Virus record (IMG/VR): IMGVR_UViG_3300035670_000775
Span: 1 to 34,148 of that record
Strand: one strand, 5' to 3'
DNA: 34,148 bases
Source of the DNA: a virus
Shown here piece by piece: positions 1 to 34,148 of this stretch. Numbering within the stretch: position 1 is the first letter of the stretch; each line of letters starts with the position of its first letter. The translations under genes and the position numbers were made by a program. Under the pieces are notes generated by a model. It made no database searches, was not told the origin of the DNA, and was given only the letters and a program-made list of their open reading frames with translations.

Positions 1-1186
1 CGTCACTAGGGTGTGATGTCCAATCGTGCCGCGGTGACTGACGATAGGCTTTCTTGTCCTCGTCGTACTCACGTTGGTACTGGCGCAGCGCCTCTATGCC
101 ATCGCTGCATTTGCTGGCGTCAAACCAGACACGCGGCAACATCATGCGTACCGCTTGAATACCTGACTGCACACCGATGTCAGGGACAACGGCAAGTTTG
201 GCGATATCTAGTTGCGCCGCCAGTTGCTCAATGATGCTTTTGCCCGTCTGTAGGCTCTTGGCTCTCGCGTCATGCGGCAAGTAGTGCTTGGCGTAGCGGT
301 AAGGCTTGTTTGTCACTACCTCGGCAATGCTGTGGATGTTCTCGCCCGACACGGCGTAGAAGTCTATGACGCGCAGTTCCCCACGGGCGACCTGATAGAA
401 CCAAATGGCGGTGTCGTCGCGGTAGCCCAAGTCCCATGCGGTGTACGTTGGCAGATTAGGGTCGTACGGCACGTTGGTGATGCGGCCCTGATCGGCAGCC
501 TCACGCATCTCCTTACCGTAAAAAGCGCCAAGAATCGCAGCCTCAAAACTGCACTCGTACTCCTGTAAATACTGATCCTCGGCCAACTGCGCTTTGGCGG
601 CTGCTAGTTCAGTCGCCGGTAATAACCCGCTGCTGGAGGCAGGCAAGCGCAACAGGAACCATTCTTGCGGCAAGCGTTGTGCGGTGTCGTAGATTTCCCA
701 GAACTGGTTTTTGCCCTTCGGTGTACCGCCAAAGACGCACCAACCCTGCTTGTCCGAGAGGGACGCTCTCAATACGTTACCGAATACGCTCGGCTTAAAG
801 TCACCGTACTCGTCAAGGTACAGCCCCGAAAAGCCTAACCCGCGCATGGCGTCAGCGTTGTCAGCACCGAACAAGCGAATCTGACTACCGTTGATTAGCG
901 TGATGGTCAGTTCTTGTTCGTTGATGTTTTGGATGATTGGGTGTGCGCCGTCCTTAAAGTACTGCCATGCCACAGCCTTTGCCTGACTGCGATACGGGGC
1001 GACGTAGCCGAATAGTCCGTACGGCTGCTGATACATCGCGGCAGCGCGGATCATGTCGTTGACGGCGGCGACGGTTTTACCTGCGCGGCGGTGTGCGACA
1101 AGGCAAGCCCAACGTTTAGTGCGTTCATGGAACGGCATGAACGCCTTGCGTGGGCGGTAAGGTAGGATTATTCGGGAGCCATCCAT
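1..1186 (-). CDS. terL: Terminase large subunit, 3' end cut by the window edge
   Basis: ATP-driven DNA-packaging motor and headful nuclease that docks on the portal. The frame is open from an ATG at 1186 to base 1 (395 residues seen). It shows a Walker A motif AHRRAGKT (residues 31-38), a Walker B LYLDEYG (122-128, D125/E126), the coupling motif GGTPKG (153-158), and RNase H-fold nuclease acidic residues at WDLGYRDD (251-258) and in the closing HDWTSHPSD (387-395). Members of this family usually run to about 420-480 residues, so only the extreme C-terminus is missing. The start overlaps terS by 19 bases, and an AAGG lies about 10 bases upstream. The gene appears to be the last of the leftward block inside the window; the portal gene would be expected next. 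Confidence 0.95.
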   Translation of the reverse strand, partial: MDGSRIILPYRPRKAFMPFHERTKRWACLVAHRRAGKTVAAVNDMIRAAAMYQQPYGLFGYVAPYRSQAKAVAWQYFKDGAHPIIQNINEQELTITLINGSQIRLFGADNADAMRGLGFSGLYLDEYGDFKPSVFGNVLRASLSDKQGWCVFGGTPKGKNQFWEIYDTAQRLPQEWFLLRLPASSSGLLPATELAAAKAQLAEDQYLQEYECSFEAAILGAFYGKEMREAADQGRITNVPYDPNLPTYTAWDLGYRDDTAIWFYQVARGELRVIDFYAVSGENIHSIAEVVTNKPYRYAKHYLPHDARAKSLQTGKSIIEQLAAQLDIAKLAVVPDIGVQSGIQAVRMMLPRVWFDASKCSDGIEALRQYQREYDEDKKAYRQSPRHDWTSHPSD

Positions 1187-1461
1187 CCGATCTGTACCTT
1201 GACCGGGCCGTTGTCTTTACCTGTGATCTCTTGGCGGGCGAGTTTGGGAACGTGGTATTCCAGCAACGTGCTAAAGCACTCAAAGGCAGCCTGTGGCCCC
1301 TTCTCTGCTGCGATCTCGTCTAGCCACCCTTGGAGTCTGTCTGCGTTGCCGTCCACAAACGCTGCAATGGCCTCTCTGGCCGCCTGCGTGGACTTATTGG
1401 GCAATCCCTTGGGCCTACCCGGCCCACCTTTCTGACCCTTTTTAAATGCGCCTGCGTTCAT
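1168..1461 (-). CDS. terS: Terminase small subunit (DUF5681-like, AT-hook-like N-terminus)
   Basis: 97-residue DNA-recognition subunit that presents phage DNA to TerL. The N-terminus carries a basic KGGPGRPKGLPNKST segment of the AT-hook-like kind found in many phage small terminases. This is followed by a helical region (residues 26-70) rich in Ala and Glu that would form the oligomerisation and DNA-binding core. It lies directly upstream of terL with overlapping ends, the normal terS-terL pairing. The start has AAGGG seven bases upstream and overlaps the previous stop as TAATG. The assignment rests on motif and position, since small terminases diverge quickly. Confidence 0.85.
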   Translation of the reverse strand: MNAGAFKKGQKGGPGRPKGLPNKSTQAAREAIAAFVDGNADRLQGWLDEIAAEKGPQAAFECFSTLLEYHVPKLARQEITGKDNGPVKVQIGWMAPE

Positions 1462-3032
1462 TACAAGCCCTTTTCCTTTCGCTCCTTCTTTCGCCGCTCT
1501 TGTTCCATCAAAGCGGCAGCCAATACTGTTGGGCCAGCCACGCCTGCTAACAAGTCGGGGCTGGTCAGTTTAGCGGGGTCAAATGCAGCAAAGCGTGACC
1601 GAACTTGCGATGGGTCAAACGGGATAAGCACCTTTTGCACCTCCCCGCCACCTTTACCACTGATGTCCTCAATGCCGTCAAATCCTTGCGCTTTTAACGC
1701 GCTCGTAATTTTATCGGGAATGCTTGTCCAAACGTGGCTGTTTCGGCCTTCCGCAACGTCTTTCTCAAGTTCAGCAACCCATTGCTTCGGGGTGTATCGC
1801 GATTCTTTTGCCCACGGATCAGCGCCGGGTTTTGTGCGCGACCGATCATTCTGAACTGCCTTTTTAAGTGCAGGGATCACCGATTCTTGGAGCGTCTTGG
1901 CGTCTTGCGTGTTAATTGGGTTGGTCATGCGAACCATGCCCGTCATTACGCCTTCCGCACTTGTCCACGGGGCGTTGGTTTGACTAATTTCGTGCGGATA
2001 GCCAGCCAGTTTATAAATATCGGCCAGTTTTTCTTCTTCGTTATACAACTGCCCGCTTTCTGCCCATAACTTACGGAGTGCCGTTAACGGGTTGTTATTG
2101 GACTCACGCTTCAACAAGAAATCAATGTGATCGTCCGACGTAATAGACGAGCCGGGCGTTTCATGCAACTTCAATGCGCCCTCTCCGGTGTCTGGGTTTT
2201 CATAGCCAATACGTTTGATGCGATCACGAATAGTCGCCTGCACCGTTGGCGGTAACGACCAAAACGTATCCTCTATGTCTACGAGCCGATTGCCCCGGCC
2301 ACCCACGTTTCGGGCTTGGGTTTGGAAAAAGTTTTTGAAATTGCCTTCGCTTTCGGCAATACGCGAAGTATCGGCTTTGCTTGTTGCGTAATTGCTGGCT
2401 AACTGCGGGTTGTCGGTTCCAAATGGCATTGGGCCAGAAGTAGCGCGGCGAGGGTCAAGCCCCGGCTTTTCTAACAACCGATCTAGGCGTTGCGTCCCGT
2501 GATAAAACGGTTGATAGCCTGCGGCTTGAAAGCGTTCTTCTGGCGTATTGGCTGGCGATAAACCTAAACCACCTTCGCTCACGGGCTTTGCAGCGTTTTC
2601 TTGAGCAATTCGCAATGCTTTTGCGCGTTCAGCGGCAACGTCAGCCTTTCTTGCCACATTTGCGGCTTTTGCTACGCCACCTACTACCGGCACAGCGGCT
2701 AATGTCGCCAATCCCATGCCTAGTGGATCGCTTTCACGACGCGCCCGCTCAAAGTCACGCGCCGCCTGTGGATATTGCAACGGTGTAAACCCTGCGGCGA
2801 TGTCTACGGCCATTTGCCCAGCGTCAGCGTCTTGCGGTTGGTCAAGGCTAGTTAGTTGACGGTTCATTTCGGCGGTGCGTTGACCGACCTGCTGCAAACT
2901 AGGCGCTACCTCACCCGCTGCGCCCATACGCTGCCCAAACTCGTCAGGCACCATTATAGGCTGCTGGTTAAGCAGCCGATTACGCATTTCGTCAACGTAG
3001 GCGAGTGCCTCCGCAAGACGTTTGCGGTTCAT
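1461..3032 (-). CDS. Putative ADP-ribosyltransferase-fold phage protein (ART-PolyVal type)
   Basis: 523 residues. The N-terminal 150 residues are helical with a hydrophobic Gly/Ala stretch (about 105-122). From residue 177 there is YHGT (H178), followed by FGTDNPQLASNYA (Y215). The C-terminal part has ALKAQGFDGIED, then GEVQKVLIPFDPSQVRS. This order matches the H-Y-(E/Q) ART domains seen in phage polyvalent proteins, where the last strand ends in FDPSQI-like text. ARTs transfer ADP-ribose from NAD+ to a target; the target here is unknown. The very C-terminus has a hydrophobic segment and then a basic tail. It is in the late block just before terS, so it could be a virion-delivered effector or a packaging-associated protein. 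The fold call is moderate; activity is unproven. Confidence 0.6.
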   Translation of the reverse strand: MNRKRLAEALAYVDEMRNRLLNQQPIMVPDEFGQRMGAAGEVAPSLQQVGQRTAEMNRQLTSLDQPQDADAGQMAVDIAAGFTPLQYPQAARDFERARRESDPLGMGLATLAAVPVVGGVAKAANVARKADVAAERAKALRIAQENAAKPVSEGGLGLSPANTPEERFQAAGYQPFYHGTQRLDRLLEKPGLDPRRATSGPMPFGTDNPQLASNYATSKADTSRIAESEGNFKNFFQTQARNVGGRGNRLVDIEDTFWSLPPTVQATIRDRIKRIGYENPDTGEGALKLHETPGSSITSDDHIDFLLKRESNNNPLTALRKLWAESGQLYNEEEKLADIYKLAGYPHEISQTNAPWTSAEGVMTGMVRMTNPINTQDAKTLQESVIPALKKAVQNDRSRTKPGADPWAKESRYTPKQWVAELEKDVAEGRNSHVWTSIPDKITSALKAQGFDGIEDISGKGGGEVQKVLIPFDPSQVRSRFAAFDPAKLTSPDLLAGVAGPTVLAAALMEQERRKKERKEKGL

Positions 3033-3319
3033 GCCTTGTTCCTGCTGCTAATGGCTTTGGCCTTGGCTCGGGCGTCCTCCTTGCTAGAGGCTCCCCATGC
3101 CTTGAGTGCGAGGGCTAGGCGGGTGGGCTTACCGTCCTTTGCCATCGGCCCCGGCATATTGCCCATCCTTGCGAGGAAAGAGGCTCGGCGTGGATTGTCA
3201 CCCGACTTAACCGGGGGCTTTAACGTCCCGCCTGTCTCGGCCTTATACGAGGCACGACCCTTGGCGTTCAGCCCGCCTTTCGCGTTTTGCCCCTCTTTTC
3301 GTGTCCACGCGGCTGTCAT
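3029..3319 (-). CDS. Small basic conserved phage protein (DUF6321-like)
   Basis: 96 residues, strongly basic. It opens with MTAAWTRKEGQNAKGGLNAKGRA and contains NPRRASFLARM and GPMAKDGKPTRLALALKAW, the hallmark text of DUF6321-type proteins found beside terminase or structural genes in many environmental phages. No enzymatic motif is seen. It overlaps both neighbours by ATGA, so translation is coupled. The function is unknown; the charge suggests nucleic-acid or virion binding. Confidence 0.75.
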   Translation of the reverse strand: MTAAWTRKEGQNAKGGLNAKGRASYKAETGGTLKPPVKSGDNPRRASFLARMGNMPGPMAKDGKPTRLALALKAWGASSKEDARAKAKAISSRNKA

Positions 3320-3471
3320 TTGTTTTCTTTCTTGGCCGTCTTGGCGCTTTCGCGGAACGCTTTAGCGGTCGGTGCGCCGGGTTCGCCCGGTTTACGCATA
3401 CGCTCGCCCGAACCGGCCTTGATGCGTTCCTGCTTTGCCAAAATGTTGGCGTACAGCCCTGCCTTTCTCAT
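3316..3471 (-). CDS. 51-residue basic protein, unknown function
   Basis: The ATG at 3471 overlaps the upstream stop (3468) as ATGA, and its TGA at 3316-3318 overlaps the downstream start as ATGA, so it fits exactly into an otherwise non-coding gap. The product begins MRKAGLYANILAKQERIKA and ends KTAKKENK; it is rich in Lys/Arg/Ala with a Gly-Pro linker (KPGEPGAP). The tight double coupling is the main evidence that it is real. No domain is recognised. It resembles the short basic structural proteins encoded near DUF6321 genes in other phages. Confidence 0.75.
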   Translation of the reverse strand: MRKAGLYANILAKQERIKAGSGERMRKPGEPGAPTAKAFRESAKTAKKENK

Positions 3472-3836
3472 TTGAAACGCTCCAGTTTGTAGACCAATGC
3501 GCTGATCTCGCCCACGATTTCGTCAATGACGTTCTGCAAGTCGGTGTCTTTCGGCAGGTCGCCTCGGATGCCCTTCACAAACGTCAACAGGCTGTTGGCG
3601 TATGCAGCAGCGTCTTTCTGTACCTTAAAACCCTCGGGGTAGTCAGCAAGAGGGATGATGCCGTAATGCCCTTGATACGCTTCGGCGTACTTGTCGGCCA
3701 AGTCCACGATGTTCTCGTAGTAGTGACCGAGTGCCTTGTGAGCGGCATAACTTGCCGTCTGCAAATGCAGAAAATGCGTAGCGGTGCTGCTGTGTAGCAA
3801 TACGCCAACAAACTCGGCGGCGTCTTTGTGGCTCAT
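3468..3836 (-). CDS. Ferritin/Dps-like phage protein (DUF5856-like)
   Basis: 122 residues, all-helical in appearance. Residues 17-55 (ATHFLHLQTASYAAHKALGH, then YYENIVDLADKYAEAYQG) match DUF5856 proteins, which have a four-helix ferritin/Dps-like organisation. Conserved His/Glu/Asp residues (H21, H24, H33, H38, D45) could bind metal. Dps-like proteins bind DNA or iron, but the role of the phage family is not established. It lies between the methyltransferase-like gene and the 51-residue protein, with ATGA overlaps on both sides. Confidence 0.7.
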   Translation of the reverse strand: MSHKDAAEFVGVLLHSSTATHFLHLQTASYAAHKALGHYYENIVDLADKYAEAYQGHYGIIPLADYPEGFKVQKDAAAYANSLLTFVKGIRGDLPKDTDLQNVIDEIVGEISALVYKLERFK

Positions 3837-4444
3837 TGCGGCGTTAGCCTCAAGGTGGGCAGGATTATTGCAGTCGTAGCATCCCCTAGCGCATACCGCT
3901 CTGTCAACTGACGCTCGGGCGGGTAAACGAGGATGCGCTTGGACAAGTCAAACTGCATGGCGTTCCACACGCCCTTTTCCACACCCTCAAAGTCATCTAG
4001 CGTAATGATGGTGTTTGGCGTGCAGAGTCGTGCAAGGTGCGCCTTGTCGTCGGGTTGTAAACGTCCGTCTAGGTGAAGCAGGTCAATCGGTGCGTCAAGT
4101 TTTGTGAACATTTCCGTGGAACTCCCGTGATATTGGGTAATAGAGGTAGCCAGCGGAAGTTTGAAATCGTGGGTCATGTCGCAGGTATGCGTTTTCGCAC
4201 CTAAACGCGACAACACGAACGTAGATTTGCCGATATAGGTCCCGATCTCGGCCACGGTCTGCGGTCGGAAATAGCGCACAACCGCCCACAATGCGATTAG
4301 GGAGGCGTCATTAGTCGTACCAGTACGTCGGGCAGGGTCTAGTTTTTCCAAGTCCTGCAGAACGTGCCACGGCAGGTCAGGTAAGCCGTCAAAAAGAGTG
4401 TCCCAAATAGCGCGAGATAGTCGTTTTCGGTTTAAGTTCAGCAT
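3833..4444 (-). CDS. Class I SAM-dependent methyltransferase-like protein
   Basis: 203 residues. SAM-binding motif I is AEIGTYIGKSTFVLS, the acidic residue after strand 2 is in THTCDMTHDF, and a motif with IDLLHLDGRLQPDDKAHLA followed by IITLDDFEGVEKGVW resembles the Methyltransf_24/O-methyltransferase group often encoded beside glycosyltransferases. The substrate is unknown; a sugar or small molecule is more likely than DNA because no target-recognition domain or DNA methylase motif IV is seen. AGGGAAA lies eight bases before the start. It overlaps the DUF5856 gene by ATGA and is divergent from the glycosyltransferase at 4456, with only 11 bases between the two start codons. Confidence 0.75.
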   Translation of the reverse strand: MLNLNRKRLSRAIWDTLFDGLPDLPWHVLQDLEKLDPARRTGTTNDASLIALWAVVRYFRPQTVAEIGTYIGKSTFVLSRLGAKTHTCDMTHDFKLPLATSITQYHGSSTEMFTKLDAPIDLLHLDGRLQPDDKAHLARLCTPNTIITLDDFEGVEKGVWNAMQFDLSKRILVYPPERQLTERYALGDATTAIILPTLRLTPQ

Positions 4445-4455
4445 ATAGTTTCCCT

Positions 4456-5124
4456 ATGTTTGTTTTCTTTCATGTTGGCGACGACATCGCCATGCCAACC
4501 GCAATGGTGTTCTCCATTCGCGCCCACAACCCGGATGCGACCATTATTCAGGTCACAGACGACAAGACGCCAGCCGTACCCGGTGTCTCGCGGGTATTTG
4601 TGACGCAGGGCAATCGGCAGTTCTTGATGCAATGGCGCACTAATGCCTTTGCGGAACTTGGGTTGACCGAGCCTGCTATGTACATGGATACCGACATGAT
4701 CGTGCGGCATCCGATTAGCCCTAGCGCGTTGCTTAAAGGCTGGGGGCCGGTAGCGATGACGCGCCGTGAATTTAACCGTGACGCCATCTTTAACCCGCGT
4801 CAGCGCGGTCAGGATTACAGCGAGTACGAGGGTAAGACGCTGGATCAGGTTTACCCCTACGTCGGCTGCTGCACCATTACGTCCGATTGGGGTGTGTGGG
4901 CTGACCTTGCCGAGATGTACAACGTCCTGCCGGATAAGTTTTGCGTGTGGTACGGCGATCAAGAGGTTTTGCGGGAATACAGTAAGCGCGTCAAGGTGCA
5001 GGACTTGCCCGAATCGCACTATGCCTGTCTGCCCGAGTATCTGAAGCAATATCCTGATCCGGCTATCGTGCATTACAAGGGCGTCCGAAAGGCACTTATG
5101 CCTACCGTAACTGCTCCGGCTTGA
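4456..5124 (+). CDS. GT-A-type glycosyltransferase (GT8-like), lone rightward gene
   Basis: 222 residues. The nucleotide-sugar and metal motif DxD is in MYMDTDMIV. Further family landmarks are VGCCTI, WYGDQEVL, and IVHYKG near the C-terminus (a metal-binding His in GT8-like enzymes). It would transfer a sugar from a nucleotide donor to an unknown acceptor. It is the only rightward gene in the leftward 1-5793 block and cannot share the late transcript. There is no Shine-Dalgarno sequence before the ATG, and a TATAGT hexamer (4444-4449) ends six bases before it, consistent with a leaderless message. Its 3' end overlaps the VRR-NUC gene tail-to-tail by 23 bases. The placement suggests a separately acquired cassette. 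Confidence 0.85.
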   Translation: MFVFFHVGDDIAMPTAMVFSIRAHNPDATIIQVTDDKTPAVPGVSRVFVTQGNRQFLMQWRTNAFAELGLTEPAMYMDTDMIVRHPISPSALLKGWGPVAMTRREFNRDAIFNPRQRGQDYSEYEGKTLDQVYPYVGCCTITSDWGVWADLAEMYNVLPDKFCVWYGDQEVLREYSKRVKVQDLPESHYACLPEYLKQYPDPAIVHYKGVRKALMPTVTAPA

Positions 5125-5422
5125 TGGCAGCAAGATACCGTTCCATCAATTCGCGCACCGTGGCTTCGGGGTCACGCGCAACGTAAAACTCCCCGCGTGG
5201 CTCAAATATCGCTTGGAACCTTTCTTGGCTCGGGCGTAGTTTTCCTTTTTCTACCTTGATTTCTACCCAGCACACCCACGGCGTTCCGTCGGGCAGATTC
5301 CGCACGACGAGACGATCTGGAACGCCGCCGTTTGAGGCGTAATCGTGGACGGTGAATCCGGCTAGGGACAGCGCCCGGCCAATAAGGCCATCGTTCGCAT
5401 CCCGTCTCGCCTTGTATCTCAT
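5102..5422 (-). CDS. VRR-NUC-like PD-(D/E)XK endonuclease
   Basis: 106 residues, the usual size of stand-alone phage VRR-NUC proteins. It begins MRYKARRDANDGLIGRAL and carries GVPDRLVV (D36), WVEIKVEKG (E54-x-K56) and the following PSQ (S65-Q66). These are the D...ExK...Q landmarks of the Mg2+-dependent PD-(D/E)XK fold. Such enzymes act on branched or flapped DNA, e.g. resolving structures before packaging. GAGG lies seven bases before the ATG. It sits in the leftward block, away from the rightward recombination genes. Confidence 0.8.
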   Translation of the reverse strand: MRYKARRDANDGLIGRALSLAGFTVHDYASNGGVPDRLVVRNLPDGTPWVCWVEIKVEKGKLRPSQERFQAIFEPRGEFYVARDPEATVRELMERYLAAIKPEQLR

Positions 5423-5469
5423 TGCGTGCCTCGTTGACGCAGCGCCCTAGCCAAATAATCCACCACGTT

Positions 5470-5793
5470 CTATTCCCCCGCTTTAACTCTTGCACGCAGT
5501 TTCTCCACAGCCTTTTCACCCCACAACTGGCGTACCAGCCCGATTGTGTCCCTATCCGACAACACGGCAGCAGCGCCAGCCTCTCGGATTAGTTCCGCGA
5601 CCCTATCACGGTTAACGTCAACGCCTCTGGCTAACTGTGCGTCGTAGAACTTTAAGCGGTTTAGCGGGGATTCCCGTACTGCGGAATTCCACATGGCCTG
5701 ATTAGAGTGAAACTGATGTTCTAGGTTATGACTTGGCTTTGGCTTTTCCGTTTGTACTGATTTACTCGGAAAATAAGTGAATTCATCACCCAT
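5470..5793 (-). CDS. Unknown 107-residue protein, first gene of the leftward block after the leader
   Basis: No family recognised. The N-terminal third is polar with several His/Gln; from residue 40 it is helical (ESPLNRLKFYDAQLARGVDV) and ends basic (KLRARVKAGE). AGAGAGG precedes the ATG at good spacing, giving one of the stronger ribosome binding sites here. It is the first leftward gene downstream of the non-coding control region, so it may head the late transcript. A position-based guess of late regulator is possible, but nothing in the residues proves it. Confidence 0.65.
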   Translation of the reverse strand: MGDEFTYFPSKSVQTEKPKPSHNLEHQFHSNQAMWNSAVRESPLNRLKFYDAQLARGVDVNRDRVAELIREAGAAAVLSDRDTIGLVRQLWGEKAVEKLRARVKAGE

Positions 5794-5835
5794 ATATAAC
5801 CTCTCTATGGTTTAGACCTGATGACTGATGGTGAA

Positions 5836-5881
5836 CTCTGCACGGTTGAGACGGAGTACGCCTAACGTGGATCGTGCAGAG
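5836..5881. repeat. Inverted repeat, 9-base perfect arms with 28-base loop
   Basis: CTCTGCACG at 5836-5844 pairs perfectly with CGTGCAGAG at 5873-5881. It lies 43 bases upstream of the leftward gene starting at 5793, in the probable late leader. It could be an RNA hairpin or a protein-binding site. Confidence 0.55.
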
Positions 5882-6053
5882 ATTAGATGACTGACGGAGC
5901 CACCCTGCTGCGGGCTACATTTGCCGGTTTCCCGGTGCCATTCACGCTTCCCCGCTATACGCTGCGTGTCTAGAGGCTGGCCGCCCCGGTCTAGATTTAA
6001 GCCCTGTCTGCGCGTGGTTTCCCCGACCAGATGAGCCGAGGCGTATAGGTAGG

Positions 6054-6081
6054 TTGACAAGCCCGTTAACAGGACTAAACT
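6054..6081 (+). promoter_or_regulatory. Sigma70-like promoter for a candidate small RNA
   Basis: A perfect -35 TTGACA (6054-6059), a 16-base spacer and a -10-like TAAACT (6076-6081). The predicted start is near 6088. The only thing it can drive before the terminator at 6134-6162 is a short RNA. Confidence 0.45.
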
Positions 6082-6087
6082 ACTCGT

Positions 6088-6162
6088 ACGCCAGTTCGCA
6101 AAACAAGCGTAATGCCAGTCCCCCGGCAGCGTCAAGCCCCCTTCTCGGGGGCTTTTCGTTTT
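6088..6162 (+). ncRNA. Candidate ~75-nt small RNA opposite the late leader
   Basis: Bounded by a sigma70-like promoter (6054-6081) and an intrinsic terminator (6134-6162). A small hairpin is possible upstream (TTCGC with GCG-T-AA around 6095-6113), then an unpaired C-rich segment and the terminator stem. There is no start codon with a ribosome binding site and no useful reading frame. It is antisense to the leftward read-through region between the repressor gene and 5793, so a regulatory or antisense role on repressor or late mRNA is conceivable. No known RNA family is recognised. Confidence 0.4.
6134..6162 (+). terminator. Rho-independent terminator, rightward
   Basis: Stem AAGCCCCC (6134-6141) with GGGGGCTT (6147-6154), five-base loop, followed by TTCGTTTT. 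The T-rich side is on the right only, so it stops rightward transcription just before the convergent repressor gene end. Confidence 0.8.
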
Positions 6163-6170
6163 AGCGTCCA

Positions 6171-6338
6171 CTAGCGTCCTTTTGGCGCTTTAACCAGCCC
6201 AGCCTTGTACTGCCACACCCTTTGCTGTGGGATCTCACCGTTGCGTATCCAACGGGATACAGCCGGGGGTTTAACGCCAAACGCCCGGGCTATACCGCTC
6301 GGGGAACCAAACTTCTTCAATGCTGTCTGAATGTCCAT
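6171..6338 (-). CDS. Cro/YdaS-like HTH transcriptional repressor (55 aa)
   Basis: 55 residues beginning MDIQTALKKFGSPSGIARAF, then GVKPPAVSRWIRNGEIPQQR and a basic C-terminus. The helix-turn-helix (SGIARAFGVKPPAVSRWIRNG, split here as residues 14-34) with the following IPQQRVWQ is the pattern of Cro/YdaS-type DNA-binding proteins that recognise operators in phage switches. There is no dimerisation or self-cleavage domain, so it is Cro-like rather than a full CI. It is divergent from the early operon, and palindromes lie in both promoters between them. A -10-like TTAAAT ends six bases before the ATG, so the message is predicted to be leaderless, as for lambda cI from PRM. Confidence 0.88.
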   Translation of the reverse strand: MDIQTALKKFGSPSGIARAFGVKPPAVSRWIRNGEIPQQRVWQYKAGLVKAPKGR

Positions 6339-6344
6339 CCTGCT

Positions 6345-6373
6345 ATTTAACCACGGTTAGCACTTTGAGTAAA
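6345..6373 (-). promoter_or_regulatory. Leftward promoter for the repressor gene, predicted leaderless
   Basis: On the minus strand: -35 TTTACT (6373-6368), 17-base spacer, -10 TTAAAT (6350-6345), then AGCAGG and the ATG at 6338. The expected start site coincides with the A of the ATG. The TAACC/GGTTA palindrome at 6348-6359 overlaps the -10 and spacer. Confidence 0.55.
6348..6359. promoter_or_regulatory. Candidate operator in the repressor promoter
   Basis: TAACC-AC-GGTTA, an inverted repeat with only the central dinucleotide unpaired. It overlaps the leftward -10 region, so occupancy would block repressor transcription. The half-site (T)TAAC(C) is shared with the palindrome at 6432-6445. 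Confidence 0.5.
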
Positions 6374-6420
6374 GACCTAAATGCATAGCATCGTGTGTAT
6401 GTATTTTTTTGTTAGGGGTG

Positions 6421-6448
6421 TTGACATGAGTTTAACTTGTGTTAATAT
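6421..6448 (+). promoter_or_regulatory. Early rightward promoter (PR-like)
   Basis: TTGACA (6421-6426), a 16-base spacer and TAATAT (6443-6448), one of the best sigma70 matches in the window. The predicted start is near 6455, giving a leader of about 40 bases before the first early gene at 6494. The spacer contains the palindrome TTAAC-TTGT-GTTAA. Confidence 0.75.
6432..6445. promoter_or_regulatory. Candidate operator inside the early promoter
   Basis: TTAAC (6432-6436), four-base centre, GTTAA (6441-6445). It lies between -35 and -10 and overlaps the -10, the classic position for a phage repressor operator. It shares its half-site with the palindrome at 6348-6359. Confidence 0.5.
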
Positions 6449-6457
6449 AGCCCCATA

Positions 6458-6473
6458 CCAGCAATGTTGCTGG
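6458..6473 (+). repeat. Hairpin in the early leader
   Basis: CCAGCAA (6458-6464), TG, TTGCTGG (6467-6473): a 7-base perfect inverted repeat in the 5' leader of the early transcript, ten bases before the AGGAG of the first gene. It could stabilise the 5' end of the mRNA or be another operator. Confidence 0.5.
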
Positions 6474-6493
6474 CCCACAGATAGGAGCCAAAA

Positions 6494-6718
6494 ATGAACA
6501 AGCGCCAATACATCCGCATCGCTGACCCGCGATTAGCGTACACAGGCACCCGCACAATGCCGATAATTTTATCGCGCACAAGAAATGAAGTTGCAACGTG
6601 GCTAAAAGCCGCACGGCAAGACGCAAAAACTGCACCGCAATTTGTTTCGTTAAAAAAAGTTGGGAGCGGGTATTTTAAAAAAATTGGCGGCAGTTACGAC
6701 ATGGTAATGCCTGTTTAA
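6494..6718 (+). CDS. First early protein, 74 aa, unknown
   Basis: First gene behind the early promoter; AGGAG lies seven bases before the ATG. The product is small and basic, with a predicted alpha/beta make-up: MNKRQYIRIADPRLAYTGTR, a helical NEVATWLKAARQDAK, and a Gly/Lys-rich end (KVGSGYFKKIGGS). No known domain. The first product of an early operon is often a host-takeover or anti-host protein, but this is inference from position only. Its AT content is visibly higher than that of its neighbours. Confidence 0.65.
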   Translation: MNKRQYIRIADPRLAYTGTRTMPIILSRTRNEVATWLKAARQDAKTAPQFVSLKKVGSGYFKKIGGSYDMVMPV

Positions 6719-6727
6719 AAAAAGTAT

Positions 6728-6748
6728 GGCGGGGACTTCCAACCCGCC
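6728..6748 (+). repeat. GC-rich hairpin between early genes
   Basis: GGCGGG (6728-6733) pairs with CCCGCC (6743-6748) across a nine-base loop, ten bases after the first early stop codon. There is no clear T-tract after it, so it may be an attenuator or mRNA-stability element rather than a full terminator. Confidence 0.4.
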
Positions 6749-6802
6749 TTCACTTCGGTTAACATACCCCACGTTGATAGACACAACACAGGAGCAACAG
6801 AT

Positions 6803-7081
6803 ATGCCTCGCAAAGACACTTTCCACGGTTTCGGTACGTTTTACGCCCTCGGCAACAAGTTTGAGGTGCGCGTGGAGTACACGCAGGACACCGATGGCGG
6901 CATCATCTTGGAGGCTGCCGATCTGATCGGCATCTTCCTTGATAGCGATAAAGCCGCTTCATCGCTTAACCACGACATCAAGTTAGACATTTGCGATCTT
7001 GGCGCAGATGACATCTTTGAACTTGAGGAAATTGCCACCCGCGATGCCTTGATGAACGGCCCGTATGGGGAGGATTACTAA
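6803..7081 (+). CDS. Acidic 92-aa early protein, unknown
   Basis: AGGAG lies eight bases before the ATG at 6803. The product is acidic: an N-terminal beta-rich part (FGTFYALGNKFEVRVEYTQD), then GIILEAADLIGIFLDSDKAA, and a C-terminus dense in Asp/Glu. Charge and size resemble DNA-mimic or adaptor proteins, but no family is recognised. The stop overlaps the next start as TAATG. Confidence 0.65.
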   Translation: MPRKDTFHGFGTFYALGNKFEVRVEYTQDTDGGIILEAADLIGIFLDSDKAASSLNHDIKLDICDLGADDIFELEEIATRDALMNGPYGEDY

Positions 7082-7203
7082 TGATCCGCTGGTTACCCCA
7101 AGCCATTCTCATTGTGGCGCTATACGCCACAGCAGCCATTCTTGACCCGTGCGGCGATGGTGGCTGCACCCCAGCAGAGGAGCGAGCAGCCCATGCACGA
7201 TGA
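7081..7203 (+). CDS. 40-aa single-pass membrane protein
   Basis: The ATG at 7081 overlaps the previous stop (TAATG) and has GGAGG eight bases upstream. The product starts MIRWLPQAILIVALYATAAI, a single hydrophobic segment (about residues 4-21), followed by a short Cys pair (DPCGDGGC) and a charged end. It is probably an inner-membrane peptide with the Cys pair outside. The function is unknown. It is supported by coupling and ribosome binding site rather than homology. Confidence 0.6.
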   Translation: MIRWLPQAILIVALYATAAILDPCGDGGCTPAEERAAHAR

Positions 7204-7333
7204 CATTTGGAACGACGACGACTCATGGTGGCATCACCAAGACCAATTGATTCAAGAACTGGAAGAACAAGAACGCATAGAAGCCTGCAACAAGGCATTA
7301 GCAGAACTGAAGGAGCAAGAAGATGCAGAGTGA
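7193..7333 (+). CDS. 46-aa acidic protein, unknown
   Basis: The ATG at 7193 lies about 12 bases after AGAGGAG and overlaps the previous gene by 11 bases. The product MHDDIWNDDDSWWHHQDQLI then becomes a Glu/Lys-rich helix (QELEEQERIEACNKALAELK). An in-frame start at 7112 exists but would overlap the 40-aa gene almost fully and lacks a ribosome binding site, so the shorter form is chosen. It overlaps the ERF start by 11 bases. No known domain. Confidence 0.55.
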   Translation: MHDDIWNDDDSWWHHQDQLIQELEEQERIEACNKALAELKEQEDAE

Positions 7334-7970
7334 AACTTTAGGCGCATTGGCCGCCGCGCTGTCCAAGGCACAAGCCGACATCACGGGGGCGCTGAAAGAC
7401 AGCAGTAACCCGTTCTTTAAGTCCAAGTACGCTGACCTCGCGTCGTGCTGGGACGCCTGCCGCAAGCAGTTAGCCGCTAACGGTTTGTCGGTGATTCAGA
7501 CCACGCAGATGACCGAGCAAGGTTTGATGTTGGTGACAACGTTGGCCCACGCCTCGGGCGAATGGATTGCAGGGCAAATGCCGGTGCTGACCAAGGACGC
7601 CAGCCCGCAAGGGCAAGGCTCTGGCATCACCTACGCCCGCCGTTACGCATTAGCGGCCATTGTGGGGCTTGCACAGGTGGACGATGACGCAGAGGCAGCC
7701 CAAGGCCGTAAGCCCCTCACCGTTGACCCTAGGGGCGATCTAGGGCAAGACGTAGACCCCGCCAAACGGGATATTTTCGTCAACCAGTTCCGTGCCGCGT
7801 TTGATATGGACGCTGACGAGTACGACATCGCACTAGCGGTGCTGGCCGTCCACGAACTCGTCAACCCTGACCACGACCTGTATATCGCCGTAGCCAATGC
7901 CATGACGGCAAAGGAACGGTCTGCCATTAAGAAGTACATTCAAATGACAAAGGAGAAACACCGTGCCTGA
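7323..7970 (+). CDS. erf: ERF-family single-strand annealing recombinase
   Basis: 215 residues. The ERF core runs from ALAAALSKAQADITGALKDS through NPFFKSKYADLASCWDACRK, GLSVIQTT, and the signature GQGSGITYARRYALAAIVGL followed by a DDDAEAAQG segment. ERF proteins form rings on ssDNA and anneal complementary strands, supporting circularisation and recombination of phage DNA. The C-terminal 70 residues diverge and are helical. AAGGAG lies eight bases before the ATG. The SSB-like, nuclease, NinB and DUF1364 genes follow, forming a recombination module. Confidence 0.92.
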   Translation: MQSETLGALAAALSKAQADITGALKDSSNPFFKSKYADLASCWDACRKQLAANGLSVIQTTQMTEQGLMLVTTLAHASGEWIAGQMPVLTKDASPQGQGSGITYARRYALAAIVGLAQVDDDAEAAQGRKPLTVDPRGDLGQDVDPAKRDIFVNQFRAAFDMDADEYDIALAVLAVHELVNPDHDLYIAVANAMTAKERSAIKKYIQMTKEKHRA

Positions 7971-8247
7971 TTACGACCCGAACATGAAAGGCGTCCTGTT
8001 TAAGAACAACAAGGACGGCAACGAGAAGCGCCCCGACTACCGTGGCTCGGCAGTCATTAATAACGTGGACTACAACCTGTCGGCGTGGATTAAGTCCTCG
8101 CAAAAGACGGGCGATAAGTACATGAGCATTAAGATTGAGGCGAAGGGCGAGGGCAAGTTGTCGCGGCAAGGCGAGCCGCAACACCAACCAACCAAAAAGC
8201 CGCAGATAACTGAAACAAATTGGGATGACCTTGACACCCCATTCTGA
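7963..8247 (+). CDS. SSB-like DNA-binding protein (DUF736-like core with acidic tip)
   Basis: 94 residues from a GTG with AGGAG seven bases upstream; it overlaps erf by eight bases. The core (KGVLFKNNKDGNEKRPDYRG, then DYNLSAWIKSS and KYMSIKIEAK) resembles the small DUF736-like/OB-type proteins encoded beside phage recombinases. The last residues NWDDLDTPF (86-94) mimic the acidic Asp/Pro-Phe tip of bacterial SSB, which recruits host repair proteins. Likely role: coat ssDNA made for ERF annealing and recruit partners. The core similarity is moderate; the tail and context are the stronger evidence. Confidence 0.7.
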   Translation: MPDYDPNMKGVLFKNNKDGNEKRPDYRGSAVINNVDYNLSAWIKSSQKTGDKYMSIKIEAKGEGKLSRQGEPQHQPTKKPQITETNWDDLDTPF

Positions 8248-8701
8248 TTTTGAGTCTAGGTTTCGGGCTAGTCGCCCCGCAGAGATTGTGGTGGCGACTT
8301 ACCTGCTGAACCTAGGGCATACGGTCACGTTGCCGAAGCGTCGTTTGGCGCGTGACTTTGCCGACCGTGCGGAATACGCCGACAAGGGCGATATATACGC
8401 ATCAGGCAAACGGATAGAGGTAAAGCACATCAAGCATGACTTTGGGTATGAAGCGTGGCCGTTTGAGAAAGCCGCTATCTGCGCCAAAAAGTCGTTTGAT
8501 GCTGCTGACCCTCGCCCTGACTACTACTACATCGTCAACGCCAGCATGACTGTAGCGGCGTTGGTGGACGTTAAGACGACGTTTGCCGATTGGCGTGTGC
8601 AAAAAATAGTGGATCGGGAGCGTGGCTATGACTATGACGTTTACGCCGTGACACCCGAGTATCTGGGCTGGCGGTACATAGATTTTGAGGAACGACTATG
8701 A
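8225..8701 (+). CDS. PD-(D/E)XK nuclease-like protein
   Basis: 158 residues. An N-terminal helix (PAEIVVATYLLNLGH) precedes DKGDIYASGKRIEVKHIKHD, which supplies D56 and E65-x-K67, the D...ExK arrangement of PD-(D/E)XK nucleases, followed by a conserved-looking PDYYYIVNAS strand. Such proteins in ERF/NinB clusters are thought to process recombination intermediates. No DNA-binding extension is seen. It overlaps the SSB-like gene by 23 bases and the next gene by ATGA. It could also be an inactive relative. Confidence 0.65.
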   Translation: MTLTPHSDFESRFRASRPAEIVVATYLLNLGHTVTLPKRRLARDFADRAEYADKGDIYASGKRIEVKHIKHDFGYEAWPFEKAAICAKKSFDAADPRPDYYYIVNASMTVAALVDVKTTFADWRVQKIVDRERGYDYDVYAVTPEYLGWRYIDFEERL

Positions 8702-9366
8702 AGGTATTTATCGGTTGGGATAGCCGCGAGGACATCGCGTATCAGGTGTGCCGTAAAAGCATCCTAAAACACGCCAGCATCCCGGTAGACGTTCAGCCTA
8801 TTAAGCAGTCAGAACTTCGGGATCGTGGCCTTTATTGGCGAGAGACTGATCCGTTGTCGTCTACGGAGTTTTCGTTTACCCGTTTTCTGACCCCATACCT
8901 CGCCGGTTACGACGGCTGGGCGGTATTTGTGGACTGCGATTTTCTTTTCAGGGGCGACATTGCGGGACTGCTGGACTACGCCGACGGGGCAAAAGCGTGC
9001 TTTCTTGTAAAGCACGACTACAGGCCTACGGAAACCGTCAAGATGGACAACAAAACGCAGCATCAGTATCCACGGAAAAACTGGTCATCGTTTATGTTTA
9101 TCAACTGTGGCCACGAACAAGTCAAGGCTCTGACGCCCGAGGTGGTCAACACACAGACGGGTATGTACCTACACCGTTTTAATTGGCTCACCGATGACGT
9201 AATCGGGGAGTTGCCGATAGCGTGGAATTACCTTGAAGGCTGGTATACACGCGACCAATGCCCGAACCCGATTGCCGTACATTTCACCCGCGGTGGCCCG
9301 TGGTTTGCCGATTGGACGGATGTGGAATACGGCAAGGAGTGGATGCGTGAAGCGCATATTCCCTAA
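8698..9366 (+). CDS. GT-A-type glycosyltransferase in the early operon
   Basis: 222 residues. The N-terminus MKVFIGWDSREDIAYQVCRK is typical of phage GT8-like enzymes. The DxD motif is in WAVFVDCDFLF, SFMFINCG follows, and the metal-binding His is in IAVHFTRGGPWF. It would transfer a sugar from a nucleotide donor; the acceptor could be host glycan or modified DNA, and neither is shown. GAGGA lies six bases before the ATG, and the start overlaps the nuclease stop. It has little overall sequence likeness to the 4456-5124 enzyme despite equal length. Expression with recombination genes is unusual for a surface-sugar enzyme. Confidence 0.85.
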   Translation: MKVFIGWDSREDIAYQVCRKSILKHASIPVDVQPIKQSELRDRGLYWRETDPLSSTEFSFTRFLTPYLAGYDGWAVFVDCDFLFRGDIAGLLDYADGAKACFLVKHDYRPTETVKMDNKTQHQYPRKNWSSFMFINCGHEQVKALTPEVVNTQTGMYLHRFNWLTDDVIGELPIAWNYLEGWYTRDQCPNPIAVHFTRGGPWFADWTDVEYGKEWMREAHIP

Positions 9367-9751
9367 AGGCACGACGCCCGAGCAGTTAGCGACGGCTGCC
9401 GCTCGCATGGTGCAGGGGCTATCGTCTGACCGTGCGTGGTGCATAGAGGTGTTGGAGTGGCGTAAACCGCGCACCGATCAACAAAACCGTTTTCTGTGGG
9501 GCGTGGCATACCCAGCGATTCTAGAGGGCGGCGGTGAGGCGTTGGCAGGATGGACACGCGACGACCTGCACGAATACTTTCTTGGGGAATGCTTTGGTTG
9601 GGAAACGCTAGAAGGGTTTGGACGCAAACGTATGCGCCCGCTCAAACGCTCTAGCAAATTGACCAAACAAGAATTCAGCGAGTATTTGATGTTTTTAGAG
9701 ATTCGCTGTGAATACATGGGCATTGTGATACCGGAGCCTGTATATGGTTGA
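9347..9751 (+). CDS. ninB: NinB-family recombination protein
   Basis: 134 residues from a GTG at 9347 with AAGGAG about eight bases upstream; the longer in-frame extension lies inside the glycosyltransferase gene and is not used. Landmarks are VLEWRKPRTDQQNRFLWGVA, a middle GWTRDDLHEYFLGECFG, and LTKQEFSEYLMFLEIRCEYM near the end, as in NinB (lambda Orf) proteins of about 140 residues. NinB binds ssDNA and SSB and replaces RecFOR-type mediators in phage recombination. It follows erf and the SSB-like gene, its expected partners. Confidence 0.85.
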   Translation: MKRIFPKGTTPEQLATAAARMVQGLSSDRAWCIEVLEWRKPRTDQQNRFLWGVAYPAILEGGGEALAGWTRDDLHEYFLGECFGWETLEGFGRKRMRPLKRSSKLTKQEFSEYLMFLEIRCEYMGIVIPEPVYG

Positions 9752-9818
9752 ACCAGACACAGCCTACTTGTTAGGGCTAATCATGGGCATGGCATTTATG
9801 CTGTTGGTGCTGCGGTGA
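9744..9818 (+). CDS. 24-aa membrane peptide, tentative
   Basis: The ATG at 9744 overlaps the ninB stop by eight bases, with GGAG about nine bases upstream; the stop overlaps the next start as GTGA. The product MVEPDTAYLLGLIMGMAFML plus VLR is one hydrophobic helix. It exactly bridges ninB and the DUF1364 gene, which would otherwise be separated by 63 bases. Too short for homology; supported only by spacing and composition. Confidence 0.4.
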   Translation: MVEPDTAYLLGLIMGMAFMLLVLR

Positions 9819-10102
9819 GCCTGCGCAAAGAGGCAAAGGGACGCGGCTGTACCGTACGCATACCCGGCGTATGCAATTTCAACAGCGAAACCGTCGTGTT
9901 AGCGCATATCCGTTTAGCGGGCATTAGCGGTATGGGCATGAAATCACCCGATCTGCTTGGAGCGTGGGCGTGTAACGCTTGCCACGACGAAATAGACGGC
10001 AGAACACATAAAAGCGGGCTGTCACGCGACGAACTACGCCTAGCCCATTACGACGGCATGGCGAGAACTATTGTGCAATTAGAAAAAGAGGGCTTGATAT
10101 GA
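9815..10102 (+). CDS. DUF1364/YbcO-like zinc-binding nuclease-like protein
   Basis: 95 residues from a GTG at 9815. The sequence LRKEAKGRGCTVRIPGVCNF, then TVVLAHIRLAGISGMGMK, PDLLGAWACNACHDEIDGR, is the near-complete DUF1364 signature. Cys12/Cys20 with Cys52/Cys55 and nearby His residues (H31, H56) form a metal-bound HNH/YbcO-type centre. Relatives sit beside ninB in lambdoid phages and are regarded as structure-specific nucleases, like Rap/NinG. Translation is coupled to both neighbours. Confidence 0.85.
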   Translation: MSLRKEAKGRGCTVRIPGVCNFNSETVVLAHIRLAGISGMGMKSPDLLGAWACNACHDEIDGRTHKSGLSRDELRLAHYDGMARTIVQLEKEGLI

Positions 10103-10344
10103 CCCGCGACGACATCATCCGAATGGCGCAACAAACGGGATGGGATTTTGGATACGAAATGTGTGTTGAACACGTTTGCGAATTCGCCGCCCTCGTTGCC
10201 GCAGCCGAGCGGGAGGCGTGTGCGAAGGTGTGTGACGGCATCCGGTACAACGGTTATTGGCCGCCCGAAGATGGCGCAGCGCCGGACTATTACAACAGCG
10301 CAGCGGCGGAATGCGCCGCTACCATCCGTGCGAGGGGCGTATGA
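10099..10344 (+). CDS. Conserved 81-aa phage protein, unknown
   Basis: ATGA overlap with the DUF1364 gene and GAGGG seven bases upstream. It has the common phage pattern MTRDDIIRMAQQTGWDFG, then FAALVAAAEREACAKVCDGI and a closing CAATIRARGV, with Cys residues flanking a variable middle. The function of this widespread family is unknown; it is usually in early accessory clusters, often in many copies across phages of proteobacteria. Confidence 0.75.
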   Translation: MTRDDIIRMAQQTGWDFGYEMCVEHVCEFAALVAAAEREACAKVCDGIRYNGYWPPEDGAAPDYYNSAAAECAATIRARGV

Positions 10345-10892
10345 GTTTCTGGATAGACACGCCGTATATACCGGCTTACGTTCGCAACGAGTTTTTGCAC
10401 GACCAGCAAAAAGGGCACGGCGAGTTCACCGAATGTACTGTGTTTGGCTTTCGCGCCGAACCTATGCGCGTACCTATGTTTCAGATTATGACGGCACAAG
10501 GGGCGCAATGGGCGCGTATCCCTATCCATGCCCTATGCAGCAAGCCTTGTGACCCTATAAGCCTCCAGATTGCGTGTTGGTGGGATTCCTTTAGCCGGTT
10601 TTGCGAGGTGCGCGAGGTGCAGTTTTTGCGTAATCACCGCGTGCAGGGAATTGGACGCGACGGCGTGAAACGACCGGGCGTCTATCTTTTTACCGTATTT
10701 TGGGCTAATGGTGGCTGGGCAGAGGTGAGCGATCAGAGCAAAGACCATCACATTATCGCGTTAGACGGCGGGCAATGGATTGCGTACCCCAACAACAGGC
10801 TGTTGTGGGTAGACCCGTCATGGATTGGCGGGGATGTTCCGAGGGATTGGAAATCTCCGTCAGTCTCCTACAGCGTGGAAGCACTACCGTGA
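10341..10892 (+). CDS. 183-aa protein, unknown
   Basis: The ATG at 10341 overlaps the previous stop (ATGA) and has GAGGGG five bases upstream. Aromatic-rich and probably beta-rich: MSFWIDTPYIPAYVRNEFLH, later IACWWDSFSRFCEVREVQFL, VYLFTVFWANGGWAEVSDQS, and HHIIALDGGQWIAYPNNRLL. No catalytic motif or membrane segment recognised. The repeated Trp and short beta-like strands suggest a small compact domain. Position gives only an early-expressed accessory role. Confidence 0.65.
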   Translation: MSFWIDTPYIPAYVRNEFLHDQQKGHGEFTECTVFGFRAEPMRVPMFQIMTAQGAQWARIPIHALCSKPCDPISLQIACWWDSFSRFCEVREVQFLRNHRVQGIGRDGVKRPGVYLFTVFWANGGWAEVSDQSKDHHIIALDGGQWIAYPNNRLLWVDPSWIGGDVPRDWKSPSVSYSVEALP

Positions 10893-11002
10893 GATGGATC
10901 ATTGACCTATGGCGACGATTGCAGACTAACCGTGACCGCGAATGGCGTTCTGTGCCAGCCCCTAACTGGCGCTGTGCGCGTGGAGGGCGAGATATATGGT
11001 GA
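10889..11002 (+). CDS. 37-aa Trp/Arg-rich peptide, tentative
   Basis: A GTG at 10889 overlaps the previous stop as GTGA; the stop overlaps the next start by seven bases. The product MRWIIDLWRRLQTNRDREWR continues to PNWRCARGGRDIW: a short amphipathic helix rich in Trp and Arg. Supported by coupling on both sides; no homologue recognised. Confidence 0.5.
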   Translation: MRWIIDLWRRLQTNRDREWRSVPAPNWRCARGGRDIW

Positions 11003-11196
11003 AAGACGACGTAAGCCCGCCGGGTGCGTGGAAGGAGGAGATGGAACGCGCACCGTGGGCGTTTGGGCAGCGCCAAGGGGATCGGGTAGCCAATGCGCTT
11101 GTGGCGATGCGCCGAGCCGGGTTAGCCGATGACGCGATGGTGCTAGAGATGGAGATAAAGACGCTACGCGCCGAGTTAGAATATCTACGCCGCTGA
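10996..11196 (+). CDS. 66-aa helical protein, last protein of the early operon
   Basis: GGAGGG lies about nine bases before the ATG. The C-terminal 40 residues are a continuous helix (RVANALVAMRRAGLADDAMV, then LEMEIKTLRAELEYLRR), probably a short coiled coil. The stop codon TGA (11194-11196) overlaps the first three bases of the tRNA gene, so mRNA and tRNA are on one transcript and RNase processing would separate them. Function unknown. Confidence 0.65.
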   Translation: MVKDDVSPPGAWKEEMERAPWAFGQRQGDRVANALVAMRRAGLADDAMVLEMEIKTLRAELEYLRR

Positions 11197-11442
11197 AGGG
11201 TCGTCTAACGGTAGGACAACGGACTTTGACTCCGTGAATGTTGGTTCAATCCCAGCCCCTTCAGCCACTTTCGGCGGCCAGCGGAACGGTGCGGTGCGTA
11301 GGTAGTATTTGCCTATGCAGATGCACACGCCGCCGAGGTATTGGTGTTCGTGCGAGCAGTAATACCCTTGACCGTTGGCAGGGCAAAAAAACACGCAATC
11401 CTGACAACCGTTAGGGATTACCCAACTCGGCTGCGTAGCCAT
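11185..11442 (-). CDS. Cys-rich small protein reading into antisense tRNA, tentative
   Basis: From the ATG at 11442 the product starts MATQPSWVIPNGCQDCVFFC and has further Cys/His (YYCSHEHQYLGG, VCICIGKYY), a likely metal-binding knuckle. The last about 25 residues are simply the antisense of the tRNA-Gln gene, which commonly yields this kind of open frame. Either the gene ends abnormally inside the tRNA or the N-terminal Cys-rich part is real and the tail is incidental. A start at 11478 is possible but has no ribosome binding site. It overlaps the metallophosphoesterase stop by 25 bases. Confidence 0.4.
   Translation of the reverse strand: MATQPSWVIPNGCQDCVFFCPANGQGYYCSHEHQYLGGVCICIGKYYLRTAPFRWPPKVAEGAGIEPTFTESKSVVLPLDDPSAA
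11194..11267 (+). tRNA. tRNA-Gln (anticodon UUG) with encoded CCA
   Basis: Full cloverleaf: acceptor TGAAGGG/CCCTTCA with seven perfect pairs, D stem GTCT/GGAC, anticodon stem ACGGA/TCCGT with loop CTTTGAC (anticodon TTG), T stem GTTGG/CCAGC with loop TTCAATC, discriminator G and genomic CCA. The U1-A72 pair and G73 are glutaminyl identity elements, agreeing with the anticodon. It is the last element of the early operon. It reads CAA and, by wobble, CAG. Confidence 0.95.
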
Positions 11443-12485
11443 GTCAGATATTCCGCGCCTTCCTCGGGTTCCCACCATACTTTGATCAAGTCAGGGTGAT
11501 CGCTGGGCAAGTCAGGGTTAATCGTGGTTAGAGCGCACGGTGACAAGCAGTTGTCACGAAAGCCACGTTCTTTTGCGTAACGATCATAAATCTTATAACT
11601 AGCCACCTTCATCGTGTGCATCGTTATGCCAGATATTGCATCTTTTAGGACGCTGTAAGCGCTTTCATGCTTATGCCCTGCGACATACAAGTGGTCGCGT
11701 GTGCCCATCAGGGCGGCTTTCATGGGGCCGTGGGCGGGGTTCCAGATAGACGAGCCGCTATGGTCATGGCGGGCGTTCACGCGCACTTCCGCGCCATTCG
11801 GAAACCGCAGCGCGATGCGTGCCTCGGATGACTTGTAAAGCGAGTTTTGGTGCTTGGCTATCCAGCGCAGAGGGTCGCCCGAGCCTGACCATAGGTCATG
11901 GTTGCCGCCAATCATGTATAACCACCGGCAGCGGTTGACAAACCATTCGGCCAACCGCCATGCCTGCGCCGCAGAGGTTGCCTGATCGCCGTAAAGCCTT
12001 GCTAAACGCCCGACCCAGTTATTAGTGGTATCGCCTACGTTGCAGGCAAACAGCCCCTCTGTCGCGTTTACAAGGGCTGTGTGGCGCTCTATCGCCTCAA
12101 TGTCACAGCCGTCGTCGTCAACGTGCGGGTCGCCAAAGTGCAGCAACCCTATCGGGCCAGATAACTTGATGCGTATGGGAATAAGTTTGGACGCTTCCTC
12201 ATGTTCCCGCTTGTGCAAGAACTTGCGTTTGCGCTGCTCTATCAGTTCCTCAATGGGAACGTCGTCGTTAGGCAACGGGGTGAATTCAAATTCATCACGC
12301 ACAACCGCTGTATTGTGCTGGTAGGTGGAACCGGGGACGCTTAACCCCTTGCCGTGCATATCGTGTATGCGATTTAGCAAGGTTCTAATATTGATCCCGA
12401 GTTTTTGTGCTGCTGCTGCTCTAACGCCTTTTGATTCTTGTAAGGCTTGCAGTATTTGTTCGTCAGTCGCCTTTCTTAACGTCAC
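11418..12485 (-). CDS. Fis-type HTH fused to calcineurin-like metallophosphoesterase
   Basis: 355 residues from a GTG with AGGAAGG upstream. Residues 7-45 are a Fis-like helix-turn-helix (DEQILQALQESKG, AAAQKLGINIRTLLNRIHDM). A phosphoesterase domain follows with all dimetal motifs: GDPHVD (118-123), GDTTNN (151-156), GNHD (194-197), ARHDH (238-242) and AGHKH (269-273). It would hydrolyse phosphodiesters or phosphomonoesters with Mn/Fe-type metals; the nucleic-acid or nucleotide substrate is unknown. The HTH suggests it is brought to DNA. It lies downstream of the lysis genes, near the end of the leftward block. Confidence 0.85.
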   Translation of the reverse strand: MTLRKATDEQILQALQESKGVRAAAAQKLGINIRTLLNRIHDMHGKGLSVPGSTYQHNTAVVRDEFEFTPLPNDDVPIEELIEQRKRKFLHKREHEEASKLIPIRIKLSGPIGLLHFGDPHVDDDGCDIEAIERHTALVNATEGLFACNVGDTTNNWVGRLARLYGDQATSAAQAWRLAEWFVNRCRWLYMIGGNHDLWSGSGDPLRWIAKHQNSLYKSSEARIALRFPNGAEVRVNARHDHSGSSIWNPAHGPMKAALMGTRDHLYVAGHKHESAYSVLKDAISGITMHTMKVASYKIYDRYAKERGFRDNCLSPCALTTINPDLPSDHPDLIKVWWEPEEGAEYLTWLRSRVG

Positions 12486-12696
12486 GTTTAGCCTTCCTCT
12501 TAACCGTTATGCCGAGTTCCTTTCGGCGTTTAGCGGTAACTTCAGGGGCTAACTCGGCTCTCCATTCCAAGTGACCATCAACTAGGCGGTATTCCTCTTT
12601 GTGCGTTAGCGCACAGTCGCAACATTCGGTATAGGTGTAGCCCTTCACCCGATACCATGACCCTTCGTGCATTTGCACAACAGGAATTTTCTTCAT
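12463..12696 (-). CDS. 77-aa conserved protein after endolysin, unknown
   Basis: The ATG at 12696 overlaps the endolysin stop as ATGA. The product MKKIPVVQMHEGSWYRVKGY, TYTECCDCALTHKEEYRLVD has a CxxC-like CCDC with a following His, then a Lys/Arg-rich C-terminus. It may bind a metal ion. No membrane segment, so it is unlikely to be a spanin. It resembles small conserved proteins found beside phage lysozymes. Function unknown. Confidence 0.65.
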   Translation of the reverse strand: MKKIPVVQMHEGSWYRVKGYTYTECCDCALTHKEEYRLVDGHLEWRAELAPEVTAKRRKELGITVKRKAKRDVKKGD

Positions 12697-13148
12697 AACA
12701 AGCCTGCCTCTGCTTGTCTGCGTTTCACTAGACCCGGCAGTACTTCCCCCCCGCCACGCGTCCAGCGCATCAACTGCGTTTTCGCAGCCTCCCAATCTTG
12801 ATTGTCTACCTTTCTTCGCAAAGTGGATGCGCGATACCGCGCAACTCCAAGATTATACGAAAAATCTATCATAGCACCCAATATCTTTGGATGTGCAATG
12901 AGAAGCGGTGATGCGCGTAGTACGCCAACGGCGTAGTTGGTTCGCAGTTCCGATAACAGCCATTCTTCAGCCTGTGCTTTGCTGATCGGTGCGTCGTCCA
13001 TCGTGACTCGCGTACCGTCAGGCTTCCAAACTGTGCCGTAACCTATTGTGGGGTATCCGGCAGGGCAAATATACGGCTTACTGCGGAACCCCTCAAAATG
13101 CCTGCATAGTTCGGCGGCAATGCCGATAGCCTCATCTAGTGCGCTCAT
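12693..13148 (-). CDS. Endolysin, GH24 lysozyme (P22 gp19/T4 type)
   Basis: 151 residues from the ATG at 13148; a TTG five codons earlier is less likely. It cleaves the MurNAc-GlcNAc bond of peptidoglycan. Catalytic pattern E19-x8-C28-x5-T34 (in HFEGF and ICPAGYPTIGYGT); Cys replaces the more usual Asp, a known variant of this family. The closing LMRWTRGGGEVLPGLVKRR is the conserved GH24 end. No signal peptide or SAR segment is evident, so it should need the adjacent holin for export. It overlaps the holin gene by 17 bases. Confidence 0.92.
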   Translation of the reverse strand: MSALDEAIGIAAELCRHFEGFRSKPYICPAGYPTIGYGTVWKPDGTRVTMDDAPISKAQAEEWLLSELRTNYAVGVLRASPLLIAHPKILGAMIDFSYNLGVARYRASTLRRKVDNQDWEAAKTQLMRWTRGGGEVLPGLVKRRQAEAGLL

Positions 13149-13599
13149 AGACTCTGCCGACAAACCAGAACGACAGGATCATGTTAAGCACGGCCATGTC
13201 ATCAGCGCCCCACATCGTTGTTAGAACGGCTTTCCAGTCGCCGTTTTGTTCAAGCGCAATAAGAAACGCAGCAATTTTGACGGCAGCGTAAGCGATGACA
13301 AACAAGTAAGTGACAAACGGTCTAACGAGGGCTGATATAGCCGCCACCACCTTGCCAGCGGCTTTTGCGGTAACGCTCTGCTCTTTGAACGCCTCACCCA
13401 TTGCCTCCACTTCAGCCATCGTCATTTGGGCTTCGGTTTGGCGCATAGCGATTTCGCCCTTGACTTGGGCAAACCGCATCTCGGCGTCCAGCATGGCTAG
13501 TTCGTGTTTGCGCTCGTTCTTTTGGTCAAGGAACTTGAGCGCCTCGGGAGCCAATCGCAGCAACCCGCCAAACACACCGCCGAGTAGGGTTTCTATCAC
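13132..13599 (-). CDS. Holin, 3-TM GTA-type (PF11351-like)
   Basis: 155 residues. A hydrophobic N-terminus (about 1-16, LLGGVFGGLLRLAP), then a long charged helix (24-80, KNERKHELAMLDAEMRFAQ and following), then two membrane segments (about 95-116 and 134-150, ILSFWFVGRV). This layout is that of the holin-of-3TMs family used by gene transfer agents and many phages. It would form the inner-membrane lesion releasing the endolysin. It is directly upstream of the endolysin with overlapping genes. Confidence 0.85.
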   Translation of the reverse strand: MIETLLGGVFGGLLRLAPEALKFLDQKNERKHELAMLDAEMRFAQVKGEIAMRQTEAQMTMAEVEAMGEAFKEQSVTAKAAGKVVAAISALVRPFVTYLFVIAYAAVKIAAFLIALEQNGDWKAVLTTMWGADDMAVLNMILSFWFVGRVYERTR

Positions 13600-13790
13600 T
13601 TTTGCACAGCCTCAAGAAGTAACAACGCCATGCTGCCAAGCGCACCAAGCAGAATCAGGATGATTGCGCCGCCTACCTTCAACATAAGTTGTTCAAGGCG
13701 TTTAAGTCGGGCGTGGATAGCCTCATAACGTACTGCACAAACGTCAATGTGGCTTGTCACGGTGACTTCTAGTTCTTGGATCGTGGTCAT
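13596..13790 (-). CDS. 64-aa single-pass membrane protein of the lysis cassette
   Basis: A helical soluble N-terminus (HIDVCAVRYEAIHARLKRLE) followed by one strong membrane segment (about residues 39-59, GGAIILILLGALGSMALLLL). Located immediately before the holin with an ATGA overlap. It may be an antiholin, a second holin, or a spanin-like subunit; topology alone does not decide. No lipobox is present. Confidence 0.65.
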   Translation of the reverse strand: MTTIQELEVTVTSHIDVCAVRYEAIHARLKRLEQLMLKVGGAIILILLGALGSMALLLLEAVQK

Positions 13791-13945
13791 TGCTGTACTT
13801 CATCCGGCTTGGGAATTAACGGTTCTACCTGCGCCTTTAGTTTGAGCCACAACGGGTGTGCGCCCTGCGCGGTAGGCAGGCTGCCAAGGAGGTTGACGAT
13901 ACCTACCGCCTCCTCCAGCGTTACCTTTAGGTCAATCTCGTTCAC
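13787..13945 (-). CDS. 52-aa soluble protein, unknown
   Basis: A GTG at 13945 overlaps the upstream stop (GTGA) and its TGA overlaps the next ATG (ATGA). The product opens MNEIDLKVTLEEAVGIVNLL, continues GSLPTAQGAHPLWLKLKAQV and ends in a Pro-containing EPLIPKPDEVQQ. It is a helical hairpin-like peptide seen next to phage lysis genes. No enzymatic motif. The double coupling makes it a credible gene despite its size. Confidence 0.65.
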   Translation of the reverse strand: MNEIDLKVTLEEAVGIVNLLGSLPTAQGAHPLWLKLKAQVEPLIPKPDEVQQ

Positions 13946-14268
13946 GGCGTCACCCACGGGAGCGGCGGTGAAACGACGGGCGGGTTGATTTGGTTAGCAA
14001 TCTGCTGCTCCACAGCCGCTTCGGTTGCCGCCTTATCAACGCCATTCGCCCAGACCCAGCCGAGGACTTGATCCTGCGTCAGTTGGTCATACGGCGTGAA
14101 AGCCTCACCCTGCACCACGGCAAACGAGCAGGTGCTATAGACGCTGCCGCTGTAGTCGCCGTCTACGCCGTTGCATTGCCAATGACAACAAATCACGTAA
14201 TCCGCGCCTTCCGCTGTTTGCGGGAGACAATCCATCTGGGACACCGACCAATTTATTTCAGTAGCCAT
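13942..14268 (-). CDS. Conserved 108-aa phage protein (DUF7936-like)
   Basis: The start at 14268 overlaps the tail-fibre stop as TAATG. It contains MATEINWSVSQMDCLPQTAE, VICCHWQCNGVDGDYSGSVY, a core DQLTQDQVLGWVWANGVDKA and a Pro-rich end (INPPVVSPPLPW). This is a common family encoded just after phage tail fibres. Possibly a small virion or fibre-associated beta-sandwich with a helical tail; role unknown. The longer in-frame start at 14358 lies within the fibre gene and is not preferred. Confidence 0.75.
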   Translation of the reverse strand: MATEINWSVSQMDCLPQTAEGADYVICCHWQCNGVDGDYSGSVYSTCSFAVVQGEAFTPYDQLTQDQVLGWVWANGVDKAATEAAVEQQIANQINPPVVSPPLPWVTP

Positions 14269-17200
14269 TATTTGCTCTCCAGTTGTGCGACACGCGCACG
14301 CAGCGATTGAATTTCTTTCACCAGCATCGGGACAAGTTTGCTGTAATCCACCGACCACATCTTCTCGTCATCTTCAGGCTTGCTGACGGCTTGCGGTGCG
14401 ACTTCGTGCAACTCCTGCGCGATAAAACCATAGTCAACGTGGTTGCCCGTTTCTTTCCAATCAAACTGGCGAACTTGCAGCGCGTCCACTTTATTGCCAG
14501 CGTCAGCAGCGTCAGCAATGTTGTCTTTAAGGCGAGCATCTGAAGTGACGTTATAGGAGACTTGTCCTGCGCCACGGTTATACGAAATTGTGCCTCTTAA
14601 AACACCGCCATCTGTATAAAACTCTTCAAATAAATTGTCGCCAGAAGTTGCTGTGTTGTATGTGACATTTACTGGGTTAGCCGAGGTTGAGCAATTTGCC
14701 CACACCGCACCACCAGAACCGCCATCAATGGTTATGCGTTTGCTTTGATACGTCGTCGTCCCAACCAGCAAATCCCCCCCTGCCGTCAGCGTCATCGCGG
14801 GCGAAATGCCAAACGTCATGTACCCGTCATTGCGGATATATAACAAATCACTTGGCGTGGAGTTTCTTACCACCATAGCCACGGAGCCGCTGGTGGCTCC
14901 AGAGCCTTTCACATACAGCCTAGCGCCTGCGCTGTTCGCTGTATCGCCAACCAGCAAATTCCCACTCGCATCCAGCGTTAGCGCCTGCGTGAACGAGATG
15001 GCGTTGCCTGCGGTGCCGGAGGGGGCTGTGAACCACTGAAACGCGCCATCTAACTGCTTGGCATTTGTTGCGGCAGCGGTTCCAATGTAGCGAAAATCCG
15101 AACCGTCGTAATACCAATTTGAACCAAAATTAGTGTTGTTGGTATTTCCGCCAAGAGAAGAAACGGATGCGTTTCGCACTTGCAATCCAAGAACACTCCC
15201 CCACGCACTCGGCGTGACGCCCAGACCGAGGTTGCCGGAGGAGTCAATAGTAGCCGCAACAGCGCCGTTGGTTATAAATTGAACTCCATAAGCATTGCCG
15301 CTGCCAAAATAAGAATGATTATTTAATACACCAGATGCATTTGTTGACCCGGAGTTGTTAAACCCCATATAGGTATTTTGAACGCCACTCGTTGCAACAT
15401 TGACATAACTATCTGTGCCAGCGGCAGACAGCGACAAGATGTTTCCTGCAACGTGCAACTTCTGGGTAGGCGAACTCGTCCCGATGCCGAGGCCCGTGGT
15501 GTCAAGGCGCATCAATTCTGAGCCTTTATACCAAGTAAGAGCATCTGACCCAGACGGTATAAAGTTATACCAATCGGCAGTCGTTCCGCCTGTTCTAACA
15601 ATATTTAATCCAATGTTTCCAGTTCCGGTGTTTAATGCGCGTAAATCACTGCCAGCAATTACTTTGCCTGCTGTGTTAGAAAAATCAGTTCCGTTGTACG
15701 TCAGCGCAGATCCACTCGTCGCCACCTTGCTGCCGTCCAGATACAGCACGCCGTTGGCGGTGCCGCCGTTGAGCGTGAGGTTGCCCGAGAGCGTAGCCGT
15801 GCCTGCGTTAACCGAGGCGATGGACGCGCCCGTAACCGTCAGTCCCGTAATAACCGCCGTGCCGACATTAGCCGACGCTACGCTGGCACTCGTCGCGGTC
15901 AGGCTTGTCACCGTTCCTGTGGTGATAAGTGCTACAGCCGCATTAGCCGACGCTACAGAGGCGCTGGTTGCGGTGAGGTTAGTCAGCGTGCCGATCGTAA
16001 TAACGGCTGTACCAACGTTAGCGGAGGCAATAGACGCACTTGTAGCCGTCAGGTTGTTGATAACCGCCACGCCCGCGTTGATGGAGGCGATAGAGGCAGC
16101 CGTAAACTGAAGGTTGCCGATGTTGGCCGAGGCAATAGATGCGCCCGAGGCGTTTAGCGTTGTGACCGTGGCAGTCGTCAGCAACGCAACGCCTGCGTTC
16201 ATGCTGGCAACCGAGGCAGCCGTAGCCGTGAGGCTAGTAACCGATCCGGTCGTGATGGCTGCAACTGCCGCGTTCATAGAAGCGGCAGAAACCGTCGTAA
16301 CGTTGACTTTGCCCGTGGCGTCATCAATGACCATAGACGCGGTGCCGTCTTTAGCCTTGATGTTGGTGACTTCAAGGTTGGTCAGGTCAAGGGTCGTCGT
16401 ATTGACCGTGGTAATGGTCGCCGTCGTAAAGACCGCCGAGGCAGCCGAGACGGTCGTAAAGTTACCCACAGCGGGAGACGATCCACCGATAGTGGTGGCG
16501 TCAATCGTGCCGCCGTTGATGTCGGCGGTGGTTGCTACAACGCTGTTTAGCGTGACAACGCCTGTGGAGTCGGCAATAGAGCCTGCGGCAGTACCGTCTT
16601 TTGCCTTGAGGTTAGTCACTTCAAGGTTGGTACTGTCTACGGTCGTTGCGTTGACGGTCGTAATGTTGCCGGTCGTCGCGCCTACGGTCGTAAACGTACC
16701 CGCAGCAGCCGTGCCGCCGCCAATGGTCGTGCCGTCAATGGTTCCACCGTTGATGTCGGCAGTCGTAATCGTGCCGATGTCAGCCCACGTTCCCGTGACC
16801 GAGACGTTGTTGGTCAGCGTCCAACCGCTTGCTTGAAAGTTAACCGTATCTGCAGCCGCGTTGCCGACTTGCAGGTTGCCGTTAAGGGTCGTTGCACCGG
16901 CTACTGTCAGCGTGCCAGAGACGTTGAGGTTAGTGAAACTGTTGACCGGGCTGATTAGTTGGAAGCGCGTGCCGTCATACACAACAGCAACCATTTCGCC
17001 CGACACAATGTCACCGGCCACAAGGGCGGTCGTGCCATCGCGGGTGACGTTTTTAGCGCCGAGGGTGTCAATGTTGAGCGTGACTGCGCCCGTGTTCGTA
17101 GCCGGGGCGACAAAGTAGTACACAGCGCCCGTGACGTAGGCGACCAATGCAGGCGTCAGCGTACCCGTCAGCGTGTCCGTACCCGTTACCGTAACAAGAG

Positions 17201-17459
17201 CAGCGCCGTTGCTTTGAATCTGCGCGACCGTAGCCGCGTCCGAGGCAGCCGTGCCGGTAGCAAGGTTGGTAATCTTGAACCCGCCCATTGGGATGTTGGC
17301 GGTCGGCGTCGTCTGCCCGTCTTTGGTGATACAGGTAGACAAGCCGTTAGCAAGGTCAGACGTTAGCGCATTGAACGTCGTGGCCGAAATGACGGTGTTA
17401 GCGACGACGGGTTGCCCTGCCGAGTTGATGACGAACGTGCCGGAACCGTTAAAAGACAT
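14268..17459 (-). CDS. Tail fibre with solenoid shaft and S74 intramolecular chaperone
   Basis: 1063 residues. An N-terminal attachment part (1-233) includes AVTLNIDTLGAKNVTRDGTT and MVAVVYDGTRFQLI, typical of virion-anchoring domains. Residues 234-394 are two tandem modules beginning ADINGGTID; residues 395-549 are seven shorter repeats ending in SVAS or SIAS. A receptor-binding region (about 560-970) follows. The last 91 residues, from S973 in SDARLKDNI, are a peptidase S74 chaperone that trimerises the fibre and cuts itself off; S973 and K978 form the expected dyad. It should recognise the host surface. AGGAG lies nine bases before the ATG. Confidence 0.88.
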   Translation of the reverse strand: MSFNGSGTFVINSAGQPVVANTVISATTFNALTSDLANGLSTCITKDGQTTPTANIPMGGFKITNLATGTAASDAATVAQIQSNGAALVTVTGTDTLTGTLTPALVAYVTGAVYYFVAPATNTGAVTLNIDTLGAKNVTRDGTTALVAGDIVSGEMVAVVYDGTRFQLISPVNSFTNLNVSGTLTVAGATTLNGNLQVGNAAADTVNFQASGWTLTNNVSVTGTWADIGTITTADINGGTIDGTTIGGGTAAAGTFTTVGATTGNITTVNATTVDSTNLEVTNLKAKDGTAAGSIADSTGVVTLNSVVATTADINGGTIDATTIGGSSPAVGNFTTVSAASAVFTTATITTVNTTTLDLTNLEVTNIKAKDGTASMVIDDATGKVNVTTVSAASMNAAVAAITTGSVTSLTATAASVASMNAGVALLTTATVTTLNASGASIASANIGNLQFTAASIASINAGVAVINNLTATSASIASANVGTAVITIGTLTNLTATSASVASANAAVALITTGTVTSLTATSASVASANVGTAVITGLTVTGASIASVNAGTATLSGNLTLNGGTANGVLYLDGSKVATSGSALTYNGTDFSNTAGKVIAGSDLRALNTGTGNIGLNIVRTGGTTADWYNFIPSGSDALTWYKGSELMRLDTTGLGIGTSSPTQKLHVAGNILSLSAAGTDSYVNVATSGVQNTYMGFNNSGSTNASGVLNNHSYFGSGNAYGVQFITNGAVAATIDSSGNLGLGVTPSAWGSVLGLQVRNASVSSLGGNTNNTNFGSNWYYDGSDFRYIGTAAATNAKQLDGAFQWFTAPSGTAGNAISFTQALTLDASGNLLVGDTANSAGARLYVKGSGATSGSVAMVVRNSTPSDLLYIRNDGYMTFGISPAMTLTAGGDLLVGTTTYQSKRITIDGGSGGAVWANCSTSANPVNVTYNTATSGDNLFEEFYTDGGVLRGTISYNRGAGQVSYNVTSDARLKDNIADAADAGNKVDALQVRQFDWKETGNHVDYGFIAQELHEVAPQAVSKPEDDEKMWSVDYSKLVPMLVKEIQSLRARVAQLESK
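15813..16277 (-). repeat. Seven tandem repeats in the fibre shaft, lengths in multiples of five residues
   Basis: Residues 395-549 split at every SVAS/SIAS into units of 25, 25, 15, 20, 25, 25 and 20 residues, for example ANAAVALITTGTVTSLTATS followed by ASVAS. Every length is a multiple of five, with a hydrophobic residue recurring at the third place of most pentads. Confidence 0.8.
16278..16760 (-). repeat. Two tandem shaft modules in the tail fibre
   Basis: Residues 234-311 and 312-394 both start ADINGGTID and share TTIGG, FTTV, TNLEVTN and KAKDGTA landmarks. The second copy is longer by one pentad before LEVTN. Confidence 0.75.
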
Positions 17460-17465
17460 CTGTGC

Positions 17466-19460
17466 TTACTCCTGTGCTGTGATTGCGCCAATGCGGCCAG
17501 TTGATTGCCTGCCGAGCGCCTGCGCTAATCGTCGTCGCTCCATATATTTACGCATGTCGCGCAATTCATCCATTGCGGGTTCACCGCGCTGCAACAACAT
17601 TCTTGCTAATTGGTTACGCGATGCCTCTGGCATACGCAACCGCGAGAATTGTTGTGCGATTTCTTGCGCCATGCCAAGAGAATCGCCCTGCGCTGCGCGA
17701 GTGGCTTGCAAGCCCCGCGCAAGCGCGTTTTGATCGTCTGCGCCAGCCATAAGACTGTATGTTTGCGATCCTTGGCCCGCTTGCGATACGCGGCGCAATT
17801 CTTCTTGCTGCAAAACCGCTTTTTGAAACTTTTTAAAGTCGTTGCCAAACACAATTCGCAACCGGCTTTGCAAAGCGGGCGACTTGTATAGGCTTAACAA
17901 CTGCGTTTGACCGCTAGGCGTTCCTGCCTTGTCGCGGATAGCCTGTGCAGCGCCCAAACGGAACGCTTCTAATTGTGCAGGCTCTAATGAACCAACAATT
18001 TCGCCCAATTCTTCAACATCTTGATTGATAACGTCGCGGCCACGCTTCATTGCGTTTTCAAGCGCCGTTTCTCCTTCAAAAATTGAACGTGCTTGGCGGT
18101 AAATGCTTTGCCCTGACGCGTCTTTGGGTGACAAATTATCAAGTTTGCTGATCAAATCACGACGCAAATTGGTGTAAACGCGGCTTTTATTGGTTGGTTT
18201 GCCAAATTCGCCTTTTGCCGCTTCTTCTACGTCGTACAGCGTGCGTTTGAGGTTATCCAAAACATCAAACGGCACTCGGTCGCCCGGCTTAATGTTGCCC
18301 AAGTCCAATTTAACGGGCATACCACTAACCATTGCCAATTCTTCAGCCTCGGGAAACGCCTTACGCGCCCGAGAAATGATATTTGCCAATTCCGGGTCAA
18401 TATCAAAATCCACATTACGCAGTTGAGCGTAAAAAGGCTCCGATTTAGCCTTGGCTTGCTGTGAAAATTGTTGCGCAGTAGCCCTAAACGGAACGCCTTG
18501 TGCGTCTAATGCTTCTTCTGCCGCTCCAACAAGAGCAGGGCCGCGTCCCGCCTCAATGCGGCGAGATTCACGACGAGTCAACGTTTTGGCAGAACCCGGT
18601 TGATTGCGCAGCAAACCTAATTCACCCGCCGCAGATTCACCCGTCGCCGCAAGCGGGGCAGATGGCCCCAATTTACGCAGTCGCGCTTCCGCAATGGTTA
18701 CCGGATCAGCATCACCGCGCATAATGCGGGCTTCCATGTCGCGCTGAAGTAACTGCGCCAAACGTTCACGGGCTACAGACTTTTCAAATTTATCGCCAAC
18801 TTTAGGGATTTTTGGCCCGATGTGCCGACCCGCAATGCCAAGCCCTTTCATGCCAAGAGCCGTACCGCCGCCGTACATTGTGCCTTCAAGCGTGCCACGG
18901 GTTACATCTTCCCGAAACTGCGGCAAATCCTCGGCTTCACTTGCGCCAGCGGCAGACAATGCGCTTTGACCCACAACGGGAGCCATTGCGCGATAACCGC
19001 GGTACAGCAAATTGGCTCCGGCAGGAATTGCTGCCCCGCTTATCGTTAGGGGTAATGTAGACAACGCACCGGCAATTTCCGTTCCGGTTGCTGCCATTGG
19101 GTTTTCTTCAGCAAACTGCCGTTGGCCGCCACGCACAATGTCGCGCACGCTTGTGTAATCGGCGCGAGTAGGCGGCTGATCCGTACCGCCCATTGCGTAA
19201 GATTGACCCAACTGCCCAAAAGCAGCGCCGCCCGCCATTTCATCAAGCAAGTTAAACGTTGCGCCTTGTCCTGCGGTAATAGCCGCTTGCGCCGACGTTG
19301 GCATACCCGTTTGCGTGCGCGGCTTGGCTGCTTGCGCCGCCTCTGGAACTTGCCTTATAAGCGCGTCAATCAATTCCTCATCAGTAGCGTCGGCTGGCCC
19401 CTTTATTCGGTAAACCTTTCCATCTGGCGCTTTGACAGGAAATACTTTGGTTTCTGTCAT
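17466..19460 (-). CDS. Large ejection-type internal virion protein (664 aa)
   Basis: The N-terminus has KAPDGKVYRIKGPADATDEE and LIDALIRQV, a short motif common at the start of phage internal and ejected proteins. Residues about 55-200 are Gly/Ala-rich with hydrophobic patches (GTEIAGALSTLPLTISGAAI), followed by long charged helices to the end (ALQSRLRIVFGNDFKKFQKA). No lysozyme or transglycosylase motif. Position between the Gln-rich and fibre genes and an Ala/Gly membrane-active part suggest DNA-ejection function like P22 gp16/gp20, by analogy rather than clear homology. Confidence 0.6.
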   Translation of the reverse strand: MTETKVFPVKAPDGKVYRIKGPADATDEELIDALIRQVPEAAQAAKPRTQTGMPTSAQAAITAGQGATFNLLDEMAGGAAFGQLGQSYAMGGTDQPPTRADYTSVRDIVRGGQRQFAEENPMAATGTEIAGALSTLPLTISGAAIPAGANLLYRGYRAMAPVVGQSALSAAGASEAEDLPQFREDVTRGTLEGTMYGGGTALGMKGLGIAGRHIGPKIPKVGDKFEKSVARERLAQLLQRDMEARIMRGDADPVTIAEARLRKLGPSAPLAATGESAAGELGLLRNQPGSAKTLTRRESRRIEAGRGPALVGAAEEALDAQGVPFRATAQQFSQQAKAKSEPFYAQLRNVDFDIDPELANIISRARKAFPEAEELAMVSGMPVKLDLGNIKPGDRVPFDVLDNLKRTLYDVEEAAKGEFGKPTNKSRVYTNLRRDLISKLDNLSPKDASGQSIYRQARSIFEGETALENAMKRGRDVINQDVEELGEIVGSLEPAQLEAFRLGAAQAIRDKAGTPSGQTQLLSLYKSPALQSRLRIVFGNDFKKFQKAVLQQEELRRVSQAGQGSQTYSLMAGADDQNALARGLQATRAAQGDSLGMAQEIAQQFSRLRMPEASRNQLARMLLQRGEPAMDELRDMRKYMERRRLAQALGRQSTGRIGAITAQE

Positions 19461-19462
19461 TG

Positions 19463-20740
19463 TTATTCCGCCTGATCTCGTAACACTTGGAAATCTCGCG
19501 TTCCGTATGCGGCTGGAGCCACAATGTCAGGGAACATATTGGGGAGCCCCTTGAATTGCGGCAATTCCCGCGTGCGAGCGCGAACCTTGTTGCTGCGAGC
19601 GATGGCTGCACGACCAGACTTTTCGTTAAGCGTGGCAAGATATTCCAAGTTGCCTTGGCTCAACTCAATTTTACCGGCAGCGGCTTTTTCCAAGAATTCG
19701 CGGTCTTTATCAGTAAAGCCTTGGCCACCACCTAAACCGCTAGTGCGAACGTTAGCCAATGTTGTTTTGGCAAGTTCGGCAGCAAGGTTTTCAGTAATTG
19801 TTGCGCGGTCTTTCTTAACAAATCCGGCAGTTGAAAGGGCTTTTTCAAAGCCAAGCCGCGCTTCTGCGCCTGTTCCCGTAATGGGGTTTTGCGCCAACAA
19901 ATCACGCACTCGGTAAGACGATTCAATTTGCGAGATCGCAAGGTCGCCAGCCTCAAGAGCAGCCGCATCTTGTTTTGCCAACAATCCGGCAAATTCTTCG
20001 CCGTATTTGTTAGAAACCTTTTCACCCGGCAACACATTGGTAATGTTAGTGGACGGTCGTTTTGTTGCTTGAAATGCTTCAAACGATTTTGGTGTGCGAC
20101 CAGCCTTTGTTTCTTGCGATACATAGAACTCATAGTTCTGCATATCGTTAGTTCCCTCTGGCGCTTTTAACGGCTTTTCAAGTGCAAACGGATCGCGTGT
20201 TTCTTGATAACGCTTACGGCTTTCTGGTGACGCTTCCATGATGGCTTCAATGCCAACTTGCGGCTCACGGCCTAGCATCAGTTGGGCGTAGCGTTGCGCC
20301 ATTGGCGATCCAGTCGCCATTGCTTGCGTCAGTCGGTCTTGCCGCTGTTCATAGGTTGGCATAACCGTCTGCATCTGCGGAGGCGTGTATTTGCCGCCCA
20401 TTTGCATTGGGTCAGCAAACATATCTGGCCCCATAGTTTGCTGTTGCGGGCCAAGTTCGCGGCGCAGCGTCTCAAAGCCTTGTAAGTCAGCCTCGCGGGC
20501 TTTTTGTTCGGCTTCTTCAGCCTTTTCGCCAGCCTTTTTAGAGCCGTACGCTTTTAGCAGTTTACCGAGGGCAGCAGCGGGCGATGGCATCGCACGAAAC
20601 CCTTGGTAAGTGAACGGTTCGTCCTCTGCCGCTGCCTGTTCTTGCAGTAGTTCGGCGTAACGGCGCATTTGCTCTGCCTTACGGCGTTCCTGCTCGTAAG
20701 GTGACGGGGGCGTAAACGCTTGGTAAGTTTTAATTGCCAT
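19463..20740 (-). CDS. Internal/ejection-type virion protein (425 aa)
   Basis: The ATG at 20740 with GAGGGG six bases upstream is chosen over a TTG one codon earlier. A charged helical N-terminus (YEQERRKAEQMRRYAELLQE) includes KAYGSKKAGEKAEEAEQKA; the middle is Met/Gln/Pro-rich; residues 240-420 are helical with KTTLANVRTSGLGGGQGFTD. The last type of segment is often seen in phage proteins injected with DNA. No enzymatic motif. It is sandwiched between ejection-type and Pro/Gln-rich genes. Confidence 0.55.
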   Translation of the reverse strand: MAIKTYQAFTPPSPYEQERRKAEQMRRYAELLQEQAAAEDEPFTYQGFRAMPSPAAALGKLLKAYGSKKAGEKAEEAEQKAREADLQGFETLRRELGPQQQTMGPDMFADPMQMGGKYTPPQMQTVMPTYEQRQDRLTQAMATGSPMAQRYAQLMLGREPQVGIEAIMEASPESRKRYQETRDPFALEKPLKAPEGTNDMQNYEFYVSQETKAGRTPKSFEAFQATKRPSTNITNVLPGEKVSNKYGEEFAGLLAKQDAAALEAGDLAISQIESSYRVRDLLAQNPITGTGAEARLGFEKALSTAGFVKKDRATITENLAAELAKTTLANVRTSGLGGGQGFTDKDREFLEKAAAGKIELSQGNLEYLATLNEKSGRAAIARSNKVRARTRELPQFKGLPNMFPDIVAPAAYGTRDFQVLRDQAE

Positions 20741-21137
20741 CAAAGTCCCCTCGGTAGGCTCCTCCCTGCGGCGTCGTCATGCCGGGGGAGGACGGATAAC
20801 CGCGTGCGCCTGCACCCATTGGTTGCCGTGGGCGCATCATGCCGCCAATTTGCGGTGCGCCCTGCTGCGGCGGGGCCATTGCGCTCATGGCGGGGTTGCT
20901 GATCGGCCCTTGGTACTGCTGCGGGCCGGGAGGGCCGTTAAAGTTCATCGCTTGCGGCGGCATACCGGGAGCCGTGTTAGGCGTTGCGCCTGCATACGCT
21001 GACGACGAACGCATTGCTTGTTGCGGAAACGGGCTGTTAAGGCTGCTGTTGCGCTCTTGCATTGCCATAACACGCGCCAACTCTTGTGGGCGACGGTCGG
21101 GCTGCATGGGCATATTCATTGGGCGGCGTCCGTTCAT
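20730..21137 (-). CDS. Pro/Gln/Met/Gly-rich 135-aa protein
   Basis: Low-complexity: MNGRRPMNMPMQPDRRPQEL, then repeated PQQ, PPQ and GPP stretches and Gly/Arg-rich end. Only residues 12-35 (RRPQELARVMAMQERNSS) look foldable. It sits between the Gln-rich protein and the 425-aa virion protein; GAGG lies eight bases before the ATG. Probably a minor disordered virion component or assembly linker. No domain recognised. Confidence 0.55.
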   Translation of the reverse strand: MNGRRPMNMPMQPDRRPQELARVMAMQERNSSLNSPFPQQAMRSSSAYAGATPNTAPGMPPQAMNFNGPPGPQQYQGPISNPAMSAMAPPQQGAPQIGGMMRPRQPMGAGARGYPSSPGMTTPQGGAYRGDFDGN

Positions 21138-21146
21138 GTCATGTCC

Positions 21147-24100
21147 TCACAAAAGTCCGTAGTTGACCATCTTGTAACCGTCAGGCCGCGTCAATACGGC
21201 CACCGGCAACACCGTCTCCACTTCGTCGGCCATTACGCCGCGTTGGCGCTCGCCGCCGATGTCGTACTCGTATACGCCGATGCCGAGCGGGTGAGTACCG
21301 ATACGCACAATGTTGGACTTCAAACGGCGATCCGAAAACATGATGGCGGCGCTACCAAGGTTTCCGGCCAATCCGTACAAGCCCGACATATTGCTGGCGG
21401 CTTGGTTTGCGGCAATGCCGTAACGCTGCATAGCGGCGGCATCCTGCGCCTGCATGGCTTGCAGGTACGGAGTCGCTTGCACCTGCACCGGGTTGTACGC
21501 TTGGAACTGCGGCATTTGCACCTGCGATCCCGACAACAACGCTGAAATCTCGTTGAGCGGCTGATTGCGTAGTGCCAACTGCTGCTGCAATGCCTGCTGC
21601 ACCGCTTGGTTCTGGAACGTCGCAGCGCCAGCCTGCTGGTTGTACATCTGCTGCTGTGCGGCGTTCTGTGCGGCTTGTTGCTGCAACGCGGCTTGCTGGT
21701 TTTGCAGGATGGAAGCGTTGTACAGCCCTTGGATGTCCATCGTCTGACCAAAACGCTGTTGTTGCGCTTGGTTGGCGGCGGCTTGGGCAGCCAACAACTG
21801 CTGGTACTGCTGCAACTGCGCTTGGTTGCCAAACTCGGCTTGCGCTCCTGCTTGTTGGAAGCCCTGTGCTTGGCGTGCGAGGTTGGCTTGGTATGCAGCC
21901 AATGCTTGCTGTTGGTTTTGCGCCAGCGCTTGGTTTTGCAATTCTTGCGCGGTTACTTGTTGACCGAATTGCTGACCCTGACCGGCCAACAACGCTTGGT
22001 AACGCTGCAAAGCAGCCTGCTGGTTTTGCGCGAGAGCCTGATTAGCAAACTCGGCTTGCCCCATTTGCTGTGCAAATTGCTGCTGTTGAGCGGCATTAGC
22101 AGCCTGTTGCTGCTGTAGCGCCGCTTGCTGGTTCTGCGCGAGTGCTTGATTGCCCAACTGCGCGGCTTGCGTTTGCTGCCCAAAGGTTTGACCCTGCAAT
22201 GCAGCGTTGATCTGCGCTTGTTGTGCGGCAGCGGCTTGGTTTTGCGCGATGGCTTGGTTGGCAAGTTCCTGCGCTGACAACTGCTGACCAAACTGTTGTG
22301 CGCCTGCTTGATTCTGCATTTGTGCAGCGGCTTGCGCTTGGGCAAAGTTTTGCGCGATGGCTTGGTTTTGAGCCTGTGTCGCCTGCTGCCCCATTCCAAA
22401 CTGCGCTAACAACGCATCGCGGTTGAATTCCCCAGCGCCGACCGCCTGACCGTACTGCTGCGCCTGTGCGGCGTTAGCAGCCTGTTGGGCGGCAAGGGCT
22501 TGCTGGAAGTTCTGACCGATGGCTTGGTTTTGCGCTTGTGCGGCTTGCTGTCCCGTCTGGAACGTCGCCAACTGCGCTTCGCGGCCAAACTCGCCTGCGG
22601 CTACGCGCTGCAAGAAATTTTGCTGCTGGGCTTGGTTGCCCTGCTGCGCTGCGGCTAACGCTTGCTGGAAGTTTTGCGCTTGGGCTTGGTTTGCGATCTG
22701 CTGGGATTGGGCTTGCGTCTCAAACCCGGCTAATGCGCTTTCGCGGCCAAATTGAGCGCCTCCAAGTTGCTGCGCGTAATTTTGCGCGGCGGCTTGGTTA
22801 GCCAATTGCTGTGCGGTTTGTCCTTGTGCAAAGTTTTGGGCAGCGGCTTGATTAGCCATTTGTTGCGCTTGCTGCTGCGTGCCAAATCCAGCCAAAGCGG
22901 CTTGTTGCCCAAACTCTTGACCTGCCAATTGTTGTGCAAAGCCTTGCTGTTGTGCTGCATTTTGCGCCTGCTGTGCGGCAAGAGCCTGTTGGAAGTTTTG
23001 TGCTTGCGCTTGGTTGATCGCTTGTTGAGCCTGTTGACCCATACCAAACGACGCCATTTGCGCTTCTTGTCCAAACTGACCGGCTTGCACGCGTTGTTGG
23101 AACGCTTGCTGCTGCGCCATGTTGGCGGCTGATTGCGCGGCCAACGACTGCTGGAAGTTCTGCGCCAGCGCCTCGTTGTAGAGGCCAAGCCCTTGTGCGC
23201 CTGCGCCAAACTGCGACAGCGCCGCTTGGTTAGCAAAGTCGGCCAGCGTTTGTTGCTCGGCAAGCCCTTGCTGACGCATGGAAGCGTCTAGCGAGATACC
23301 TTGCAATGCGGCTTGGGTACGCAAATCGTTTTCACGCTGCGCTTGCAGTTCCATTTCGGCGTTGTACGCCTCACCGCCGGGTCGCAAGCCTTGGTTGACA
23401 AGGCGCTGCTCCAACTGCGACCGCTCACGCTGCAACTGCGGATCAAGGCGCGACATGATGGCGCTTTGTGCGCTCATCCCTGCATTCACCGGCATAGCGG
23501 TCAAGCCCGCGGTGCTTAACTGGCGCTGAAGTTCGGGGGTTGCTAAATCACCGCGTGCATAACCAAACCGACCCTCTTGTACGTTGCGCGAGACATCGCC
23601 CACGCCCGAGAGGTTGAGGTTGGTTTCTAACGACGGTGCGGCAGGGCCGCCAATGGCTCGGCCAAACTGATCGCCCGAGGGAGCGTTAGCAAGTGCGCCG
23701 ACGCGGCTGGCGTCAAACCCGCCAAGGTTAAGCCCCTGCGGGCCAGCGCCCGCAAAGCCGTACAGCCCTGCGCTCGGGCCAGCACCCGCGCCAAACCGCG
23801 AGGCGTCAAACCCACCAAAAGACAGCCCTTGCGGCCCCATACCAGCGGCAAATTGACCTGCGCTCGGGCCACCCTGCGCTGCACCGAGTCCAGACAGGTC
23901 AAGGCCGCCAAACTGCACACCACCCGGGCCACCCGTTGCGGTGCCAAACTGCCCGCCCGTGGGAGCGCCTTGCACACCGCCAACGCCAGCCAAGTTGAGT
24001 TGCCCGAGGTTGTACGCGCTTGGGCCGCCCGTTGCCATGCCGTATTGACCAGCAAAAGGGCCATACGCCACGCCGGTCGGGCTAACATTTGCGCCCGCTT

Positions 24101-24908
24101 GGCCGTAAGCGCCAAGGTTGACTTGCCCCGGCATACCCGCACCGGCTTGCACCCCGCCTGTACCTGCTTGACCCATGCCAGCAAGGTTTGGTGCGCCGCT
24201 AATTGCGCCCGTAGCGCCGATGCCGCCTTGCGCCTGACCTTGGTTTAACCCCGAGGTGTCAGCCATCCCAAACGCGCTGACGTTGGAGCCTGCTTGACCC
24301 TGCGGGGTAAATTGTCCCGGCACTTGGTCAGCGGTAAATCCAGTTTGCAGGTTAGTGGGCGTCGGTGCGCCTGCAACGACACCGCCTGCGCCTGCGGCTA
24401 CGCCACCCGCTTGACCAAATTTAGTCAGGTCAGGGGTTTGGGCAACTTGCCCGTAATTAGCCAACGCCGTCTGAAGTTGCGGCAGTTGGGCTTGGAAATC
24501 TTGGTCAAGGAACTTGTTAAGGTCGCCAATCTCGCGCAACCCCAGCAGCGACATTGCCTGCTCGGCTTGCTGTTGGGAGGCAAAAATGTCCTTGGCTTTG
24601 CCGGTCAGTTCTTGGCGAATCGTCGGCTGTTCAACGTAAGAGGTGAACTGCTCTTGCGTTGGAACAGCGGCAAATTCGTTACCACCAGCGACTTGCGCTT
24701 GGTAGTCGGCCATCGCCTTGTCAAAGCCCGCTTGGTTGAACTGCGGGGTTTTGTTCCAAGTTACGGTTTGCGATGCTGTCGGCGTATATATGTTCGGATT
24801 GGACATATACGCCGATTGCTGGGCAGCCTCTTTGTTGGCTTGCCCTTGCAGCATGGCGATCTGATTGTAATCAGGTGTTGGCGGCGGCTTCGGCGAACTC
24901 TTGCCCAT
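21147..24908 (-). CDS. Giant Gln-rich repeat virion protein with C-terminal S74 domain
   Basis: 1253 residues. The N-terminus (1-160) is typical of podovirus virion proteins: TPDYNQIAMLQGQANKEAAQ, then SNPNIYTPTASQTVTW. Residues about 165-440 are Gly-rich with about 31-residue repeats; 440-566 are helical; 567-1097 are Gln/Ala/Asn repeats of 54 and 36 residues forming a very long helix. After a linker, S1192 starts SDRRLKSNI with K1197, a short peptidase S74 chaperone ending KMVNYGLL. Likely a trimeric fibrous or ejected virion component; which of the two is undecided. GGAG lies seven bases before the ATG. Confidence 0.75.
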   Translation of the reverse strand: MGKSSPKPPPTPDYNQIAMLQGQANKEAAQQSAYMSNPNIYTPTASQTVTWNKTPQFNQAGFDKAMADYQAQVAGGNEFAAVPTQEQFTSYVEQPTIRQELTGKAKDIFASQQQAEQAMSLLGLREIGDLNKFLDQDFQAQLPQLQTALANYGQVAQTPDLTKFGQAGGVAAGAGGVVAGAPTPTNLQTGFTADQVPGQFTPQGQAGSNVSAFGMADTSGLNQGQAQGGIGATGAISGAPNLAGMGQAGTGGVQAGAGMPGQVNLGAYGQAGANVSPTGVAYGPFAGQYGMATGGPSAYNLGQLNLAGVGGVQGAPTGGQFGTATGGPGGVQFGGLDLSGLGAAQGGPSAGQFAAGMGPQGLSFGGFDASRFGAGAGPSAGLYGFAGAGPQGLNLGGFDASRVGALANAPSGDQFGRAIGGPAAPSLETNLNLSGVGDVSRNVQEGRFGYARGDLATPELQRQLSTAGLTAMPVNAGMSAQSAIMSRLDPQLQRERSQLEQRLVNQGLRPGGEAYNAEMELQAQRENDLRTQAALQGISLDASMRQQGLAEQQTLADFANQAALSQFGAGAQGLGLYNEALAQNFQQSLAAQSAANMAQQQAFQQRVQAGQFGQEAQMASFGMGQQAQQAINQAQAQNFQQALAAQQAQNAAQQQGFAQQLAGQEFGQQAALAGFGTQQQAQQMANQAAAQNFAQGQTAQQLANQAAAQNYAQQLGGAQFGRESALAGFETQAQSQQIANQAQAQNFQQALAAAQQGNQAQQQNFLQRVAAGEFGREAQLATFQTGQQAAQAQNQAIGQNFQQALAAQQAANAAQAQQYGQAVGAGEFNRDALLAQFGMGQQATQAQNQAIAQNFAQAQAAAQMQNQAGAQQFGQQLSAQELANQAIAQNQAAAAQQAQINAALQGQTFGQQTQAAQLGNQALAQNQQAALQQQQAANAAQQQQFAQQMGQAEFANQALAQNQQAALQRYQALLAGQGQQFGQQVTAQELQNQALAQNQQQALAAYQANLARQAQGFQQAGAQAEFGNQAQLQQYQQLLAAQAAANQAQQQRFGQTMDIQGLYNASILQNQQAALQQQAAQNAAQQQMYNQQAGAATFQNQAVQQALQQQLALRNQPLNEISALLSGSQVQMPQFQAYNPVQVQATPYLQAMQAQDAAAMQRYGIAANQAASNMSGLYGLAGNLGSAAIMFSDRRLKSNIVRIGTHPLGIGVYEYDIGGERQRGVMADEVETVLPVAVLTRPDGYKMVNYGLL
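21618..23075 (-). repeat. Gln-rich helical repeats: five 54-residue then six 36-residue units
   Basis: Residues 612-881 are five consecutive 54-residue units starting FGQEA, FGQQA, FGRES, FGREA and FNRDA. Residues 882-1097 are six consecutive 36-residue units starting LANQA, LGNQA, FANQA, LQNQA, FGNQA and LYNAS. A 45-residue unit precedes them. All lengths are multiples of nine, and the 54 and 36 lengths are multiples of 18. Confidence 0.85.
23637..24014 (-). repeat. Gly-rich ~31-residue repeats
   Basis: Units starting at residues 299 (YNLGQLNLAG, 32 long), 331 (VQFGGLDLSG, 31), 362 (LSFGGFDASR, 31) and 393 (LNLGGFDASR), each closing with a GP-containing turn. Looser related units lie upstream. 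Confidence 0.7.
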
Positions 24909-25311
24909 ACCTAGACTCCAAGAAACGACACCGTTCTGGTGTTTGCGTCATAAAAACAATGTCTCCGTCGGGTGCGCCATTCTTAATACGCGCTTCCTCG
25001 GAAAACCCCATTTTCGTGACCAGTTTCAGCGCCCGGGTATGGTTGCTGGAAATCGGCCCTATTATCTTATCAACATTGCAGACGTTGTAGGCATAATCGT
25101 ACACGGCGGTCAAATACGCCTTGTTGATGCGCTTCCACGCGATGTGGCAAACGACCGAACGCCCGTTCCACATCTCGTACACCGTCCCGGCGATTAACTC
25201 GCCGTCTTTCTCAAGTCCAATGGCTTCCGACCGTTCGGCGTGATAGCCCCCGTTGGTTTGGGCCGTGACCCAATGCCCCACATGGGGGCCGCTGACTATA
25301 TTCCAGCCCAT
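24871..25311 (-). CDS. GNAT-type acetyltransferase
   Basis: 146 residues. It shows the GNAT order: a strand AIGLEKDGELIAGTVYEMWN, a middle AYLTAVYDYAYNVCNVDKII, and the acetyl-CoA-side segment SSNHTRALKLVTKMGFSEEA, where N-x-x-S/A-x-x-L-x-x-K-x-GF is characteristic. It would acetylate an unknown amine, perhaps a virion protein or host target. It is located among virion genes and overlaps the hub gene by 16 bases and the Gln-rich gene by 38 bases. GNAT proteins at this position recur in podovirus late operons. Confidence 0.8.
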   Translation of the reverse strand: MGWNIVSGPHVGHWVTAQTNGGYHAERSEAIGLEKDGELIAGTVYEMWNGRSVVCHIAWKRINKAYLTAVYDYAYNVCNVDKIIGPISSNHTRALKLVTKMGFSEEARIKNGAPDGDIVFMTQTPERCRFLESRYGQEFAEAAANT

Positions 25312-26861
25312 CCGATCTGATACACAACGTCAGTTGATGCCCATTGAACCTGCAAATTCTTGCTGCTGCTGTTAAACGAAATGGCTCCCGAGTAGCCGAT
25401 GCCGGTCACACCGGATTGGTTGTTCGTGATGACCACATCGCTGCCCCATAGCGCAACGTCCCATAAACCGACGTTCCATAGTCCCGCCACGGTGGGCGAG
25501 AACGACACCGCACCCGTTTGGTCGGCGGTTTGGAAGTCGGTATTGATACCAATGACCACGCTCGGCTGACCGTTGCTAAAAATGCTCGGTCGTGCGCGGG
25601 TGAAATACTTAATGACGCCGCGAGTCTCAAAGTAGTTGAACGCTTGCAGCGCTTTCGTGCGGATCGGCTCGCCGTCGTCGGCATAACCGCCATCACCTGC
25701 CGTCCAAGCCTTTGCAACGTAGGTATTGCCGCCAAAATACGGCTCGTTTTCCACCAATGCCCAGCACGCAGCGTTCCAACCCGTGAAATTGCACCACGCT
25801 TTAGTGATGTTGTTCATCACAAACTGCTGCTGGCCGGTAGATACCGGCACGTTGACGATTAAAGCGTTGTTGAGCGGGTTGTAGAGTAACCCCCACCCAA
25901 AAGTGTCCTTGTAAGTGCGTGCCGCCGCCGCAAATGCGCCTTGTATCTTGTCCGATAGGGCGATGTTGGGGTCTAAACGCGACGATTGCAGCGCCGAGGC
26001 AAACGGGATCAGCCCGTCAAGCGTCAAAATGAGCAAGTCACCGCCATATTTCGCCATGCAACGACGGGAAATTGGCGCACCGATGATCCAAACACCGATT
26101 AGCGACCATGTAGAGGCGCTTGTGGGATCGGTTCCGCGATATACGGCCACTTCGCCTTGGTCAGAGATAAACACAAGGTTGTCGTCAACGCCGTAACCTG
26201 CGTCAATCGTCCAAGTCGCCATTGCCTGCAACTTGCCACCCAAGTGCATGACGCTAGATAGGTCTAGCACGTTGGCCGCACCGCCCACCGATGCTACCGG
26301 CAAGTACCATGCTTTTAAGGTGTCCTTTTCAATGAACCACATTCGGTTCTTGAACAAGGTTGGCTGGATTAGGTTGGTTGTGGTGACGCCTGTAATGGCA
26401 GGCGTAGACACACCGTCAATTGGGGTCCAGTTTGTGCCGTCGTACAGCAGCGGCGCATCCACGCCGTTAGCGGCATATAGGAACTGACCGCCGCCTGTGG
26501 TGACGTTGGTGTACTCCCATTGCGAATTAGCAAGGCTGGCAACTAGCGCCGATCCTGCCGTGCCTGCTGATGTAACGTCATAAATCCCACCGTCGCTGAT
26601 GGCAAACAATTGCACATCTGACCCCGCGTTGTAGGTCATCAGCGTTTGCACCTCGGCAGGCAGCCCAACAGCGTGTTTGACGTATCCACCGCGCAAATTC
26701 ACGTTAGACACGCTCGGGAACATATTTTCCAAATACACGGCGTCCGTCGGAGCCATGTTTGCCAGCGCGTCACGGGCGTTCCAGCCGCCGACAGGGGCAG
26801 GCAACGACGCCACGTTAGCCGTGGTGCGCTGGACTAACCGTCTGCGAACAGGAGACGCCAT
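25296..26861 (-). CDS. Tail hub / DNA-stabilisation protein (P22 gp10-like)
   Basis: 521 residues, nearly all beta. The N-terminus LPAPVGGWNARDALANMAPT followed by AVYLENMFP is a frequent signature of podovirus head-completion or tail hub proteins. Repeated short beta motifs (LFAISDGGIYDV, FLYAANGVDAPLLYDG, GGDLLILTLDGLIPF) suggest a propeller-like core. It would plug the portal-adaptor channel after packaging. Directly follows the adaptor gene as TAATG, consistent with assembly order. Assignment to gp10 type is by layout and text similarity, not full alignment. Confidence 0.65.
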   Translation of the reverse strand: MASPVRRRLVQRTTANVASLPAPVGGWNARDALANMAPTDAVYLENMFPSVSNVNLRGGYVKHAVGLPAEVQTLMTYNAGSDVQLFAISDGGIYDVTSAGTAGSALVASLANSQWEYTNVTTGGGQFLYAANGVDAPLLYDGTNWTPIDGVSTPAITGVTTTNLIQPTLFKNRMWFIEKDTLKAWYLPVASVGGAANVLDLSSVMHLGGKLQAMATWTIDAGYGVDDNLVFISDQGEVAVYRGTDPTSASTWSLIGVWIIGAPISRRCMAKYGGDLLILTLDGLIPFASALQSSRLDPNIALSDKIQGAFAAAARTYKDTFGWGLLYNPLNNALIVNVPVSTGQQQFVMNNITKAWCNFTGWNAACWALVENEPYFGGNTYVAKAWTAGDGGYADDGEPIRTKALQAFNYFETRGVIKYFTRARPSIFSNGQPSVVIGINTDFQTADQTGAVSFSPTVAGLWNVGLWDVALWGSDVVITNNQSGVTGIGYSGAISFNSSSKNLQVQWASTDVVYQIGWAGI

Positions 26862-27775
26862 TAGGTGCTGCTCGTGCCGTAGCCGCTGTCAGGGATGTTG
26901 TCGTAACCGATCAACACCGTACCCGGTCGCGGGGCAAACGACAGGTTGGCCGCCGCCGTGTCCTGCGCAATGGCTGTCTCTAGTTCCGCAAGGTAATCGC
27001 GGTAAAGCGCCGTTGTATCAAAACCCTTGGCTTCAAAATACTTCAGTTTTGTACCCAAAACCATGACGCGATCTGGGTATACGCAAGTGTCCGTGTCGGC
27101 GGTAAAACTGTTTTTCGGCACAGCAAGGGCGCTTTCTGCCCATGCGGCGCTGCGGTACTCAAAGCCAAGCAACTCGCCACCGTTCATACCCGGCCAAATC
27201 TGGAAATACTTGCCGAGCAAACGCCAACGGATACGCGGGCCGGTGCTGATGTAGCCCGATAGCAGCCATTCCCATTGTTGCGGCGACTCGGGGCCGAGCA
27301 TTTCCCAACGTTTGCTCTTATCCCAATGCGTGCGGTTGACCGTGCTGACGTAATCGGCAGGCAGGTCGTACTTCACTTTCTGGAAAATGACCTGACCGCT
27401 CACAACCGAGGCAGTCGGGGCGTAGTTCAACGTAACCGACGTAGAGCCTGTCACAGCCGTGATGTAGGTAGCGTTGGGGATGCCCACGCCCTGCACTTGG
27501 TATTGCGTAGACAGCCCTGCGGTCGTCGGGATGCCCGTAATCGTGGCGACTCCCTCGGCCCACGTTCCGGTCGTTGTGATGGCTTCCGTGTAGAACGTAT
27601 GTTGGCGGGTTAGTTCGCGCCAATCAGCACGACGGAGCAACTCGTAACCGCAAGCGTTCATCAGAGCGAGAATCTGAATAACGTCCTGACTAGCGTTTCC
27701 CGCCACCGTTTGCGGCGTAGGGATGCCCAGTTCGTTTGTCACTTGCTGGACGAGTTGAACCATCGTGCTGCCCAT
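26861..27775 (-). CDS. Head-tail adaptor (tail tubular A / gp4-like)
   Basis: 304 residues. The N-terminal helices VQLVQQVTNELGIPTPQTVA, DVIQILALMNACGYELLRRA followed by DWRELTRQHTF are the standard opening of podovirus adaptor proteins, and the C-terminus returns with YPDRVMVLGTKLKYFEAKGF and LYRDYLAELETAIAQD. An Ig-like beta insertion (about 60-130, TTGTWAEGVATITGIPTT) lies between. It would form the ring under the portal. Position between capsid genes and hub agrees. Confidence 0.75.
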   Translation of the reverse strand: MGSTMVQLVQQVTNELGIPTPQTVAGNASQDVIQILALMNACGYELLRRADWRELTRQHTFYTEAITTTGTWAEGVATITGIPTTAGLSTQYQVQGVGIPNATYITAVTGSTSVTLNYAPTASVVSGQVIFQKVKYDLPADYVSTVNRTHWDKSKRWEMLGPESPQQWEWLLSGYISTGPRIRWRLLGKYFQIWPGMNGGELLGFEYRSAAWAESALAVPKNSFTADTDTCVYPDRVMVLGTKLKYFEAKGFDTTALYRDYLAELETAIAQDTAAANLSFAPRPGTVLIGYDNIPDSGYGTSST

Positions 27776-27776
27776 G

Positions 27777-28331
27777 CTATGCCTCCGCTACGGTTTCCTT
27801 GGGCGGTCGTCCACGGCGCTTGGCCGGTTCGCCACCCAATAACTGCGCCATCTGTGCCTGCAATTCGGCCAACTGACGCTTGGTATCTTCCAATTCGGCG
27901 CTTGCTTCAACGCGGTTTTTGCGGTTCAAGTACAGCCTTGCCCGCTCACGCAGCCCAACGCCGCCCATGCCAATGCGCTGTAGTTGCGCGTCTGACGCTA
28001 AAGCCAACTGCTCTACCGTCACAAATTTGAGAATCACCAACTCTTGTATCTGATCGCGGGTGATTTCCTCGGGAGCGTCCTTTTGCCACTCTGACAGCGG
28101 GGTGCCGATTTCTGCGGCCACGCCATCGCTCTGTTGCGTCTGAAAGTACAGCCATTGACGCGGGAACCGTGACTTGTGTTCGTCGCGGAAAGGCTGGTCA
28201 ATGATGTTGGTTTTGTCGCCGGGAGCCATGATGCGGCAGTAAGTCTTGCCCTTACCCGGCCCATCGTCCTTAACGTAAAACTCAACGTGCAACTGTGCGT
28301 CGGCGTTAGAAACATCGCTGTCTAATGGCAT
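27777..28331 (-). CDS. 184-aa virion-region protein with C-terminal AT-hook-like tail
   Basis: The ATG at 28331 with AGGAG eight bases upstream is chosen over an upstream in-frame start that lacks one. The N-terminal half is alpha/beta (ADAQLHVEFYVKDDG, KTNIIDQPFRDEHKSRFPRQ). The middle has ASDAQLQRIGMGGVGLRERA, then a coiled-coil (EASAELEDTKRQLAELQAQM) and a terminal KRRGRPPKE AT-hook-like motif. A minor capsid or DNA-binding role is plausible. Similar proteins occur between capsid and adaptor genes in related phages. Confidence 0.65.
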   Translation of the reverse strand: MPLDSDVSNADAQLHVEFYVKDDGPGKGKTYCRIMAPGDKTNIIDQPFRDEHKSRFPRQWLYFQTQQSDGVAAEIGTPLSEWQKDAPEEITRDQIQELVILKFVTVEQLALASDAQLQRIGMGGVGLRERARLYLNRKNRVEASAELEDTKRQLAELQAQMAQLLGGEPAKRRGRPPKETVAEA

Positions 28332-28351
28332 TGTCCTTGCTCCTGTGGGGA

Positions 28352-29179
28352 TTACAGGTTGTTGACCTGTGTGATGGTACAAATGACCGAGGGGATCGCG
28401 GGCCAAACGCTTGTGGCGCTGGCAGCGAGAATTATTGCGTCACTATCGTCTGCGGCCCACATCAACTCAACGTAGTTGGCCGCCTCTAATTGTATGACAA
28501 AATTCCACGCGGCGACTTGTCGTGCCGCCGTTCCTTGCAAAGTCACGGTTGTGGTCGTGTTGGGGACGTTGTTGCCGTTTTTACGCAGCCAAATGTAAAC
28601 GTCTGCCGCGCCACCCGATGCTTTATCTAACTGCGCGGAAAATTGCACGTTATAGACGCCTTGATTTGCCACAACCAGCCGCGAGGTAGGCGAGCCAATA
28701 GACACACCATTAGCCGCGTCCGTCGTGTTAAACGTCATCGCATACGCTTCATTGATGGATACGATGGTTTGCGTAGTTGTGTCCGAAAACGCACCGTAAT
28801 GCAGGATCGGCACCGAGCGACCAAAGCCTTGCAGTTCTTCCCAAAGCGTATTGCTGACGGCAAAAAACATGGCCGAGCAATCAGGGTTAATTGTGCCGAA
28901 CCCTGCGTTGTTGATGCTGCTGCTGGCGTTATATGGGTAAACGGTGATCGGGTTAGCAGTCGTGTTCTTTACGATGATGGTTTCGCCCATCTCGGTCGGC
29001 GGCAACTTGACGCCTGACCCTGCGGCTGCCGTTGTGACGTTGTTATACACATACGTCAGCGTTGTCGCGTCACCGGCTGACGTTCCTGCTGCGGTAACAC
29101 TTGCTATGCCGTCGCCACAGATGGAGACGGTAGAAAGTTGAGTTACTCCGCTGTTTAGTACGCGAGAAGGGATAGCCAT
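28352..29179 (-). CDS. Virion beta-protein with TNF/C1q-like jelly-roll C-terminus
   Basis: 275 residues. The N-terminal half is a phage structural beta domain (MGETIIVKNTTANPITVYPY). From about residue 170 it reads LVVANQGVYNVQFSAQLDKA, VYIWLRKNGNNVPN, VAAWNFVIQLEAANYVELMW, the strand order of TNF/C1q-like trimeric jelly rolls found in phage head fibres and decoration proteins. Likely displayed on the capsid or as a short fibre that may bind glycans or proteins. The stop-start overlap with the DUF115 gene is TGATG. Confidence 0.7.
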   Translation of the reverse strand: MAIPSRVLNSGVTQLSTVSICGDGIASVTAAGTSAGDATTLTYVYNNVTTAAAGSGVKLPPTEMGETIIVKNTTANPITVYPYNASSSINNAGFGTINPDCSAMFFAVSNTLWEELQGFGRSVPILHYGAFSDTTTQTIVSINEAYAMTFNTTDAANGVSIGSPTSRLVVANQGVYNVQFSAQLDKASGGAADVYIWLRKNGNNVPNTTTTVTLQGTAARQVAAWNFVIQLEAANYVELMWAADDSDAIILAASATSVWPAIPSVICTITQVNNL

Positions 29180-29952
29180 CAGGCTGCTTTCCGCTCGTCG
29201 CGCACACGCATGATTTCAGCAATCAGTCCCGGCCCTTTAACGTCTACCGTTATATCGGCCATGACCGAGAACAGTTTTTGAAACTCGTTGGCTTGCTGCG
29301 CCATTGCCATGTTGCAGTTGAACTTCTTGCCCTCGGGGCCGCCAACCCAGATGTCCACAGACGGGCCGGTATATTCGCCCGTAAAGCGCTTTAAGCCGTC
29401 GGCTCGGTTGCAACTGTCGTAGCCGTACATGATGAAATGACGGAACCCGAGCAAGTAGCCGATGTTGACGGCGCGTAGCCCCGATGTGGTGCCACCGCCT
29501 ACGGCAACCTTGCCCGGGCCAATGGCTTCCATTTCCGGCCCCGGCGCCCATGAGTGCCACAACAACATTTTCCTACCCTTGAGGTAGTCAAACGTGGAGG
29601 GCGGGCAGCGCGAGGCTGGCATATAGATGGTATGGTCGTTTAGCCGCTGAATACCGCTCGTGCGGTCACGCGGGTCAAGGTTGACCCATAAATCAGGTTC
29701 AACGCCGTTTTCACACAAGAAATCATGCGCCGCTTTAATCGCCACAATCGGGCGACCGGCTTTACGGTGCGCTTTGATTTCGCCTATGAAATCAGGCATA
29801 GACCACCCGCTCGCCACCAACACCATGTTGCCATCGTGTTTGGTGGGAGCGAGGGCCAGTTCTGGCAAACCACGGGCAAGCGCCGAGCGGATATTGGAAC
29901 AAAGTTCCTCCTCCGTACCCGCCGCCTGCACCGTGATTTCCAGAGGTTGCAT
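29179..29952 (-). CDS. DUF115 / MptE-like protein
   Basis: 257 residues. The Rossmann-like opening NMVLVASGWSMPDFIGEI, IVAIKAAHDFLCENGVEPDL, VNLDPRD and the later GGGTTSGLRAVNIGYLLGFR followed by HFIMYGYDSCN are the DUF115 (MptE-like) landmarks. Members act in archaeal pterin synthesis or, in bacteria, in flagellin glycosylation (Maf proteins). In phages they sit in the structural operon with unknown function; a glycan-related role would fit the other glycosyltransferases here. No signal peptide. Confidence 0.75.
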   Translation of the reverse strand: MQPLEITVQAAGTEEELCSNIRSALARGLPELALAPTKHDGNMVLVASGWSMPDFIGEIKAHRKAGRPIVAIKAAHDFLCENGVEPDLWVNLDPRDRTSGIQRLNDHTIYMPASRCPPSTFDYLKGRKMLLWHSWAPGPEMEAIGPGKVAVGGGTTSGLRAVNIGYLLGFRHFIMYGYDSCNRADGLKRFTGEYTGPSVDIWVGGPEGKKFNCNMAMAQQANEFQKLFSVMADITVDVKGPGLIAEIMRVRDERKAA

Positions 29953-29954
29953 CG

Positions 29955-30431
29955 TTAGAACCCGACAACGCCCGTGGCGATGTGCGGGTAGCCCGCGATG
30001 CAGGTGACGGCAGACGCAGAGGCCGCCGAGGTAGTGGCAACAAGGCCCGCCACCAAACCGCCCGTCACGGTCGCGTCGTCAAGGACGCCACCCGTGGCAG
30101 TCGTGAACAACGGCACCGACGGCTCGCAAGCCGTAGCAACGTTGACACGCGGCTTACCGCCCAACTGCACCCAGCCGTAATAAGCCGAGGCAATGGACAC
30201 TTGAGCAAAGCCAATAGCCTTGCTTCCAGCCGAGTTGGTCGTGGTCAGCGGCACAACCGTGTTGTTTACGCTAACCGAAACGGCAGCGTAAGTCGCAACG
30301 GTTGAGGCCGCCTGCACATACAGGGCTTGACCGCCATCGCTTAAGTTGACAACGGTGCCAACGGCAAACGAGGGCGAGGCGTCGGTGTATTCAAGCGAAA
30401 CACCGATCATATTGCTTACAGAAATAGACAT
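29955..30431 (-). CDS. Capsid decoration-type protein (158 aa)
   Basis: Beta-rich, Ala/Val/Thr-rich: AVGTVVNLSDGGQALYVQAA, YAAVSVSVNNTVVPLTTT, YYGWVQLGGKPRVNVATACE, LDDATVTGGLVAGLVATTSA. This resembles DUF2190-like cement proteins encoded next to the major capsid gene. It would sit on the capsid lattice. GAGGG lies eight bases before the ATG. It is directly downstream of the capsid gene. Confidence 0.65.
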   Translation of the reverse strand: MSISVSNMIGVSLEYTDASPSFAVGTVVNLSDGGQALYVQAASTVATYAAVSVSVNNTVVPLTTTNSAGSKAIGFAQVSIASAYYGWVQLGGKPRVNVATACEPSVPLFTTATGGVLDDATVTGGLVAGLVATTSAASASAVTCIAGYPHIATGVVGF

Positions 30432-30443
30432 TTGTTTGCCCTC

Positions 30444-31463
30444 TTAATCAATCAACACGCCTTGGAATTGAGCGCCCGAGCAGGTCAAGTTACCCGCCCA
30501 GCCGATCAACTTCACAATGGCGTCTTGGTTAACAGCCTGCCGCTCGCCGCCAATCGGCACAAAGTTGCGATCTTTGTGAGGACGGAAGTGCAGGTACTTG
30601 GTGTTGAGGAACCACATGTGGTTCGCGTTGCCAGCGCCGCTGTTATACGACGAGGAACCGATACCACCGTCCAGCACAACGTCAGACGCCATGCCAGCGC
30701 CGTAGTACTTGAGCGAGGCAAAGCCCGCGCCAGCCATGCCCGAACCGGACTCGGTGATGCGCTGGATGGCTTGCAACGATTGCAAGTAGTAACGGTAGTA
30801 GTTGTTGTCAGCAACGATCAGGTCAGGCTTGTCGGTGCCACGAACGAGTTGGACAGCCAAAGCGTCCATGTAACCCTGAATCGTGGTGGACGACACAACG
30901 CCCGAGCCGCTGACCGAGGCATCAAACACCTTGGACTGCCAGAAAGACCACACGGCGCGGTTGATGCCGCCGTAGGTGCCGGTAGTCGGGTCATCCGGCA
31001 CAGCCGCGGCAAGACCCGTGAGGTTCTTACCCGCGTTGCCGGTGCCGTCGCCGTACAGGTCGCCCGAGATGCGGTTAGCAAGTTGGGCTTCCGCGACTTC
31101 CATGCGACCGTCAAGCAAGTCAATGATGGCTTCCTTGCCCGAGTTTTGGATCATTTCCAAACCCGAGATGGTCACAGCAGAGGCGTACTGCGTGATGCTG
31201 AACTGCGCCGACGAAATCGGGCTGTTCTGGCCAACGTTCAACACTTCGTAACCGCTGTACGAGTTGGTGTTGTTGGTGGTCGGATCGTTGTACATGATTT
31301 CTTGCAAAATCACGTTACCGCCCGAAAACGTTTTGACGTTCCCGCGCTCCTTAAGACGACGCAACAAAGCGTTGTTGTTCGTCACGTTGTCAGCGAGTTC
31401 ACCGCTACGGCTCTGAATAGTCGTGGCAATGATGTCGCTGATGCTTGAGTTGGCAAATGCCAT
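30444..31463 (-). CDS. Major capsid protein
   Basis: 339 residues. HK97-fold features: an N-terminal helix (SISDIIATTIQSRSGELADN), NNALLRRLKERGNVKTFSGG, an E-loop-like ILQEIMYND, a spine helix with GKEAIIDLLDGRMEVAEAQL, and a P-domain end GWAGNLTCSGAQFQGVLID. This type is shared by podoviruses with P22-like portals. AAGGAG lies seven bases before the ATG, the strongest ribosome binding site of the late block. Scaffold is upstream and decoration protein downstream. Confidence 0.88.
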   Translation of the reverse strand: MAFANSSISDIIATTIQSRSGELADNVTNNNALLRRLKERGNVKTFSGGNVILQEIMYNDPTTNNTNSYSGYEVLNVGQNSPISSAQFSITQYASAVTISGLEMIQNSGKEAIIDLLDGRMEVAEAQLANRISGDLYGDGTGNAGKNLTGLAAAVPDDPTTGTYGGINRAVWSFWQSKVFDASVSGSGVVSSTTIQGYMDALAVQLVRGTDKPDLIVADNNYYRYYLQSLQAIQRITESGSGMAGAGFASLKYYGAGMASDVVLDGGIGSSSYNSGAGNANHMWFLNTKYLHFRPHKDRNFVPIGGERQAVNQDAIVKLIGWAGNLTCSGAQFQGVLID

Positions 31464-31486
31464 TTGATTACTCCTTCATCAGTTAG

Positions 31487-32482
31487 TTATAAGCGCGACT
31501 CTGTTTCGGAAAATGCTTCCTCTAGAATCGCACGACGGTTTGCCGCTTTTGGAGCCGTGTTAACGCCGGGTGTGGCGCTTCTGACACTCACCGCTGCTGC
31601 TCGGGCGGCTTTCGCTGCCCTGTTCTGCTCCTTGGCTTGTCTAGCAGCCACTTCAGCCTGTTGGGCTTTGTTGATCTGCTCAAACAAGTCAGGGTTGAGT
31701 CTGATGGCTTTCTCGTATGCTTCTTCCAACGTCTCGGCCATGCCACTCTGTAGGAGTTGGATCATGGTCGGACGGGCTTCCTCAAAATGATCAGCCTTCA
31801 TACTAAATTGGTTGATTTCACCCAGCAGTTGTTGATTCTGCTGCATCTCTTGCTGTTGCTTCCAGCCCATCACCTCACCGCGCACGTTGTTCAACTCGTT
31901 TTGGAGTTGCCATACCAGCGGGTCAACTTGGGCTTGCGGCTGTTGCGGCATCTGGCCGTTCGTCGGCAGTTGGATGCCATACGACTGTGCCAGTTGCATG
32001 AAAAGTTGCATCTTTTGCTGCGGCGGGGCAGTACGCAGCGTGTAGTCGGCTTGCATTAAGGCTGACACCGCCTTTTCGGGCGTCAATCCCATGCCTTGAA
32101 TGGTCGGCAGGTACGGTGCGATGGCTTCCTGCATGGTGTCGGCAAACTGCGCTTTGGAAAGCAGCGGTTCCACACCGGCACGCATCTGTTCCTCGCGTTG
32201 CCATGCATACTCTTGCATCTTCGGGTCGGCTTTTTGCCAAACCTCGTGATAATCCTTCTTCCACGACGCGGGAGGACGACGCCATACCGGCGGCTCTGCC
32301 TCGGGTTGCGCTTCTTCCTGCTCGGGCTGCGCTGCCTTTGGCGCAAACCGACCCTGTGCGTCACGCCCGTCAATCGGCTCGCCCTTTTCGGCTGCCTCTA
32401 AACCTGCTTCCAGCATTGCACGACGGTCATTTTCGGGCTGTTCGTCCCGTGCTGACTCAAATGCCTGATTGTTCTCGTCCAT
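31487..32482 (-). CDS. Scaffolding protein
   Basis: 331 residues, helical and acidic, Gln/Glu/Ala-rich. It has PPVWRRPPASWKKDYHEVWQ, then QEYAWQREEQMRAGVEPLL, a middle LVWQLQNELNNVRGEVMGWK, EEAYEKAIRLNPDLFEQI, and a basic C-terminus (RRAILEEAFSETESRL) that would contact the capsid. Its place right before the capsid gene and its coiled-coil make-up are standard for phage scaffolds. AGGAGAGG precedes the ATG. Confidence 0.85.
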   Translation of the reverse strand: MDENNQAFESARDEQPENDRRAMLEAGLEAAEKGEPIDGRDAQGRFAPKAAQPEQEEAQPEAEPPVWRRPPASWKKDYHEVWQKADPKMQEYAWQREEQMRAGVEPLLSKAQFADTMQEAIAPYLPTIQGMGLTPEKAVSALMQADYTLRTAPPQQKMQLFMQLAQSYGIQLPTNGQMPQQPQAQVDPLVWQLQNELNNVRGEVMGWKQQQEMQQNQQLLGEINQFSMKADHFEEARPTMIQLLQSGMAETLEEAYEKAIRLNPDLFEQINKAQQAEVAARQAKEQNRAAKAARAAAVSVRSATPGVNTAPKAANRRAILEEAFSETESRL

Positions 32483-32484
32483 AA

Positions 32485-32832
32485 CTAGCCTCTCCTGTGG
32501 GGATTGGTGAAATTAGCGTGCTGGCGTAGGTCGCGCAGTATGCGATCCGCTTGCTCGTTGGTCAGTCGGGTGTTGACCATGTGTTTTAAGCGCTCAAGCC
32601 GCGTGTCTACGGGCTTTTCGTGCCTAACGTGCTTGCTCGGATCTTCGTTGCCGACCTCAATGCAGTTGTTTGCCTTGAGATGGCGTCGGTGTTCCGAGCG
32701 GGAAGTGACCATTTTGCCGTCAATCATGCTTTTGTAAGGCACGATGTCAGGCATGACGTAGTGATAACGCCCTTTAGCGTCCTTCTTACGCTCTACAAAC
32801 TCGCCGTCAATGTAAATGTAAGTGCGTTTCAT
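32485..32832 (-). CDS. 115-aa conserved protein between portal and scaffold
   Basis: The start overlaps the portal stop as ATGA. The N-terminus YIYIDGEFVERKKDAKGRYH, YVMPDIVPYKSMIDGKMVTS followed by RSEHRRHLKANNCIEVGNE is a common text in podovirus packaging and capsid operons, and the C-terminus is a short helix (RLERLKHMVNTRLTNEQADR). No catalytic site. Possibly a structural adaptor or regulator of capsid assembly; function unknown. Confidence 0.7.
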   Translation of the reverse strand: MKRTYIYIDGEFVERKKDAKGRYHYVMPDIVPYKSMIDGKMVTSRSEHRRHLKANNCIEVGNEDPSKHVRHEKPVDTRLERLKHMVNTRLTNEQADRILRDLRQHANFTNPHRRG

Positions 32833-34148
32833 TGCTCAAATGAGGGTGTCGGCATGGTTTTGCCCATCTGGGCGATGACCAGTTTGGTTTGGGCGTCAAG
32901 GTCAGCGCGGTAACGGTCAGCAGCCTGCTTCTGTTGCAGTTCTGCCGCCTTCAAGCGTGCCTCAAAGTCCATTTTCTGCTGTTCCATCGCCATTTTGGCT
33001 TGGTTACGCATCTGCTCCATCTGCATTTCGTGCTGCATTTTGGCTTGCGTAAGCGCAGATTCCATTTGCATCTTGCTCTGTTCCAACTGACCCTTTTGCT
33101 GCATCTCGGCTTGCTTGCCTTGCTGCTCGGGGTTCTGTTGTTGCATCGCCGCCTGCTGCAACTGCTGCAACGTAGCGTCAATCTGCCCTTCAATGGGACG
33201 CGCAGACTTAAACGCCTGCATACCAAAGCGCAGCAGTTCCATCATCATCGGCACCATTTGCGGGCTTGCCTGACCAACCGGCAGCGCTTGAGCAAGGAAT
33301 CCACCAAACGCTTGCAAGAACTGCATACGGTCTTGCTTGTTCTGGTTCTCGTCCAACATCACAAGGCTGTCGGCGGCAATGTCCACGCGGAAGTTGCGTA
33401 GCGGCTTGTCCTTGAGCAACTCCAACGCTTGCGGGATCAACTGTTGATCCGCTGGCGTCATCTGGTTGGCGGCAGCGTAGGCAAGAATGGTTTGCGGCTG
33501 GTAATGCCTGCACATTACCTGCGCCTTCAAACGGATCAGTTCTGATGCAAAGAGGGCAACGTCCTCCTGCATAGAACGCAGTCTTAATCCTGCGTACTGC
33601 CCTTTGATTTGCTGCGCGGTCGCGGTTTCGCTGGCGAACGACGTACCCCGGATGATGTCCGAAATACCCGTGATTTCGTAGATTTGGGACTTGATGTCCT
33701 CTCGCGCTCGGTAGCATTGGATGAGGGCGCTTGCGAGGGTGTCCAGAGGTAGCAAATCAATGCTGCCCTTAAGGCCGCCCTTTTCGCTGAAAGCCATCCA
33801 CTTATCAACTGGAATAAGCGCATTGTTGTCGCCCTCCGTCAGTAGGCGTTGCAGCGCCGGTTGGCTGCTGTCGTACACACCGCGTACACGCAGCGCCTTC
33901 ACCAACCCGTCAATGCGGTCGGACAAGATGTCCAACTCCATCGCCTGATCTTGGTACAGCAGGAAATCCGGCACCGGAACCAGCGTGTCGCTTGTCGTCG
34001 TCGCGTACAGCGGTTTCGGGCAAGGGAAAAACCCCTCAAGGCCGAGCGGGTCATCCCGCACATCAATCATCTGCGGCATACCCTTGCAGAACCAGTACAC
34101 CTTTTGGGTTTCCTTGTCCCACAGTTCACAAATCTTCGCACGGTTGTA
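32829..34148 (-). CDS. Portal protein (P22-like), 5' end cut by window edge
   Basis: 439 residues are visible, with the frame open to the edge (a GTG at 34100 is internal). P22-type portal landmarks: GLEGFFPCPKPLYATTTSDT, VPVPDFLLYQDQAMELDILS, YEITGISDIIRGTSFASETA, AQQIKGQYAGLRLRSMQEDV. The C-terminus (residues after about 320 of the visible part) is a long Gln/Met/Lys-rich helix, the barrel region of such portals. It forms the dodecameric DNA gate. About 200-270 N-terminal residues are probably missing, as related portals are near 650-720. Confidence 0.92.
   Translation of the reverse strand, partial: YNRAKICELWDKETQKVYWFCKGMPQMIDVRDDPLGLEGFFPCPKPLYATTTSDTLVPVPDFLLYQDQAMELDILSDRIDGLVKALRVRGVYDSSQPALQRLLTEGDNNALIPVDKWMAFSEKGGLKGSIDLLPLDTLASALIQCYRAREDIKSQIYEITGISDIIRGTSFASETATAQQIKGQYAGLRLRSMQEDVALFASELIRLKAQVMCRHYQPQTILAYAAANQMTPADQQLIPQALELLKDKPLRNFRVDIAADSLVMLDENQNKQDRMQFLQAFGGFLAQALPVGQASPQMVPMMMELLRFGMQAFKSARPIEGQIDATLQQLQQAAMQQQNPEQQGKQAEMQQKGQLEQSKMQMESALTQAKMQHEMQMEQMRNQAKMAMEQQKMDFEARLKAAELQQKQAADRYRADLDAQTKLVIAQMGKTMPTPSFEQ

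Follow-up and report, generated by a model that had tools for sequence, protein, structure and literature searches.

A predicted Cro-family repressor in the genomic seat of CI, and a companion small RNA, in phages of freshwater bacteria

Introduction

A short gene on one strand that faces the early operon of a phage across two divergent promoters raises the question of whether one small protein controls transcription in both directions and, if so, what kind of circuit results. The locus analyzed here lies in a viral record of 34,148 bases (hereafter the window, meaning the whole stretch at its full length), whose virus belongs to freshwater bacteria. An earlier note, made from the letters of the window, had interpreted the locus as a possible single-repressor switch. 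Here we address (i) to which family the encoded protein belongs; (ii) whether sites at both promoters match it; (iii) whether a second regulator or integration genes accompany it; and (iv) which other conserved elements lie next to it. The features concerned are listed in Table 1.

Table 1. Features of the repressor locus and its surroundings (positions in the window)
Feature	Coordinates	Strand	Placement	Basis
Cro-family repressor gene, 55 aa, ATG	6171–6338	−		ORF list and Pfam; 37 close relatives
Putative left operator, TTAAC-CACG-GTTAG, one mismatch	6347–6360		Covers −10 and spacer of repressor promoter	Conserved in relatives
Repressor promoter: −35 TTTACT (6373–6368), 17-bp spacer, −10 TTAAAT (6350–6345)	6345–6373	−		Read from sequence
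Putative early operator, TTAAC-TTGT-GTTAA, perfect	6432–6445		Covers spacer and overlaps −10 of early promoter	
Early promoter, TTGACA (6421–6426)-16-TAATAT (6443–6448), 10/12	6421–6448	+		Conserved in relatives
First early gene, 74 aa, without family match	6494–6718	+		ORF list, Pfam
Third operator-like site, TTCAC-TTCG-GTTAA, one mismatch	6749–6762		Upstream of second early gene	
Small-RNA promoter, TTGACA-16-TAAACT	6054–6081	+		
Companion structured small RNA, three hairpins, last terminator-like	6084–6163	+	Convergent with repressor gene	
Second, larger structured-RNA-like domain	5805–6040		Between small RNA and leftward genes	Compensatory changes

Results

The 55-residue protein is probably a Cro-family repressor

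The gene divergent from the early operon had been described as Cro/YdaS-like, and both parts of this description are borne out: the Pfam score of its product lies above the curated cut-off for P22_Cro (PF14549; 34.1 versus 30.2 bits) and, in a weaker match, narrowly passes that for YdaS_toxin (30.9 versus 30.0 bits). The helix-turn-helix (HTH) occupies residues 13–33, with the recognition helix at approximately residues 24–33 (PPAVSRWIRN). Comparison of the family profile with the PDB returned P22 Cro (1rzs, E 1.3e-9) and N15 Cro (2hin, 1.7e-9), and the AlphaFold2 model of the protein (pLDDT 80) consists of four helices in an all-helical HTH fold. The solved structures nearest to this model are again N15 Cro (TM 0.70 over the query) and P22 Cro (TM 0.72 over the query), with Foldseek E-values of only 0.01–0.3, weak because the protein is so short. 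A defense-system library gave just a weak HTH match, and a direct search of GenBank phages with the 55-aa protein returned no relatives. Taken together, the profile and fold matches suggest an all-helical Cro-family DNA-binding repressor. It would probably act as a dimer.

As the YdaS_toxin cut-off was passed as well, the protein might instead be a YdaS-like toxin, or one component of a toxin–antitoxin system, and not a repressor. We find this scarcely credible: the P22_Cro score is the higher one, the recognition helix co-varies with the operators (see below), and for YdaS itself a published study used binding data to argue that it is a Cro analog and stands outside toxin–antitoxin pairs (PMC8630535).

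The two divergent promoters carry palindromes of one form

The earlier note had placed a palindrome with a TTAAC half-site at each promoter. The one in the early promoter is exact as described and perfect, while the one over the leftward −10 hexamer, given as 6348–6359, is real but extends by one base pair on either side when it is read in the same 5-4-5 register as its counterpart. Both then take the shared 14-bp form TTAAC-N4-GTTAA, with a single mismatch on the left, where the overlapped −10 hexamer (TTAAAT) ends 6 bp before the ATG.

A search of the whole window for the palindrome identified three sites with at most one mismatch, where 0.70 were expected; 2 of 100 shuffles did as well. Taken alone, the palindrome statistics of the window are thus modest, mildly above chance, and the stronger evidence is the recurrence of the sites in relatives. 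The third of these sites, upstream of the second early gene, may be what is left of an earlier version of the early promoter, since in two related loci (L014 and L120) this gene comes immediately after the early promoter. A further operator-like stretch within the small-RNA promoter (6066–6079, two mismatches) was not accepted as a third operator: a near-identical spacer accompanies repressors of another helix class.

Downstream of the early promoter, the 5' end of the early mRNA (6456–6500 and its equivalents in L014, L021 and L120) is a short hairpin, for example CCAGCA-ATGT-TGCTGG. Its sequence varies among relatives, as does the first early gene behind it, a position at which gene content differs between relatives; small early genes may be exchanged at this hairpin. 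A tRNA-Gln (TTG) gene at 11194–11267 (+) closes the early block.

Operator half-sites change together with the recognition helix

A search with the 55-aa protein yielded 37 full or nearly full relatives (78–98% identical). Further repressors, with other recognition helices, were collected from records of the major capsid protein, of which the phage group has at least 590 relatives in the viral contig collection, and by searches with two more distant homologs. Specificity was scored on 79 distinct upstream regions, comprising helix classes A (n = 28), B (n = 48) and C (n = 3).

Among the 37 close relatives, the intergenic region varies greatly in both length and sequence, and nearly all of them have one TTAAC palindrome over the repressor −10 hexamer and a second in the spacer of the early promoter. 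In other helix classes, the operators are changed and their positions are the same two places: the helix AVSRW (class A, that of the window) goes with TTAAC, GAVSQW (class B) with TTTAG/CTAAA, and AAVLKW (class C) with TTTAC/GTAAA. With each class scored against its cognate half-site, mean mismatches in classes A, B and C are 0.36, 0.35 and 0.00, respectively, at the early promoter, and 1.21, 1.56 and 0.67 at the repressor promoter; when the operators of A and B are exchanged, mismatches rise to 3.7–4.8. The probability of finding both sites by chance is 0.00018 per sequence for class A, and for classes B and C this occurred in 0 of 200 shuffle rounds. The members of a class are related, so that few independent specificity changes lie behind a correlation that spans three classes, the last with three members.

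Three sets of loci depart from this pattern. Repressors with the helix RAAVQQW (L202–L209, L123) fit the simple scheme poorly; their promoters are back to back and overlap in a TTGACA-N5-TGTCAA element that contains both −35 boxes, and because of this overlap RNA polymerase could use only one promoter at a time. The SRQAVAKW class (L221, L222), with a single clear palindrome, likewise shows a poor simple fit, and the left site is poor or hard to place in four compact loci of class A (L014, L015, L019 and L033).

The placement of the two sites is informative as well. The early operator usually starts 11–12 bp after the start of the −35 hexamer and the left operator lies 9–11 bp from the ATG, so that each is fixed relative to its own promoter, whereas the distance between them ranges from 25 to 93 bp in about 80 distinct upstream regions. 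This combination fits local blocking of RNA polymerase and not a loop of fixed geometry.

One could argue that the palindromes are sites of a host regulator, or mere promoter sequence, and that the 55-aa protein acts elsewhere. Each site does overlap a −10 hexamer, the conservation of which would by itself preserve part of one arm. However, both arms are conserved while the core between them varies more, and the half-site as a whole differs by class in step with the recognition helix of the phage protein, which makes this explanation very unlikely. The recognition helix of the window's protein appears to match the sites at both of its promoters, and we consider the comparative evidence that the 55-aa protein would bind both sites to be strong. 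The proposal that one small protein could act on both promoters is probably correct, judging from these fixed sites and their co-variation with the helix.

The repressor mRNA is probably leaderless

In all 81 distinct relatives, a −10-like hexamer ends 6–8 nt before the ATG of the repressor gene, and in none of the 81 does a Shine-Dalgarno sequence precede this ATG. Given this −10 position and the lack of a Shine-Dalgarno sequence, transcripts would be expected to begin with the start codon or immediately beside it, and the repressor mRNA is probably leaderless. Leaderless mRNAs have been described for cI of lambda and PY54 (PMC4488713) and for paaR2 (PMC8630535).

No second repressor and no integration genes were found

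The earlier note had seen no separate CI with a self-cleavage domain, and our searches agree: the S24 peptidase domain typical of CI was found neither in 39 records nor in another set of 18, and no other regulator was found among the window ORFs scanned. It had also conceded that a CI-type gene might hide in about 1 kb missing from the window. In four relatives, this segment (approximately 1.16 kb; 1157–1528 bp in these relatives) consists of the end of the terminase gene, a 100-aa ORF and the start of the portal gene, and holds no regulator. The 36549-base record G041 has the terminase gene at either end, and its genome may accordingly be circular or circularly permuted, with a length of about 34.2 kb.

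These data bear on the view that the locus is a lambda-type switch with two repressors, in which the 55-aa protein would be an ordinary Cro and the CI gene would be unrecognized or missing from the window. The family of the protein, which is Cro, and the absent 1.16 kb would both be compatible with it. Against it stand the contents of the gap in the four relatives, the lack of an S24 domain in the two sets of records and of another regulator in the ORFs scanned from the window, and the strand of the gene, which is that expected of cI and not of cro. We therefore regard a hidden CI as very improbable; in the records scanned, none of the hallmarks of a lambda-type CI/Cro system (two opposing repressors, an S24 repressor, integration machinery) was found. 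That the 55-aa protein would be the only dedicated repressor of this phage is well supported by the comparison of records.

With respect to lifestyle, Phage_integrase was found in none of 92 records, serine Recombinase in none of 21, and a ParA-type ATPase in none of 18; many records are fragments, so that the absence of an integrase from any single one is weak evidence. A search for the capsid protein in 84,980 species genomes gave only nine matches, all in metagenome-assembled contigs of at most 38 kb from unrelated phyla, and these contigs (L129–L137) are probably binned phage contigs that reflect binning contamination. By capsid, the nearest cultured relative is phage Mx8, which is temperate.

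This kinship is one reason to consider a truly temperate phage with the 55-aa protein as its immunity repressor. Such a phage would persist with its early promoter held off and without a recognized integrase, either episomally or in some other way. The position of the gene in the seat of CI, the better operator on the opposing early promoter, and an apparently leaderless mRNA like those of lambda and PY54 cI (PMC4488713) point in the same direction. Set against these are the missing integrase, recombinase and ParA-type genes and the fact that capsid matches in bacterial genomes are confined to the nine probable phage contigs; on balance, we judge a temperate lifestyle unlikely, though by a smaller measure than the other alternatives discussed here.

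With one repressor on both promoters and neither an opposing regulator nor an integrase or serine recombinase found, the circuit is probably a negative-feedback device for early-gene shut-off or immunity. As a single autorepressing protein does not imply bistability, only part of the phrase "single-repressor switch" can be kept: the single repressor stands, since no second regulator was found, while the word "switch", in its bistable or lysis–lysogeny sense, goes too far. Bistability, lysogeny and a prophage state are not supported; a latent state is possible, if unlikely. No close precedent for repressor-only virulent phages was found in a literature search that covered few subscription journals.

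A conserved small RNA accompanies the repressor gene

The small RNA that converges with the repressor gene is about 80 nt long and forms, together with its promoter, a conserved module. In an alignment of 27 diverse sequences, 90% of cells in its three hairpins are paired. Two-sided changes occur at nine pairs, and covariation scores 0.226, compared with 0.076 in shuffles. One pair supports the plus strand as the transcribed one, since 22 of the 27 sequences have G-U there when read on this strand.

Of 38 records, 21 had a match to a model of the RNA, at exactly one place per record; the other 17 are fragments or lack a close relative of this repressor. In the reverse direction, a search with the DNA pattern of the RNA 3' end, made without reference to the repressor, returned 113 stretches, and 80 of these loci (L260–L339) were examined. 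A repressor gene lies on the opposite strand, 13–1480 bp downstream, in 76 of them, and the contigs of the remaining four end within 143 bp. Rfam 15 recognized only the tRNA in the window at gathering level, with no match up to E 5 on 5760–6200 and none up to E 1 on a related locus (L125). By its clear covariation, the companion RNA qualifies as a candidate for a new, previously undescribed conserved RNA family.

Neither the early leader nor the repressor coding RNA showed pairing that co-evolves with the small RNA. Pairing with these two partners was rejected, since the RNA's own early leader and repressor coding RNA were no better than those of other phages (40/79 and 32/79). In many loci a mere 13–23 bp separate the small RNA from the repressor gene, and no leftward terminator was seen between them in the window, so that read-through RNA from the repressor gene would be antisense to the small RNA. 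We tentatively propose, as a possibility short of even, that repressor and RNA form an obligatory protein-plus-RNA control module in which the RNA would set repressor or late-operon expression in an OOP-like manner.

Two neighboring elements are recorded here as well. The spacer of the small-RNA promoter (6060–6075 and equivalents) has a mean of 3.73 palindromic pairs, compared with 2.91 in shuffled sequences, and its arms change sequence. The larger domain next to the small RNA occurs in two sequence types (exemplified by L021 and L033), with many compensatory changes; on shared pairs, the ratios of G-U-type to A-C-type changes, compared to judge which strand is transcribed, are 29:47 and 4:19, and either strand may be the transcribed one. 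In L003, L004, L008 and L010–L012, other sequence takes the place of this domain and the small RNA alone is kept.

Discussion

The reading that we consider likely is that the 55-aa protein, as a dimer of the Cro family and the sole repressor, would bind the two 14-bp palindromes at the divergent promoters and block RNA polymerase at both. As the protein accumulates, the early operon would be turned off first and, at higher concentration, the repressor's own leaderless promoter, an autorepression through which the repressor level would set itself. Its most likely role would be to turn down early transcription during infection; a second, related phage might be blocked as well, and a longer-lived latent state may or may not be held. 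From sequence comparison we infer binding, repression, the order of shut-off and the leaderless mRNA. The order is predicted because the early site is the better palindrome, and the symmetry of the left site may be limited by the overlapping −10 hexamer, which makes the order of affinities uncertain.

The elements of this circuit are of known kinds. Like P22 Cro and N15 Cro, the protein belongs to a family of small, all-helical proteins that use palindromic operators between divergent promoters, and its recognition helix agrees with the half-site by the rules of Hall et al. (2005), as cited in PMC4488713. In those phages, however, the early operon begins with cro, whose product counteracts a repressor of the CI type, whereas here the repressor gene lies on the opposite strand, across from the early operon, and a CI was not found. 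In fold and family, the protein is thus a Cro, yet its genomic seat is that of CI in lambda.

The nearest functional precedent is YdaS of CP-933P (PMC8630535): low concentrations of YdaS suffice for binding to the opposing promoter, and its own promoter is bound at higher ones. The immunity region of CP-933P, with YdaS and PaaR2, resembles the present locus in the YdaS family and in two divergent promoters with operators (PMC8630535); the opposing-then-own order of binding and a leaderless mRNA, that of paaR2, have predicted counterparts here. It differs in having two opposing regulators plus YdaT and in being bistable, whereas one regulator was found here. An early opposing promoter with the better palindrome, together with a YdaS-like order, would give CI-like behavior despite the Cro family, by analogy. 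With CI of lambda and PY54, the protein shares its genomic position, a leaderless mRNA (predicted here) and the early promoter as main target, but it belongs to another family, and neither an S24-type domain nor a cooperative multi-operator array was seen.

The companion RNA recalls OOP of lambda (77 nt), sar of P22 (68/69 nt) and c4 of P1/P7, which are also short phage RNAs near regulator genes. OOP is antisense to the cII mRNA and promotes its decay (PMC12197685), and the companion RNA would similarly be antisense to the repressor transcript past the stop codon. Unlike these RNAs, it has no Rfam match, it has a conserved three-hairpin fold, and no co-evolving pairing was found for it in the early leader or the repressor coding RNA. 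The near-constant presence of this partner had escaped the earlier note, as had the Cro fold in the seat of CI and the probable leaderless mRNA.

Thus, the parts are of known kinds and the arrangement is new: a lone Cro in the seat of CI, no integrase detected, and a constant small-RNA partner. If the protein-plus-RNA module proposed above is real, a single protein and a single RNA, and not a pair of opposing repressors, would set the timing in this very common group of freshwater phages, in which neither CI nor integrase was found. The roughly 80 natural operator pairs, with a specificity that tracks the recognition helix, offer a test bed for rules of protein–DNA recognition, and a conserved repressor in phages with no detectable integration genes poses the question of whether it serves early shut-off, superinfection control or a hidden latency.
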